A stretch of 64,000 nt of DNA from Acidobacteriaceae bacterium (GTDB taxonomy: Bacteria > Acidobacteriota > Terriglobia > Terriglobales > Acidobacteriaceae): positions 1 to 64,000 of the forward strand of contig JANXZM010000059.1 in NCBI GenBank assembly GCA_025355505.1, given 5' to 3'. Below the pieces are notes generated by a model. The model was not told where the DNA came from and ran no database searches. It saw nothing but the letters and a program-made list of their open reading frames with translations. The position numbers and the translations under genes were made by a program. This document shows positions 1 through 64,000 of this stretch, piece after piece; position 1 is the stretch's first letter, and the number at the start of each line of letters is the position of its first letter.

Positions 1-46
1 GACCCTTTATGAGACCGTCGCTCTAGCCACCTGAGCTACACCGCCA
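1..46 (-). tRNA. Partial tRNA, 5' half only, probably elongator tRNA-Met (CAT); continues past the window start
   Basis: Reverse complement GGCGGTGTAGCTCAGGTGGCTAGAGCGACGGTCTCATAAAGGGTC has the acceptor 5' strand, a D-arm (GCTC...GAGC) and a CTCATAA anticodon loop. The 3' half is outside the window. Confidence 0.6.
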
Positions 47-199
47 ATCCGGAAATACGCGGAAGGATAACAGGGACAGCCCGGAAATGGGCACAGAATC
101 CCGCAGACGCGGGTGGACGCGTCCCTGATTCATTCTAAAAGTGTATGGAATGGAGTGTCAAACTGCATGGCTACGAGCGAAACATGCGAAACTGTGCGC

Positions 200-931
200 A
201 TGAAGGTTATCGCTGTGATACCGGCGCGGCTGGGTTCGACGCGCCTTCCACGGAAGATGCTGCGCGAGATCGCTGGCGTCCCGTTGCTCGCTTGGGTGTA
301 TCAGGGAGTGCGACGGTGTTCGTCGCTGGACCAGGTCGTGGTTGCTACGGATTCGGATGAAATCATGCGGTTTTGCGAGCAGCAGGGCTTTGTCGCTCGC
401 ATGACTTCGGCGACGCATCGGTCGGGAACCGAGAGGGTACATGAGATCTCGACCCTTATTCCGGCAGATGTTTATTTGAATGTGCAAGGCGATGAGCCGC
501 TGACGCGGCCCGAGCACATCGAGAGCTTGATTGCGGTGATGCGGGGCGCGGAGGTCGAAGTGGGGACGCTGAAGACCGCGGCTGCGGAGGTTGATATCCA
601 CAATCCGAGCGCGGTGAAGGTGGTGACGGATGCCGCGGGACGGGCGCTGTATTTTTCTCGGGCGACGATTCCGCATGACCGCGATGGAGTGCGTCCACGA
701 TACTTCAAACATCTTGGGTACTATGGTTATCGCAAGGGCGCTTTGGATAGATTCGTGCGCTGGCCGGAGTCGTCGCTGGAACGCAGCGAGCGGCTGGAGC
801 AGTTGCGCTTTCTCGAAAACGGAGTTTCGATTCACGTCGCAGAAACGCCGTTCGATACCGTGGGGGTGGATACGGAAGAGGATGTGCGGCGGGTGGAAGA
901 GATTATGCGGCTGGGGCTCGCTCAACACTAG
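200..931 (+). CDS. kdsB: 3-deoxy-manno-octulosonate cytidylyltransferase
   Basis: MKVIAVIPARLGSTRLPRKML...NVQGDEPL...GYYGYRKG. The ATG at 200 fits the conserved N-terminus better than 113. Confidence 0.93.
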   Translation: MKVIAVIPARLGSTRLPRKMLREIAGVPLLAWVYQGVRRCSSLDQVVVATDSDEIMRFCEQQGFVARMTSATHRSGTERVHEISTLIPADVYLNVQGDEPLTRPEHIESLIAVMRGAEVEVGTLKTAAAEVDIHNPSAVKVVTDAAGRALYFSRATIPHDRDGVRPRYFKHLGYYGYRKGALDRFVRWPESSLERSERLEQLRFLENGVSIHVAETPFDTVGVDTEEDVRRVEEIMRLGLAQH

Positions 932-979
932 CGGTGGATTAGAGGGCGGAACGCGGACAGGAGAGTCCGCGCCACGCGT

Positions 980-2134
980 TCAGTGCAACTTCGCCCAGGC
1001 TTCGGCGGCGGCTACTCTTTTTGTGATCGCGGGATGTGAGTGCAGAAGCCATTCGACCCAGCGGGAAGGCGTTTTTTCGGCGAGATTCTGCTCGGCCAAC
1101 TTATTCATCGACGAGATGAAGGGCTCGACGCTGGCCACAGACTGGAAACAATAGCGATCGGCCTGGCGCTCGTTGAAGCGCGAGTAGGCGTTGAGCGCGG
1201 GCATCAGCAAGAACGAAAGCACGGTCGAGACCAGAATGAGCAACGGCAGATTGGAGAAATCGGACATGGCCGCGAACATGTTGCGATCTACGGCGTAGCT
1301 TAGAACATAGTTGGCCAGCCAGAAGCCGAATAGCGTGATTCCCGCCTGCACGAAAATACTCTTCAGAATGTGGCGGTGCACGTGATGTCCAAGCTCGTGC
1401 GCGAGGACGGCTTCGATTTCGTCGTCGGAATAGTTGTCCAGTAGGGTGTCGGCGAGAATGATGCGCCGGGTGGCACCGAGTCCGGTCAGCGCGGCGTTGG
1501 CTTTCTTGCTTTTCTCGGAAAGATGCCACTTGTAGACACCGCGCACACGCGTGCCGGCGCGTTCGCTCAGAACAATCAAGCGGCGCTTGAGTTCCTCGTT
1601 GTCGAGCGGTTCGAATTTATAAAAAATCGGAAACAGGACAACCGGCGCGAGCTGCGCCAGCATTACAAAAAGCCCGAGGAAAACTGCCCACGCGATCACC
1701 CACCAGTACTGTGGGCTCTGGCGTATAAGCGTGTAGAGCAGTTCGACCACAATGGCGGCCATGAGCAGGCCAATCAGCAGACTTTTGAATTCGTCCCAAA
1801 GCCACGAGCGAAGTCGCTGGTTGGAAAGGTTATAGCGGTGCTCCAGACGGAAACTGCAATACTCGAGCGGAGTTCCCAGCACCTTGCTGATCAGCATCAG
1901 CATGAGGACGTAAAGGAAAACCGCGAAAGAGTAACTCTGCGGAGCGCCACGCTCGGCCAGATGGTGGAGCGTCCCGGTCCAGCCGGTGGCCAGAAGGGCG
2001 ACGAGCAATCCGAAGCCGAGCGCGAAATCGGCGACGCCCAGCCACCGCTTGATGCGGTTGTAGCGGTGCGATTCCGGAGAATCGGCGAGAATCGGCGTGG
2101 TTTCCGTGGTGGCCATTATTCCGAGAATTGTCAC
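980..2134 (-). CDS. M48 family metallopeptidase (Ste24/CAAX prenyl protease-like), integral membrane
   Basis: HELGHH zinc motif, multiple hydrophobic segments, downstream NERQADRYC. Confidence 0.88.
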   Translation of the reverse strand: MTILGIMATTETTPILADSPESHRYNRIKRWLGVADFALGFGLLVALLATGWTGTLHHLAERGAPQSYSFAVFLYVLMLMLISKVLGTPLEYCSFRLEHRYNLSNQRLRSWLWDEFKSLLIGLLMAAIVVELLYTLIRQSPQYWWVIAWAVFLGLFVMLAQLAPVVLFPIFYKFEPLDNEELKRRLIVLSERAGTRVRGVYKWHLSEKSKKANAALTGLGATRRIILADTLLDNYSDDEIEAVLAHELGHHVHRHILKSIFVQAGITLFGFWLANYVLSYAVDRNMFAAMSDFSNLPLLILVSTVLSFLLMPALNAYSRFNERQADRYCFQSVASVEPFISSMNKLAEQNLAEKTPSRWVEWLLHSHPAITKRVAAAEAWAKLH

Positions 2135-2215
2135 TATCCTATCGTGTTCCGAGGCCAGCTAGAACGCAAAAGTGCAGGAACGCCCGGCTCTTAGCTCTTA
2201 GCTTTCCGCTTCGGG

Positions 2216-3631
2216 TTAGTCCTGCCGCACGAATCGCTCGCCGCTTTCAAGAATTTCCTCTACTAGCTCGGGCGTGGCCGCTTCAACATAGCAGCGGAGC
2301 ATACGCTCGGTGCCGGAGGCGCGGAACAATACCCAGGCGTCGGCGCCGTTGCCATGCTTGGGGGCATCGAGGTAGAACTTTACACCGTCGCGATTTTCCT
2401 TGCGCAGTATGGAATAAGCGCCGAGCTTCGTAGTCTGGGGATCGGCGGCGCGGCGGATGGAGCCATTCTTGATTTCATCGGAAATGTGCAGATCGCGGCG
2501 GCCATAGTAGTGCGCGCCAAATTCACGTTGCAGGTCGGCAACCAACTGGCCGAGCGGCTTCCCTTCTTCGGCCATGACATTCGCAAGCAACAGTGCGTTG
2601 AGAATGCCGTCGCGTTCCGGGAGAAAGCGGCCGTACCCGATGCCGCCGGATTCTTCTCCGCCGATCAGAATGTCATGCTCCATCATGATGTCGGCAATGT
2701 ACTTGAAACCGATCGAGGTCTCGTGCAGCTTGCGCCCGTGCTTCGCGGCGATACGGTCCATCATGCCGGTGGTATTGAAGGCACGCACCACATCGCCCGG
2801 CCACTTCTTGTAAACCAGCAACCAGTTCAGAAGAACGCACATACACTTGTGCGAATCGACGAAGCTCCCATCTTCCGCCACAGCGCCGATGCGGTCGGCA
2901 TCGCCGTCGGTTACCAGGCCCGCTTGGCATTTCTCTTGCATTACGGTTTTCTGCAACAGCGCGACGTGCGGCAGTATCGGTTCCGGGTTAATGCCCGGGA
3001 ATAGTGGGTTCACTTCCTGGCGAATCGCGACGTAGCGGATGTCGTGTGTGTCGAATATTTCCGAAAGAATTCCGCGGCCGGAGCCGTACATGGAGTCGAT
3101 GGCAAACTTAAAATTCGCGCGGCGGATGAGATCGAGATCGGCGAACTGGGTAACCGCTTCGACATAGGCGGGCTTCAGATCGACCTCTTCGATTTTCACC
3201 ACTTTACCCTTTGGCATCGCCCCCGCGGCCAGTTCTTCTTCGATAAACTTCATGATCGCGGGAGTGGCGGAGCCTCCAAACTTGGCTTTGAACTTTACGC
3301 CGTTCCAGTTCCAGGGATTGTGGCTGGAGGTGACCATGACGCCGCCCGCTGCGCCCAGCTTCTTGACGTTGTAGGAAACCGTGGGCGTGGGCACGTAGTC
3401 GTTGGCCAGCAGCACGGGGATTCCTGCGCCAGCGATTACTTCAGCGACGATGCGGGCGGCGCGATCGGAAAGGAAGCGCGTGTCGTAGCCAATGATTACG
3501 CCGCGAGTGGGATCTTCATTTTTGAGGACGTAGCCGGCAATCGCTCCGGCCACACGTCGCACGTTGTCGAAAGTGAAGTCGTCGGCAATAAGGCCGCGCC
3601 AGCCGTCGGTACCGAATTTGATTTGGGTCAT
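2216..3631 (-). CDS. Phosphoglucomutase/phosphomannomutase (alpha-D-phosphohexomutase)
   Basis: MTQIKFGTDGWRGLIADDF, TSSHNPWNWNGVK active-site loop, DGDADRIG, GGEESGG. Start at internal Met 3631 preferred over 3703. Confidence 0.9.
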   Translation of the reverse strand: MTQIKFGTDGWRGLIADDFTFDNVRRVAGAIAGYVLKNEDPTRGVIIGYDTRFLSDRAARIVAEVIAGAGIPVLLANDYVPTPTVSYNVKKLGAAGGVMVTSSHNPWNWNGVKFKAKFGGSATPAIMKFIEEELAAGAMPKGKVVKIEEVDLKPAYVEAVTQFADLDLIRRANFKFAIDSMYGSGRGILSEIFDTHDIRYVAIRQEVNPLFPGINPEPILPHVALLQKTVMQEKCQAGLVTDGDADRIGAVAEDGSFVDSHKCMCVLLNWLLVYKKWPGDVVRAFNTTGMMDRIAAKHGRKLHETSIGFKYIADIMMEHDILIGGEESGGIGYGRFLPERDGILNALLLANVMAEEGKPLGQLVADLQREFGAHYYGRRDLHISDEIKNGSIRRAADPQTTKLGAYSILRKENRDGVKFYLDAPKHGNGADAWVLFRASGTERMLRCYVEAATPELVEEILESGERFVRQD

Positions 3632-3763
3632 GAGCAGTTCGTCGTTGGTCGTTCGCAGTTCGTCGTTCGCTTGAATTTCCTTAGACTGCCGACAAATTCG
3701 CATTTCCTGCAGAGGCGCGGCCTGCTGCGTCTCCGGAGACGGTGCAAGCCCCGTCTCGACAGG

Positions 3764-4873
3764 TCAAACCAATTTCTTCAGCTTCTTTTCATCTAGATGC
3801 TTCACCACTTTGCCAACATCCTGCGACTGGTCTAGCGTGGTGATGAGCAGGGCGTCTTCGGTCTCGACAATCACCAGGTTGCTTACGCCGATCAGGGCAA
3901 CAAATTTGCCTGGGGCGTGCACGTAATTATTTTTCGCGTTCATGGCAAAACTTCCGGACGCTGAGACCAGGCTTCCATCGCCCGGTTTCGCCTTCGCCAC
4001 GTGGTGCTCGTGCAGAGCGGTCCAGGAACCGAGGTCGTTCCATCCGAAGTCGCAGGGCAGACAGAAGATGCGGGACTGAGCTTCTGCCTTGGCCGAGCGC
4101 GGCTCCAGCACCGCGTAGTCGATGCTGATGTTTTCGCACTTCGGGTAGAGCTTGCGAAAAGTGTCCGCGAACTTGCGCGTGCCATAAGCCGCGGCAATCT
4201 TCTCCAGGAGAGGCGCGGTGTTGGGAAGATGCTCGCGCAGCGCGTTGGCGAGCGTGTCGGCGCGCCAAAGAAACATGCCGCTATTCCAGAAGTAGTTGCC
4301 CGCGTCGAGAAACTGCCGGGCCGTGGCGAGGTCGGGCTTTTCGGTGAAGCGGCGCACGCGCAGGGAGCCTTGGTGATCGTGCGCGCCAACTTCGATATAT
4401 CCGTAGCCGGTTTCGGGGCGAGTTGGGCGGATGCCGAGGACAACGATGTTTTGCCCGGCGGCTGCGATCTCGATTCCTCGGGTGAGAGTTGCGCGGTATT
4501 GGGCAGAGTCGGCGATAACGTGATCGGACGGAAACAGACCGAGCACCGCATCGGGATCGTGACGCAACAAAAGAAATGCGGCTAAGCCGATGGCGGGGGC
4601 GGTGTTGCGTCCGGCGGGCTCGGCGATGATTTGTTTCGCGGGAAGTTTCGTAAGCTGGCGCAGGATGGCGGGGCGCAGGTCGTCATTGGTGATAATCCAG
4701 AAGTTGCTGGGCGCGGCCATGGGCGCGAGGCGTGTTACGGTCTGCTGGATCATGGTGTGCTTGCCGTCGAGCGCGAGCAGTTGCTTGGCGCGGCGCTTGC
4801 GGCTCAGCGGCCAGAAGCGCGTGCCTCGGCCGCCAGCCAGGATTACGGGATAGAAGTGCGGGTTCGCTTTCAC
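3764..4873 (-). CDS. manC: Mannose-1-phosphate guanylyltransferase
   Basis: VILAGGRGTRFWPLSRKRRAKQLL signature; FPSDH; IDYAVLE. Probable GTG start at 4873; the ORF extends to 4933. Confidence 0.9.
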   Translation of the reverse strand: MKANPHFYPVILAGGRGTRFWPLSRKRRAKQLLALDGKHTMIQQTVTRLAPMAAPSNFWIITNDDLRPAILRQLTKLPAKQIIAEPAGRNTAPAIGLAAFLLLRHDPDAVLGLFPSDHVIADSAQYRATLTRGIEIAAAGQNIVVLGIRPTRPETGYGYIEVGAHDHQGSLRVRRFTEKPDLATARQFLDAGNYFWNSGMFLWRADTLANALREHLPNTAPLLEKIAAAYGTRKFADTFRKLYPKCENISIDYAVLEPRSAKAEAQSRIFCLPCDFGWNDLGSWTALHEHHVAKAKPGDGSLVSASGSFAMNAKNNYVHAPGKFVALIGVSNLVIVETEDALLITTLDQSQDVGKVVKHLDEKKLKKLV

Positions 4874-5014
4874 TGTGGTTGCAAGCCTAACATTTAGGCT
4901 GCGGGCGGCGAAAGGCTTGAGCACAGGGAGCACAGAGGAAAACGTTCCCTCAAGAATTTGATCTCCACTGCATACCCCTGTGTACCTCTGCGCCCCCTGT
5001 GGTGAAAATTTTAT

Positions 5015-6013
5015 TTACAGGCGAGTCGCGGGCTCAGACACCTCTGAACTCGGCACGCTGGTTTTGAGGAATTCGACCGCCCACAGCGGACGCACCATGA
5101 ACCCTTGCACAGCGGCGGGAATTACCACCGCGTCACCTTTGGCCAGTGTCACCGGGTCGCGGCCCTGCGCTTCGACAACGCCGCAGCCTTCAACGGCGAC
5201 CAGTATCTGCACCGAAGTCTTGCCGGACCCGGCGGTCGAAAATTCCTGCGGCTCCTTCAACTCAAACAGGTCCACCACGAAGTCGGGTGCGGCGATCATG
5301 GAAGACTGCCGGCTTTTGCCGCCGTGAATACTGACCGGCGCGGGGCGAATCACTTTGCCGGAGGCAGTGCGTTCCTTGACCGAGGCGATGCCGCGCTCCA
5401 GATGCAGCGGGCGCGGGCGTCCGTAGTCATAGAGACGATACGTGGTATCGGACTGCTGCTGCGTCTCCACGATTACGGCGCCTGGCCCGAGCGTATGTAC
5501 CGTGCCGCCGGCCACGTAAATCATTTCGCCTTGATAGACGTTGATCCAGTTGAGCAATTCTTCGGCGCGATTTTCTTGGATGGCTTGCTCGAGTTGAGCC
5601 ACCGTAACGCCGGGCTTCAAACCGAGCGCGATCTGCGATCCGGGCTTGGCGTGGGCCACGTACCAGCATTCGGTTTTGCCCCAAGGCTCTCCGACGCGCT
5701 GTGCCGTGGCGTCGTCGGGGTGCACCTGGACTGAGAGTTTTTCCTCGGGGAACAGAAACTTCAGCAGCAACGGAAAGCGCTGCGGGTCGCGGGCGGCCGT
5801 GCCCACAAATTCGGCGCCGAATTCTTTGCTCAGGTCTGCGAGGGTACGTTTCGCCAGCGGGCCGTTCGTGACCATACAGTTGTCACCGGTTAGCCAGGCT
5901 TCTCCGATGCGTTCGTTGAATTTGTGATTCGGGTAAATCGCAGAAAGATCGAGCGTGCCCCAGGGACGGGGATCGAAGGCGGGCGACATCAGGAGTGGGT
6001 AGAGTTGGGTCAT
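5015..6013 (-). CDS. manA: Mannose-6-phosphate isomerase, class I
   Basis: RPWGTLDL; LLKFLFPEEKLSVQVHPDD; GKTECWYV; GTVHTLG. Start may be MTQLYPLL (6013) or the first Met of the ORF (6037). Confidence 0.85.
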   Translation of the reverse strand: MTQLYPLLMSPAFDPRPWGTLDLSAIYPNHKFNERIGEAWLTGDNCMVTNGPLAKRTLADLSKEFGAEFVGTAARDPQRFPLLLKFLFPEEKLSVQVHPDDATAQRVGEPWGKTECWYVAHAKPGSQIALGLKPGVTVAQLEQAIQENRAEELLNWINVYQGEMIYVAGGTVHTLGPGAVIVETQQQSDTTYRLYDYGRPRPLHLERGIASVKERTASGKVIRPAPVSIHGGKSRQSSMIAAPDFVVDLFELKEPQEFSTAGSGKTSVQILVAVEGCGVVEAQGRDPVTLAKGDAVVIPAAVQGFMVRPLWAVEFLKTSVPSSEVSEPATRL

Positions 6014-6101
6014 AAGAGAAAGACGATTAAACGGCAATCCTTATTTGTTATGTTGCGTGGTACCCGTGGCCCGTCCAGCGGCCGGAGGGGCGCTGGAGTA
6101 T

Positions 6102-7736
6102 CTACGGTGAAATTGCCGCCAGTTTCTTGAAATAACTCCTGGCAACCGCTCCGTTCCCGGAAGCCTCTGCCGAGCGCGCGGCACCATAGACAGCATTGAA
6201 CCGGTTGGGCGCGACCTTCAGAACGGCTTCGTATTCCGTGAGCGATTCCCGCGGGTGGTTCTCCAGCAAAAGTAATTCCGCCAACATTTCCCTGCAGGGC
6301 GTAACCGGGCCCGGCGTCACGGCGTCCTTGTCCATGGTTTCTTCCAACTCCGCGGCCGATCTCATGATGGCAATCGAGTCGCTGCTCTTGCCACCCTTCT
6401 CCGCAATCCACGCAGCCACTTCGCGCCGCTGCACTTCCACTTGATTCGACCAGTACGCATTGTTCTGTTTGGCGATGGTAGACACTAGGAACGCCAGAGT
6501 CTGCTCCGCTTGAGCCGCACGATCAAGATTGCCAGAACGTGCGCTGCCTTCGCCAATGGCGACCCAGGTGATGGCTTGCGCCCAGGGCACACCCTCTTTT
6601 CGGACTTGCAGTTCACTTGCCTGCTTCCAATTTCCGAGCTCGATCGTGCAACGCGCAGGAATCGCGGCTATGGCATAGTCGCCGGTGAGAGTGAGTCCGG
6701 CGACAGAGGCGAGCGAATTCAACTCCACGAGCACCGCTTGGGCCTCTTTTACGCGTCCACTTTGCAAATAGGCGTAGGCCAGGTAGTCCATGGCGTGAAG
6801 GCGCTGGTCCCGCGCCTCGCCATTGGTTGAACTAGCTTCTGCCTCAGTGGCAAGTTTTTCGGATCTCTGATTGGAGCGGATGGATTCGTCCCACAATCCC
6901 ACCCTGGTAAAAAGGTGCGAAGGCATGTGATTGGCGTGGGCGGAGACCGGTGCGATCTTGGCGTACATGCGAGCGGCGCCGAGACCTTTTTCCGCGAGGA
7001 CCGGATTGTCGTAGCAGTGGATGATGTAGTGGGCGACGCCTGGATGATGGGGTTGCAAGTTGAAGAGCGGCTCAAGAATTTCTCCGCACTTGCGCTGATT
7101 GGCGAAGGTCTTGTCCGTTTTCGGCGCGGTGATATAGAGCGTCAGCGCATGGAAGATCGCGGCTTCGCTGTCTGCCGGATAAGCTGCCTGTACGGCTCCC
7201 ATTTTTGCCTCAAATGCCCGGTCGTGCAGTGCGGAATCCTTGCCATCCTGGTAGTAAATTTCCGCCAGAGCGTCGAGATAGGCAACTTCGCGTGGCGTCG
7301 CATTCGGATTCGCCGTGGCAATGGCTTTTGCTTTTTCGAGAGCCGCGCGGCCGGCAGCCGTGTCTCCGTTCCTCCACAAACCGTGGTAGTGCGACATGGC
7401 GACGCCCCATTGCGCCATCGCGCAGGTTGGATCCTGAATCGCGATTTCGCTAAACGCCTTCATCGCTTGCTCGTACTGAAAGGAGTGCAGCAAGGCCACC
7501 GCTCGGTCGAAACTGAGCTCTACTGTTTTCGAGCAGGATGTCAGAAAGTGGACCGAGCCTATTTCTTCTGCCGAGAGTTCGTGCTGGTGTTCTTGAGCGG
7601 CCAGAGCCAGCGGTCCAGACCCGAGACAAGCCAGGAGTAAAATCGCAGCGCGGCGCATAAACCTCCTCCTGCGAGAATCGCCCCCCAAAGAAGTGTTAAA
7701 GGAGAGATGAAAGGGTTGGTTTTGCTTCTCACCCAT
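6102..7736 (-). CDS. TPR-containing secreted/periplasmic protein of unknown function
   Basis: Signal-peptide-like RRAAILLLACLGSGPLALAAQ and repeated TPR-like helices (MKAFSEIAIQDPTCAMAQWGVAMSHYHGLW). Confidence 0.7.
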   Translation of the reverse strand: MGEKQNQPFHLSFNTSLGGDSRRRRFMRRAAILLLACLGSGPLALAAQEHQHELSAEEIGSVHFLTSCSKTVELSFDRAVALLHSFQYEQAMKAFSEIAIQDPTCAMAQWGVAMSHYHGLWRNGDTAAGRAALEKAKAIATANPNATPREVAYLDALAEIYYQDGKDSALHDRAFEAKMGAVQAAYPADSEAAIFHALTLYITAPKTDKTFANQRKCGEILEPLFNLQPHHPGVAHYIIHCYDNPVLAEKGLGAARMYAKIAPVSAHANHMPSHLFTRVGLWDESIRSNQRSEKLATEAEASSTNGEARDQRLHAMDYLAYAYLQSGRVKEAQAVLVELNSLASVAGLTLTGDYAIAAIPARCTIELGNWKQASELQVRKEGVPWAQAITWVAIGEGSARSGNLDRAAQAEQTLAFLVSTIAKQNNAYWSNQVEVQRREVAAWIAEKGGKSSDSIAIMRSAAELEETMDKDAVTPGPVTPCREMLAELLLLENHPRESLTEYEAVLKVAPNRFNAVYGAARSAEASGNGAVARSYFKKLAAISP

Positions 7737-7829
7737 TGGGTCGAGGCCTCCGCAAAGTTCGTTTTTCTCTCAAAGCCGCATGAATACTGGCGTTGACCCG
7801 ATCATACGGCTACTGACGCTACCTTCATG

Positions 7830-9035
7830 CTACAGCCCACCAAAGAACTTGCGCATGCGCTCCAGCGCCTTGTCCAGATTCTCCACCGATGTCGCATACG
7901 AGATGCGAACGTGCTCGGTCGTACCAAAGCCTTCGCCCGCGACCGTTGCAACATGCGCCTGGTGCAGCAGTCCATGCGCAATGTCGGCGCCTGACTTCAT
8001 ACCGCTCTTGCCGAAAAACGCCGAGACATTTGGATACACGTAGAACGCTCCTTCCGGCATGGTGCACTTCACGCCCGGAATCGACCGCAGGCCGCCCACA
8101 ATGTGGTCGCGCAGCTTGATGTACTCCGCGCGCATTTCTTCGACGCACTGCTGCGAACTGTCCAGCGCCGCGACCGCAGCCTTCTGCACAATCGACGTCG
8201 GATTCGAAGTTGACTGGCTCTGCAGTTTCTGCACCGCACCAACTACTGATGCGGGGCCCAGCGTGAATCCCAGTCGCCAGCCGGTCATCGCATAAGTTTT
8301 CGAAAGCGATCCGACGACCAGGAAGCGGTCGCGATATTCGTTCAAACTCCCAACGGAGAAATTCTTGCCGGTGTAGTTGAGATACACGTAGCACTCGTCG
8401 GAGATCACCCAGATTCCGCGCTCATGCGCGAGGCGCACCACGGCGGTCATGTCCTCAGGACTCATCACCGCACCCGACGGATTCGAGGGCGAATTCAGAA
8501 TAATCAGCTTCGTCTTCGGCGTGATCAGCCGCTCCACCATCTGGGCGGTGACGCGGAAGCCCTGCGACTCGTCGGCATCGAGCAGCACACAGTTGCCACC
8601 GACGTAACGCACCATGTCCTTGAACGAGACCCAGTAAGGCACCGGCAGAATCACTTCGTCGCCGTGGTCCACCAGCACCGAGATTACGTTGAAGAGCGCG
8701 TGCTTGCCGCCCACCGAGGCGCAGGTTTCTTCGCGCTTGTAGGCGGAACCGAAATCGGTCGCGTGGCGGCGGAGGATGGCGTCCTTGAGTTCGATGGTGC
8801 CACCCACCGGCGTGTACTTCGAGAAATTGTTCTGGATGGCCGCAATAGCCGCGTCTTTAACGTGCTGCGGCGTCGGGAAGTGCGGCTCGCCGGCGGTCAT
8901 GTCAACGACGTCGATTCCCTGCTGGCGGAGCTTCTCCGCCTCGGCCACGGCGGCCATGGTGGCGGAGGGCTCGATGCGGTTGATGCGTTCCGTCAGGCGG
9001 ACGGGGTGAGTGACGGGTGTCATTACAGTGCTCAT
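7830..9035 (-). CDS. Pyridoxal phosphate-dependent aspartate aminotransferase (class I)
   Basis: GEPHFPTPQHV; NSPSNPSGAV; SDECYVYLNY; GSLSKTYAMTGWRLGF (PLP lysine). Confidence 0.9.
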   Translation of the reverse strand: MSTVMTPVTHPVRLTERINRIEPSATMAAVAEAEKLRQQGIDVVDMTAGEPHFPTPQHVKDAAIAAIQNNFSKYTPVGGTIELKDAILRRHATDFGSAYKREETCASVGGKHALFNVISVLVDHGDEVILPVPYWVSFKDMVRYVGGNCVLLDADESQGFRVTAQMVERLITPKTKLIILNSPSNPSGAVMSPEDMTAVVRLAHERGIWVISDECYVYLNYTGKNFSVGSLNEYRDRFLVVGSLSKTYAMTGWRLGFTLGPASVVGAVQKLQSQSTSNPTSIVQKAAVAALDSSQQCVEEMRAEYIKLRDHIVGGLRSIPGVKCTMPEGAFYVYPNVSAFFGKSGMKSGADIAHGLLHQAHVATVAGEGFGTTEHVRISYATSVENLDKALERMRKFFGGL

Positions 9036-9598
9036 AATCTCTTTTTTCTAAACTTTCTCTTGGCTTCGGGATGCGTCTTGCCCGCGGACTGCTGGCCCTT
9101 CTCGAATTTGTGAGCCACGTCCATTTTCTCACGAACCTTCTGCTCGACGAGTTCAGGCACCAGGCATCCAATGGATCCGCCGAGCTGCGCTACTTCGCGC
9201 ACCAGACGCGAACTCAGGTAGGAATACTTTTCGGCGGGCATCATGAACACCGTCTCCAGACCGGGCTGGAGTTTGCGATTCATCAGCGCCATCTGGAGTT
9301 CATATTCGTAGTCGCTGATGGCGCGAATGCCGCGCAGGATGACCCTGGCCTCGACTCGCAACGCGTAGTCCACGGTGAGGCCGTCAAAAGTATCTACCGA
9401 GACGTTGTCAAAACCCGCAGTCATCGCCTCCAGCATTTTGCGGCGGTCGGCGACGCTGAACAGCGGGTCTTTCTCGGGATTTCTGAGAATGGCAACGACC
9501 AGTTCGTCGAAAATCTTGCTGCCGCGCTCGATGAGGTCAAGATGGCCGTTGGTAGGAGGATCGAACGATCCGGGATAGATGGCTTTGATGCGCTTCAC
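9032..9598 (-). CDS. coaD: Phosphopantetheine adenylyltransferase
   Basis: VKRIKAIYPGSFDPPTNGHLDLIERGSK; EYSYLSSRLVREVAQLGG-like C-terminus. Likely GTG start 9598. 4-bp overlap with the aminotransferase start. Confidence 0.92.
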   Translation of the reverse strand: MKRIKAIYPGSFDPPTNGHLDLIERGSKIFDELVVAILRNPEKDPLFSVADRRKMLEAMTAGFDNVSVDTFDGLTVDYALRVEARVILRGIRAISDYEYELQMALMNRKLQPGLETVFMMPAEKYSYLSSRLVREVAQLGGSIGCLVPELVEQKVREKMDVAHKFEKGQQSAGKTHPEAKRKFRKKRL

Positions 9599-9667
9599 GG
9601 GCCCTCGGTCGACGAAAGGAGGATTGTATGCGGGGGCTGGCGAGGATGGCAATCGGAGGGTGAGGCG

Positions 9668-9722
9668 ATGGAGAGCCGGGCGTCCCCGCCCGGCAGACGG
9701 GCGAGACGCCCGCCTCTCCATT
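9668..9722. repeat. REP/BIME-like palindromic intergenic repeat (GGGCGTCCCCGCCC family)
   Basis: atggagagCCGGGCGTCCCCGCCCGGcagacGGGCGagaCGCCCgcctctccat; related copies at 27857, 31841 and 48364. Confidence 0.75.
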
Positions 9723-9747
9723 GACTAGCCAGTGGTGTGCGCGACAG

Positions 9748-10890
9748 CTACCGCCTCGCGGCCGGCACTTTCGCCGCTTCCGGAGCCGCCGACGGCATCG
9801 TCGTGACCCGTCCCTGCGTACCGGTAGCTTGCGCCGGAACTACAGTGGGAGCCGGAGCCGCTACCGCTGCGGTCAGTCCCAGCGCTTTGCGCACTTCGGC
9901 ATCGAGCTTCGCCATCGTATCTTTGTTTTCTTTCAGGAAGGCGCGCGCGTTCTCCCGTCCCTGCCCGATGCGCTCCCCTTTATAGCTGTACCAGGAACCG
10001 GACTTCTCGACAATATTCTGGGTCGCTGCGATGTCGAGCAAGTCGCCTTCACGCGAGATGCCTTCGCCGTAGAGAATGTCGAACTCGGCTTCGCGGAACG
10101 GCGCCGCCACTTTATTTTTCACGATCTTGACTCGGGTGCGCGAGCCGGTGACCACGTCTCCTTCTTTAATGGCCGCGATGCGGCGGATGTCGATGCGCAC
10201 CGACGAATAGAACTTCAGCGCGCGCCCGCCCGTCGTCGTCTCGGGATTGCCGAACATGACGCCAATCTTTTCGCGGATCTGGTTAATAAAGATCAGGCTG
10301 GTGCGCGACTTGGCGACCGTCCCGGTCAGTTTGCGCAGCGCCTGCGACATCAGGCGTGCCTGCAAGCCCATGTGGCTGTCGCCCATTTCGCCGTCGAGTT
10401 CGGCCTTCGGGACGAGCGCCGCCACGGAGTCCACCACCAGCACGTCAATGGCGTTCGAGCGCACCAGCGCTTCAACGATTTCCAGCGCCTGCTCGCCATA
10501 GTCGGGTTGCGAGACCAGCAGGTTGTCGACGTCCACTCCCAACTTCTTGGCATAGCCCGGATCGAGCGCATGCTCGGCATCGACGAACGCCGCCAAGCCG
10601 CCAGCCTTTTGCGCCTCGGCAATCACCTGCAAGGCAATGGTAGTTTTGCCGGAAGACTCGGGGCCGAAGATTTCGACGACGCGCCCACGCGGCACGCCGC
10701 CCACGCCCAGCGCGGCATCGAACGAAATCGCGCCCGTCGAAATCACCGCGATTGGGACGATGGCGTCCTTCGACCCCAGCCGCATGATGGAACCTTTGCC
10801 AAACTGCTTTTCAATCTGTGCGAATGCAAGATCGATTGCCTTGGTACGCTCGTTGTTGCGATCTTCTAATCGGCTACGCTCGTCGGCCAT
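9748..10890 (-). CDS. recA: Recombinase RecA
   Basis: [19 protein letters not shown] Walker [56 protein letters not shown]. Confidence 0.98.
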
Positions 10891-11091
10891 AATAGCTGCT
10901 CCTGTTTTATGAATCTAGAATTGGGGTACGAATCCCCCGTAGCCTACACCCGCGGGCTGGAGCGCGAAGTGTTGGCTGTCACATCAGTTTCGGTCAGTTT
11001 AGCACGAAGCGAATAAAAGGCGAAGCGAGAAGAAGTTGGCGCTATTGGTACGGGGCTCGCCGCGCACCAGTCAGAATAACCGACAAAGGTC

Positions 11092-11175
11092 TTTACCGCA
11101 GAGGACACAGGGGAACACAGGAGATCATGAGGTGGGTGCTCCTCTGTGCCCTCTGTGGTAAGGATTTTCTTGCTA
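11092..11175. repeat. ACAGAGG-type intergenic repeat in inverted arrangement
   Basis: accgcagaggacacagggga...tcctctgtgccctctgtggt: two heptad-rich arms in inverted orientation. Confidence 0.6.
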
Positions 11176-11185
11176 GACTGCCCTC

Positions 11186-12079
11186 ATGCACGAAGACATT
11201 CCGGATGGCGGCATCTCCGAACGAGGCCCAGCCATTGGAGGCCCGTCGCTGTATCTCGTCGCCACGCCCATCGGCAATCTTGAAGACATCACCCTGCGCG
11301 CTCTGCGGGTGCTTAAGGAAGTTGACCTGATCGCCTGCGAGGACACTCGCCAGACCCTGAAGCTGCTCAACCATTACGGCATCCAGACGCGCTTGGTGAG
11401 CTATCACGAGCACAACGAGATGACCAAAGCCGCCGAACTGGTCGTGGACCTCGAAGGCGGCGCCAAGATCGCTCTGGTCACCGACGCAGGCATGCCCGGC
11501 ATCTCCGACCCCGGATTCCGTTTGATCGCGCTCGCCATCCGGCATCATGTACCGGTGGTGCCGATTCCTGGAGCGTCGGCATTCCTGGCGGCGCTGGTTG
11601 CGAGCGGCCTGCCTACCGATTCGTTTCGCTTCAGCGGCTTTCTACCCTCCAAGGCCGGGCAGCGCCGCAAGCTGCTGGAGAGTGTGAAAAATTCTCCGCG
11701 GACGCAGGTGTTCTACGAAGCGCCGCATCGGCTGCTGGAGACGCTGGCCGATGTGGTTGAAATTCTCGGGAACGACAGGCACGTCGTCGTGGCACGCGAA
11801 GTTACGAAGTTGTATGAAGAATTTCTGCGCGGACGGGCGGGGGAGATTCTGGAACAACTCACAGCTCGGGGAGCCGTCAAAGGCGAGATCACGCTGCTGA
11901 TCGCGAAAGCCGAAGAGGGAGCGGCGCCGTCCGCATCCGAGGGCGTGAGCGTCGCTCAGCGCGTGCGCGAAATCATGGCCGAAGAAAAAGCAGATGAAAA
12001 AGCCGCGCTAAAGAAAGTAGCCAAAGAGCGCGGGATTGGGAAGAGCGAGGCGTATCGGGAGTGGCAGCAGAGCAAGTAA
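11186..12079 (+). CDS. rsmI: 16S rRNA (cytidine(1402)-2'-O)-methyltransferase
   Basis: LYLVATPIGNLEDITLRALRVLKEVDLIACEDTRQTLKLL; VTDAGMPGISDPG; FYEAPHRLLETL. Confidence 0.96.
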   Translation: MHEDIPDGGISERGPAIGGPSLYLVATPIGNLEDITLRALRVLKEVDLIACEDTRQTLKLLNHYGIQTRLVSYHEHNEMTKAAELVVDLEGGAKIALVTDAGMPGISDPGFRLIALAIRHHVPVVPIPGASAFLAALVASGLPTDSFRFSGFLPSKAGQRRKLLESVKNSPRTQVFYEAPHRLLETLADVVEILGNDRHVVVAREVTKLYEEFLRGRAGEILEQLTARGAVKGEITLLIAKAEEGAAPSASEGVSVAQRVREIMAEEKADEKAALKKVAKERGIGKSEAYREWQQSK

Positions 12080-12101
12080 TTGAAGGTTAGGTACTGGGAA
12101 G

Positions 12102-12121
12102 GGCACGACTTCAGTCGTGCC
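12102..12121. repeat. 9-bp stem hairpin (GGCACGACT-tc-AGTCGTGCC)
   Basis: Perfect inverted repeat 22 bp after the rsmI stop. No T-tract follows, so it is not a canonical terminator. Confidence 0.55.
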
Positions 12122-12193
12122 ATAAATCCCCTTGAATACTAGGCTTTAGCCGCGGAGGTTCTGCTCTTGCCGGATTGCAATGAATCGAGTAAC

Positions 12194-12213
12194 ATTGATT
12201 AACGTTAATCAAT
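12194..12213. promoter_or_regulatory. Perfect 20-bp palindrome immediately upstream of the antitoxin start; candidate TA autoregulatory operator
   Basis: ATTGATTAACGTTAATCAAT is its own reverse complement and ends 3 nt before the ATG at 12217. Confidence 0.65.
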
Positions 12214-12216
12214 CTT

Positions 12217-12507
12217 ATGAAAACCATCGTAACCCGCCTTCCCCTGACCAAAGCGCGCGTGAATCTCGGCCAGGTAGTGCGCCGCGTGCACGTGAACCGC
12301 GAATTCTTCATCCTGGAGAAAGACGGCATCCCCGTCGTGGGCCTCATGCATGTGGACGATCTTGAGGACTATCTCGAAATGCAGAATCGCTCAGTAAAAG
12401 AGCAAGTCCACAGGAGCACGGCGGAATATCGTCGCGGAGCGGCGCGCAGTGCGCACGCATTCATGGCTGAACTGAAAGCTCCGAGCAGCAAGCGCAAGAA
12501 AAAGTAA
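12217..12507 (+). CDS. Type II antitoxin, Phd/YefM-like
   Basis: MKTIVTRLPLTKARVNLGQVVRRVHVNREFFILEKDGIPVVGLMHVDDLEDYLE; directly upstream of a RelE-like ORF. Confidence 0.75.
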   Translation: MKTIVTRLPLTKARVNLGQVVRRVHVNREFFILEKDGIPVVGLMHVDDLEDYLEMQNRSVKEQVHRSTAEYRRGAARSAHAFMAELKAPSSKRKKK

Positions 12508-12528
12508 AAACGAAAGAATTAGAACGTC

Positions 12529-12813
12529 ATGGCCGGACTATTTCGAGTCCTAACCACGCCCGCGTTCGAGCGGGAATTCCGAGCAATCTCCAAGAAGGAC
12601 TCCACCCTAGTCCGCGCCCTCGAAGAACTGATTGAGACTCTCGGCAACGATCCCCACAACCGCAGCGGACGGCACAAGATCAAGAAGCTCGCCGGCCTGA
12701 AAGCAGGCGACGGACAATGGCGCGTGCGCTGGAGAGACCACCGGCTGCGCTACGATATCTTTGGGAGGGAAGTCGTGCTGCATTCCTTCCGCCATCGGAA
12801 AGACGCGTACTGA
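12529..12813 (+). CDS. Type II toxin, RelE/ParE superfamily
   Basis: FEREFRAISKKD...HKIKKLAGLKAGDGQWRVRWRDHRLRYDIFGREVVLHSFRHRKDAY. Confidence 0.8.
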   Translation: MAGLFRVLTTPAFEREFRAISKKDSTLVRALEELIETLGNDPHNRSGRHKIKKLAGLKAGDGQWRVRWRDHRLRYDIFGREVVLHSFRHRKDAY

Positions 12814-12906
12814 GGCGGCGTTTGTCCCTGCAAAAAACGACGAGTGATTGGCAGGGACAGAGGGGACGTGAGCAGAAGGCCGGCGAGAACCCTCAAGCCG
12901 AAGTTG

Positions 12907-14022
12907 TCACTTGGTGTTGGACCGATTTATGCCGCAAGCCCCCAAGAGGCGATCTAAATCCCACAACCACACCCCGTCCGTGCGTTGCTTAGACAGAATG
13001 GAATCATCTTTTGCACCCGCCAGCCAATGGTTGTCTGCGCTCAAAGCACCGCTGCCGCTGTACATGACTGGCGTGCCACAGGTTTGGTTTGTCTTTGTGT
13101 CCCATACCCACAGGCGGTCGTCCACCGATGCGAAGAACAACGTGCCATCAGTGCTGAACGCCACAAATTTTGGATATCCCGTCGATGTTTTCGGCAGGAT
13201 GTCCGCGAGTCCATCAATCGCTTCGCCAGTGCTGAGGCGTACGAGGCGTACACCCCAGGCTTGGTACACAGCCATGCGATCGATTGCCGAATGAAACGCG
13301 ATGATCGTTGGAATGGGCCTCGACCACGGGGTAGTCCGCTTCTTGGACCAGTCTAGGGTAGTCCAGACAGCAAACTCCTTTGGGTTTGCCGTCAAGAATG
13401 AGGTACCATCCTGCGAAAAACCCGCAAAGTAGCTGCCTGTCTGTGTGAATGTCGGTGTCAGCGTCGCGACATCGAGGATGTACATCTTCCCACTGTTGTC
13501 GGATACGGCGAGCCATGCCCCTTTCGCATCAAAGGCCAAGGTATGAATGAAATCGGTGTCTTCCCTCAGCGTCTTGACCAACTTTCCAGTCGCCACATCC
13601 CACAATTTCAGACTGAACTCGTCGCTGTTACCGCTGGTTGCTACGATCTTGCCGTCAGTAGCTAGAGCAACAGCACTAACAATGCCTTGGCCAGTTTCGA
13701 GTGCTCGCAAGAATTTGCGATTCTGCACATCCCAGAGAACGACGCGACCAAAGTCCTTCCCTGCGGCAAGCACCTTTCCGTCTCTGCTGAAAGAGAGAGC
13801 GTTTATGACAGTCGGCGTTCCAACGCCTTGCATGATAGTGAGTTGTCCACCGGGCCCGAACTGAACACCACTTTTCGGCTCTTTGTGGGGATCATCCCGC
13901 AAAATGAAATCGGGCGTGGGAAAGGGCTTCTCCGAATGTACAGGCGCAGGAGAGGCTACGCTGTTTTGCTGCGCAGCCGCCTGCACCGCCGCTAACATGA
14001 GTGCCAGAAAGAACCTTGTCAT
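12907..14022 (-). CDS. WD40 repeat-containing secreted protein
   Basis: Signal peptide MTRFFLALMLAAVQAAAQ; repeats such as KVLAAGKDFGRVVLWDVQNRKFL and DEFSLKLWDVATGKLVKTL. Confidence 0.82.
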   Translation of the reverse strand: MTRFFLALMLAAVQAAAQQNSVASPAPVHSEKPFPTPDFILRDDPHKEPKSGVQFGPGGQLTIMQGVGTPTVINALSFSRDGKVLAAGKDFGRVVLWDVQNRKFLRALETGQGIVSAVALATDGKIVATSGNSDEFSLKLWDVATGKLVKTLREDTDFIHTLAFDAKGAWLAVSDNSGKMYILDVATLTPTFTQTGSYFAGFSQDGTSFLTANPKEFAVWTTLDWSKKRTTPWSRPIPTIIAFHSAIDRMAVYQAWGVRLVRLSTGEAIDGLADILPKTSTGYPKFVAFSTDGTLFFASVDDRLWVWDTKTNQTCGTPVMYSGSGALSADNHWLAGAKDDSILSKQRTDGVWLWDLDRLLGACGINRSNTK

Positions 14023-14037
14023 AAAGGCATGACCTCC

Positions 14038-14499
14038 CTACTTCCCCGCCAGTTCCTTCTTAACCGCCTCGCTGACCACCTTCCCATCCACCCGCATCCC
14101 AGCGGCGGCGAAGCGGGCCATGGCGGCCTTCATCACTGTTCCCATGTCTTTCATGGCAGGAGGGGGCATCATCTCGGCAATCGCCGCCCGGACTCCGGCC
14201 ACGATTTCTTCTTCGCCGGCGGCCTTGGGCAGGTAGGTTTCGATGAACTTGATTTCGGCGGCTTCCTTGTCGGCCATCTCCTGGCGTCCGCCCTTGGTGA
14301 ACTGCTCGACCGAGTCCTTGCGCTGCTTGATGAGCGTCGAGAGCACTTGCTGCGATTCCTTGTCGTCGAGCGGCGCCATCTTGTCGATCTCTTTGTTCTT
14401 GAGCGCGGCCTTGACCATGCGCAGGGTGGAGAGTCGCAGCTCTTCGCGGGCCTTCATGGCCGCGACAATGTCTTTCTGGATCTGGTCGATTAAGGGCAT
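14038..14499 (-). CDS. GatB/YqeY domain-containing protein
   Basis: IQKDIVAAMKAREELRLSTLRMVKAALKNKEID...FIETYLPKAAGEEEI...AAAGMRVDGKVVSEAVKKELA. Confidence 0.88.
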   Translation of the reverse strand: MPLIDQIQKDIVAAMKAREELRLSTLRMVKAALKNKEIDKMAPLDDKESQQVLSTLIKQRKDSVEQFTKGGRQEMADKEAAEIKFIETYLPKAAGEEEIVAGVRAAIAEMMPPPAMKDMGTVMKAAMARFAAAGMRVDGKVVSEAVKKELAGK

Positions 14500-14718
14500 G
14501 GCGGAATTATAGTCGGCTGGAACCCTTCACCACAGAGGGCACGGGGGAAAGGCGGGAAACCACTAAGGACATTAAGGATCACGAAGGAAGGCTTGGAGAA
14601 GCTTGTCGATGCGCGACTTTACTCCTGCAATCTGACTTCTTCAATCTGACTTCCGCAATCTCTTCCCGATCCTCTGTCTTTCGAATATTCTGTTTATTAG
14701 CCCAGGCTCCCAATTCCC

Positions 14719-15915
14719 ATGCTCAAGAAAATCAGACTCTTCACTCCCGGACCAACGCCACTTCTTCCTTCCGCCCAGACGGCGATGGCTTCCTATGGCG
14801 CGCACCATCGCACTGCCGATTTCCGCGCTCTGTTCACGCGCGTTCTGTCCGACGTGAAGGAGTTCATCGGCACGAAGAATGACGTGCTTGTGCTGACCTC
14901 GTCGGGCACGGGTTTTATGGAAGCTTCGGTCTCGAATCTGACTTCTCCCGGCGACCGCGTGCTGGTGTTGACTGCCGGCAAGTTCGGCGAGCGCTGGGCC
15001 TCGCTGGCCAAGGCGTTTGGCTGCTCGGTGGAGACGGTGACCGCTCCCTATGGCGAGACGATTTCGCTGGAGGAGGTGCGCCGCAAGCTGACGCCGGAGA
15101 TTCGCTGCGTTTATGTGCAAGCGACTGAGAGTTCCACGGGCGCGCGGCATGACATCGAAGCGATCGCGAAGCTGGTGCAAACTTTGCCAGACACGCTGTT
15201 TGTCGTTGACGCGATCACTGGCCTAGGAACATCGCGACTCGACGTGGATGGTTGGGAAATCGACGTCATCATTGGCGGCTCGCAAAAAGCGCTGATGATC
15301 CCGCCCGGATTGGCCTATGGCGCCATCAGCGAGCGGGCGTGGCAACGCATGGAGACGGCGAAGTCTCCGCGGTATTACTTCGATTTGCGGAAGGAACGAA
15401 AGTCGGCGGCTAAGGCGGAGACGGCTTACACGCCCGCGACTTCCCTGTTTGCCGGATTGGCCGCGGCGCTCGATTATGTGCGGCAGATGGGGGATGGGAA
15501 CCTTGCGGCGGGGCGCGACGCGCTGATCGCGAATGCGGAGTTGTGCGCGGCGATGACACGTGCCGGCGTGCAGGCGCTGGGGCTGAAGTTATTCGCGTCG
15601 AGTTGTCCAGCGGCCGCGCTGACTGCCGTCGCTGCCCCGGCTGGCACCGACTCTACGGCCATTTGCAAGCGCTTCCGCGAGCAGTTTGGCGCGGTCGTGG
15701 CCAACGGACAGGCGGAGATGAAGGGACAACTTTTCCGCATCGCTCACATTGGCTACTACGATTATCTGGACACGGTGGGAGTGCTGGCCGCACTCGAACA
15801 AGTTATCGCCGAAGCTGCGGGAAACGCGGTTGAGTTTGGATGCGCGGTGCGCGCGGCGCAGGAAGTTTACGCGCGAGCCATGGCTAAGAGGCAAACCGCG
15901 GCGGATGTCCGCTGA
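14719..15915 (+). CDS. Class V aminotransferase (alanine-glyoxylate/serine-pyruvate aminotransferase-like)
   Basis: RLFTPGPTPLLPSAQTAMASYGAHHRTADFRALF; ESSTGARHDI; DAITGLGTSRLDVDGWEIDVIIGGSQKALMIPPGLA. Confidence 0.88.
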   Translation: MLKKIRLFTPGPTPLLPSAQTAMASYGAHHRTADFRALFTRVLSDVKEFIGTKNDVLVLTSSGTGFMEASVSNLTSPGDRVLVLTAGKFGERWASLAKAFGCSVETVTAPYGETISLEEVRRKLTPEIRCVYVQATESSTGARHDIEAIAKLVQTLPDTLFVVDAITGLGTSRLDVDGWEIDVIIGGSQKALMIPPGLAYGAISERAWQRMETAKSPRYYFDLRKERKSAAKAETAYTPATSLFAGLAAALDYVRQMGDGNLAAGRDALIANAELCAAMTRAGVQALGLKLFASSCPAAALTAVAAPAGTDSTAICKRFREQFGAVVANGQAEMKGQLFRIAHIGYYDYLDTVGVLAALEQVIAEAAGNAVEFGCAVRAAQEVYARAMAKRQTAADVR

Positions 15916-15925
15916 AAAAAAAGCA

Positions 15926-15952
15926 GATCCTTCGCTTCGCTCAGGATGACAA
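15926..15952. repeat. Dispersed repeat (TCCTTCGCTTCGCTCAGGATGACAA)
   Basis: Same 25-mer core as copies at 17901-18015. Confidence 0.7.
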
Positions 15953-16010
15953 ATTTTTCCTGGGGATGATCAGTTTTTCTTGAGGATGAAAAGTTCTTAA
16001 GCGTTGTGCG

Positions 16011-17138
16011 CTAGGAGTCGCGCGCTTCCCGGCGCAACTTGCGGCTTTCGGCCAAGAGCGACATGGAGTGCATCAGGTTCTGCAGGGTCACGATTCCGAC
16101 CAGATGCTGTTCGTCAACAACCGGGATGATGCTGAGGTTGCGGGCGGAGAGCTTGCGGAAGGCGGAGGATAGCGATTCCTGCTTGGCGGCGACGTCGAAG
16201 ATGCGATTCATGACCGCCTGCACATAGCCGTTGCCTTCGGCGCGCAGGGCTTCGAGAATTTTTTGCCGGGAGATTACGCCCACCATGTCGCTGCCGCGCA
16301 CCACCGGAAAATCGTCCTGCAAGGTATGCACGGCTTTTTCGAGCGCGTCTTCCAGCGTGTCGGCGGGCGAGAGTGTGGCGAAGTCGGTAAGCATGACTTC
16401 TTCCAAGCGGACACTTTGCAGTACGGATTGAAATACGGCCGAGCGCTCTTCGAGTTGTGCGCCAACGAAGAGGAAGAATCCGATCATCACCAGCCACCAG
16501 TTGCTCATGAGCATTCCGCCCATCATGAACATGATGGAGAACACGTGGCCGATACGAACGGCGCGCTGGGTAGCCAGAACCATGTCCATGCGGCGCGAAA
16601 ACACAGCGCGCAAAACGCGCCCGCCATCCATGGGATACGCCGGCAACAGGTTGAACAAGCCGAGGGAAAGGTTCGACCAGACGATGCTCCGCAACAGAGC
16701 GCTCGAATGGAGAAGCGGTCTGGCGGTAAGCGAAAAGCCCGGGATGACCGCGAGCAGGATGAGTGCGGTTAAGCCTGCGATGAAGAGATTCACCAGCGGT
16801 CCGGCAACTGCGATGCGAATGTCACGCTTCCAGGCGTTGATCGGGTCCGGGATGGCATGCGCCTCGTCGAGGATGGTGATGCCACCGATCGGCAGCAGGA
16901 TAATGCCTTTCGCCGGAACGCCCGAGTCGCGGGCCACCAGCGCGTGACCTAATTCGTGCAGGATCACGCTGCCGAAAACGATGCCGACCAAAGCGAGGCC
17001 GCGGAGGGCAGCGCTGGCATCCTGGGTAGCGGCTTCGGTGCTCCAGACAAAAACCAGCAGAAGAAAAAAGGTCAGGTGAATGCGAATTTCGATTCCGAAA
17101 ATACGTCCGACCGGGATGGACCAACTGCGCATCGACAT
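16011..17138 (-). CDS. Site-2 protease family (M50) membrane metalloprotease with CBS domain pair
   Basis: HELGHAL motif; NLLPAYPMDGGRVLR; C-terminal CBS-like repeats. Confidence 0.9.
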   Translation of the reverse strand: MSMRSWSIPVGRIFGIEIRIHLTFFLLLVFVWSTEAATQDASAALRGLALVGIVFGSVILHELGHALVARDSGVPAKGIILLPIGGITILDEAHAIPDPINAWKRDIRIAVAGPLVNLFIAGLTALILLAVIPGFSLTARPLLHSSALLRSIVWSNLSLGLFNLLPAYPMDGGRVLRAVFSRRMDMVLATQRAVRIGHVFSIMFMMGGMLMSNWWLVMIGFFLFVGAQLEERSAVFQSVLQSVRLEEVMLTDFATLSPADTLEDALEKAVHTLQDDFPVVRGSDMVGVISRQKILEALRAEGNGYVQAVMNRIFDVAAKQESLSSAFRKLSARNLSIIPVVDEQHLVGIVTLQNLMHSMSLLAESRKLRREARDS

Positions 17139-17231
17139 GCCTACTAGTATTCTATCTACTTAGACACCGATTGACGCGGCGGAGATGCGAAAAAGCGAAC
17201 CGGAAGGGCTGGACCGGAAGATGCATTTGAT

Positions 17232-17304
17232 TTCCTGTAGAGACGCGGCTTGCCGCGTCTCCGCAGCAGGAAACGGAGACGGGGCAAGCCTTGTCTCTAC
17301 GGGA
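17232..17304. repeat. Palindromic dispersed repeat (GTAGAGACGCGGCTTGCC...GGGCAAGCC..GTCTCTAC)
   Basis: Inverted arms around a short spacer; related copies at 3708, 34404, 44055 and 56091. Confidence 0.7.
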
Positions 17305-17309
17305 GAGTT

Positions 17310-17879
17310 ATGAGAGTGATTGCGGGACAGTACCGGCACCGGACGTTGCGGTCGTTGCCTGGGCTTGAAATTCGACCGACTTTGGACCGGCTGCGTGAGA
17401 CGCTGTTCAATGTGCTGTGCGCTGGCGATCCGGCTGGGCTGGCGGAGTCAACGTGGCTCGATTTGTATGCGGGGACGGGGGCGGTGGGCATTGAGGCGCT
17501 GAGCCGTGGCGCGCGGATGGTGCATTTTGTCGAGTCGTCCAAAGCGGCGGCGGAAGTGATTGCCGGGAACTTGAAGTCGTTGGGAATTGCGCGCGGATTT
17601 CAGATTGTGCAGGTCGATGCGGGGAAAGCCTTGCGGCAATTGGAGGCGGCGGGGAGCGTTGCCGATTTTGTGTTTCTGGATCCGCCCTACTCGATGCAGG
17701 ATGAATACGCGAAGACGCTCGCAGCTCTGGCGAAATCGAAATTGTTGGGCGAGCGGAGCGTGGCGATCGCGGAGCATGAGAAGAGGTTTGATCCGGGAGA
17801 GGCGTTTGGGGAATTGCGGCGCTATCGGAAGTTGGTGCAGGGGGATGCGGCGCTGAGCTTTTATCGGAGGCTGGGTTAG
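17310..17879 (+). CDS. rsmD: 16S rRNA (guanine(966)-N(2))-methyltransferase
   Basis: MRVIAGQYRHRTLRSLPGLEIRPTLDRLRETLFNVL; LDLYAGTGAVGIEALSRGA; FVFLDPPY. Confidence 0.92.
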   Translation: MRVIAGQYRHRTLRSLPGLEIRPTLDRLRETLFNVLCAGDPAGLAESTWLDLYAGTGAVGIEALSRGARMVHFVESSKAAAEVIAGNLKSLGIARGFQIVQVDAGKALRQLEAAGSVADFVFLDPPYSMQDEYAKTLAALAKSKLLGERSVAIAEHEKRFDPGEAFGELRRYRKLVQGDAALSFYRRLG

Positions 17880-17900
17880 AATTTTCGCCCGCCAAGCCTG

Positions 17901-18015
17901 TGTCATCCTGAGCGAAGCGAAGGACCTATGTCTACCGTCGCGGCAAGGGAACGCACAGGTCCTTCGCTTCGCTCAGGATGACAACGCAGGTCCTTCGCTT
18001 GGCTCAGGATGACAA
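17901..18015. repeat. Cluster of three TCCTTCGCTTCGCTCAGGATGACA repeats (one inverted, two direct)
   Basis: tgtcatcctgagcgaagcgaaggacc (17901-17926), ggtccttcgcttcgctcaggatgacaa (17958-17984), ggtccttcgcttggctcaggatgacaa (17989-18015). Confidence 0.8.
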
Positions 18016-18091
18016 CGGAACTAAGGATGTCTCTGGACTCGGCTGTCACATGGCCTTGGCAAACCCAACACATCGCTATAATCACTACGAC

Positions 18092-19357
18092 ATGGCTAAC
18101 TTTCCACCGGTTGACGAACAACTGGCATACATCAAGAAGGGCGCGGCGGAGATCGTCAAGGAATCCGAGCTGCGCTCGAAGCTCGAACGCTCGCTCGCTT
18201 CGGGTAAGCCGCTGCGGGTGAAGGCGGGCTTTGATCCGACTGCGCCCGATCTGCACCTGGGACACACGGTGCTGCTGCGCAAGCTGAAACATTTTCAGGA
18301 TCTCGGACACACCGTCATCTTCCTGATCGGGGATTTCACCGGGATGATTGGCGATCCGACGGGACGCTCGGCGACGCGGCCTCCGCTGACGCAAGAGCAG
18401 ATTGCGGAGAACGCCGAGACCTACAAGGCTCAGGTTTTCAGGATTCTCAACCCGGAAAAAACGGTGGTGGACTTCAATAGCCGATGGTTTTCGAAGTTTT
18501 CGGCTGAGGATTTCATACATTTGACGGCGAAGTACACGGTTTCGCAGATGCTGGAGCGCGCGGACTTTCACAAGCGCTTTCGTGATGAGAAGCCGATTGC
18601 CATGCATGAACTGCTGTATCCGCTGGCGCAGGGATACGATTCGGTGGCGCTCGAAGCGGATGTGGAACTGGGCGGCACCGATCAGAAATTCAATCTGCTG
18701 GTGGGGCGCGAGTTGCAGCGAGCTTACGGGCAGGAGTCGCAGGTGGTACTGACTACGCCGATCCTCGAAGGACTCGACGGCGTGAATAAGATGTCGAAAT
18801 CGCTGGGGAACGCAATCGGCATTCACGAAACGCCGCAGCAGATGTACGGCAAAGTGATGTCGATTTCCGACGAGATGATGTGGCGCTATTACGAACTGCT
18901 GACCGATGTGTGGGTGGATGCAATCGCGCAAATGAAGGCGGATGCTGCGAGCGGGAAGCCGCATCCTATGGCGCTGAAGAAAGAGCTGGCACGGGGGATT
19001 GTGGCGGATTTTCACTCGGCGGAGGCGGCGGCGAAGGCGGGGGAGGATTGGGCCAAGCAGTTTCAGAAACGCGAGGTGCCGGAAGATGTGGAGGAAATCG
19101 CAGTCGCACTTGCTGCCTTTAGCGCTCCTTCCCTTGTTGGAGGAGTACTGCTGATCAAACTAGACAAATTACTCTCTCAAATTGGTCTTGCTGATTCGGT
19201 GAGTGATGCAGTGCGCAAGATAAAACAGAAAGCCGTACGGGTCAATGGCGAGTTGAAGACAGACCCAAGACTCCTCTGGAATTTAAAGGATCTAAAGGAT
19301 CCACTGACGGTGAGAGCCGGTCGGAAGATAAAGAGAGTCACATTCATACTTCCGTGA
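18092..19357 (+). CDS. tyrS: Tyrosine--tRNA ligase
   Basis: [37 protein letters not shown]-terminal S4-like domain. Met at 18092 preferred; the upstream ORF extension translates repeat DNA. Confidence 0.95.
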
Positions 19358-19363
19358 CCTGCG

Positions 19364-20140
19364 ATGTTCCGACTTTTCATTGACGAATTCGGTCATCACG
19401 ACATGAAGTCGTCGGACGATCCGAACCAACGTTATCTCGGATTGACGGGCGTCATCATGCGGCTCTCCTATGCGGACGGCGAGTTTACCGACAAACTGAA
19501 CGCGATCAAGCAAGGAATCTTCGGGAGATCGGATTTCTCGCTGCATCGGCGCGAGATCCTCGACGCCAACACAGAGCCATTCACTGTCCTGAAGGACGCC
19601 AGCAGGCGAACGGCGTTCGATGCAGCAATCTTCGATCTCATCGAGAAGGCCCCCTATCGCGTCATCACCGTTGTAATCGACAAGAGAGAACACCAGGCGA
19701 AATACATCCGCTGGCATTTCCAGTCATACCACTACTGCATGACAGTTCTCCTAGAGCGGTACGCGCGCTGGCTTGATAGCGCAAAACAGACGGGCGATGT
19801 GATGGCGGAATCGAGAGAGAAAAAAGATAACAAGCGACTCTCCAACGCATACCAATTCCTCCACAAGCATGGGACCGACAACCTGAAGGCAGCGTTCTTC
19901 CAACAATGGCTTTCTTCAAAAGAGATCAAGATTAAGCGAAAGACAGACAACATCGCCGGGCTGCAATTGGCCGACTTGATTGTCAATCCTTCGTGCCGCG
20001 AGTTGATCTGCTCGCGCACAAACACTCCAATGACAGCGGAATTCGGGAGAAAAGTAGTGGAGGTTTTGTATCGGAAAAAGTATCGCCGCAACCCCATTGA
20101 CGGGACTGTTCCCGGATGGGGAACCAAGTGGCTGCCATAA
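19364..20140 (+). CDS. DUF3800 domain-containing protein
   Basis: MFRLFIDEFGHHD...YLGLTGVIM...LQLADLIVNPSCRELI: DUF3800-like acidic N-terminus and ADL motif. Confidence 0.75.
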   Translation: MFRLFIDEFGHHDMKSSDDPNQRYLGLTGVIMRLSYADGEFTDKLNAIKQGIFGRSDFSLHRREILDANTEPFTVLKDASRRTAFDAAIFDLIEKAPYRVITVVIDKREHQAKYIRWHFQSYHYCMTVLLERYARWLDSAKQTGDVMAESREKKDNKRLSNAYQFLHKHGTDNLKAAFFQQWLSSKEIKIKRKTDNIAGLQLADLIVNPSCRELICSRTNTPMTAEFGRKVVEVLYRKKYRRNPIDGTVPGWGTKWLP

Positions 20141-20332
20141 AAACAACGCCCGGCGTCTTATGGTTGCGCCGGGTCGACTAAACTTCAGTCCGCCTCCGCT
20201 CGTCGCGGATTACTTACATTCTGCACCATCGACAGTCCATTTCAAACAACTTTATTTGCTTTGTTTTCATAGGGCAAACAACACGTTAGGCTTCGCACCT
20301 AACGAATAGTTGGCCATACGCCCGGAAAAAGC

Positions 20333-21886
20333 CTACGTAGTCTTCAATAATCCTGGCATTCTCTTGTGCCAGTCGGTTGCCTGCTCGTAGGCGTGTGCGG
20401 CCTGCAGCACTACGTCCTCCCGCCAGGGAGCAGCGGCTAGTTGCAGGCCGATGGGCAGGCCATCTCCGGTGAATCCGCATGGAACGGAAATCGCCGGAAT
20501 CCCCCAGACATTAAAGGGCCGCGTGTTGCGCAGCATGATCAGTTCTTGCGGGCGCAGGTTGTCGGGATGCTTAAGCAGGTCGGCGATCACGGGCGGCGGG
20601 ATTGGGACCGTGGGCGTTAGCAGCACGTCCACTTCATCGAATATTTTTCGGATGGCGTGCCGGCTTGCTTGAAGGTCACGGCTGGCACGCAGAGCGTCGG
20701 GTGTGGAGACGTTGGCTCCGGATTGGATGCGTGCCAGCGTCGCGGGTTGGTAGAGCTCGGGTGAGCGGGCTACGAATGGCTCGTGATAGGCATAGGCTTC
20801 GGCGCTGGCTAGAGTGCGGTCGGTGGAGACTTCGAGTTTGACGTCGCGAATTTCAGCGTGGAGTTCGCGAAAAAGCTCGATGGCTTTTTCGATGGCGGCG
20901 GCGATTTCGGGATGGAGATCGTCGAAGAAAAATGCCCGAGGCACGCCGATGCGCAGTTTGGGCGTGAGTTGAGCGACAGGTTGCGCGATGGCGGCGGTAA
21001 AGTCCGGGACAGGCGCGTCTATGCTGGCGGGATCGGCTGCGTCGTAGCCTGCGAGCACTTGCAGCATCAAGGCCGCGTCATAGACTGAGTTTGCGATCGG
21101 GCCGACATGATCGTAGGACCATGACAATGGGACGACGCCTCGGGCGCTCATGCGACCGTACGTCGGCTTGAGTCCGACGACTCCGCAGTAGGCGGCGGGC
21201 AGGCGGATGGAACCGGCGGTGTCGGTGCCGACGGCAGCGAAGCCGAGAGCAGTGGCAACGCTGGCAGCGGAGCCTCCGGAGGAGCCGCCAGCGAGACGCG
21301 TCGCATCCCACGGATTGTGGACCTCGCCAAAGAAGCTAATCATCGAACTGCCGCCATAGGCGAATTCGTGCAAGTTCTGCTTGCCTGAAATGATTGCGCC
21401 CGCGGCTCGCAGGCGGCGCACGACTTCAGCGTCTTCGGCGGGAATGCGATTTTTGAACAGTGCGCTGGCGGCGGTGGTGCGGACTCCCGCGGTATCGAGA
21501 ATGTCTTTGAGCCCGATGGGAATGCCGTGGAGGGGGCCGCGCCATTCTCCGCGGAGGATTTCTTGCTCGGCTCGGCGGGCCTCGGCTAGAGCGGAATCAG
21601 ACATGACCGTGATGAAGGCGTTGAGCGTTGGATTTAGTTTCTCGATGCGCGCCAGGCAGTCGCGGGTGAGTTCGACGGGGGAGATGGCGCGGTCGCGAAT
21701 TTGCCGGCTTAGTTGCTGAATTGTAGGACGCACATAATCCTCGACAGATCGAAGAGATTTTACAAGTTGCGGGAAAAATTCATTGCTTCCGAGAGCAATC
21801 AACGCGGGATTTGCCAGCACCGGGCTGAGGGCAAGATTCTGCAAAAACTTTCGCCGGCCTTCCGACACTGGCTGCTCACCTTGCAT
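20333..21886 (-). CDS. Amidase signature family enzyme with N-terminal RRKFL signal
   Basis: GGSSGGSAASVATALGFAAVGTDTAGSIRLPAAYCGVVGLKPTYGR amidase signature. Confidence 0.9.
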   Translation of the reverse strand: MQGEQPVSEGRRKFLQNLALSPVLANPALIALGSNEFFPQLVKSLRSVEDYVRPTIQQLSRQIRDRAISPVELTRDCLARIEKLNPTLNAFITVMSDSALAEARRAEQEILRGEWRGPLHGIPIGLKDILDTAGVRTTAASALFKNRIPAEDAEVVRRLRAAGAIISGKQNLHEFAYGGSSMISFFGEVHNPWDATRLAGGSSGGSAASVATALGFAAVGTDTAGSIRLPAAYCGVVGLKPTYGRMSARGVVPLSWSYDHVGPIANSVYDAALMLQVLAGYDAADPASIDAPVPDFTAAIAQPVAQLTPKLRIGVPRAFFFDDLHPEIAAAIEKAIELFRELHAEIRDVKLEVSTDRTLASAEAYAYHEPFVARSPELYQPATLARIQSGANVSTPDALRASRDLQASRHAIRKIFDEVDVLLTPTVPIPPPVIADLLKHPDNLRPQELIMLRNTRPFNVWGIPAISVPCGFTGDGLPIGLQLAAAPWREDVVLQAAHAYEQATDWHKRMPGLLKTT

Positions 21887-23324
21887 TCGCGTTCCTGAGC
21901 GCGGCGCGCTTGGCGAACCATTTCACCACAAAATAAACGACGGGACCGGTGGCGAGCGCCCACGGTCCCCATCTTAGGGAGATCGGGTCACTGTAGCGCA
22001 GGGTGTAAATCACAATGCAAGTCATGACGATGGGCAAAGCGACGACATAAGCCAAGCCCAGGCGTCCGCCGGGGATGCGGAAGGCGCGCGGCAGGTCGGG
22101 ACGCTTCCGGCGCAGCGCCCAAGCCGAGAGCACGGTCAGTACGGTGGTTGCGGCGCGCAACCAAACGTAGATGCTGATCAACTGGCCGAGCGTGTGCAGG
22201 GCGAGCGACGCATAGATGGCAGCGGAGATCAGGATGGCAATCCACGGGGTACCGTAGCGCGGGTGCTTGCGGGTGAGGAAGGGAGGCAGGTAGCCGTCTT
22301 CCGCCAGAGCATAGGGCATGCGAGTGGTGGTGAGCACGGTGCTGTTCAGGAGCGCCACGGTGCCAACCATGGCGGCAATCGTCATGAGATTTCCGAGCCA
22401 GGGACCGCCGATGAGTTGCGCCGCGATCGGGAAGTATCCATCTTTCCACTGCTGCCAGTTGCCGAGCGCGGCCAGGGCGGCGAGGGTCGGCAAGAAATAA
22501 GTTGCCACGGAAAGCGGGACGACCAGCGCCAGCGCGCGCGGATAAGTGCGCTGCGGATTCTCGACTTCCTCGGCCACGGTCGAGAGCTGTTCGTATCCGG
22601 AATAGAGCCAGATCCCCAAAGCGAGGCCAACGCCAAACACCGTGGGAAAAGGCTGCTTTGGTGGCACAAAGGGCACGAACGGATTGTGATGCCATTTGGC
22701 GAGGCCGAGGACGATCATGGCGATGACGGGAATAAAAACGAATACTTCGAAAACGGTGGCGGCTTTGCCGACCATCTGAATGCCACGAATGTTGATCCAG
22801 GCGATGAGGGCGATCAGGATGAATGAAGCAAGCCAGTGTTTCCATCCAACGATCCCGGGGAAGTAGGAAGACAGATAGTCGGAGAAGAGCACGGCATAGG
22901 AACCGCCTAGAAGGAATGAGGCGGACCAGTTCCACCATCCGGCGAGGAATCCCCAGAAATCTCCGAAGGCGGCGCGGCTCCAGCGATAGAAGCCGCCTTC
23001 GACGGGCATGGCGGTGGTGAGTTCGGCGGAGACCAGCGACACCGGGATGCACCAGAAAAACGGGATGAGCAAAAGATAGAGCAGGGTCATACCGGGGCCA
23101 CTGGTCGTGACCATCGCTTCCAGTCCGAAGGGGCCTCCGGTGGTGTAGGAAAACATCACGAAGACGAAATAGAAAAGACTGGCCTTACGGGCGGTGGAAG
23201 TCGTGGATGAGCCTGGGTTGTTCACGATGAAAAAGTCTTCCGCAGGAAGAAGAGGTCGCTGAACATGGCGGCTAGTGTACAGGAATCTTGCCGAACGCCG
23301 TCGTTCAGCGTCAGGTGGAATCAC
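21876..23324 (-). CDS. APC-superfamily amino acid permease
   Basis: Around 12 hydrophobic segments; PVEGGFYRWSRAAFGDFWGFLAGWWNW; overlaps the amidase start. True start may be internal. Confidence 0.88.
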   Translation of the reverse strand: MIPPDAERRRSARFLYTSRHVQRPLLPAEDFFIVNNPGSSTTSTARKASLFYFVFVMFSYTTGGPFGLEAMVTTSGPGMTLLYLLLIPFFWCIPVSLVSAELTTAMPVEGGFYRWSRAAFGDFWGFLAGWWNWSASFLLGGSYAVLFSDYLSSYFPGIVGWKHWLASFILIALIAWINIRGIQMVGKAATVFEVFVFIPVIAMIVLGLAKWHHNPFVPFVPPKQPFPTVFGVGLALGIWLYSGYEQLSTVAEEVENPQRTYPRALALVVPLSVATYFLPTLAALAALGNWQQWKDGYFPIAAQLIGGPWLGNLMTIAAMVGTVALLNSTVLTTTRMPYALAEDGYLPPFLTRKHPRYGTPWIAILISAAIYASLALHTLGQLISIYVWLRAATTVLTVLSAWALRRKRPDLPRAFRIPGGRLGLAYVVALPIVMTCIVIYTLRYSDPISLRWGPWALATGPVVYFVVKWFAKRAALRNANAR

Positions 23325-23451
23325 TAGCCGGAGGCAGATGAAGCGCGTCGCCGGCAGAGGGCAGCCATGGTATCGAGCGCGTCCCCGACGATAAAAGTGA
23401 CGGCATCAAGAAGAGCGCTTTCAGACAACTCGGACGACTTAGCGATAAGGT

Positions 23452-23985
23452 TCATGGCCATGCGGACGCGCGTGCCGCCTTTGAGGTCGGGACCGAAGGA
23501 TGAAGACTGGCTTGCTCAAGGTCGAGCAACTTGCGCTTGATGTCGAGACCGCCGCCATAGCCGCAGAGCGAGCCGTCGGCGGCGATCACGCGATGACACG
23601 GAACCACGATCGCAATCGGATTCCGGTTGTTTGACATGCCGACCGCGCGAAATGCATTCGGGTGGCCGATGGTTCGGGCCAAATCGCGATAACTGCGCGT
23701 CTCGCCGTACGGGATGTCGAGCAGGGCACGCCAGCACTCGAGCTGAAAATCGGTGCCGCGAAGATCGAGAGGAATGGAAAACTCGCGGCGGCGTCCGGCA
23801 AAGTATTCGTTGAGCTGGTTAAGGTAAGGAGCGAGGACTTTGCTCGATTCTTTGAGCTGAGCTGTCTTGGGATTAAGGTTCTGCACGCGAGCTTCAAATT
23901 CAAGGCGCACCAAGCCTTTGGTGGAGGCGGCGAGGAAGAGTGGGCCGACGGGCGAAAGCGTGCGGAAGTAGAGCAGCGTTTCCAT
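23452..23985 (-). CDS. Methylated-DNA--[protein]-cysteine S-methyltransferase
   Basis: IPYGETRSYRDLARTIGHPNAFRAVGMSNNRNPIAIVVPCHRVIAADGSLCGYGGGLDIKRKLLDLE. Start METLLYFRT at 23985. Confidence 0.93.
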   Translation of the reverse strand: METLLYFRTLSPVGPLFLAASTKGLVRLEFEARVQNLNPKTAQLKESSKVLAPYLNQLNEYFAGRRREFSIPLDLRGTDFQLECWRALLDIPYGETRSYRDLARTIGHPNAFRAVGMSNNRNPIAIVVPCHRVIAADGSLCGYGGGLDIKRKLLDLEQASLHPSVPTSKAARASAWP

Positions 23986-24109
23986 GACGCGTGGAGAGCA
24001 TAGCACGAGGCTGGCTTGACTCGGGTGTAGCCAAGAGAGCAGAATGCACGCCTCACCCAGAACCGCGAAAGCGGCGCCGAATTTCACCGCAATGTTCTTC
24101 AGGAGGATT

Positions 24110-25369
24110 ATGGGCTCGACCCCGCATGTATCGGACAGCCGGAGGAAGTTTCTGCGTTATCTTGCGCTCAGTCCAGCCCTGGCGAGTCCGGCACTGTTGA
24201 AGGCTTCCGGCTGGAATGTTTTTGGATCGGCGATGCGTGGCGGGAAAATACTGGCGACGGCGGAAACTGCCGGACTGATTACGAGCGCGGAGCAGGCGCT
24301 GGATGTGATGGAGTTTGAAGCGGTCGCGCGCAAGGTGCTCCCGCCGGCGCACTTCGCCTACCTGGCCACCGGGGTGGATGACGATGCGACCGTTGGAATC
24401 AACCACGAGGCCTACAGCCATTTTGAGATCCGGTCGCGAAGGCTGATTGATGTATCGAAGATAGACACCTCGATTCGCCTGTTGGGAACGACTTGGGAGA
24501 CGCCGATCTTCCTTTGCCCGGTGAGCGCGATGAAAGCGTTTCATCCCGAGGGCGAGGTGGCGGCGGCAAAAGCGGCACGAAGCCGGCACCATCTTCAAAT
24601 ACTGTCGACTGTCGCCAGTTCATCGGTCGAAGAAGTGACTGCGGCGCGGGGAGCGCCAGTGTGGCAGCAGCTTTATCCAACCAACGACTGGAATGTGACA
24701 CGGGCGATTATCAAGAGGGCGGAGGCGGCAGGGAGCCCGGCGCTGGTATTTACTGTCGATCTCCACAATGACAGCAACCGGGAAACGATCGCGCGCGCGC
24801 GGCGCGTGGATGATCGAGACTGCTCGGTCTGTCATGAAAGCGGATTCGCCGGGTATGCGCGCACCAAGCCCATGTTCGATGGACTCGATCTATCAAAAGT
24901 GACGGGCCTGTATGCATCTAACCTGACTTGGGATTTTGTGAAACGGCTGAAAGATGCGACCAGGATGAAGCTGCTGCTGAAGGGCATCGTCACGAAGGAG
25001 GATGCACAACTTGCCGTACAACACGGAGCCGACGGAATCGTGGTTTCGAACCATGGGGGGCGCGCGGAGGAATCACTGCGGCCGACGATCGAGTGCCTGC
25101 CGGAAGTGGTTGCCGCGGTACAAGGAAAAATTCCGGTCCTGATCGATGGTGGCATACGGCGCGGCACGGACGTTTTCAAGGCATTGGCGCTGGGTGCGAC
25201 GGCGGTTGGCATCGGGCGGCCCTACGGGTGGGGGCTGGCGGCGTTTGGACAGCCGGGAGTCGAAGCGGTACTGGCGATCATGCGGCGCGAACTGGAAATC
25301 ATCATGGGGCAGGCGGGGACGCCGTCGGTCGCCGGCATCACAAAAGCATTCGTCACGCCTCGAACCTAG
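24110..25369 (+). CDS. FMN-dependent alpha-hydroxy-acid oxidizing enzyme with Tat-like leader
   Basis: FAYLATGVDDDATVGINHEAYSHFEIRSRRLIDVSKIDTS; ADGIVVSNHGGRAEES; PVLIDGGIRRGTDVFKALALGATAVGIGRPYGWGL. ORF opens at 24044. Confidence 0.9.
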   Translation: MGSTPHVSDSRRKFLRYLALSPALASPALLKASGWNVFGSAMRGGKILATAETAGLITSAEQALDVMEFEAVARKVLPPAHFAYLATGVDDDATVGINHEAYSHFEIRSRRLIDVSKIDTSIRLLGTTWETPIFLCPVSAMKAFHPEGEVAAAKAARSRHHLQILSTVASSSVEEVTAARGAPVWQQLYPTNDWNVTRAIIKRAEAAGSPALVFTVDLHNDSNRETIARARRVDDRDCSVCHESGFAGYARTKPMFDGLDLSKVTGLYASNLTWDFVKRLKDATRMKLLLKGIVTKEDAQLAVQHGADGIVVSNHGGRAEESLRPTIECLPEVVAAVQGKIPVLIDGGIRRGTDVFKALALGATAVGIGRPYGWGLAAFGQPGVEAVLAIMRRELEIIMGQAGTPSVAGITKAFVTPRT

Positions 25370-25404
25370 CCCGCCTTGAACGCAAGTTCCGAGAATTAAA
25401 AAAG

Positions 25405-25430
25405 GCCTCCCGCTTTCACGGGAGGCTTTT
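25405..25430. terminator. Bidirectional Rho-independent terminator between convergent genes
   Basis: Aaaaaag-GCCTCCCG-ctttca-CGGGAGGC-ttttc: 8-bp stem with flanking A and T tracts. Confidence 0.88.
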
Positions 25431-25446
25431 CAGGGGGAGGATACTG

Positions 25447-26307
25447 CTACTTCTGCTGTGGTTGATCCTGAGTCGCGCTCGTCGAAGCAAGCTGTTCCAG
25501 ATTGTTCTTCAGGAGGCTGATTTCGACGCGGCCACCCGTGATGCGCTTCGGCTTGGCTTCGCCCGCGGAGGCCGCAACCGGGGTCGGGGCGTTGCCCATG
25601 CCGACGAGGTAAATCCGGTAGATCGGAATGTCGTGGTTTAACGCCAGATAGCGGACAACCGACTCGGCCATCTTCTGCGAGTTGGAGATCGCTACCTGTC
25701 CATGACCCGACGAGAAGCCCTGGACTTCGACGACGTAGCCGCGCTGGTTCTTCAGCGGGGTAGCCATTTCATCGAGAGCGGTCTTGGCGTTCTGGCTTAG
25801 CACCGTCTGTCCGGGCTTGAACAGGATTTCGGTTTGAGTCGTGGGCTGATACTGATCGATGTTGGTGACCACCTGCTCGACCGTATTCAGACGGGTGTGA
25901 GCCTGTTGCGCGGTCAGTTGCGCGGCCTGCGCCTTATTGCCGGCTTCGATGGCATGCTGGTCGGCTTCGATGGCCTTGGCCGAAGCGAGCTGGATTCCCT
26001 GCTGCGCGCGCGTATCGGTATCTTTGATCGCCCTGGTGTTGGAGGCAGTCAGCTCATCGAGTTCGTTGATGCGGTCGCGGATCGGCTGGGTCTGCCGCGC
26101 AACGTATTTCTTGCGCGCGAACGGGTTCACACGACCCCAGAAACCTTCGCGAATCTCCGGTTGCAAGGGAACTTTGCCGGTGGCGCTGTCGGCCTTGGTG
26201 GCCGTCTGGGCCGCGGGCTGAGTTGCGGGAGTTGAACTCTGCTGTGCGAAAACTGGCACAGCCAGGATTACGGTTAGCAGCAGAGCGAAGAGGGTGCGGT
26301 TATTCAT
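25447..26307 (-). CDS. OmpA-family (C-terminal peptidoglycan-binding-like) outer-membrane/periplasmic protein
   Basis: Signal peptide MNNRTLFALLLTVILAVPVFAQ; ILFKPGQTVLSQNAKTALDEMATPLKNQRGYVVEVQGFSSGHG...YRIYLVGMG. Confidence 0.75.
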   Translation of the reverse strand: MNNRTLFALLLTVILAVPVFAQQSSTPATQPAAQTATKADSATGKVPLQPEIREGFWGRVNPFARKKYVARQTQPIRDRINELDELTASNTRAIKDTDTRAQQGIQLASAKAIEADQHAIEAGNKAQAAQLTAQQAHTRLNTVEQVVTNIDQYQPTTQTEILFKPGQTVLSQNAKTALDEMATPLKNQRGYVVEVQGFSSGHGQVAISNSQKMAESVVRYLALNHDIPIYRIYLVGMGNAPTPVAASAGEAKPKRITGGRVEISLLKNNLEQLASTSATQDQPQQK

Positions 26308-26710
26308 TTTAAAATTCCTCCAATGTGGGGGAGTGGGGGAGCCACTCCGGGCGCTTTTTAGTGCGATTTTGATTGCGTCGTTTCAATCACAGATTCCATG
26401 AATTCGGAAGGCCAGCGCCGACGCGACGGTCGCCTTGAAAAACCAGGCCGTATCACCGGCCTACACTTCTATAATCAGTTTGCGTGCCAAATGCCCGAGT
26501 GAAAAACGTAGGATGCAAGTGCTTTATTTTCATAGATATTGTACCTTATCGTTCCGCGACACCGCACCGCCCCTGGCGGTAATTTTGGCGGGAACTAATA
26601 TAAAAACTGCGTGCTGGGGGTTTCTTCCGGGATCATTCAAAACAAATATCTTTGGAATAAGTGAAGCAAGCTCCCCGCGAAATCATCCCCCAAACGTGCG
26701 ACGATTGAAC

Positions 26711-27844
26711 ATGCGACGACCAGCGTTTGCTCTGCTTCCCCTTCTGCTGACATTGCTTGCTCACGTCGATTTTGCTCACGCCGAGAAAACTCGCTTCGAT
26801 CTCACGCAACTAAAAGCGCCGCCGGGATTCCACATCTCGGTTTTCGCTGAAGTGGACGGCCCGCGCATGATGGTCTTCAGCCCGGGCGGCGTGCTGCTCG
26901 CCACCGAATCGAGCGAAGGCAAGGTGATCGCGCTTCCCGATTCCAAGCACGCGGGCAAGGCCGAGCGCTCGGTCACTGTACTCAGCGGACTGAATGAGCC
27001 GCACGGGCTTGCGTTTTACGAAGGCAAGTTGTACGTCGCCGAGAACGACAAGGTGCGCCGCTATGACTGGGACGAGGCCAACCTGCGAGCGTCCAACCCG
27101 AAAGCGCTCGCCAATCTGCCGGACGGTGGCGGGCACTCCACGCGCAGTCTCGTGTTTCACGGCGGCAAGATGTACGTCTCGGCGGGATCGAGTTGCAATG
27201 TCTGCATCGAAAAAGATTCGCGGCGCGCAGCCGTGATGGAATTCAATCCGGATGGCGGCGGCCAGAAGATCTTCGCGAAAGGGCTGCGCAATGCGGTCGG
27301 GCTGGCGGTGAATCCGAAAACGAATACCGTCTGGGTCACAGTCAACGGGCGCGACTGGCTGGGCGACGATCTGCCGCCGGAAGTGATTTTCGATCTTGGT
27401 AAGGACGGCGGCGATGCGGGCTGGCCCTATTGCTATGGCGACCGCGTGCCCGATTCCAACTTCACCAAGCCCGGGGATGATCGCTGCAAGAATGTCATCG
27501 CGCCCAAGGTCCAGATGCAGGCGCACTCGGCTCCGCTGGGACTTGCGTTTTATGAAGGGCCGCAGTTCCCTGCCGAGTACCGGAACAACATCTTCGTCGC
27601 ATTGCATGGATCGTGGAATCGCAACGTGCCGACGGGATACAAAGTTGTACGCGTGAAGCTCGACGACAAAGGCCAGCCGCAGGGCGGTGCGGAGGATTTC
27701 ATAACTGGATGGCTGGCGCCTAGCGAAACGAAGAAGGGCCGGTGGATGGGGCGTCCGGTGGGGATTGTGTTTGGCGGCGATGGGGCGATGTACTTGAGCG
27801 ATGATGCCGCGGGCGTGATTTACCGGGTGACGTACGCGAAGTAG
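26711..27844 (+). CDS. PQQ-dependent sugar dehydrogenase (L-sorbosone dehydrogenase-like)
   Basis: Signal peptide; GLNEPHGLAFYEGKLYVAENDKVRRYDWDE; GLRNAVGLAVNPKTNTVWVTVNGRDWLGDDLPPE; FVALHGSWNRNVPTGYKVVRV. Confidence 0.87.
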   Translation: MRRPAFALLPLLLTLLAHVDFAHAEKTRFDLTQLKAPPGFHISVFAEVDGPRMMVFSPGGVLLATESSEGKVIALPDSKHAGKAERSVTVLSGLNEPHGLAFYEGKLYVAENDKVRRYDWDEANLRASNPKALANLPDGGGHSTRSLVFHGGKMYVSAGSSCNVCIEKDSRRAAVMEFNPDGGGQKIFAKGLRNAVGLAVNPKTNTVWVTVNGRDWLGDDLPPEVIFDLGKDGGDAGWPYCYGDRVPDSNFTKPGDDRCKNVIAPKVQMQAHSAPLGLAFYEGPQFPAEYRNNIFVALHGSWNRNVPTGYKVVRVKLDDKGQPQGGAEDFITGWLAPSETKKGRWMGRPVGIVFGGDGAMYLSDDAAGVIYRVTYAK

Positions 27845-27856
27845 CTTATTGCGGCG

Positions 27857-27886
27857 ATGGACGGGCGGGGACGCCCGTCGCTCCAT
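27857..27886. repeat. REP-like palindrome (GGGCGGGGACGCCC family)
   Basis: atggacgggcggggacgcccgtcgctccat; same family as 9668. Confidence 0.7.
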
Positions 27887-27895
27887 AAGGAACTG

Positions 27896-29011
27896 CTACT
27901 CCCCGCAATACTTCTCATACTGCTGGTAGATAAACGGGTCGGTCATGCCCGCGATGTAGTCGCAGATGACGCGGGGCAAGGGCTCCTGCGCGGCTTTTTC
28001 GCGGTAGTTGCGCGGCAGGTCGTCGGGCTCTTCCATCCAGTGGGCGAAAAGTTCTCCGGTGATGCGCTCGGCGTCTTCTTTCTCCGCGGCGAGTGCTGGG
28101 CTGTAGTAAAGATTTTCGTAGAGGAAGTTTTTCAGCCGGCGACGCTCAGCCTCGACGGGAGGACTGAAGGCAGCGAGTCGCTCGGTATGGCGGCGGACGT
28201 CTTCCAGAGAATGCGGGCCCGCCGCTTGCACACGTCGCGCCGTATTCGTAATCAGGTCTCCTACAAACCCGTCAAAAATACTTTTCAACGCCTCGTTAAA
28301 GACCAGCTTCTCGGCGGCATTCGGGTACCGGCTTCTGGCGTCGTGATAATGGCGTTTGAACAAATCCACGCTGTCGGCGATCTGCTCGACCGTGAGTAAA
28401 CGGGCTTCGTAGCCATCGTCGAGGTCGGCGGTGTTGTAGGCAATCTCGTCGGTCAGGTCGATCAGTTGCGCTTCGAGCGGCGGGCGCTGATCGAGAAAGT
28501 ACTCGGCGAGTTCGGGATGGTCTTTGGCATCGTAATCGTGCGAGTGCTTGATGATGCCCTCGCGGACTTCAAAAGTCAGATTTAATCCGCGGAAAGATGC
28601 GTAGCGAAGTTCGAAATCTTCGACGATGCGGAGCGCGTGCAGGTTGTGATCGAATGAAAGGCCGTGCTGGCGCATGGCGGTGTCGAGCGCCTTTTCTCCG
28701 GAGTGGCCGAACGGAGGATGGCCGAGGTCGTGCACCAGGGCGAGCGCCTCCACCAGATCGGTGTTCAGTCCAAGTTGCGCGGCGATGGTGCGCGAAATCT
28801 GCGCCACCTCAATGGTGTGCGTCAGCCGGTTGCGGAAGTGGTCGGAGTAACGGCGGGTGAACACCTGCGTCTTCGCTTCCAGGCGGCGAAAGGCGCGCGC
28901 ATGGACCACACGATCGCGGTCGCGCTGAAAATCGTTGCGGTAAGGATGCGGCGGCTCGGGATGGCGGCGTCCGCGGGAGTTTTCTACGCGCACCGCGTAG
29001 TCGGCGAGCAT
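27896..29011 (-). CDS. dgt: Deoxyguanosinetriphosphate triphosphohydrolase-like protein (HD domain)
   Basis: NDFQRDRDRVVHARAFRRLEAKTQVF; LTHTIEVAQISRTIA; ALVHDLGHPPFGHSGEKAL. Confidence 0.93.
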   Translation of the reverse strand: MLADYAVRVENSRGRRHPEPPHPYRNDFQRDRDRVVHARAFRRLEAKTQVFTRRYSDHFRNRLTHTIEVAQISRTIAAQLGLNTDLVEALALVHDLGHPPFGHSGEKALDTAMRQHGLSFDHNLHALRIVEDFELRYASFRGLNLTFEVREGIIKHSHDYDAKDHPELAEYFLDQRPPLEAQLIDLTDEIAYNTADLDDGYEARLLTVEQIADSVDLFKRHYHDARSRYPNAAEKLVFNEALKSIFDGFVGDLITNTARRVQAAGPHSLEDVRRHTERLAAFSPPVEAERRRLKNFLYENLYYSPALAAEKEDAERITGELFAHWMEEPDDLPRNYREKAAQEPLPRVICDYIAGMTDPFIYQQYEKYCGE

Positions 29012-29020
29012 GAGGAAAGT

Positions 29021-29587
29021 CTACTTCATCTCGCGCAACTGCTGCAGAACTTCCGCAGCCTTGGGAATCTCCGGAATCGTGGCGGAAACCTTGCGCCAGC
29101 GCTCGCGCCCGTTCTCGTCAATCACAAAGGTCGTGCGCAGGGCGATATCGGCGTCACCCTTGCCGTGAGGATGGAGCAGCCCGTACTGACGAATGACACG
29201 CGCATCGGGATCGCTGAGAATGACGAACTTATGGCCAGCTTGCTTGTCCCAGACGAGGTGGGCATGTTCCTGGTCATCGACGCTGATGGCTACCAGGCGC
29301 GTTTTGGCTTGTTCGAATTCCGTAACGTGCTGCGCGAACTCGCGCAGTTGGCGCATGCAGAAAGGTCACCAGTAGCCACGATAGAACACCAGCACAACGC
29401 GCGATCCGCGCAGGCTGGAGAACGTGAAAGGCTTGCCATCCTGATCGTTCAGCGTGAAGTCCTGGGCAGGCTGCAAGTCGGCAAATGACGACTGGGGCTT
29501 TGGCAGGATCATCTTCGAGGCCACGACAGCCGCAGCCAGTAGTAAGAGAAACACGGCAGTCAGGAAAATTTTGCGGCGGCGCGACAT
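29021..29587 (-). CDS. Candidate selenocysteine-containing AhpC/TSA (peroxiredoxin-like) protein, UxxC motif; in-frame TGA at 29366-29368
   Basis: ORFs 29366..29701 and 29021..29356 are in the same frame, separated only by TGA-CCT-TTC-TGC. Joined protein: MSRRRKIFLTAVFLLLL...QDFTLNDQDGKPFTFSSLRGSRVVLVFYRGYW-U-PFCMRQLREF...TTFVIDENGRERWRKVS. Start at 29587 directly after the upstream TPR gene stop. Confidence 0.78.
29330..29347 (-). promoter_or_regulatory. Candidate bacterial SECIS apical hairpin downstream of the in-frame UGA
   Basis: Minus strand CUGCGCG-AGUU-CGCGCAG: 7-bp perfect stem, tetraloop with G at position 2, loop starting 25 nt after the UGA. Confidence 0.55.
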
Positions 29588-29589
29588 GG

Positions 29590-31698
29590 CTACTGTTTCG
29601 CCCCTTCTTCTTTCGCCAGTTTCATCTTCGCGGAATCGAGCTTCTTCTGCACCCGCGCCTGATCTGCCGGATCGACTTCGGCGGCAATGGTGCGGTTCCA
29701 CTCGGTAAGCGCGCGCTCCCAGTTGCTCGCGGCCAGCTTGAGGCGTCCGGTTTTCTGATACAGATCGCCGAGGTGGTCGTGAACGGTGGGATCGGTATTG
29801 ATTTTCTGCGAAGCCTTCAGCAGATTCTCTTCCGCCAATTCATACTTCCCCATGCGGAAGTAGGCCCAGCCGATGGAATCGAGATAGGCGCCGTTGGCGG
29901 GATCGAGATCCACGGCGCGCTTGATGTATCCGAGCGCTTCTTCGAGCTTCGTGTTCTGATCGGCCAGCATGTAGCCTAAATAATTCAGCGTCGAAGCATG
30001 CTCCGGATCGCTGGCCAGCACCTTTTTAAACTGTTCTTCCGCTTCGGCGTAGCGCTTCGCCCGCTCAAAAGTGGAGCCGCGTAGAAACCATACATACTCC
30101 TTGTCGTCCGTCTTGCTCGCTAGCTGCTCGGCCTTGTCGAGCGCCTGCTCGGCATCGCTGAACCGGCGAAGCCGCGTGTTCATCTGCGCCAAGGTAATGT
30201 AAATCTGGCGATCGTCGGAGTTGGCGTCGCCCTTCAACATCGCGCGGACGTCTTTGAGCGCCTTGTCCGCGTCGCCCATGTCGGCCTGCTGCGCCGCCAG
30301 CACCATTTTCAGGTCGCGGCTGCTGGGCAGCTTCTGCACCGCTTCTTTGGCGGCTTCGGTCGCCTTCTGCCAATCCTTGGCTTCGCGCCAGGTATCGATG
30401 ATCTGCTGATAGCCGCGCTCGATGTTCTCATCGCCGCCCAGGGCGACGATCTCGCGGAAAATCTCGTTGGCCGCCGGATTGTTCCCCTGCTCGCGGTAGA
30501 TCGTGCCTAGCCTCTCGAGAAACACCGCGCGATTGCTCCGCTCACCGTTCGAGTACTTGCCTTCCGGCTTCTCCGATTTCTTCAAGAGGTCGCGCATGAT
30601 TGGAATGGCTTCGTCGTAACGCCCCTGCGCCTGGTAGATGGCGGCAATGTTGTAGGGAACTTCGACCGAGTCCTGCACCATGGATTCGGCTTTTTTCAGG
30701 TTCTCGAGCGCAAGATCGAACTTGCCCTGCTTGCGATAAATTTCCGCGATGCGAACATAGGTTTGCGCATCTTCAGGATTCGCATCCGCGATCACTTTGT
30801 ATTGTTCGAGCGCGGCATCGACCTGGCCATCGTTCAGCAGGTTCTGCGCGAGGCCGCGAATGGCGTCCAGATTGTCGCGATCCTGTTCAATCGCGTGCCG
30901 ATACGCCTCGACCGCGTTCTTATATTGCTTTTGCTGCTCGTAGGTATAACCGAGCGCCGAATAGAGCTTGGCCGAGCGCTGCGTGTTCGGTACCGAACTG
31001 AGCACCTGAGCGGCGCGAGCCGTGTCGCCCAGCTCGTTGTAGAGATAGGCCAGAGTGGTGACCGCCTCTTCGGAATCCGGTTGGAGCTTCACTGCCGTCT
31101 TGAATTCGTTCTCCGCTTTTTGCAGATCGTTGTTCAAGCGATACAGGCGTCCGAGAAGCAGGTGGTCGTCCATGCTGTCAGGTTGCAGCCGGACGATCTG
31201 CTCATACTGCTCGATCGCCAGCTTCAGCACGCTCTGCGAACCGCTGCCGGCTTGCATGTCGCCGAGCGAACGCAGATATATCCTTCCGAGCAAGCGGCGG
31301 GCTTCCAGATTGTTGGGACTGCGCTTGATGATGTCCTGCGCTTCGACGACGGCGTCGCGAATGCGCCCGGTCTTGGCATAGAGTTCGGCGAGGCCGGAGG
31401 TCAGGTACGCGGAGGCCGGGTCGGCATCAATGGCGGCGCGGTATTCCTCAATGGCTTTATTGGCCAATTCGCTGCGGCCGTATGTGGCCACTTGTTCCTC
31501 GTACATGTGCGCCAGGGCGAAGTGGTAGTAGGCGGCGGCGCGGTCCGGCGTCTTGCCCTTGGTGGCGGCCTCGGCGCCGCCGGCAGCCGGGGAATCCGCG
31601 GCGCGAGCGGGCTGGTTCTGCGCCAGTAAAAAAGACCCGGTAAGAACGACACTGAAAATCCAAAACTGTTTTTTCATGAAAGATCCTGCACCCTGCAA
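29590..31698 (-). CDS. Multi-TPR repeat protein, secreted
   Basis: Signal MKKQFWIFSVVLTGSFLLAQ; many TPR units (AIEEYRAAIDADPASAYLTSGLAELYAKTGR). Confidence 0.85.
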   Translation of the reverse strand: MQGAGSFMKKQFWIFSVVLTGSFLLAQNQPARAADSPAAGGAEAATKGKTPDRAAAYYHFALAHMYEEQVATYGRSELANKAIEEYRAAIDADPASAYLTSGLAELYAKTGRIRDAVVEAQDIIKRSPNNLEARRLLGRIYLRSLGDMQAGSGSQSVLKLAIEQYEQIVRLQPDSMDDHLLLGRLYRLNNDLQKAENEFKTAVKLQPDSEEAVTTLAYLYNELGDTARAAQVLSSVPNTQRSAKLYSALGYTYEQQKQYKNAVEAYRHAIEQDRDNLDAIRGLAQNLLNDGQVDAALEQYKVIADANPEDAQTYVRIAEIYRKQGKFDLALENLKKAESMVQDSVEVPYNIAAIYQAQGRYDEAIPIMRDLLKKSEKPEGKYSNGERSNRAVFLERLGTIYREQGNNPAANEIFREIVALGGDENIERGYQQIIDTWREAKDWQKATEAAKEAVQKLPSSRDLKMVLAAQQADMGDADKALKDVRAMLKGDANSDDRQIYITLAQMNTRLRRFSDAEQALDKAEQLASKTDDKEYVWFLRGSTFERAKRYAEAEEQFKKVLASDPEHASTLNYLGYMLADQNTKLEEALGYIKRAVDLDPANGAYLDSIGWAYFRMGKYELAEENLLKASQKINTDPTVHDHLGDLYQKTGRLKLAASNWERALTEWNRTIAAEVDPADQARVQKKLDSAKMKLAKEEGAKQ

Positions 31699-31840
31699 AT
31701 TGCAGCCCGCACACTGGTTGGATGCTGATCCGCGGCCATCCGGATTTCCTTATTCTACCCTCCGCCCACCTCTTGGCGGTGAGAAAGAACAGGGTGGAAC
31801 TAGAGCCGGAAGTACAGGGGCTGTCGATCCAAGCTTGCTG

Positions 31841-31895
31841 GTGGAAAACCGGGCGTCCCCGCCCGACTGGACGCCCGAGACGCCCGTCTCGCCAC
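31841..31895. repeat. REP-like palindrome (GGGCGTCCCCGCCC family)
   Basis: gtggaaaaccgggcgtccccgcccgactggacgcccgagacgcccgtctcgccac. Confidence 0.7.
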
Positions 31896-31922
31896 CGTAT
31901 GATTCGTCACGCGGTCACGGTA

Positions 31923-33473
31923 CTAATGTCTGAAATGTCGTACTCCGGTGAAGATCATGGCCAATCCGAGCCGGTCGGCGGCTTCGATGACCTCCTGGTC
32001 GCGCACCGAGCCTCCGGGCTGGATGATGGCGGTAGCGCCCGCTTTGGCGATTTCCTCGATGCCGTCCGGAAAGGGGAAGAAGGCATCGGAGGCGGCCACC
32101 GTACCCTTCAGCGGCAACTGCGCCTTCATCGCGCCCAGCTTGCAGGAATCGACGCGGCTCATTTGACCGGCGCCGACGCCCACCGTTTGCCCGTCGCGGG
32201 CGTAGAGAATGGCGTTCGACTTCACGTGCTTGCAAATCTTCCACGCGAACAGCAGCGCCCGCTTTTCTTCCGGCGTCGGCGGGCGCTTGGTGACAACTTT
32301 CAGATCGGCTTCGGCAAGCTTATGAAGATCGGAATCCTGGACGAGCATGCCTCCGGAAATATTTTTCAGAACCCAGTCTTGCTGTCCGGCGGGAACTTCG
32401 ACCAGCCGCAGATTCTTTTTCGAGGCAAACGCTGCTTTCGCGCCTTCATCGAATGCGGGAGCGGCGATAACTTCCAGAAAGAGCTTGGCCATCTCGCTAG
32501 CTGCCGCCGCATCCACCGTGCGGTTCACTCCGATCACTCCACCAAACGCCGATACCGGATCGCATTCGAGCGCACGCACGTACGCCTCGGCGAGCGTCTT
32601 GCCGGTCGCGGTTCCGCAGGGATTTGTGTGTTTGATAATGGCGCACACCGGCTCGTCGAACTCCTGCGCCAGATCCCACGCGGCTTGCAGATCGACGATG
32701 TTGTTATAGGAAAGCTCCTTGCCCTGCACCTGGCGAGCGTTCGCCACACCCGCGCCCGAACCGTCCGCATACATCGCGGCCTTCTGGTGCGGATTCTCTC
32801 CATAACGCAGGTCCATCACTTTTTGAAAAGACAACCGCAGATTGTGCGGAAATCCTCCCGCTGCATGCAACTCGAAGTCTCCGCCTACTCGCTCGAGCGT
32901 CGAGGCGATGGCCGAATCGTAGGCTGCGGTCGTCGCGAACGCTTTCTGCGCCAGCCGCCATTTCGTTTCCCGGGAGAGAGTATTGCCCGAGTAGGCCATC
33001 TCCTCGGTGATCGCGCCGTAATCGGCGGGCGAGGTAACGACCGCAACATCCTGAAAATTCTTCGCTGCCGATCGGATCATCGAGGGGCCGCCGATATCGA
33101 TGTTCTCAATCAACTCTTCGAAGTGCACGCCCGGCTTGGCCGCGGTTTTTTCGAAGGCGTACAGGTTGACGACGACCATGTCGATGGCCGGGATGCCATG
33201 CTCGGCAACGGCCGCGCGATGGCCGCTGTCGTCACGGCGATGCAGGATGCCGCCGTGCACTTTCGGATGCAGCGTCTTGACGCGCCCGTCCAGCATTTCA
33301 GGGAACCCGGTCAGCTCGGAAATATCTTTCACCGCAATGCCGGAGTCGCGCAGCAGCTTAGCCGTGCCTCCGGTCGAAACCAGTTCCACTCCGAAGGCGA
33401 CGAGTTTGCGGGCGAAATCTACCAGTCCGGATTTATCGGTGACGCTAAGAATGGCGCGCTGAATTTTAGACAT
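31923..33473 (-). CDS. purH: Bifunctional AICAR formyltransferase/IMP cyclohydrolase
   Basis: RAILSVTDKSGLVDFARKL; STGGTAKLLRDSGI; HPKVHGGILHRRD; RYGENPHQKAAMY. Confidence 0.96.
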   Translation of the reverse strand: MSKIQRAILSVTDKSGLVDFARKLVAFGVELVSTGGTAKLLRDSGIAVKDISELTGFPEMLDGRVKTLHPKVHGGILHRRDDSGHRAAVAEHGIPAIDMVVVNLYAFEKTAAKPGVHFEELIENIDIGGPSMIRSAAKNFQDVAVVTSPADYGAITEEMAYSGNTLSRETKWRLAQKAFATTAAYDSAIASTLERVGGDFELHAAGGFPHNLRLSFQKVMDLRYGENPHQKAAMYADGSGAGVANARQVQGKELSYNNIVDLQAAWDLAQEFDEPVCAIIKHTNPCGTATGKTLAEAYVRALECDPVSAFGGVIGVNRTVDAAAASEMAKLFLEVIAAPAFDEGAKAAFASKKNLRLVEVPAGQQDWVLKNISGGMLVQDSDLHKLAEADLKVVTKRPPTPEEKRALLFAWKICKHVKSNAILYARDGQTVGVGAGQMSRVDSCKLGAMKAQLPLKGTVAASDAFFPFPDGIEEIAKAGATAIIQPGGSVRDQEVIEAADRLGLAMIFTGVRHFRH

Positions 33474-33657
33474 TGAGGCCCTCGGAGTGAAGAGAGATTC
33501 TAGCAGTTTGGGTGGGAGTTCTCAGTGCCCGGTTCTTGGTTCTCAGTCTTCAGATCCGGATCTCTGCGAGCCCATTCGGCCAGGAGAAAAACAAGCAGAA
33601 TCAGGCAACCAATAAAATTGCGCCGATCATAAGGAAGTTGAGAGATGAGAACTGTTT

Positions 33658-34314
33658 CTAGACTTTCGCCTTAGCCTTAAGCTTCACCAGTCCACCCTGC
33701 ATCTCGACCGAGTACACGACCGTATCGCAGCCGTGCTGCTTGCGAATCTCGTCGGTTTTTTTCTTGACGAACGCCGCGAAAGAAGCGAGGTTGCCGGAAG
33801 CTTTTTCTCCCGACTTTTGCTTGGCTTCGCTCAGTGCCTGGTAAAGGGATTCGACTTGCTCCCGCTCGGCCGGCGCGCCGGAGCACTGCACCGAGAAAGG
33901 CTGATCGGCCCCCGGCGGCGTCTCGGCGCCCGCCGTTTCACCGCGGTGGCCGAGGCCATACACCGGATGATGCTTCGCTGCGCGCTCTTCGGGAACGCGC
34001 ACACCCTGCACCGATAGGATCGCATCCGCTGGCCGGCGGTAGCCCCCTTCGCGAATCCGCATTTTCTTGCGCCACAGGTCGCTTTGAATGGCGTAGCGCT
34101 GCGCCATCTCGTTGTACTTAAAGCGCTGCGAAAAACTCATCCGGTTGCCATCGCTGAACTTGCGGATCAGCGACAGCACCTTCCATTCCACGTCGGTGGG
34201 AGGCCGTTTGGCCGGATTGTTGAAGAAAATCTCGTACTCGATCTTCAACCGCCGCAGTTGCTGACCGAGCAGAGTCAGTTCTTCATCAATGGTCACAGAG
34301 ATTCCCCAGACCAT
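33658..34314 (-). CDS. Conserved hypothetical protein
   Basis: Good codon structure; MXAN_5187-like character is only a tentative impression (FFNNPAKRPPTDVEWKVLSLIRKFSDGNRMSFSQRFKYN). Confidence 0.55.
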   Translation of the reverse strand: MVWGISVTIDEELTLLGQQLRRLKIEYEIFFNNPAKRPPTDVEWKVLSLIRKFSDGNRMSFSQRFKYNEMAQRYAIQSDLWRKKMRIREGGYRRPADAILSVQGVRVPEERAAKHHPVYGLGHRGETAGAETPPGADQPFSVQCSGAPAEREQVESLYQALSEAKQKSGEKASGNLASFAAFVKKKTDEIRKQHGCDTVVYSVEMQGGLVKLKAKAKV

Positions 34315-34442
34315 AGCTTAGCGTTTGAAGCAGGGGGTTGGCGAGATTCCGGCCGGACACGCCAGGGATGGTACGAAAGTACCGTAAGACCGGAACTCTC
34401 ATTGAGAAAGCGGCTTGCCCCGTCTCTACGGGAAGTTAAGTT

Positions 34443-34790
34443 CTATTTCGACGTGCTCGACGCCATCTTCTTCACCATCGCCAGCACCAGCTTCCGGTCA
34501 CTGTCGTTCAGATTCACCGAATAGCGGCGCATCTGGCTCAGGAAGCGGACTTCATCGTCGGAGAGTTGCGGCAACCCCTTATTGCCGTTGCTGTTGCCCT
34601 CGGAAAAAAATTGCGACAACGCCAAATCCATCGCCCCCGCAATTTTCGCCAGCGTGTCCAGTGATGGGATGGTGTGGCTGTTTTCAACGCGCGACAGGTA
34701 GCAGCGCAACAGGCCAGTGCGCTTTTCGATGTCGCCCTGTGACATGCTTCGCTGGAGCCGAAAATTCCGGATGGTCTCGCCGATATTCAT
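34443..34790 (-). CDS. XRE-family helix-turn-helix transcriptional regulator
   Basis: IRNFRLQRSMSQGDIEKRTGLLRCYLSRVENSHTIPSLDTLAKIAGAMDLALSQFF. Confidence 0.9.
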   Translation of the reverse strand: MNIGETIRNFRLQRSMSQGDIEKRTGLLRCYLSRVENSHTIPSLDTLAKIAGAMDLALSQFFSEGNSNGNKGLPQLSDDEVRFLSQMRRYSVNLNDSDRKLVLAMVKKMASSTSK

Positions 34791-35055
34791 AGGTACGCAG
34801 CTAACTCAAATCCAAAAAAAAGATGGGTGCATAGTAACCAGAGTAGTACCGTCTGGCAAGTGGAAATTGCTTGCGTCCCTGCTGGAACCGGTTTCAACCA
34901 ACGTTTTCCGGGGAGGACACGGCTTCAGAGCCTGCTCTGAGCGAAGCCGAAGCTTGCCACTGAAGGCCGCTAAAATGAGAGATTTAGCCTTCGAGGGCAG
35001 TCTCGTCTCACTTCTGACCTCCGGTTTCAAGACTTCAATCAGACAATCCCTGAAC

Positions 35056-35994
35056 CTAATTATGCCTAATGAACTTGCCGTTTTTCTGCCCCGTCAGCGA
35101 GTTGTACAACGTCTCCAGAAACGCATCTTCGCTGATAAAATCCCCGGAATACTTTTTCCAGGGATCGAGGATTTTCTTTTCCTTCATCTGCTCCATGGTC
35201 ATTTTCTTGTCGAGCGCGTCCTGCACCGTCGCCCGCGTTTCTTTCAGCATCTTCACGTAAGCGCGCACGTCATCGAGGTTTGAAACCGGCCCGTGGCCGG
35301 GGATGATCTTCACGTCGGGCGGAAGCTGAGCGATGGCCCCCTCGACGCCGCGGATCATGCCGTCGATGCTGCCGCCGCTATCGACATCGATGAAGGGAAA
35401 GCCGTAGGTCACGAAATCGTCGCCCATGTGCACCACGTTTGATTTCGGAAAATAGATGATCGAGTCGCCGTCGGTGTGTCCGGCCGGGAAGTGGAGTGCG
35501 CGGATGTCCTCCCCGTTTAAATGCACGGTGACATCGTGGTCAAACGTGATAATCGGCAGCGCGCCCTTCGGCTGCGCTTTGGCTTCAAAATGCACCGACG
35601 CCCCATTGCCCGCCTGGCCGCCTTCTTCCAGGCGTTTGCGGACATTGTCGTGCGCGATGATGGGCGCTTGCTTCTGGAAGAACTCATTTCCGCCCGTATG
35701 GTCTTCGTGGTAATGCGTGTTGATGATAAAGCGCACCGGCTTGTCCGTAATGCCTTTGAGCGCCTCCTGAATTTTTCCAGCGAGAGGAGCGTACTGATCG
35801 TCGACGACCACGATGCCGTCATCGCCAACGCAGGCGCCAATGTTTCCGCCGGCTCCCGCCAGCATGTAAACATTGCCAGCGACCTTCGAGACTTTGATTC
35901 GAACTTTGCTGAAGTCCTGATCCTGTGCAAAGCAGAAGCCCGCCGAGAGACAAGCCAGTATCGCGATACGAGATGTGGTGCGCATGGGTCTCAC
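35056..35994 (-). CDS. MBL-fold metallo-hydrolase, secreted
   Basis: Signal peptide; INTHYHEDHTGGNEFFQK; HFPAGHTDGDSIIYFPKSNVVHMGDDF; IPGHGPVS. Confidence 0.9.
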   Translation of the reverse strand: MRPMRTTSRIAILACLSAGFCFAQDQDFSKVRIKVSKVAGNVYMLAGAGGNIGACVGDDGIVVVDDQYAPLAGKIQEALKGITDKPVRFIINTHYHEDHTGGNEFFQKQAPIIAHDNVRKRLEEGGQAGNGASVHFEAKAQPKGALPIITFDHDVTVHLNGEDIRALHFPAGHTDGDSIIYFPKSNVVHMGDDFVTYGFPFIDVDSGGSIDGMIRGVEGAIAQLPPDVKIIPGHGPVSNLDDVRAYVKMLKETRATVQDALDKKMTMEQMKEKKILDPWKKYSGDFISEDAFLETLYNSLTGQKNGKFIRHN

Positions 35995-36073
35995 TCCTGA
36001 GAAGCTGAAATTGTAAATGGAAAGAAGGCATTGAAATCAACGTCACTGATTCAATGACTCAATGATTCAATAA

Positions 36074-37528
36074 TTACGGCGTGCCCTCAAACAGCGTCCA
36101 AAGCCGGTCGGCGGTGACGCGATAGATCGCATAGGCGCTGCCACCGTCGGAGGTGCGCCGGAAGAGCAATTCGCCTCGGCCGTCGCCGTCGGCATCGACC
36201 GCGTCGATCAGTTCCATGCGCGGAGCGACGTCCAGATGTAGCGAATCAGTTTGCGAGAAAAATAGTTTTCGCAATTCGCCTTCGAGGTTGGTGCGGGCAA
36301 TGAGCGTGATCTCCTTTGGTTCTTCGAAGCTTCCGGTCGTGCCGGCAGCGAGCGGGCGAGTTTTTGCGGAGAGCACCAGCACCGGCTCGTTCGAATTGGA
36401 GAGATCGAAGATGCGCAAGCTCACATCGTCGAAAACAGGCTTGGGCAACTTGCCGGCGGATTTGCCGGCGGATCTTCCAGCGGAAGACTTCTTGCGCGTG
36501 GACGCCGTTTCTTTTGTCGCACCGCTTACCTGCGCGCGAAACTGGGTCGCGGCCAAATCGAGCATCTTGCCGCGATAGCTGGCTTCTTCCGCCGGCTTCA
36601 CATCATAAGTGTAGGGACGCGGATCAGGTCCGCCGCCATCGGAAATCGCTGGGATGAACGTGAACTGCGGCGAAGACGCGGTGGAATCTTTTGGGGTCTT
36701 CGCGTCGGGCTTCCCTGCGCCTGCCGAAGTTGCGCCCACCGGCGCTGCATCCGTCAGCGGGTCGAACGTCGCAAAGGGCTCGCGGCGCGTGCTTGAATCG
36801 GGCTTCCCGCGCCGTAGCCTGGGCCGATTCGGATCGACGATCGGTTCGTCTGACACAGCAGCTGACGCAGCGGCCTTCGCGGGTTCGGGTGCCGTGGGCG
36901 CTTTTGCACGATCCGTCGGGCTCGGCGCGGTCGGCGCGCTGGCGGGCGGTGCGGCAGTTGGCGGCGACGGAGCGGTCGCGGGCTTTTGTTGGTCTTTATT
37001 TTTGTCTTTGTCTTTGTCCTGATCTTGATCTTGATTCTTGTCCTTGTCCTTGTCCTTGTCATCAGCGCCGCTATCGGAATCGGCTTTACCATGTGCGCGA
37101 TGAAGCACGGGGGGCGCGTCCTTGTCTTCGATGACTGGGGTCGAGTACTTCTTGCTTTTCTCCGGAGCCTTCGCTCCCGCGGGAAGCCACGTGCCTTCGG
37201 CCATCCACAGGTGGTTCAGTTGTCCAGGTTGCGTAATCGTGAAGACGCCCTGCGACACTCCGGCGCGAAAACCTTCGTAGACGATTCCGAAGTCCAGAGC
37301 CATGGGAACGGGCGCAGCTTTATACGAACCCGCGTCGTAAAATTTTCCGTCCATCATGATGGCAATGGGAGTGAGGCGAGCTTTGCCTTTCGGTGAAAGC
37401 TGGATCAGTCCCAAGGCGCGCGGACCCTTGGCGGACCCTGGTTTGTGTCCGAACTGCGGCATCGGCCCCTGGGCCACAAGCCACGAACTGGCGAGCCAAA
37501 TCGTGGCGGCCAAGGTGACGGCGAACAT
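36074..37528 (-). CDS. Secreted protein of unknown function with low-complexity D/K/N/Q and A/P-rich linker
   Basis: MFAVTLAATIWLASSWLVAQG signal; SGADDKDKDKDKNQDQDQDKDKDKNKDQQKPATAPSPPTAAPPASAPTAPSP. Alternative start 37570. Confidence 0.7.
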   Translation of the reverse strand: MFAVTLAATIWLASSWLVAQGPMPQFGHKPGSAKGPRALGLIQLSPKGKARLTPIAIMMDGKFYDAGSYKAAPVPMALDFGIVYEGFRAGVSQGVFTITQPGQLNHLWMAEGTWLPAGAKAPEKSKKYSTPVIEDKDAPPVLHRAHGKADSDSGADDKDKDKDKNQDQDQDKDKDKNKDQQKPATAPSPPTAAPPASAPTAPSPTDRAKAPTAPEPAKAAASAAVSDEPIVDPNRPRLRRGKPDSSTRREPFATFDPLTDAAPVGATSAGAGKPDAKTPKDSTASSPQFTFIPAISDGGGPDPRPYTYDVKPAEEASYRGKMLDLAATQFRAQVSGATKETASTRKKSSAGRSAGKSAGKLPKPVFDDVSLRIFDLSNSNEPVLVLSAKTRPLAAGTTGSFEEPKEITLIARTNLEGELRKLFFSQTDSLHLDVAPRMELIDAVDADGDGRGELLFRRTSDGGSAYAIYRVTADRLWTLFEGTP

Positions 37529-37568
37529 CCGGTTGCGATATAACGATGACGAGCGAGGAGAGAATTCC

Positions 37569-38030
37569 ATGGAAGTTAATGATAAATCCCCAGACTTCAG
37601 TACGACGGACGAGAACGGCAAAGAGGTTGCCTTAAAAGATTTTCGGGGCAAGACCGTGGTGCTTTATTTCTATCCCAAGGCCGACACGCCGGGGTGCACC
37701 AAGGAAGCGTGCGGTTTTCGCGATAGCTATGCAGCAATCAAGAAGACGGGCGTGGTGCTGCTTGGGATTTCAAGGGACACAGCGGCCTCGCAGAAAAAGT
37801 TTCAGGACAAGTTCAGTTTGCCGTTCCCGCTGCTGGCCGATGCGGAGAAGAAGATTGCGAACCTGTTCGGCGTGGTCAAAGAGAAAAATATGTACGGCAA
37901 GAAAGTGAAAGGGATCGCGCGGACGACTTTCGTCATTGGCCCCGACGGTAAGATCCAGCACATCTTCAATAACGTGAAGGCGGAAGGGCACGCGGAAGAA
38001 GTGCTGGCGTACCTGAAGGGTGCGGCCTGA
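37569..38030 (+). CDS. bcp: Peroxiredoxin, BCP/PrxQ type
   Basis: VNDKSPDFSTTDENGKEVALKDFRGKTVVLYFYPKADTPGCTKEACGFRD. Confidence 0.93.
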   Translation: MEVNDKSPDFSTTDENGKEVALKDFRGKTVVLYFYPKADTPGCTKEACGFRDSYAAIKKTGVVLLGISRDTAASQKKFQDKFSLPFPLLADAEKKIANLFGVVKEKNMYGKKVKGIARTTFVIGPDGKIQHIFNNVKAEGHAEEVLAYLKGAA

Positions 38031-38042
38031 GGGGGTCGGTCC

Positions 38043-38684
38043 ATGACTTCGCTCGCCCGCGCCACTTTGCTGAAGGCAGAGTTCTTCAATCGCGATCCGC
38101 GGCGGGTGGCGCGGGCTTTGCTGGGAAAATTGCTGGTCCGGCAAACGCCCCGCGGAATTCTGGCGGGACGAATTGTCGAAACCGAGGCCTATCTCGGCAA
38201 AGGCGATACGGCGGCACACGCAGCGGCGGGACGAACGGCGCGAAATTCCGTTCTGTTTGGTCCACCCGGCCACGCCTATGTGTACTTCATCTACGGCAAT
38301 CACTACTGCCTGAATGTCTCCTGCTTGCCGGACGGAGTGCCCGGATGCGTGCTGTTTCGGGCGCTGGAGCCGGTGGCCGGCATCGAGCAGATGGCGGAGG
38401 CCCGAGGGATCGAACTCGTGAAAGAAGACGACTTCGCGAAAATTTCTTCTCTCCAGAAGATTTCCGCTGGACCGGGACGCATGTCCGAAGCGCTGGAGAT
38501 CACGCGCGAGCGGGACAACGGAAAAAGTCTGGTGAATGCGCGCTCGCACCTCCGCATTGTCGACGACGGCTATCGCGTGCGCCGCGTAACGGTCACTCCT
38601 CGTATCGGGATCGTGAAGTCAGCCGAGCTGCCGTTACGATACTTCGTCGCCGGAAATCCATTTGTCTCGGGGTGGAGGTCGTAG
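38043..38684 (+). CDS. mpg: DNA-3-methyladenine glycosylase (AAG/MPG family)
   Basis: ALLGKLLVRQTPRGILAGRIVETEAYLGKGDTAAHAAAGRTARNSVLFGPPGHAYVYFIYGNHYCLNV. Confidence 0.93.
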   Translation: MTSLARATLLKAEFFNRDPRRVARALLGKLLVRQTPRGILAGRIVETEAYLGKGDTAAHAAAGRTARNSVLFGPPGHAYVYFIYGNHYCLNVSCLPDGVPGCVLFRALEPVAGIEQMAEARGIELVKEDDFAKISSLQKISAGPGRMSEALEITRERDNGKSLVNARSHLRIVDDGYRVRRVTVTPRIGIVKSAELPLRYFVAGNPFVSGWRS

Positions 38685-38697
38685 CGTTTCGTGGGGG

Positions 38698-40008
38698 CTA
38701 ACGTACCTGCGCCCGGCGCTTCGCCTTGATCAGCACATCCGCCGGGTCCGGACGTCCATTCCAGAAATCCAACCGGATGCGACCGTCCACCATCTGCGTG
38801 ACCGTCGCCGGAATTGAGCTGATCGTTAGGTACCATCCCTGCGGTAGCACCACGGCGTTGCGCGGACGTCCCAGGCTCCGGTCAAACACCAGTTCGTCTC
38901 CCTCCAGGCGGTAGCTCGCTGGCGCAGTGTACGTCTCCGAAATTCGCACGCGTAAGTCTTGCCCAGCCTTCACCGGAGAGAATGGCACCACGACCACCTG
39001 TGCCGCCGCGTCCACCGGCTCCCCCGCATCTATTTTTGCGGCCGCCAGTTCTGCCCCGGTCATTATTTTCGTCGCCAGCTTTTCGCCCGTATCGAGCATG
39101 TAGGCCGACGGATCCGACACTTTGCTGCCGCTGCGGACGACGTTGAAGTACTTGTCCACTCCCGGACGTGACTCCGTGTAGTCGTGATACAGGCGGAATG
39201 CGTGCGTTTCCGGCTGCTGCAGGAAGTAAACAATTTCGCGGTCCTGGTGCGCCCGCTCCGAGAGACGCTCTTGCTCGGTCTCGCCCTCGAACGGCGCTTC
39301 CCAGCTCTTCGCCGAACCCGTCGCCCGTGGCGCGGCAGCAGCGCCCGTCTGCGCGCCTAGCTTGCCTTTCACGACCAGCGGCGCCTCCGCCCCGCTGCCA
39401 TTCATGTAGCTGATCGCAATCCGTCCGTCCGGCTCGGCCAGAACCTGCGACGGCACGTTGCACGCCACCAGTTCATATCCCGCGGGCAGCACCACGCTGT
39501 TCCGCGGGATGCTCAGCGACCGGTTAAAGACGATCGCGTCGCCTTCGTGGTAGTAACTCTTGGCGTCCTTGTACGTTTTCAGGATCAGCAGGCGCGCCTG
39601 CCCTTCGGGTGGTACCGGACGCGCCAGGGTCACCTTGATGTAATCCACCGATGTGCCTTCGCCCTTCATCAGCGGGTCCTTCACCGCCTCCTCGCCGCTT
39701 ACCACTTCAAACCGCAACGGCTGTCCGGTCATCACGTCAACCACCGACTCGCCAGTGGCTACGCTGCCCTTGCGGATCGGATTGAAGTAATACTTCGCCC
39801 CGGCGGTGGTGGCCGTCACCTCGTAGCGGATCGCGAAACTTGCGCTCTCCGGCGACAGCAGTTCGTAGCGCGTGTACTCGTCCGTTTCCGTTTGCGCGGG
39901 TGCGGCCACAGCCGCCCCCTGCCCCCATACCGTCCCTGCCCCACACAACAGAACGAGCAGCCACGCAATCGCCTTGGGCATGCACACCCTCCGTTTCATC
40001 GCAAGCAC
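38698..40008 (-). CDS. Secreted protein of unknown function with internal duplication
   Basis: Signal peptide (IAWLLVLLCGAGTVWGQ); two similar halves: NRSLSIPRNSVVLPAGYELVACNVPSQV..DGRIAISYMNG and DRSLGRPRNAVVLPQGWYLTISSIPATV..DGRIRLDFWNG. Confidence 0.75.
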   Translation of the reverse strand: MLAMKRRVCMPKAIAWLLVLLCGAGTVWGQGAAVAAPAQTETDEYTRYELLSPESASFAIRYEVTATTAGAKYYFNPIRKGSVATGESVVDVMTGQPLRFEVVSGEEAVKDPLMKGEGTSVDYIKVTLARPVPPEGQARLLILKTYKDAKSYYHEGDAIVFNRSLSIPRNSVVLPAGYELVACNVPSQVLAEPDGRIAISYMNGSGAEAPLVVKGKLGAQTGAAAAPRATGSAKSWEAPFEGETEQERLSERAHQDREIVYFLQQPETHAFRLYHDYTESRPGVDKYFNVVRSGSKVSDPSAYMLDTGEKLATKIMTGAELAAAKIDAGEPVDAAAQVVVVPFSPVKAGQDLRVRISETYTAPASYRLEGDELVFDRSLGRPRNAVVLPQGWYLTISSIPATVTQMVDGRIRLDFWNGRPDPADVLIKAKRRAQVR

Positions 40009-40125
40009 TCTATCATCTTTATCTGGGAAAACTACGGTCAGGCGCGTGGATCCGACATAGGAGGCGACGGCGAGCTGGGTCTTTGCGGTTTGCGGGAATT
40101 AGCCCTGCGGCACTGCCCCTTCTTC

Positions 40126-43083
40126 CTACTGCAATTTCCCGTACTCGGCTTTTGCCTGCTTCAAGATGAGCAAATCCGGATCGGCGTCTTTCCACGCGGC
40201 AAAGAAGTCCTGGTAGGCGGACTTGGCGGACGCGGTGTTGCCTTGCAGAGCGTAGGCGCGCCCCAGCCCCAGGTGGGAGAGGTTGTAGCGAACGTCGAGA
40301 GGGCCAGCGCCGCGGTGGTCGAGAATCTTCTGGTATTCGGCCGCCGCCTTTGCTCCGTCTTTCAAACCCAGGAAGCCTTCACCACGAATGTAGTTGATCG
40401 TGTAGCCTGCGGTGCCGGGGCCACTGCCGAGTTCGTAGGGAGTGGCCACTTCCAGTCGCGCCACGGCCTGTGCCGGCTGGTTATGCTGCAGGTCGGTAAA
40501 GGCCCGGGCGACGGGAACCCAGACTTTGTTGAGCAGCGTGTCGGTGGGGCCCTGGCGAACCAGTTCTTCCGCCATTTTTTGGCTGCGCGCAGCGTCTCCG
40601 GTCTCGGCTAGCACTACCGTGGCAATCAGCCGGGTGTCGCGGTCTTGCGAGGTAGCGAGAGCCTCGGAGATTTTCTGGCGAGCTTCCGCTAGGTTGCCCA
40701 GTTGGGCTTCGTCCGCAGCCTGGTTCGCGAGAATGATCCCGCTCAATTCCTTGTATCCCAGGCGCCGGGCGCTACTTTCACTTTGAGCGTAAGCGGCGCG
40801 TGCGGGCTGTAGCCTGCCCCGCGACAACTCGCCGCGAGCATGGAACCAGACCAGAAGGGGTTCTTCCGATTTTCCGACAGCCCATTCCAGTTCGTGGCGC
40901 TGGGCGGCTTCATCGCCGCGAATGAAAGCGAGGTCGAAGAGCGTGAAATGCGCCGGGCCGCCCGTGCTCTGGGCGACCGCCTTCTCGGCCACCGCCCTAG
41001 CTTCGTCGAAGCGATTCAGGCCCTCGTAAGCGGCGGCGACGTTCTGGTAGGAGTAACTGTCTTTGGGGTCGAGGCGCATAACCTCGCTGGAACTGGCCAG
41101 GGCTTTTTCCTGCTGACCGATGGCAGCGTAGAGCAAGGAGAGGTTGTCGCGAGGCACAGTGTCGCGCGGGTAGGTTTGCACCCACTGTTCGTAGATCTCG
41201 ATGGACTTCTCCACTTCCCGGGTGACCTCGCCATAGTAATGCGCCGAGATATAGAGCCTTTCACGTTCGCTGGCTCTCTCCTTCAAGTCGAAGGCCTTGG
41301 TGATAAAACTCTCGGCCAGCCCTTGCTGCGATAGATTGCTATAGGCCACGCCCAGGGTCGCGTTAGCCATGGCGAAGTTGGGATCAAGCTCGACGGCGCG
41401 CTTGAGATGGGGAATGGCTTTCTCATCGGCAAGTCTCTGATGCTCGGCCTGGCCGAGGCTGAAGGCCTGCAAAGCTTCGAGCGACGAGGTGGTGGCCTGT
41501 TCGAGCGGCGTGGCGAACTTCTGCACCGAGCCGATGGACTCGCCGAGCTTGCCCCGCAAGCCAGAAGCCGCCCGGTCGAGCGACTTGAGCACCTGCTCCT
41601 TGCTCTCGGCCTCGACTTCTTCGCGCGCCAGCGCGTCGCCGTTCTGTGCATTCAGCGCGGAGAGGGTGATGACGTAGTGAGTACCCAGGCTGGCGATCGA
41701 GCCCGCGAGCATGGCCTTGGCGCCTTCGCGCATGCAAATCTCGCGGGCGACGTCATTGCTAATGCGTTCGTCGGGCTGGCGTCCCATGAAGCGCAGAGCC
41801 TCGCGGACGCGCGATTCCGGCAACAGGTTCAGGTAGGGAGACTGCTCCAGTTGCACGGCCAGCGCCTGCTTCAGGGTGCCGTCAAAGACGGCGTCGCCCG
41901 TCGTGTTCACGAAGTCGGCGAGAACCACCGTGTCTTTTTCAGTGAGCGCGCTGGCGCTGCGGGAGCGGAATAATAAGCCTCCGCCGATGAGGGCTGCGAT
42001 CAGCACAGCGCCGGCGACGGCCGGAATCTTCCATGATTTTTTCGAACTCGTCGGCGCGACGGCAGTGCTACCGCTCGCGGGCAGCGCTGCGCCCGACGAA
42101 CCGGCCGCCACCGCCGCAACGGAACCGGACGAAACCGCCTGCGCCACTGGTCTCGATCCCGAATCATGCGCCGCCGCCACCGACCCCGAACTGGCGGCCA
42201 CCGCGCGTCCGGTGTCGGTGTCGCGCTTCAGGCGTTGCAAGTCGGCGCGGATATCCGCGGCGTGCTGGAAGCGCAGATTGCGGTCTTTCTCCAGCGCCTT
42301 GTTGATGACGTCTTCGAGTTTCGGGGGCAGGTCCGGATTCAGCCGGATCGGCGGAGTCGGCGCCCGATCCAGGATCGCCTGAAAAATTAGCGCCGAGGTG
42401 TCGCCGCGAAACGGCACCATCCCGGTGGCCATTTCATAGAGCACCGCTCCAAAGGAAAACAGGTCGGTGCGGGGATCGAGTTCCTTGCCCTTCGCCTGCT
42501 CCGGAGACATGTACGCCACCGTGCCAATCGCGGAACCGGGACTGGTCAGGTGCTCTTCCGCGATCGTGGCCTCCACCGTCACACCAAGCGGCTCCGATGG
42601 CCGAGTGGCAGGCTGTGTGACCTTTGCCAGCCCAAAATCCAGTATCTTCGCGTGCCCGCGCTTGGTCACAAAAATATTCGCCGGCTTAATGTCGCGATGA
42701 ACGATGCCCTGCGCGTGCGCCGCATCCAGCGCGTCGGCAATTTCAATGCCCAGCGAGAGCAGCGTGTCCAATTCCATCGGGCGGTTGCCGATGACATGTT
42801 TCAGCGTCGATCCGTCGAGGTACTCCATGACGATAAACGCCTTGCCGTCCTGCTCACCAATGTCGTGGATGGTGCAGATATTCGGATGGTTGAGCGCCGA
42901 GGCAGCCCTCGCCTCGCGGCGGAATCGCTCCAGCGACTGCCGATCCTGGGCCACATTCTCCGGAAGGAACTTCAGTGCTACGAAGCGGTCAAGGCGCGTA
43001 TCCTCGGCCTTGTACACCACGCCCATGCCTCCACCGCCAAGCTTCTCGACGATGCGGTAATGCGAGACAACCTCACCAACCAT
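40126..43083 (-). CDS. Serine/threonine protein kinase with C-terminal TPR repeats
   Basis: [61 protein letters not shown]; single TM ([14 protein letters not shown]); TPR-like C-terminus. Confidence 0.95.
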
Positions 43084-43206
43084 TCCTCACCCCGCGCTGG
43101 GCTGAAATTTTACGGTTGGACATCGGGCAAGTCAACCAATTCGAACGCGTTGCGAGCGTTTTAGTTTTGCAGTTTGCCCAAAGGCGTTCTCGCCAGCGAT
43201 TCCGGT

Positions 43207-44052
43207 TCAGGGTTCCAAAACAGTATTGTCGATCAGCCGCGTAGTACCGACGTAGGCGGCGACAGCGACCAGTGTCTTTTGCGAGATCCGTTCAACCAGA
43301 TCGAGCGTGCCGGGATCGACGACCTCAAAATAATCGAGCGCAACTAGCGGCTCGCGAGCGAAGACTTCTTTGGCGGCGGATATCAGCTTGGCGGCGTTTC
43401 TTTCCCCCGCTTGAAATTCCTGCTGGGCGCGCTGCAACGACCGTTGCAGAACGAGTGCGCGGCCGCGCTCTTCTCGATTCAGGTACGCGTTGCGGGAGCT
43501 CATGGCCAGGCCATCGGGTTCGCGCTTGATGGGGCAGGCGATAATTTCGATGGAGAAATTCAGGTCCCGCACCATGCGCCGGATCACGGCGAGCTGCGCC
43601 GCGTCTTTCTGTCCGAAGAACGCGGCCTCGGGCTCGATGATGTGAAACAGCTTGGAGACAATCGTCGTCACACCGCGGAAATGCCCGGGGCGGGAGCGTC
43701 CGTCGAGCTTTTCGCTCAGGCCTTCGACCAACACCCAGGTGACTTCGCCATTGGGATAGATCTCTTCGACCGAAGGCGCAAAGAGAATCTCGACGCCTTC
43801 TTTTTCCAGCAGCCGGCAGTCGCGATCAAATTGGCGCGGATATTTCGATAAATCTTCTGTCGGGCCGAATTGAGTGGGATTCACGAAGATGGAAACGGCA
43901 ACCGCGTCGCATTGCGCGTTTGCGGCGCGGACCAGCGACAGGTGGCCTTCATGCAGAGCGCCCATGGTCGGGACCAGGCCAAGGCGCTTGCCACTGGCGC
44001 GCGCATCGCGGGAGGCGGCGCGAGCTTCCGGAATGGTCAAGCATATTTTCAT
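43207..44052 (-). CDS. panC: Pantoate--beta-alanine ligase
   Basis: LVPTMGALHEGHLSLVRAA; SIFVNPTQFGPTEDLSKYPR; FFGQKDAAQLAVIRRMV; SSRNAYLNREER. Confidence 0.95.
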   Translation of the reverse strand: MKICLTIPEARAASRDARASGKRLGLVPTMGALHEGHLSLVRAANAQCDAVAVSIFVNPTQFGPTEDLSKYPRQFDRDCRLLEKEGVEILFAPSVEEIYPNGEVTWVLVEGLSEKLDGRSRPGHFRGVTTIVSKLFHIIEPEAAFFGQKDAAQLAVIRRMVRDLNFSIEIIACPIKREPDGLAMSSRNAYLNREERGRALVLQRSLQRAQQEFQAGERNAAKLISAAKEVFAREPLVALDYFEVVDPGTLDLVERISQKTLVAVAAYVGTTRLIDNTVLEP

Positions 44053-44054
44053 GG

Positions 44055-44112
44055 CTCGTAGAGACGAGGCTTGCTGCGGCTCCGGAGACGGGGCAAGCCC
44101 CGTCTCTACGGG
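44055..44112. repeat. Palindromic dispersed repeat (GTAGAGACGAGGCTTGC...GGGCAAGCCCCGTCTCTAC)
   Basis: Same family as 17232 and 56091. Confidence 0.7.
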
Positions 44113-44118
44113 TGAATC

Positions 44119-44607
44119 TCAGGGCGACTCGACGAATTGAACTTCCAATTCTTTGAGGGTTCCGAGGAGCAGGGCGCGGTTCTTGCGCAGTTCTACCTTC
44201 GTCCGATCGGTGGCATCTTTGGGAACGGCTTGCACCACCAGCACCACGCGGCCGTAAGGCCATGCGCTCGATGAAAGAGAGACCAACTCGGCCGGGACTT
44301 CTTCCAGCTTCAGAATGTGAACCTCGCGATTGGAAAGATCGACGAGGCCAATTCCATCCTCGCGCACCACCAAATACGGGTTCTTCCAATCGGTCATGTC
44401 GGTAAAGTTTGGATACTTCGAGGGGTCCGCTGCAGGAATAGACTCGAGGCCGGTCGGCTGCGAGGTTTCCGTGGCTGGCGTTTGGGCAGGTTTGGAGCAG
44501 GCCGACAAAACCCCCAGCAGGATGACGATGCCGATCGTTCGCAAGACAATCGTTCGCAAGACAATCATTCGCACGACGTTTCGCACTGCGTTTTCTCCGC
44601 CCGCCAT
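44119..44607 (-). CDS. Putative lipoprotein of unknown function
   Basis: Lipobox-like LLGVLSACSK; 1-nt overlap with the panB stop codon. Confidence 0.65.
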   Translation of the reverse strand: MAGGENAVRNVVRMIVLRTIVLRTIGIVILLGVLSACSKPAQTPATETSQPTGLESIPAADPSKYPNFTDMTDWKNPYLVVREDGIGLVDLSNREVHILKLEEVPAELVSLSSSAWPYGRVVLVVQAVPKDATDRTKVELRKNRALLLGTLKELEVQFVESP

Positions 44608-45497
44608 TATCGCTGCATAGCCTGCTTGCGGTGGAGTACCGTTTCGAGTGCGGCCTGTGTTTCTTTCGGCAGGTGGTAGCTCTCGGCGTCGTTCGGGAAC
44701 TGGTGCGAAACCACGTCGGCCTTAAATGCGAGTACCGATTGCGTGATCAAAGCGGCGGCGTCTCCATAGCGGCGCACGAACTTTGCCGGATGCCCAAACG
44801 TCAGGTTAACGAGGTCATGGAAGACCAGCACCTGACCATCGCAATCGGGGCCGGCGCCGATGCCAATGGTGGGCGTTTCGACCTCGGCGGTAATCATGGC
44901 CGCGACTTCGCGCGGAATGCCTTCGAGATAAATGCAGGCCACACCGGCGCGATCGAGTGCGACCGCATCGCGCATGAGTTGCTCGATGGCGTTCAGAGTC
45001 TTGCCCTGAACTTTGTAGCCGCCCATCATGTTGACCGATTGCGGCGTGAGGCCGATGTGTCCGGCGACGGGAATCTCGGCATCGATCACGCGGCGAATCA
45101 CATCCACGCGCTTCTCGCCGCCTTCCATCTTGACCGCCTCGGCGCCGCCTTCTTTCACAAAGCGCGCGGCGTTGTGAACGGCTTCGTTGGGGTCCGCCTG
45201 ATAAGACCCGTAAGGCATGTCGGCGATAAGCAGCGCGTTTTTCACGCCGCGGCGCACCGCCTTGACGTGGTGCAGCATCTCGTCGACCGTGACCGAGAGC
45301 GTGTTTTCGTAGCCCAGCATGGTCATGGCCAGCGAGTCGCCGACCAGGGCAATGTCGATCCCGGCCTCGTCCACCAGGCGCGCGGTGGCGTAGTCGTAGG
45401 CGGTCAGACAGGTGATGGGCTCGCGCTGAAACTTCTTTTCGCGGAGAGTGGCAGTGGTGATCTTCTGGCGAAGTTCGCCGATAGGCGTGAGACTCAC
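44607..45497 (-). CDS. panB: 3-methyl-2-oxobutanoate hydroxymethyltransferase
   Basis: PITCLTAYDYATARLVDEAGIDIALVGDSLAMTMLGYENTLSVTVDEMLHHVKAV; GHIGLTPQSVNMMGGYKVQGK. Confidence 0.96.
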   Translation of the reverse strand: MSLTPIGELRQKITTATLREKKFQREPITCLTAYDYATARLVDEAGIDIALVGDSLAMTMLGYENTLSVTVDEMLHHVKAVRRGVKNALLIADMPYGSYQADPNEAVHNAARFVKEGGAEAVKMEGGEKRVDVIRRVIDAEIPVAGHIGLTPQSVNMMGGYKVQGKTLNAIEQLMRDAVALDRAGVACIYLEGIPREVAAMITAEVETPTIGIGAGPDCDGQVLVFHDLVNLTFGHPAKFVRRYGDAAALITQSVLAFKADVVSHQFPNDAESYHLPKETQAALETVLHRKQAMQR

Positions 45498-45670
45498 GAT
45501 GTCCTCCAGTGCCCCTCCGCAAACTGGGCGGATAGAGCCTGTACGCGTCGTCTTGCAGTAGTTGGATGACGCTGGGGGGATTATAGCTGCAAAGGGGGCG
45601 TTGGTCGATAGGCGTTGGTCGGGGCGGGAAGAAAGGCACGACGAGCAAGGAAGATGCTGGGTCGTAACAC

Positions 45671-45811
45671 ATGGTAGTAAAGCGCAATCGCGATCTGGAG
45701 CGCCGCATCGACGGGTTCTACGCCGTCTGCGAAAAGATCCTCGTGCGGACTTTGATCTTCGGATGCTTCGTTCTTGAACTCGGCAGATTTGCTAGATGGT
45801 TATGGCGGTAG
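45671..45811 (+). CDS. Candidate small protein (46 aa) with hydrophobic segment
   Basis: MVVKRNRDLERRIDGFYAVCEKILVRTLIFGCFVLELGRFARWLWR*; below the ORF track cutoff. Confidence 0.35.
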   Translation: MVVKRNRDLERRIDGFYAVCEKILVRTLIFGCFVLELGRFARWLWR

Positions 45812-45826
45812 TTGGGTTTGCGCTCC

Positions 45827-45973
45827 ATGATTTCGAGATACAAGAAACTATTCCGCTCCTCACCTGAAGCCGCGATCCTTGCGGTCTACGGGCTTGTCGA
45901 TCTGATCCTGCTCCTCACCGCCGCGGAAGTTGAACGGGTTAAAGCCTTGCTTCACGCCTTGGGTGCAAGGTAA
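45827..45973 (+). CDS. Candidate small protein (48 aa) with hydrophobic segment
   Basis: MISRYKKLFRSSPEAAILAVYGLVDLILLLTAAEVERVKALLHALGAR*; 15 nt after the previous small ORF. Confidence 0.35.
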   Translation: MISRYKKLFRSSPEAAILAVYGLVDLILLLTAAEVERVKALLHALGAR

Positions 45974-46106
45974 AAATCGGCTGCTTGCGCATTACCCGGT
46001 CAAAGGTCTGGCTGCGTCGGCTGATTCCGGACAGTACAATTTACTGGCTTCATTATGGCGGGCAACGTATTCTTAAAGTCGGTTATGAAGCATCCCAGAG
46101 ATTGAA

Positions 46107-46358
46107 ATGACGGACCCCAAGAAACCATCGCGCAGCGTAAGCAGCCAGGACTTGCGATTCAACATTGAAACGGAGCGCGAAACGGACGGCCGGTGGATCG
46201 CCGAGATTTCGGACATGCCCGGCGTGCTGGCATACGGGAAGACAGAAGCGGAAGCCAAGGCAAAGGCCTACGCGCTCGCGCTTAGGGTCATCGCGGATGA
46301 CGTCGAGAAATCAAAAGACGTTCCCGCGTCGATCAGCGTCACCTGCCAGTCCGCATGA
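46107..46358 (+). CDS. HicB-like antitoxin
   Basis: FNIETERETDGRWIAEISDMPGVLAYGKTEAEAKAKAYALALRVIADDVE; overlaps the following hicA-like ORF by 4 bp. Confidence 0.75.
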   Translation: MTDPKKPSRSVSSQDLRFNIETERETDGRWIAEISDMPGVLAYGKTEAEAKAKAYALALRVIADDVEKSKDVPASISVTCQSA

Positions 46359-46573
46359 CTCAGTGGCCCAGCACCAGGGCCCGCCGCGTCTATCGGGCGC
46401 TCTTGAAGATTGGCTGGGTGCCACTTTCGCAAACCGGTTCACACATCAAGCTTCGTCACCGCGGGTCGAAGTATCCGGATTACATCTGGGCATTCCACGA
46501 TAAAGAAGAGATCGGCCCTCACATGCTGGTCCGCATTGCCAAGCATACGGGGCTGCAGCCGTCCGACTTGTAG
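46355..46573 (+). CDS. HicA-like toxin (mRNA interferase family)
   Basis: ARRVYRALLKIGWVPLSQTGSHIKLRHRGSKYPDYIWAFHDKEEIGPHMLVRIAKHTGLQPSDL. Confidence 0.8.
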   Translation: MTQWPSTRARRVYRALLKIGWVPLSQTGSHIKLRHRGSKYPDYIWAFHDKEEIGPHMLVRIAKHTGLQPSDL

Positions 46574-46589
46574 GACTCGCGAGAGAGTT

Positions 46590-46994
46590 TCAGCGCCCCC
46601 GCCTCCGCTTCGCATTTTCCCGCAGCCATGCCGTGTAAGCAGCTTCCTCGAGCGCGCCCGCTGCCAGCGCCATGACCGCTTGGGCTGCGTCCTCCTCGCT
46701 GGCTTTGAAGTCGAAGCCGTGGAGCTCGAGGAACAGAACGCCGATCACAAACCCCGTCCGTTTATTGCCATCGACAAAAAGATGATTGCGGACGATGCCG
46801 GCTGTGTACAGGGCGGCCATTTCAACAACGTCCGAAGTGTTGGCATAGGCATGGTGCTGGCGGGGACGCGCCAGAGCGGACTCCAGAAGCCCCCGATCAC
46901 GCAACCCGGTGGCGCCGCCGTGGAGAGCCAAGAGCCGGTCGTGGATCGCGAGGACATCGCGCTCTTCGATCCAGAGTGGTTCCTTCCTTTTCAC
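46590..46994 (-). CDS. Doc/Fic family toxin (death-on-curing)
   Basis: HDRLLALHGGATGLRDRGLLESALARP...NHLFVDGNKRTGFVIGVLFLELHG: HxFxDGNKRTG motif. Confidence 0.9.
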   Translation of the reverse strand: MKRKEPLWIEERDVLAIHDRLLALHGGATGLRDRGLLESALARPRQHHAYANTSDVVEMAALYTAGIVRNHLFVDGNKRTGFVIGVLFLELHGFDFKASEEDAAQAVMALAAGALEEAAYTAWLRENAKRRRGR

Positions 46995-47218
46995 TTTGAA
47001 AGGGCGTGCAGCGTGTTGCGATAACGGGCCATGATTTCTTCCGCCTTGGTCATTTTTTTCTCGAACCCGGGATCGTAGGGTGTGAGCCGGTAATCGCCGT
47101 CCGCAGCCTCGATCAGAAAAAGCCGCTCCCCGTCCCTCGTCTGCAGTCGGTTAATCACTTCCTTCGGTAGAACCACACCCAGCGAGTTGCCGAACTTGCG
47201 GATCTTGAGTTCAACCAT
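46991..47218 (-). CDS. AbrB/MazE-like (SpoVT-AbrB fold) antitoxin
   Basis: MVELKIRKFGNSLGVVLPKEVINRLQTRDGERLFLIEAADGDYRLTPYDP; 4-bp overlap with doc. Confidence 0.88.
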   Translation of the reverse strand: MVELKIRKFGNSLGVVLPKEVINRLQTRDGERLFLIEAADGDYRLTPYDPGFEKKMTKAEEIMARYRNTLHALSK

Positions 47219-47230
47219 GGCACCCCTCTT

Positions 47231-47254
47231 ATGTTATTACAATTGTAATAACAT
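47231..47254. promoter_or_regulatory. Perfect 24-bp palindrome upstream of the AbrB-like antitoxin; candidate operator
   Basis: ATGTTATTACAATTGTAATAACAT equals its reverse complement; 12 nt upstream of the start codon. Confidence 0.7.
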
Positions 47255-47279
47255 CCCGCAATCCGTGCAAGATCGCAAT

Positions 47280-47562
47280 CTGACCCCGCCTTGTTTTTTC
47301 ATCACCAACCACCTGTGCCCCCATCACAGACTTCCAACCCGCCTTGCGCGAGAATGAATATCCGTCTCCAGAGACGGCACGAGAAACGGATAGTCCCAAT
47401 CCGTCAGTGGCTCTTTGATAAAAACGCTTGTCGAGGAGAGACCGGCGTCCCCTCGCCTAATAACCGCCCCAAAACGGGGATTTTGCCCCAAAAAACGAGC
47501 TAAGTCATTATTTTTGAATACTTTGGAGCTAAGTCATTTAATTTGAATACTTTAGCGGGAAT
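47280..47562 (+). repeat. Copy A of a dispersed ~220-280 bp intergenic element with conserved ends and a tandem 29-bp 3' repeat
   Basis: ctgacc..ttttcatcacc.aac....cccatcacagac.tcc ... gagctaagtcattatttttgaatactttg/gagctaagtcatttaatttgaatacttta gcgggaat; matches copy B at 59913. Confidence 0.7.
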
Positions 47563-47617
47563 CGGGGGGGGGGTAGAAAACCCCAACCGCTAACGGAAGC
47601 CACCCACCAACGACCGC

Positions 47618-48283
47618 CTACGCGTTGGCCGCGTCCTGCCCGCCCAGCGGCAGAAAATATTGCGTGCCCTTGATCGGGGCGGAGACTTTTTTCAGCAGTT
47701 CCTGCAGGTCTTCGTTGCGGTCCACGAAGTCGATCTCGGAAGTGTTCACGATCAGCAGGTCGGACTGCGTGTAGTGAAAGAAAAAATGTTCATAGGCCTT
47801 CACCACTTCCATCAGATAATCCTCGCTGATGGCCTTCTCGCCCGCCGCGTTCTTTTTCTTCAGCCGCTTCTTCAGCACTTCCGGAGTGGCCTGTAGATAA
47901 ATCACCAGGTCAGGAGTGGGTAGCTGGTCGCGAAAATAATTGAAGTAGCGATTGTAGGTATCGAGTTCCTGATCGTTGAGGTTAAGGCAGGCGAAGAGCT
48001 TGTCTTTTTCAAAAATGTAATCGGAGACGACGGTCTTATTCGAGTGCGGGCCTAAATCGAGGGCGCGCAGTTGCTCGAAGCGGCGGATCAGAAATGCGAA
48101 CTGTGCCTGGAAAGCCGCGCCGGGCTCGCCTTCGTAGAACGCCTTCAGAAATGGATTGTCTTCCGGCTCGATGACGCGCTGGGCGGCCAGGCGCTCTCCA
48201 AGAACCCGCGCCAGCGTGCTTTTCCCAACGCGTATGGGACCTTCGACTGCGATGTAACGGGGAAGCTCGAAAAGCTTGGCCAT
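47618..48283 (-). CDS. Deoxynucleoside kinase (deoxyadenosine/deoxyguanosine kinase-like)
   Basis: MAKLFELPRYIAVEGPIRVGKSTLARVLGERL P-loop; PDLVIYLQATPEVLKKRLKKKN. Internal start preferred; the upstream extension is repeat DNA. Confidence 0.88.
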   Translation of the reverse strand: MAKLFELPRYIAVEGPIRVGKSTLARVLGERLAAQRVIEPEDNPFLKAFYEGEPGAAFQAQFAFLIRRFEQLRALDLGPHSNKTVVSDYIFEKDKLFACLNLNDQELDTYNRYFNYFRDQLPTPDLVIYLQATPEVLKKRLKKKNAAGEKAISEDYLMEVVKAYEHFFFHYTQSDLLIVNTSEIDFVDRNEDLQELLKKVSAPIKGTQYFLPLGGQDAANA

Positions 48284-48363
48284 GGATTGTCGTGGAGAAC
48301 TGGAAAGCAGAATATATGGCTTCGCGTCCGGACGCAATTGCATATCTTTGTCGTGTCTTTGTC

Positions 48364-48432
48364 GGTGGAGCGCCGGGCGTCCCCGCCCGGCCACCACAAT
48401 GCCGGACGGGCGAGGACGCCCGTCGCTCCACC
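48364..48432. repeat. REP-like double palindrome (GGGCGTCCCCGCCC...GGGCGAGGACGCCC)
   Basis: ggtggagcgccgggcgtccccgcccggccaccacaatgccggacgggcgaggacgcccgtcgctccacc. Confidence 0.78.
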
Positions 48433-48447
48433 AGATAGAATCTCTCT

Positions 48448-49170
48448 ATGCTCCCCGCTCTGATTGGACTGACGGCCGCTGCGGCTGCTTCGGCAGCGGG
48501 CTATCAGTCCATGGCGCCGACGGGGCAGTGGTACGGGCGGACGATTGCCAGCGGCGCGCGGGGAAGCAAGCAGATCGCCCTGACCTACGATGATGGGCCG
48601 AACGACCCGCACACGCTGAATTTGCTCGACGTGCTGGCCAAACACGATGTGCGTGCGACGTTCTTCATGATCGGCCGCTACGTGCAGCAGCGTCCCGACA
48701 TTGCGCGCGCCGTGGCGCAGGCAGGACACGTAATCGGTAATCACACGTTCACGCATCCGCTGCTCATCTTCCAGTCTGGAGCGGAGACCCGCGCGCAGTT
48801 GTCCGACTGCCATCAGGCGTTAGGAGATGCCATCGGCGAGCATTCGAATTTGTTTCGTCCACCGTTTGGGGGAAGGCGCCCGGCGACGCTCAGGATCGCA
48901 CGCGAACTCGGACTGCAGACCGTGATGTGGAGCGTGACCGGCTACGACTGGAACGCCCCGCCCGCCGCGGTGATTGAAAAGAAAATCGTGCGGCAGATGC
49001 GCGGCGGCGACGTGATCTTGCTGCACGATGGCGGAGATCGCGCCATGGGTGCAGACCGAGCGCAGACGGTGATTGCGACGGAAAATCTGATCCGCCGGTA
49101 TCGCGATCAAGGATACGAATTTGTGACCGTGGATGCAGCCGTCAGATCTCCGCGATCAGCGATCAGTTAG
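48448..49170 (+). CDS. Polysaccharide deacetylase family protein (NodB homology)
   Basis: QIALTYDDGPNDPHTLNLLDVLAKHDVRATFFMIGRYV; GHVIGNHTFTHPLL; LFRPPFGGRRP; ILLHDGG. Confidence 0.93.
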   Translation: MLPALIGLTAAAAASAAGYQSMAPTGQWYGRTIASGARGSKQIALTYDDGPNDPHTLNLLDVLAKHDVRATFFMIGRYVQQRPDIARAVAQAGHVIGNHTFTHPLLIFQSGAETRAQLSDCHQALGDAIGEHSNLFRPPFGGRRPATLRIARELGLQTVMWSVTGYDWNAPPAAVIEKKIVRQMRGGDVILLHDGGDRAMGADRAQTVIATENLIRRYRDQGYEFVTVDAAVRSPRSAIS

Positions 49171-49284
49171 GGCGATCCGTCTCCAAGTTTTGGACTCTGC
49201 CGGCGAGAACCCAGCGAAGCTTCGCTCCGCTGGGCGGACGAGGGCGTTCGCCCCTACGTGGGTTTTACTGAAAGCCGACAGCTC

Positions 49285-50595
49285 TTACGCGTGCACCGCT
49301 GCGAACGCTTGCTTGGCCGCCGCGATAGTTTGCTGCACGTCTTGTTTGGTGTGCGCCGCACCCATGAATGCGGCTTCGTACTGCGAAGGAGGCAGGTAGA
49401 TTCCGTTTTCCAGCATCGCCCGGAAAAAGCGTCCGAAGGCTTCGGTGTCGGATTTCTCGGCCGAAGTCCAATCGGTAACCGGTCCCGCCGCAAAGAACCA
49501 GGTAAACATCGAGCCGACCCGGTTGTGGCACATGATCACGCCGGCATCTTTGGCTGCGGCCGCTACTCCGGCGACGACTTCGCCGGCAAGCTTGTCGAGC
49601 TTCGAGTAAACATCTTTGTGCTCGCGCAAGTAGCTTAACGTGGCATAACCAGCGGCCATCGCCAGAGGATTGCCGGAGAGCGTTCCGGCCTGGTACACCG
49701 GGCCTAACGGAGCAACCAGATCCATAATTTCGCTCGATGCGCCGTAAGCGCCCACCGGCAAGCCTCCGCCGATAATTTTGCCCATGGTCGTAATATCGGG
49801 CTTGATCGCATAGATCTCCTGCGCTCCGCCATAGGCCAGGCGAAATCCGGTCATGACCTCGTCAAAAATCAGCAGCGTCTTGTCGTGCGCGGTTATGGCG
49901 CGCAAAGCTTCGAGGTATCCGCGGGCCGGAGGCACGCATCCCATGTTGCCGACGACCGGCTCCACGATTACGCAGGCAATCTGGTGCTTGAATTTTTCAA
50001 AAGTTTGATCGAGCGCGCAGATGTCGTTGTAGGGGAGCGCGAGCGTGAACTGGGTGAATTCCTCCGGAACGCCCGCCGAGCCCGGAATGCCCAGCGTGGC
50101 AACGCCCGATCCCGCTTTCACCAGCAGCGCGTCGGAGTGCCCGTGATAGCAGCCCTCAAACTTCACAATATATTTGCGCTTCGTATAGCCGCGCGCCAGG
50201 CGGATGGCCGACATGGTCGCCTCCGTGCCCGAACTTACGAAGCGAACCTTTTGCATGTGCGGAAAAGCGGAAATCACGAGCTCGGCGAGATCGGCTTCGG
50301 CGGGAGTGGACGCTCCGAAGCTGGTGCCATTGCGCGCCGCCTCGATCACGGCCTCGATGACTGTGGGTGCTGCGTGCCCCAGGATGAGCGGACCCCAGGA
50401 GCCGATGTAGTCCACATACTCATTGCCGTCCGCATCCCAAATGTGCGAACCCTGGCCGCGTACGATGAAGAGGGGATCGCATCCCACGCTGCCGAAAGCG
50501 CGCACCGGCGAGTTCACGCCTCCGGGAATCAACTGTTCGGCGCGTTTCTGCAGCTTGCGGGATTGTTCTGTCTTGCGGGCCATCATTACCTCCAC
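49285..50595 (-). CDS. hemL: Glutamate-1-semialdehyde 2,1-aminomutase
   Basis: [75 protein letters not shown]. Confidence 0.97.
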
Positions 50596-50826
50596 AGCAG
50601 CGGTAGCTATAGCGAAGACCGGGAGCCTCAGATACTCAGATCAATATAGCAGCGGCGGGCGGACGGCTCGCAGCGCGGCAGGTCACACCAACCTGTGATC
50701 GCGGGCCTTGCCAAGGCGCCCGGCAAAACGAATCGAATTCATCGGAGTTTCACAAAATTGCAATAATCCCGCAATCTCTCGCGGCTATCGTAACCACAGT
50801 TGCCCTTCTAACCGGGAGGGTTTATC

Positions 50827-50862
50827 AGGACGGCCTTGGGGGGCTCCGGGCTGTCCTTTTTT
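50827..50862 (+). terminator. Rho-independent terminator-like hairpin in the leader of the downstream porin gene
   Basis: aggacggcc-ttggggggctccg-ggctgtcct-ttttt: G/C-rich stem followed by a T run; ~115 nt before the CDS at 50977. Confidence 0.6.
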
Positions 50863-50976
50863 ATTTCTGGAAGGTTCTTCGGCACTACTCCCAATATGTA
50901 CAGCCTCTCGCTCCCAGCGCGCGGCGAATCAACGATCATTTCAGGTATAACTTTCAATCAAGGACAAATGTGATTC

Positions 50977-52422
50977 GTGCGAATAATCCGCCAGCCCATT
51001 ACCAACATTTCAGATGCCGGGAGAGCGGCGAAAAGGCCAGTTATTTTCTTCGGCCTGGCCTTGCTGCTTGCGGTTTCAACCGGCAGTTGGGCGCAGGCGG
51101 CAGGCGACAGGGCATCCGCAACATCGGAATCCAACCTGGACGATCCGGTTGTCACCATGTTCCCGCACTCGCAGACCGCGCGCTGGTGGGTCTCCGGACA
51201 AGACAACATCATCATGCAGTGGCACCCGTCGTTTGACGCGAAGTACAGCGGCCCAAACAGTTTCAAGGCCCATCCCGAACATGCGACTTCGAATATCGGC
51301 ACGCTCTTTACAGGAGTGCAGCTCACCGGCACCACCGAGATTTTCATGCACTTCGAGATGGCGGATGGCGGCGGCATCAGCGACGCATTGGGAATGGCCG
51401 GCTTTACCGATCTCGACGTGGTACGCAATCCCACGCTCGGGCCCGTGCCCTATATTGCCCGCGGAATGATTCGTCAGATTATTCCTTTGAGCGATGAGAC
51501 GGTTGAGGCGGAGCGCGGTCCCTGGTATCTGGCGACGAAGGTCCCAGTGCGGCGGATCGAACTGCGCTTCGGCAAAATGGGGATGAACGACTTCTTCGAC
51601 ACCAACGACGCCGGCACCGACAGCCACCTGCAGTTCATGAACTGGACGGTGGACGACAATGGAGCCTACGACTATGCCGCGGACACTCGTGGATACACGA
51701 TGGCGATGCTCGCCGAGTACCACGATCGCAACTGGGCCTTGCGTTTCGCCGAGGGCCTGATGCCGAAGATCGCCAACGGCATTGACCTGCAGTGGAACCT
51801 GCGCAAAGCGCGGGAAGAAAACTTTGAACTGGAACTGCATCCCAGCATCGCCGGGAAACGGAATACCACACTCCGCCTGCTGACTTTCGTTAACCACGCC
51901 AACATGGGCGTGTACCGGGACGCCGTCGCCAATTACCTGGCGGGTAAGACAACGCGTCCCGTCATTACCGATCACCCCGAGCGCACCACGATCAAGTATG
52001 GATTCGACGTGAATGCGATGCAGCAGGTCGGTAGGAATGCCCGCATCTTCTCTCGCTTTGGATGGAACGAAGGCCAGCACGAATCGTTTGCTTACACGGA
52101 AGTGGACCAGACCCTGCAAGTGGGAGGCGATCTTGCTGGGGAGCGCTGGAAGCGCAGGCTCGACAAAATCGGCGTGGCGGTGGTGACCAACGCTATCAAG
52201 AAAGATCACCAGAATTATCTGCGGCTGGGCGGGCTGGGCTTTCTGCTGGGCGATGGCGGACTTGATTACGGGCGCGAAAATATCTTCGAGACTTACTACA
52301 ACATGCATGTCTGGCGGGGCATCTACACCGCTTTCGACTTGCAGCACGTAAACAATCCTGGCTACAACCGCGACCGGGGGCCGGTGCTGGTGCCGAGCCT
52401 GCGCTTACACTTGGATTTTTGA
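50977..52422 (+). CDS. Putative outer-membrane porin (carbohydrate porin/OprB-like)
   Basis: Signal FFGLALLLAVSTGSWAQAAG; HPSFDAKYSGPNSF, RAARWWVSGQDN-type N-terminus and amphipathic strands ending in LRLHLDF*. Confidence 0.7.
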   Translation: MRIIRQPITNISDAGRAAKRPVIFFGLALLLAVSTGSWAQAAGDRASATSESNLDDPVVTMFPHSQTARWWVSGQDNIIMQWHPSFDAKYSGPNSFKAHPEHATSNIGTLFTGVQLTGTTEIFMHFEMADGGGISDALGMAGFTDLDVVRNPTLGPVPYIARGMIRQIIPLSDETVEAERGPWYLATKVPVRRIELRFGKMGMNDFFDTNDAGTDSHLQFMNWTVDDNGAYDYAADTRGYTMAMLAEYHDRNWALRFAEGLMPKIANGIDLQWNLRKAREENFELELHPSIAGKRNTTLRLLTFVNHANMGVYRDAVANYLAGKTTRPVITDHPERTTIKYGFDVNAMQQVGRNARIFSRFGWNEGQHESFAYTEVDQTLQVGGDLAGERWKRRLDKIGVAVVTNAIKKDHQNYLRLGGLGFLLGDGGLDYGRENIFETYYNMHVWRGIYTAFDLQHVNNPGYNRDRGPVLVPSLRLHLDF

Positions 52423-52567
52423 AGACAGTTGTGAGCGAAATGCAAAAGCCTCCCCCCGGAAACGCCTGAAAGTCAGTTAGAACGCCCACTTGAGCGAGAA
52501 CTGCATCACACGCGGCCCGTTTAGGGCGTTGATGGTCTGAAGTGTCCAAAAACCTGGGAGTTACACT

Positions 52568-53485
52568 TCAACCGTTTCGCGTAATTCCAGCTTCTTGTTT
52601 TTGTACAGTGTGGAGCGCCCACGCCATGCGCGGGGTGTTGTGGGCAATTCCAAAGCGGCCCTGAGCATCCAGCAGAATGATTCCACCGTGGCCGTTGAGG
52701 CGTTGCTTCAGATAGTTCATCGCTTCCTGCGCGACCCACTCGGGCCGGCTGCCGGATTCGACGCGATCCGCCGCCCACTTCGCCAGCACCAATTTCATAA
52801 TGGGCTCTCCCCATCCGGTAGTGGACGAGGCCGCGCTGAGATTGTCGGCGTAGCAGCCGCAGCCGATGAGCGAGGAGTCGCCGAGTCGGCCGGGCGCTTT
52901 GTTGAGCGTGCCGCCGGTTGAGGTCGAGGCGGCGATATTGCCATCGCGATCAAGCGCGACAGCGCCGACGGTGTCGTGCGAAATGGTGGGCGCGAACAGA
53001 TCATTGCCGTGGGATGAGTCCTGCGCCTGGTATTCGCGCAAGCGCTCGACCTCTCTGGGAATGACAAGGTCTTCGTTGCGGCATAGAGTGATGCCGTGCT
53101 CGGCGGCAAAGCGCTCGGCGCCTTCCGCCACAAAATAGACGTGCGGACTGCCGCTAAGAATTTTTCGGGCGGCGCGAACCGGGTTGCGCAGACGCTCCAC
53201 GCAACCGACGCCGCCGCCGCGCAGGGTTGCGCCGTCCATGATGAAAGCGTCGAGCTGCACCTTGCCATCGCGATTCAGAAAACTGCCGCGGCCGGCATCG
53301 AAAGTTTCGTCGTCTTCGAGAACGACCACCGCTTCTTCGACCGCGTCCAGTGCAGAGCCACCGCGCTCCAGCGCGCGCCACCCAGCGGCGGCGGCATTGC
53401 GCACACCGTTCAGATGCGCCTCCACCATCTCGTCGGGAATGGCCCAGGCGCCGCCGTGAACGACCAGAACAGGATTTGTTGGCAC
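52568..53485 (-). CDS. Isoaspartyl peptidase/L-asparaginase (Ntn-hydrolase)
   Basis: LVVHGGAW; HDTVGAVALDRDGNIAASTSTGGTLNKAPGRLGDSSLIGCG with the catalytic T of HDTVG. Confidence 0.93.
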   Translation of the reverse strand: MPTNPVLVVHGGAWAIPDEMVEAHLNGVRNAAAAGWRALERGGSALDAVEEAVVVLEDDETFDAGRGSFLNRDGKVQLDAFIMDGATLRGGGVGCVERLRNPVRAARKILSGSPHVYFVAEGAERFAAEHGITLCRNEDLVIPREVERLREYQAQDSSHGNDLFAPTISHDTVGAVALDRDGNIAASTSTGGTLNKAPGRLGDSSLIGCGCYADNLSAASSTTGWGEPIMKLVLAKWAADRVESGSRPEWVAQEAMNYLKQRLNGHGGIILLDAQGRFGIAHNTPRMAWALHTVQKQEAGITRNG

Positions 53486-53518
53486 TTTCAGTCCTTACGG
53501 GAAGTTGCGGGGGATAGT

Positions 53519-53850
53519 TTAGCAGGCGGCGCGGAAAGCTGACTTCCTGATGTGAGGTTCGTAGAAGTGAGGGGTCGTATCAGGGCATGGCTTTAGCTGT
53601 TCAGTCTCATGACATCCTTTACACAACGTTATCAGGACATCCTTTACACTCGGCCCGAGCGAAGCAAGGGCAAGAAGGTAAAGGCAGCCCCAGCTTGGCA
53701 GAGGGCAGATGCCGTGGAAGTGGTCTGGCATAACGACAAATTCGTGGAGCAGGTACTTGCCCTGCTCCCGATAGTGATAAAACACTTCAATCAACAGCCC
53801 CGCCGCTCGATCGGATGGCGGAAGGCTGCGCTTTCCCCAAATCGAAGAAG
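53519..53850 (-). pseudogene. REP-associated tyrosine transposase (RAYT, Y1_Tnp) remnant
   Basis: Frame reads ..GKRSLPPSDRAAGLLIEVFYHYREQGKYLLHEFVVMPDHFHG then loses similarity; no intact N- or C-terminus. Confidence 0.7.
53612..53651. repeat. Two direct copies of GACATCCTTTACAC
   Basis: ..gacatcctttacacaacgttatcaggacatcctttacac..; IS-end-like arrangement within the RAYT remnant region. Confidence 0.5.
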
Positions 53851-54082
53851 TTATGAAGAAGGTATGCTCACTGGCGAGGACCTGCGAGCGATCAGCATTG
53901 CGGATAGGTATCGAGATCCAGTCCCAGCGCCTAAAGGAGCGCCCGCTTTGTGTACGTTTACAGCATCGCTAAAGCGATGCTCCGATACGAATCTCACACT
54001 GTTTTGCCTGAGGCAGCGATGTTTGAACATATCGGATGTGAGGATTGCTTAGCAGGCCGGAATTTCCTGTCTGTCCAGGTTT

Positions 54083-54724
54083 TTAGGCGGGCCTGGCGGG
54101 AGCGTCCATTTCCGTCGTCCGCTGCCAGGTGTAGATGACGCGGTGGATTACCGTGATGGTGGAAAGCACGGCGATCACCCAGAGCGCCGGGGCCATGACG
54201 TTGAACAGCGCGCCGATAATGAGCAGCACCAGACGCTCGGGACGTTCCATGAAGCCGACGCGGCAGGTGCCGATGAGCGACTCGGCGCGGGCGCGGGCGT
54301 AACTCACCATGATCGCGCTGATCATGGCCAGCGCGGCCAGCACTACGTAGAAGAATCGGTTGCCACGACCGTAAAAAACCAGCAATCCCAAGAACAGCGA
54401 CGCATCGCTGTAGCGGTCAACGATGGAATCAAAAAACCCTCCAAAGCGGGTGACTTGGTTCGAGGCGCGGGCAACGCGGCCATCGACCAAGTCGAAGAAT
54501 CCCGATCCGATGATGACGAGGCCGGCGTAAAAAAACATGCGGCGTTGGTTGTCACCGTTGGCGTATCCAAACAAAAACGCGGCGTAAGTGTTAACCACCA
54601 GCCCCATCAGGGTCAGCACGTTCGGATTGATGCGAGAGAGAGCGAGCAGGCCGACGATGGCGTCGAGCAGAACGCCGCAGGCCCGTCCGAATCCGCTGGT
54701 CCAACTCAGGTAACGCCCCTTCAT
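54083..54724 (-). CDS. CDP-alcohol phosphatidyltransferase family protein
   Basis: GSGFFDLVDGRVARASNQVTRFGGFFDSIVDRYSDASLFLG: DGx2ARx8Gx3Dx3D motif. Confidence 0.92.
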   Translation of the reverse strand: MKGRYLSWTSGFGRACGVLLDAIVGLLALSRINPNVLTLMGLVVNTYAAFLFGYANGDNQRRMFFYAGLVIIGSGFFDLVDGRVARASNQVTRFGGFFDSIVDRYSDASLFLGLLVFYGRGNRFFYVVLAALAMISAIMVSYARARAESLIGTCRVGFMERPERLVLLIIGALFNVMAPALWVIAVLSTITVIHRVIYTWQRTTEMDAPARPA

Positions 54725-54764
54725 GCAATACCCCTCGCAATCGTGCCGCTGACAACGTTGCGGC

Positions 54765-55286
54765 TCATTCCGATTTCCGTTCCGGTTCCGTTCCCAGCTT
54801 GGCTTCAGCGAGATCGTGCATGGTGGAGAGCTTCAGCACTTCCATTTCGCGGCTTCCGCCGGGGGTGACGACCGTGGCGGTGTCGCCAACTTTTTTGTTC
54901 AGCAGGGCGCGCCCGATCGGCGAGGTGGTTGAGATTTTGCCGGCGGCCACGTCGGACTCTTCGCTGGCCACCAAGTGGTATTCCATTTCTTCATTCTTGG
55001 TACCGTCGAAAATCGTTACGGTCGAGCCGAGACCAACTTTATCCTTGGGGATATTGTTCATGTTGACCAGGGACAGGTCGGCAAGACGCTGACCGAGTTG
55101 ACGCACGCGCGCCTTCAAATACTCCTGGCGCTGCTTGGCCGTATGATACTCGGCGTTCTCGCTGAGGTCGCCCAAGGCAGCGGCCTTCTTGAGCTCTCTG
55201 GGAATATCGAACGCCAGCTCGTGCTCGAGCGTGTTGAGTTCATCCCGAAGCTTCTTCTTAATCTGTTCCGTCATCGCTTTGGGCAT
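54765..55286 (-). CDS. greA: Transcription elongation factor GreA-like
   Basis: LRDELNTLEHELAFDIPRELKKAAALGDLSENAEYHTAKQRQEYLKARVRQLGQRL; SPIGRALLNKKVGDTATVVTPGG. Confidence 0.93.
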   Translation of the reverse strand: MPKAMTEQIKKKLRDELNTLEHELAFDIPRELKKAAALGDLSENAEYHTAKQRQEYLKARVRQLGQRLADLSLVNMNNIPKDKVGLGSTVTIFDGTKNEEMEYHLVASEESDVAAGKISTTSPIGRALLNKKVGDTATVVTPGGSREMEVLKLSTMHDLAEAKLGTEPERKSE

Positions 55287-55501
55287 TATAACCCTCGGCC
55301 ATTGGGAAGGGGCATTGCGGTTCGGATTGATAAACGTCCCATTTCAACCTACTAGCCCGGAATGACTTAGCCTGGATTTAGCGGAAGTTGTAATAGGTAT
55401 TATGGCCGCGCTGGTTGCCCCGCACCGCTTCTCGATTGCCTTAGGAGCGGCGCTCGACTAGACTGAGTGAAGCTGGACGCACCCTCGGGCGAGGGCCCCC
55501 C

Positions 55502-56035
55502 ATGAGCGGAAACGTCGTTTTCCACATCGGCGATAAGGTGGTTTACCCCAACCACGGCGTCGGAGTTATTGAACAAATCAGCAGCCGGAACATGGGAACC
55601 ACGGTGGAGAAGTTCTACCTGTTGAAAATTGCGGCCAGCAGTTTGAAAGTGATGGTGCCGTTCGCCAACGTCGACAGCGTCGGGATGCGTCCCGTGGTAC
55701 GCAACGGCGAAGTGGAGAAGATCGTGGACTACCTCTCCACCGGCGAGTGCGTTAACGCGGCCGACTGGAAAGACCGGTATAAAGAGAATTCCGATCGCAT
55801 GCGCACCGGGTCGCTCTTGGACGTGGCTGCGGTGCTGAAAAGCCTGCTGATCCTCGGACAGGGTAAGTCGCTCTCCTTCCGCGAGAAAAAGATGCTGGAG
55901 CGCGCACGCTATTTACTGGTCAGCGAAATCGCCGTCTCGCGCAACTGCGAAGAGAGTCTGATTGAGCAGGCGCTCACCAAGGCTCTGACAAAGTGTAATC
56001 TGCGCTTCCCGGAAATTTCCGAACTCGCCTCGTAG
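55502..56035 (+). CDS. CarD family transcriptional regulator
   Basis: FHIGDKVVYPNHGVGVIEQISSR...FYLLKIAASSLKVMVPFANVDSVGMRPV. Confidence 0.95.
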   Translation: MSGNVVFHIGDKVVYPNHGVGVIEQISSRNMGTTVEKFYLLKIAASSLKVMVPFANVDSVGMRPVVRNGEVEKIVDYLSTGECVNAADWKDRYKENSDRMRTGSLLDVAAVLKSLLILGQGKSLSFREKKMLERARYLLVSEIAVSRNCEESLIEQALTKALTKCNLRFPEISELAS

Positions 56036-56090
56036 CTCCGCTCGCGCTCAGCGAGATCCCTAAGTGAAACTCCTTTACCGCGCGCGGCTG

Positions 56091-56164
56091 CTTTCCTGTA
56101 GAAACGCGGCTTGCCACGTCTCCCGCCGCCTCCAAATCAGACGGGGCAAGCCCCGTCTCTACAC
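56091..56164. repeat. Palindromic dispersed repeat (CTTTCCTGTAGAAACGCGGCTTGCC...GGGCAAGCCCCGTCTCTACA)
   Basis: Close match to 17230-17304. Confidence 0.7.
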
Positions 56165-56187
56165 CAACCTATTTGAGCCACAGGCTC

Positions 56188-56631
56188 TCAGCGAGCGGCG
56201 CGGGCTTCCATCCAGGATTGAAGAATCAAGATGGCGGCTATCCGGTCGACCGCTTGGCCCCGCTTTTTGATGGAAAGATCGGTTTCCCGCAGTAGGCGGT
56301 TGGCCTCGGTCGAGGTCCAACGCTCATCCCAGAGATGGACGGTCAAGCCGAAGTGAGCGTGCAGATCGTCGGCGAAACGGCGCATCTTTTCCGATTGAAT
56401 TCCTTCCGCCCCGCTTAAGCGCAGTGGCAGGCCCACCACAATCTCCCGGACTTCGTATTTCGCCAGCACTTGTCCCAAGGCCTCCAGATCGCGACGTTTG
56501 TTTTGACGCTGGATCGTGTCCAACCCCTGAGCGGTGATGCCCAGCGGATCCGAGACGGCAACTCCGATTCTTTTCGAGCCGACATCGAGGGCCATGATGC
56601 GGCTGTGGCCAGGCGTCCCAGGTGCGTGCAT
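56188..56631 (-). CDS. ruvX: Holliday junction resolvase RuvX/YqgF
   Basis: IMALDVGSKRIGVAVSDPLGITAQGLDTI; IVVGLPLRLSG; LWDERWTSTEANRLL; VDRIAAILILQSWME. Confidence 0.94.
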   Translation of the reverse strand: MHAPGTPGHSRIMALDVGSKRIGVAVSDPLGITAQGLDTIQRQNKRRDLEALGQVLAKYEVREIVVGLPLRLSGAEGIQSEKMRRFADDLHAHFGLTVHLWDERWTSTEANRLLRETDLSIKKRGQAVDRIAAILILQSWMEARAAR

Positions 56632-56826
56632 CGCTCAATTGTAGATTGCAGCGGCAAAAAACTTGCTTCCAGGATTCTGTCCGTCACTAAATACCGCGAG
56701 GATTGAGGGTTTCCTTCGTGGCCTTCGTGGTTAATCGAGACCGTAGCGCGATTCCAGTGGTGCAATTCTGCAAGGTAAGGCAGAATTGTTGGCCAGTCGG
56801 GCGCGGGGGGTTAGCAACCACACAGT

Positions 56827-57870
56827 ATGGAAACCACGGAAACACGAATTGGGCATCACTGGTCGCTGACGCTGCTGGGTATGGCCCTGGTCATTATGTT
56901 CGCGTATTACGGCGAATCGGTGCTGGCGGTGCTGTTCTTTGCCATTCTGCTGAGCTTTATGCTCTCTCCGGTGGTGCAGGCACTTGAGTATTTGCACCTT
57001 CCGAGAGCCCTGGCGGCGCTGATCAGCGTCGTCATGCTGCTGGCGCTGCTCTACGGCGTCACCGTTGCGTCCTATAACCAAGCCATCATTTTCGCCGACA
57101 ACGTTCCCAAGTATTCGCAGAAGATCCGCTCCATGCTGCAACCCTTCCAGAAGGACGCGGAACGGCTAGCCAAGACGGGCGAGGCGGTCGGTGAGCCGGA
57201 GCCCTCTAACGTTGTGCAGGTGCGGCAGGTGCAGAGCTGGTCCGAGGTGCTCACGCACGGAGCCGGCACTTTGACCGACATTGTTCTCGCGGCGTCGTTC
57301 ATCCCCTTCCTGGCCTACTTTCTGCTGACCTGGCAGAGCCACGCGCGTTCGGCCACCGTGATGCTTTTTCCTTTGCATCACCGGAACACGGCATTCGTAA
57401 CGCTGGGTCTGATCGGGAAAATGTTGCAGAGTTTTATTGTGGGGAACCTGCTGATCGGACTGCTGATTTCAGGCGTGAGCGTAGCGCTTTTCGGGCTGCT
57501 GCACGTTCCCTTCTTCTACTTCGTAGGCTTTCTAAGCGGCTTCCTAAGCCTGGTTCCCTACCTCGGAATCGTGCTGGCAATGGTTCCGCCCATCCTGGTC
57601 GGCCTGGGACAACTCGAACCCGGAGACTTGGTGGTGGTCGTGTTTTGCGTGGTCGGTCTCCATCTTTTTGCGCTCAATGTTCTCTATCCAAAGCTGCTCG
57701 GGAGCCGCCTGAAAATCAATCCCCTGGCAGTGACGATCGCGCTGCTGTTTTGGGGAGCGGTCTGGGGCGCCATCGGACTGGTGCTCGCCATTCCGATCAC
57801 GGGTGCGATCAAAATTGTGTTCGACCACGTCGAGTCGATGAAGCCGTACGCGGATTGGCTGGGGGAGTAG
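56827..57870 (+). CDS. AI-2E family transporter (UPF0118)
   Basis: Multiple TM segments; FLSLVPYLGIVLAMVPPILVGLGQL; NVLYPKLLGSRLKINPLAVTIALLFWGAVWGAIGLVLAIPITGAIKIVFDHV. Confidence 0.93.
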   Translation: METTETRIGHHWSLTLLGMALVIMFAYYGESVLAVLFFAILLSFMLSPVVQALEYLHLPRALAALISVVMLLALLYGVTVASYNQAIIFADNVPKYSQKIRSMLQPFQKDAERLAKTGEAVGEPEPSNVVQVRQVQSWSEVLTHGAGTLTDIVLAASFIPFLAYFLLTWQSHARSATVMLFPLHHRNTAFVTLGLIGKMLQSFIVGNLLIGLLISGVSVALFGLLHVPFFYFVGFLSGFLSLVPYLGIVLAMVPPILVGLGQLEPGDLVVVVFCVVGLHLFALNVLYPKLLGSRLKINPLAVTIALLFWGAVWGAIGLVLAIPITGAIKIVFDHVESMKPYADWLGE

Positions 57871-57950
57871 AAACCATTTCACCGCCGAGACGCAGAGAAC
57901 GCCGAGAGAAAGCTTGCTCGATCGCCTGAGAATGAGTAACCATATTTAGC

Positions 57951-58732
57951 ATGGACCCTCGCAGATGGCTGCCCTCGCTGCCGCTCTTCGGATCGCTCGC
58001 CTGCGTGTACTGCGGGGGGCCCGCCGATACTAGCGACCACACTCCCCCACGGTGTCTGTTACCTAAATCATTGCCTGGACACGTGCAGGCCATGACAGTC
58101 CCGGCGTGTTCTCAATGCAACGGAAAATTTTCACAGGACGAGATGCGGACAGCCGCCGTGCTTTGCACCGTGTCTTTTAGCAAAGCGGACCAAGTCGCCG
58201 TTGCCCCCGGCGGCTGGGTTCATTCGAAAATGCAGAAGGACTCTGCGCTTCGGGATTTTGTTGGCAAGCGCCTAGGTGCCGACGGTGTGTTCCGCCCGGA
58301 TGCCCCAGTCTTCGAGACCATATCGCGAGTCATGACGAAGACCGCCGCGGGATTGCTTTTTCACGGGTTCGGTCGCATAGTGCCTCTGCGCAAGATGACG
58401 TTCATTGGGGTTGAGCACGCTAGAAATGTACAACCTTCAGCGTTTGCAGAAACCTACCGTCGGGACGATGCCGCATGGGCTGAAGTGACTCCTTCAGGGC
58501 GGGAATTGGAACGTCAGGTCGTCGCCCTGTTCGGTGGCGACAGCCGCCGGGCATGCCGAAATGGCACGAATATGTGCCAGAATTTTTCGAGTATATGTTT
58601 CTTCACCGGTCGAATAACACGCTCTTGACCGCGATGAAGCTCCACGATGCCCTTACGTTGCTGTTGGAATGCCCTTGGCCTTCGAGAGCAGGGCCTCGGA
58701 GGAAGGGCCGTCCGCCGAGAAGGGACATATAA
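57951..58732 (+). pseudogene. HNH-endonuclease-like protein gene with apparent frameshift near 58545-58555
   Basis: CVYCGGPADTSDHTPPRCLLPKSL...VPACSQCNGKFSQDE. The ORF ends in an atypical tail, but frame +2 continues MPKWHEYVPEFFEYMFLHRSNNTLLTAMKLHDALTLLLECPW... to 58732. Confidence 0.6.
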
Positions 58733-58814
58733 GATAGTTATCTAAATTCAAGTTCTTCCGGCCCTGTACTCCAGCCACTTTGTCCCAATCCAAAAAGCCC
58801 TCTACACTGGAACC

Positions 58815-59807
58815 TTGCGCGCTCTGATCACACTGCTTTTGGTTGTCGTTCTCGCCGTCGGCGGCTGGGTAGCTTGGCAGGTCTATACCCCAGTCATGCC
58901 GCCCGCCAGTACTTCTCTGCTGCTGCATTCCGGGCATTCCACGCGGAGGATTGCGGCGGAGTTGAAAAAGGCGGGGGTGATCCGCAGCGAACTTGCTTTC
59001 CGGCTCTGGCACGCGTTGCGCCCCAAGCCATCGCTGAAGGCGGGCGAGTATCTTTTCGAACGCGAGGCAACTCTTCCGCAGGTTTACGAGCGCATCGCGC
59101 GCGGCGACATCTATTTCCACGTGGTCACCATTCCCGAGGGCTACACCATGTTCGACATCGCCGAGGCAATGGAAGACGCGGGGCTGGGATCGGCCGCCGA
59201 TTTCGTGCATATTGCCGAGACCCAGACGCATCTGATCTCGGATCTTGCCCCGGAGGCCAAGTCGCTCGAGGGGTATCTCTTCCCCAATACCTACCAGTTC
59301 ACGCGCACCCAAAGCCTGGAGGAAATGGCAGCGACGATGGTGCATCAGTTCCGGCAGGTGGCGCAACAGATCGGGCTGAATTCCGGGTCGAACTTGGATG
59401 TCGCCAGGGTCGTGACCATGGCGTCCATCGTTGAAAAAGAGACTGCGGCTCCCGAGGAACGACCGCGCGTGGCCAGCGTCTACTACAACCGTCTGACGCA
59501 GAGAATGGCGCTCGACGCCGATCCCAGCGTGATATACGCCGAACAGCTGAAGGGCACCTATCAGGGAAGCCTCCATCACGCCGACCTGGCCGTAACCTCG
59601 CCCTATAACACGTATCGTTTTCCCGGACTGCCACCGGGCCCCATCGCAAATCCGGGGAAAGGCGCGCTAGAGGCAGCCATGCACCCGGACAGCTCTAAAT
59701 TCCTCTACTTCGTCAGCGACGGCAACGGACACCACCGCTTCGCCCGCAGCCTCCAAGAGCACAACAAGAACGTAACTGCCTATCGCCATACACTCGGCCT
59801 GCGGTAA
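58815..59807 (+). CDS. mltG: Endolytic transglycosylase MltG (YceG-like)
   Basis: SGHSTRRIAAELKKAGVIRS; LKAGEYLF; VTIPEGYTMFDIAE; LEGYLFPNTYQF; ASIVEKET; YNTYRFPGLPPGPIANPG. Confidence 0.95.
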   Translation: MRALITLLLVVVLAVGGWVAWQVYTPVMPPASTSLLLHSGHSTRRIAAELKKAGVIRSELAFRLWHALRPKPSLKAGEYLFEREATLPQVYERIARGDIYFHVVTIPEGYTMFDIAEAMEDAGLGSAADFVHIAETQTHLISDLAPEAKSLEGYLFPNTYQFTRTQSLEEMAATMVHQFRQVAQQIGLNSGSNLDVARVVTMASIVEKETAAPEERPRVASVYYNRLTQRMALDADPSVIYAEQLKGTYQGSLHHADLAVTSPYNTYRFPGLPPGPIANPGKGALEAAMHPDSSKFLYFVSDGNGHHRFARSLQEHNKNVTAYRHTLGLR

Positions 59808-59912
59808 CCGCCAGGGCCTTGACTCGGTTCTCCGCCCGCCCCTGTGGCTTTACCCCTGTGATCCTCTGTGTCCCCCCGTGGTTCCAGGTTTTGCTGGGTT
59901 CACTTCAGCACT

Positions 59913-60135
59913 CTGACCTCTTTTCATCACAAACAGCCGCGCCACCCATCACAGACATCCCCACGAATCCAGTGCGATAATATTCCCTGATTGGGGCAGT
60001 TCAGAGGTGTGCTCGTCCACGAAGACGGCCCTCGAAGCTGCCCCAAACCTATTTTCAGCGCTCTTTAAGAAGCTAAGTCATTATTCCGAAATACTTTACA
60101 TGTAAGCCCTTTAAACCCAAAGACCTGGCGGGAAT
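59913..60135 (+). repeat. Copy B of the dispersed ~220-280 bp intergenic element
   Basis: ctgacctcttttcatcacaaacagccgcgccacccatcacagacatcc ... agctaagtcattattccgaaatactttac/atgtaagccctttaaacccaaagacctg gcgggaat; matches copy A. Confidence 0.7.
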
Positions 60136-60347
60136 TTCCTCCTAACCATATGATTCCAAAAGACCGTTGGCAGTACTAATTGGTTAACATACTCGCAGTG
60201 AGTGGGTAGGTAGAATCTAGCCTGTGCAGGCATGCTCTGATACGAAACCGTGTTTTGCACCCCGCGCTGCGGAGCGCTGAACCCTTCGCTGCTTTATACT
60301 AATCAGATCATCATGCGGCAAGATTTTTCCCAGGTACTGGCATAGGA

Positions 60348-61295
60348 ATGCATCGCCCTCACCTTCGTCTGTTTTTGCTTTTGTTTCTATCGGCGGCTAC
60401 CTTTCCGCTGAGCGGATGCCTGTTCCGGACGCGGACTTTGGACCGCCATTTATCCGACCGGCCGCTGAAGACCGCGACCCAGCAGCAGTTGATCGAATAC
60501 GTCAACACGCAGGCCGCCAAGATTCAGTCCATGCAGGCGACCGTGGATATTGACGCTTCGGCTGGAGACGTGAAAATCGGCCGAATCACCGATTACAAAG
60601 AGATTCGCGGCTACGTGCTGGCGCGCAAGCCAGCCATGCTGCGCATGAAGGGCCTGCTGCCGCTGGTGCGGAACACGGCCTTCGATATGGTGAGCGACGG
60701 GCGGGAATTCAAGCTATGGATCCCTCCGGCGAATAAGTTCGTCCTCGGCTCGAACGATGCCAGCCTGGACAATGCCGGCAACCACCAGCCTGACAAGCGA
60801 TTGGAGAACATGCGGCCGCAGTACATTTACGACGCGCTGCTGCTGCCAGAAGTCGGCCGGGACGAGATTGCGGTGCTGGAAAACGGCTATGAAACCGTCC
60901 TCGACGCTAAGAAGCATCGAGTCGAACAACCCAATTACGAACTGGCGGTCATCCGCAAGGGTCCCCAAGGCTGGTATCTATCGCGCAAGATCGAGTTCAG
61001 CCGAGCCGACCTGCTGCCGCACCGGCAAAGGATTTATGACCAGATGGGAAACGTCGCGACCGACGCCCACTACCAGGATTACAAGGACTACGCGGGGACT
61101 ACATTCCCGGGTACGATTGAGATCGAACGGCCGCGGGAGAATTACGACATCACCCTGAGCATGGTCAAACTGGAAATCAATAAAGCCCTGACCAATGACC
61201 AGTTTGCTTTGGAGCAGCCGCCTGGGGCTGAGGTGGTGCACCTCGATCCGTCCAACACCAGCGCGGTGAAAGCGCCGGAAAACCAGAACAAGTAG
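60348..61295 (+). CDS. Putative outer-membrane lipoprotein
   Basis: Lipobox LSGC; long globular domain (RGYVLARKPAMLRMKGLLPLVRNTAFDMVSDGREFKLWIPPANKFVLG). Confidence 0.75.
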   Translation: MHRPHLRLFLLLFLSAATFPLSGCLFRTRTLDRHLSDRPLKTATQQQLIEYVNTQAAKIQSMQATVDIDASAGDVKIGRITDYKEIRGYVLARKPAMLRMKGLLPLVRNTAFDMVSDGREFKLWIPPANKFVLGSNDASLDNAGNHQPDKRLENMRPQYIYDALLLPEVGRDEIAVLENGYETVLDAKKHRVEQPNYELAVIRKGPQGWYLSRKIEFSRADLLPHRQRIYDQMGNVATDAHYQDYKDYAGTTFPGTIEIERPRENYDITLSMVKLEINKALTNDQFALEQPPGAEVVHLDPSNTSAVKAPENQNK

Positions 61296-61310
61296 TCCTC
61301 CGGAAAAAAC

Positions 61311-62417
61311 ATGATGAATCGCATGATCGTCGGGAATTTGGTGCATCGGCCGCTGCGCTCGCTGATCACCGTTGTGGCCGTGGCGCTCGAAGTCACGCTG
61401 ATCCTGCTGATCGTGGGCCTCTCACTCGGGATGCTGCAGGACAACCGCACCCGAACGGCGGGCATCGGAGCGGACGTGCTGGTGCTGCCGCCGGGGTCAT
61501 CGTTCATCGCCGGGCTGACGGGTGCGCCCATGCCGATCAAGATTGGAGGCGTGCTGGCCAAGCTGCCCCACGTGAAGAGTGTGGCGCCGGTAGTGACGCA
61601 AATCAGTTCGGCGGGATCGCTTGAGATCATCGCGGGCATCGACTTACCCAGTTACGAAAGCATGTCGTCGGGCTTCCACTATTTGGAGGGCGGCCCATTT
61701 CTGGGGCCGAACGACGCGCTGGTCGACGATCTTTTTGCCAAGTCCAAGCACGCCAGGGTGGGCGACACAATTGAGATTCTGAACAACAAATTCCGCATCT
61801 CCGGGATCGTGGAACGAGGCAAGGGCGGGCGAAAATTTGTTCCGCTGAACACTCTGCAGGACCTGATCGGCGCCAAGGACAAGGCCACGATCTTCTATCT
61901 CAAGCTGGACGACCCCGCCAACGCGGATGCGGTTGTCGATGAGATCAAGAATGTGACTGGAATGGAGCGCTACATGGCGAACTCGATGGCATCCTACCTG
62001 GCCATGATGACCACCAGCAATTATCCGGGTCTTTCCACTTTCATCAAGGTCGTGGTCGGTATTTCGGTAGTCATCGGGTTCATCGTTATTTTTCAGGCCA
62101 TGTACACGGCGGTGATGGAGCGGACGCGCGAAATCGGCATTCTGAAGTCAATGGGGGCGTCGAAGCTGTACATCGTGAATGTGGTGCTGCGGGAGACGGT
62201 GCTGCTGGCGCTGGGCGGCATTGTGCTGGGCATCCTGGTGAGTCTGGCGGTTCGGGCGGCGCTGGCGCACAACTTCCCGCTGCTGCAGGTGGTGGTGGAT
62301 GGTGGTTGGATCGTGCGCGCAACCCTGATTGCCATCGCCGGCGCCATTGCCGGCGCGCTGTATCCGGCGTTCAAGGCGGCGCAGAAGGATCCTATCGACG
62401 CGTTGGCATACGAATAG
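61311..62417 (+). CDS. ABC transporter permease (MacB/FtsX-like)
   Basis: N-terminal TM, periplasmic domain, three C-terminal TMs; MERTREIGILKSMGASKLYIVNVVLRETVLLALGGIVLGI. Confidence 0.9.
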   Translation: MMNRMIVGNLVHRPLRSLITVVAVALEVTLILLIVGLSLGMLQDNRTRTAGIGADVLVLPPGSSFIAGLTGAPMPIKIGGVLAKLPHVKSVAPVVTQISSAGSLEIIAGIDLPSYESMSSGFHYLEGGPFLGPNDALVDDLFAKSKHARVGDTIEILNNKFRISGIVERGKGGRKFVPLNTLQDLIGAKDKATIFYLKLDDPANADAVVDEIKNVTGMERYMANSMASYLAMMTTSNYPGLSTFIKVVVGISVVIGFIVIFQAMYTAVMERTREIGILKSMGASKLYIVNVVLRETVLLALGGIVLGILVSLAVRAALAHNFPLLQVVVDGGWIVRATLIAIAGAIAGALYPAFKAAQKDPIDALAYE

Positions 62418-62658
62418 GGCACGGGCCATTCTTTGGTTTCGCTTTTAATTCGCTGGGCCTCCCTGAATTTTTCCTCGTCACAATTTTCCTTATAATTTTC
62501 CTCGCAAATCCGCAGAGAATGCACGATACTGCCCGTGAAACTGTCCGTGCTATAATCCGCGCCGTTACGCGGAAGCAATGCAGTTTCGCAGCTGGTTGTC
62601 CTAATTCCCTGGCCCTGTGCGTGCATGCGTGCGGGACCGCAAATACTTAGGAGGAGAT

Positions 62659-63102
62659 ATGCGCTTCAATGATCCGACTCTGTACGGTCGGGATGATGAG
62701 ACGGATGAGTTCAGCGACAGCAACGCCTATGGCGAATCGCTGGAAGAGGATTTGGAAGAAGAGGAAGAAGAGGAAGAAGAACCCAGTCTCGTAGAGGAAG
62801 ACGAGATTCCCGTGCCGGTGGTGCGGGAACCTGTGCAAGCGCCTGAACCCGTAACTTCATCGGGTGGTGGCGGTCGCCAGAGCGGGCCTCCGAAGAAGAA
62901 GGCGCCGGCCAGGAAAGCTCCTGCCAGGAAAGCTCCTGCCAAGAAAAAGGCGGCAAAGAAGCCGGCGAAGAAAGTCGCAAAAAAAACGGCACCCAAGAAA
63001 AAGGCTAAACCGGCTAAAAAGAAAGCGGCGAAGAAAGCGGTGAAGAAGCCAGCCAAAAAAACGGCGAAGAAAAAAGTTGCCCGCAAGAAAAGCCGCCGTT
63101 AG
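62659..63102 (+). CDS. Bipartite acidic plus histone-H1-like Lys/Ala/Pro-rich protein
   Basis: MRFNDPTLYGRDDETDEFSDSNAYGESLEEDLEEEEEEEEEPSLVEEDE ... KKKAPARKAPARKAPAKKKAAKKPAKKVAKK...KKSRR; AGGAGG SD just upstream. Confidence 0.8.
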   Translation: MRFNDPTLYGRDDETDEFSDSNAYGESLEEDLEEEEEEEEEPSLVEEDEIPVPVVREPVQAPEPVTSSGGGGRQSGPPKKKAPARKAPARKAPAKKKAAKKPAKKVAKKTAPKKKAKPAKKKAAKKAVKKPAKKTAKKKVARKKSRR

Positions 63103-63169
63103 CGGTTCAGGCTATCAGTCCCTAATGATGGCGGAAGTCCGGCTCTCATTCCGGCTTCCGTCATGCCAC

Positions 63170-63565
63170 TTACTTTCCGTCGGGCACGATCGCTTCCGCT
63201 TCGATTTCCAGCAGCATCTCTGGAGAAACCAGTGCCGTGATCGCCACCATGGTGCTCGCGGGACGAATGTCGCGGAAAAATTCTCCATGGGCTTTTCCAG
63301 CTTTTTCCCAATCCGCAATGTTGGTAAGGAACACGCGCGTGCGGACTACATCTTTTAGTGAAGCTCCGGCCCGCTGCAGCGCGCGTTCAATGTTCTTGAG
63401 GATCTGAACCGCCTGCGCGTACGCATCACCCGCGCCGACAATTTTGCCGTCGGCTCCAGTTGCGGTTGTTCCCGCAACGTGGACATACGCGCCCACTCGA
63501 ACCGCACGAGAGTAACCGACAACCGGTTCCCACGGTGTGCCGCTTGCAATGTTGATTCGCTCCAC
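63170..63565 (-). CDS. RidA family (YjgF/UK114) protein
   Basis: [71 protein letters not shown]. Confidence 0.93.
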
Positions 63566-63822
63566 TCTGCCTCCGTTTTTCTATTCTTCTTAAGTTGAAT
63601 AGATTCAGTAGGCTCTGTTTTCGATCCGCGCGCCGCAAAATTAGCAGCCGCCTCCTTTGGCTGCCAGCAAACGCCTCTGAAACCCCGCGCCCGCGCGGGA
63701 CTCTAACTACATTAGTGGCTCAATGGTCACTTGCGTTAGATCAGGATTCACGGTATCTAAGCCGCACACCTTTTTGTTCCGATAAGAACAAAAGGGGCGC
63801 GGTTTGGGAGGGAAGTGGGGCC

Positions 63823-64000
63823 ATGGAGATTCCGGAAACGCATCCGCTGCAGCAACTGTTTATTGAACTGGTCGGCCGTCACTATGCCCGGGAGATCGGG
63901 ATTCGCGATCCGCAACTCGTGAGCTACGTCGCACATCTGCTGTCAGAGTTTTGCGATACAGAACAGCTGTTGAAAATCCGCAATGCGGCGGGGAAGCGAT
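63823..64000 (+). CDS. Partial CDS of unknown function, truncated by window end
   Basis: MEIPETHPLQQLFIELVGRHYAREIGIRDPQLVSYVAHLLSEFCDTEQLLKIRNAAGKR...; open to the window end. Confidence 0.55.
   Translation, partial: MEIPETHPLQQLFIELVGRHYAREIGIRDPQLVSYVAHLLSEFCDTEQLLKIRNAAGKR

Follow-up and report, generated by a model that had tools for sequence, protein, structure and literature searches.

In 2005, peroxiredoxin-like (Prx-like) proteins with selenocysteine (Sec) in a UxxC motif were described from the Sargasso Sea (PMC1088965); they also appear in Table 1 of a 2026 review (PMC13188914). Prx-like thiol:disulfide oxidoreductase selenoproteins are described under PF00578 with UxxC or UxxU motifs (PMC1088965, PMC1794560, PMC13188914 Table 1), and the same table holds a Redoxin family protein (PF08534, UxxC) with one accession (HEU0032618.1). 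For Acidobacteria, a survey of 2006 counted three selenoprotein families and four selenoproteins (PMC1794560).

The locus described here lies in a stretch of 64,000 nucleotides of an Acidobacteriaceae genome (GCA_025355505.1, contig JANXZM010000059.1), referred to below as the window. Its product resembles the Prx-like UxxC kind (representative WP_010940744.1) in domain and motif, with an AhpC/TSA domain, Sec as the first residue of a UxxC that replaces TxxU, a SECIS after the UGA and Cys homologs; it differs in that its clade is acidobacterial, signal-anchored and partly syntenic with TPR and dgt genes. The Redoxin family protein is likewise comparable by domain and motif. The best NCBIfam match of the window protein was the SelL-related redox protein model (SelL_rel_redox, NF040769; E=8e-15), at 54.8 bits versus a curated cut-off of 120, and none of the NCBIfam models reached its cut-off for this protein. 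SelL proper carries UxxU, whereas the window protein has UxxC. Canonical Sec peroxiredoxins (PF00578, TxxU) share the Prx fold but have Sec at the peroxidatic position, three residues later than in the window protein. Anchored thiol:disulfide oxidoreductases of the ResA/TlpA type have in common with it the N-terminal anchor, the thioredoxin-like fold and the CxxC logic, although the window protein is closest to BCP/AhpE peroxiredoxin folds and scores below the ResA cut-off. An earlier note, made from the letters of the window, had remarked that UxxC thioredoxin-fold selenoproteins are known in bacteria and had left it undecided whether this lineage was described. The former part stands, as the Prx-like UxxC kind is published; for the acidobacterial clade no describing paper was found in the open-access literature searched. 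Thus, the kind is already known and the window protein is a branch unnamed by NCBIfam models.

We consider positions 29021-29587 to represent, with a probability of about 0.96, an intact selenoprotein gene, the internal UGA of which is predicted to encode selenocysteine. Two minus-strand ORFs (29701-29366 and 29356-29021) share one frame, with TGA CCT TTC TGC between them, exactly as the earlier note had placed them. Read with TGA as Sec, they give a protein of 188 aa from ATG 29587 to TAG 29021 with U74 and C77 as its sole redox residues, the single in-frame TGA (29368-29366) occupying the first CxxC position in FYRGYW-U-PFC. The proposal that read-through yields one complete leader-plus-AhpC/TSA protein was borne out by Pfam matches that run across the TGA, namely AhpC-TSA (PF00578; E=1.3e-32, 112.7 bits versus a cut-off of 26) and Redoxin (PF08534; E=2.6e-26, 92.6 bits, above cut-off); the structural model has an N-terminal helix. 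ATG 29587 is likely the start codon, to judge from the start place in the nearest relatives; a GTG start ('MEPHHC..') was rejected as merely the mechanical beginning of the ORF, since these relatives begin where ATG 29587 lies. The tight same-strand run of TPR, Prx-like and dgt-like genes was also recovered, with 2 nt between the TPR stop (29590) and the Prx-like gene and 9 nt between the latter and the dgt start (29011). Features are collected in Table 1. A mechanical scan returned 36 TGAs in the window that are flanked by open frame on either side and stand in a context loosely resembling a redox motif; two-sided similarity was examined for 29366-29368 alone. A second AhpC/TSA gene, in which an internal stop is absent, is located on the plus strand at 37575-37964.

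Table 1. Features of the Sec Prx-like locus and its neighbours (window coordinates)
Feature	Position	Strand	Basis
Sec Prx-like gene, signal anchor and AhpC/TSA domain (predicted)	29021..29587	-	Frame, Pfam, AlphaFold2 pLDDT 92.3
In-frame TGA, putative Sec74, first UxxC residue	29366..29368	-	TGA in 10/10 orthologs; Cys codon in Cys-type relatives
TGC, Cys77, UxxC partner	29357..29359	-	Invariant across 45-row alignment
bSECIS-type hairpin CUGCGCG-AGUU-CGCGCAG	29330..29347	-	Begins 18 nt past UGA; apical loop contains G
Probable signal anchor, hydrophobic N-terminal helix (residues 3-24, approximate)	29516..29581	-	Model and sequence; topology putative
Upstream TPR-repeat gene	29590..31698	-	Conserved syntenic neighbour
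Downstream dgt-like (dGTPase/HD) gene	27896..29011	-	Conserved syntenic neighbour

The ortholog set comprised the window gene and nine others, obtained from relatives and named GTDB records and 44-85% identical to the window protein. The closest of them (85%) is in PMMJ01000192.1 (Acidobacteriaceae bacterium fen_85), a separately assembled same-genus MAG, and the remaining ones show 44-61% identity. All ten have TGA at the redox column. Across homologs this column holds TGA, TGC/TGT (e.g. FYRGYWCPFC in Cys-type relatives) or a codon for Thr, with few Ser (TxxC/TxxU Prx), and TAA or TAG was found there in none of the homologs examined, which argues that the placement of TGA is not due to chance. 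Matches with TAA/TAG at four loci were set aside as TxxC Prx proteins having Thr in the column and the stop elsewhere in the match. In one homolog (L088:556 onward, VFSRGYYUPKDKRQ) the TGA is present and the partner Cys is missing. Comparison with the same-genus ortholog gave dN/dS of about 0.08 before the TGA (dN 0.054, dS 0.69) and about 0.06 after it (dN 0.059, dS 1.01), and both halves are therefore under purifying selection. The assertions that the TGA sits at the first Cys of CxxC and that the gene is not decaying, as well as the suggested inspection of this column in relatives, thus came out in favour of the earlier note.

The suggested folding of the region past the UGA likewise revealed a 7-bp hairpin with an AGUU loop, its onset 18 nt after the UGA. 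A small apical loop with a G is a feature of bacterial SECIS elements (PMC1088965), from which the hairpin rule of the present analysis was formulated. A hairpin of -5 kcal/mol or below with a G at loop position one or two occurred in 96% of 123 Sec homologs, in 14% of 1227 control windows taken elsewhere in these genes and, at the corresponding place, in one of 22 Cys homologs. The single-sequence folding z-score for the window hairpin was only -1.5, and synonymous shuffles and comparative tests were therefore applied. For the window gene by itself, the synonymous-shuffle p was 0.065. Among the ten orthologs, synonymous identity of like-residue pairs reached 0.91 in hairpin codons versus 0.41 elsewhere, with none of 20000 permutations as high. 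Covariation within this clade was weak, with one pair, the basal one, varying as CG, UG or UA and not above shuffles, because the hairpin is nearly invariant there. In sister clades, cells changed on both sides numbered 29 versus 9.8 in shuffles (AGUUR loop; 0/500) and 11 versus 3.2 (GG loop; 0/500); kinship can inflate such shuffle tests, slid controls nevertheless being far lower. In ortholog L124 the loop is replaced by one containing GGUCU, which we take to be the loop of E. coli fdhF. Rfam at gathering threshold gave no matches over the window, and a general bacterial SECIS model is not expected in Rfam. It should be added that in TxxU Prx homologs (L054, L036, L063, L070 and similar) a conserved hairpin type, CUAUCAGGCUGAUAG, often follows the UGA and would be another SECIS class.

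The genome of the window (4.16 Mb, 119 contigs, 96% complete) was searched for selA, selB, selD and tRNA-Sec, as had been advised, and every one was present: tRNA-Sec with anticodon UCA (69.7 bits), selB (E=1e-115), selA (E=3e-162) and a selD having its own in-frame TGA, KAAGUASK, which fits the UxxK motif given for Sec-SelD (PMC13188914). Three further AhpC/TSA genes with in-frame TGA were found in this genome, two of them TxxU Prx (C8:37580, AFTGGU, and C57:13324, or L277:953-1438, DWTPTU) and the third with RGTWUPNC (C86:73124). Together, four Sec AhpC/TSA genes and Sec-SelD make at least five selenoprotein genes. An integrase-like ORF, recognised by eye, adjoins the tRNA-Sec gene (L001:1501-1597 and 1609-2958), and selC is a possible target of integration. 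In genome G005, two tRNA-Sec matches above cut-off lie on separate contigs (L243, L246).

Against this background, it is very unlikely that a nonsense mutation cut a Cys-type Prx gene, the remainder of which is still undecayed. Loss does occur in the genus, about 20 genomes of which are without the gene; however, a pseudogene would not account for a TGA fixed in ten orthologs (the others 44-85% identical), always in the redox Cys column and never as TAA or TAG, nor for the low dN/dS downstream of it and the constrained hairpin, and tblastn found no Prx remnant between TPR and dgt in the same-genus genomes that are without the gene. Still less likely is another reading of the UGA, as Trp or Cys through suppression or a code change, or translation of the halves as separate proteins. 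Bacteria can read through UGA at a low level, and ATG 29356 could begin a second half, yet a dedicated tRNA-Sec/SelB system is encoded in the genome together with Sec-SelD, relatives carry Cys in this column, which is what Sec would predict, and neither half alone contains both active-site residues. That the TGA stems from an error of sequencing or assembly in a single MAG has a negligible probability: the assembly is indeed in 119 contigs, but PMMJ01000192.1, of the same genus, and MAGs from other studies have the same TGA and hairpin. The preferred reading accordingly remains the intact selenoprotein gene, the function of which is less certain. AlphaFold2 with the 45-row alignment (pLDDT 92.3) gave a Prx fold with an N-terminal helix (3-24) and U74 directly preceding helix 75-86, and the best Foldseek matches in PDB include BCP and AhpE; the modelled fold is that of a BCP/AhpE-type Prx. 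Alignment with AhpE pairs Cys77 with the peroxidatic Cys and Sec74 with the motif Thr, hence the canonical PxxxT(S)xxC is absent, RGYWUPFC having neither Pro nor Thr. That the selenoprotein acts chiefly as a hydroperoxide reductase, i.e. a true peroxidase, and not as a disulfide oxidoreductase, is a tentative alternative, in line with the fold and its best matches and with the retention of R151, an Arg that matches the one in 'RGTF' of AhpE; the missing motif speaks against it, and UxxC, the N-terminus resembling that of ResA and the match to NCBIfam ResA (3e-14, below cut-off) suit thiol:disulfide exchange.

For the selenoprotein gene, we propose that SelB with Sec-tRNA(Sec) would bind the hairpin immediately downstream of the UGA and that, given the parts present, selenocysteine would be inserted at position 74. 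The N-terminal signal anchor would hold the domain outside the inner membrane, so that a cell-envelope location is probable. The only redox pair would be Sec74-xx-Cys77, located where a helix starts, with a catalytic cycle through a Sec74-Cys77 selenenylsulfide (Se-S bond) that may be re-reduced by a thioredoxin-like donor. Moderate confidence attaches both to the envelope location and to the enzymatic role, whether as a Prx-like thiol:disulfide oxidoreductase or as a hydroperoxide reductase.

In a phylum sample of 396 genomes, selA was present in 252, and among the matches listed at least 66 genomes had a TGA-bearing one. selA was found in 62 of these 66, and the remaining four had tRNA-Sec over the Rfam cut-off; co-occurrence of the TGA form with selA alone was significant among the matches listed (Fisher p=1e-9). 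The own clade formed ten rows, all Sec, in a 163-row tree (support 100/99) that required at least four Sec/Cys label changes, with few columns for the number of rows and weak deep branches. The TPR-Prx-dgt order was observed in four of nine orthologs, three of them from genera other than that of the window. In most same-genus genomes TPR and dgt lie 38-246 nt apart with the Prx-like gene absent, which makes it dispensable. Since the gene occupies this site in other genera as well, it was probably lost cleanly, perhaps more than once, with gain as a less likely alternative. One ORF (L029:543-2007) combines a metallo-beta-lactamase-like domain, assigned by eye, with a Sec Prx-like domain (DFYEGFWUPYCMME).

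It seems rather probable that Acidobacteriota and some other soil phyla harbour a large, scarcely catalogued radiation of UxxC Sec AhpC/TSA proteins, with sister clades having their own hairpin types at the same place (AGUU, AGUUR, GGU/GGC, GGGC and GGUCU loops) and several Sec/Cys interchanges, in which the window clade would form one branch, anchored in the envelope and lost several times from a constant site between TPR and dgt. If Sec recoding is ignored, the gene would be annotated as two ORFs or a pseudogene, and NCBIfam models offer no rescue. Of greater interest than the single protein is how large the acidobacterial Sec-Prx set is, and its hairpins, which differ in type but share their place within one protein family, constitute a natural series for probing SelB recognition. 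Selenium use by soil acidobacteria looks underestimated.
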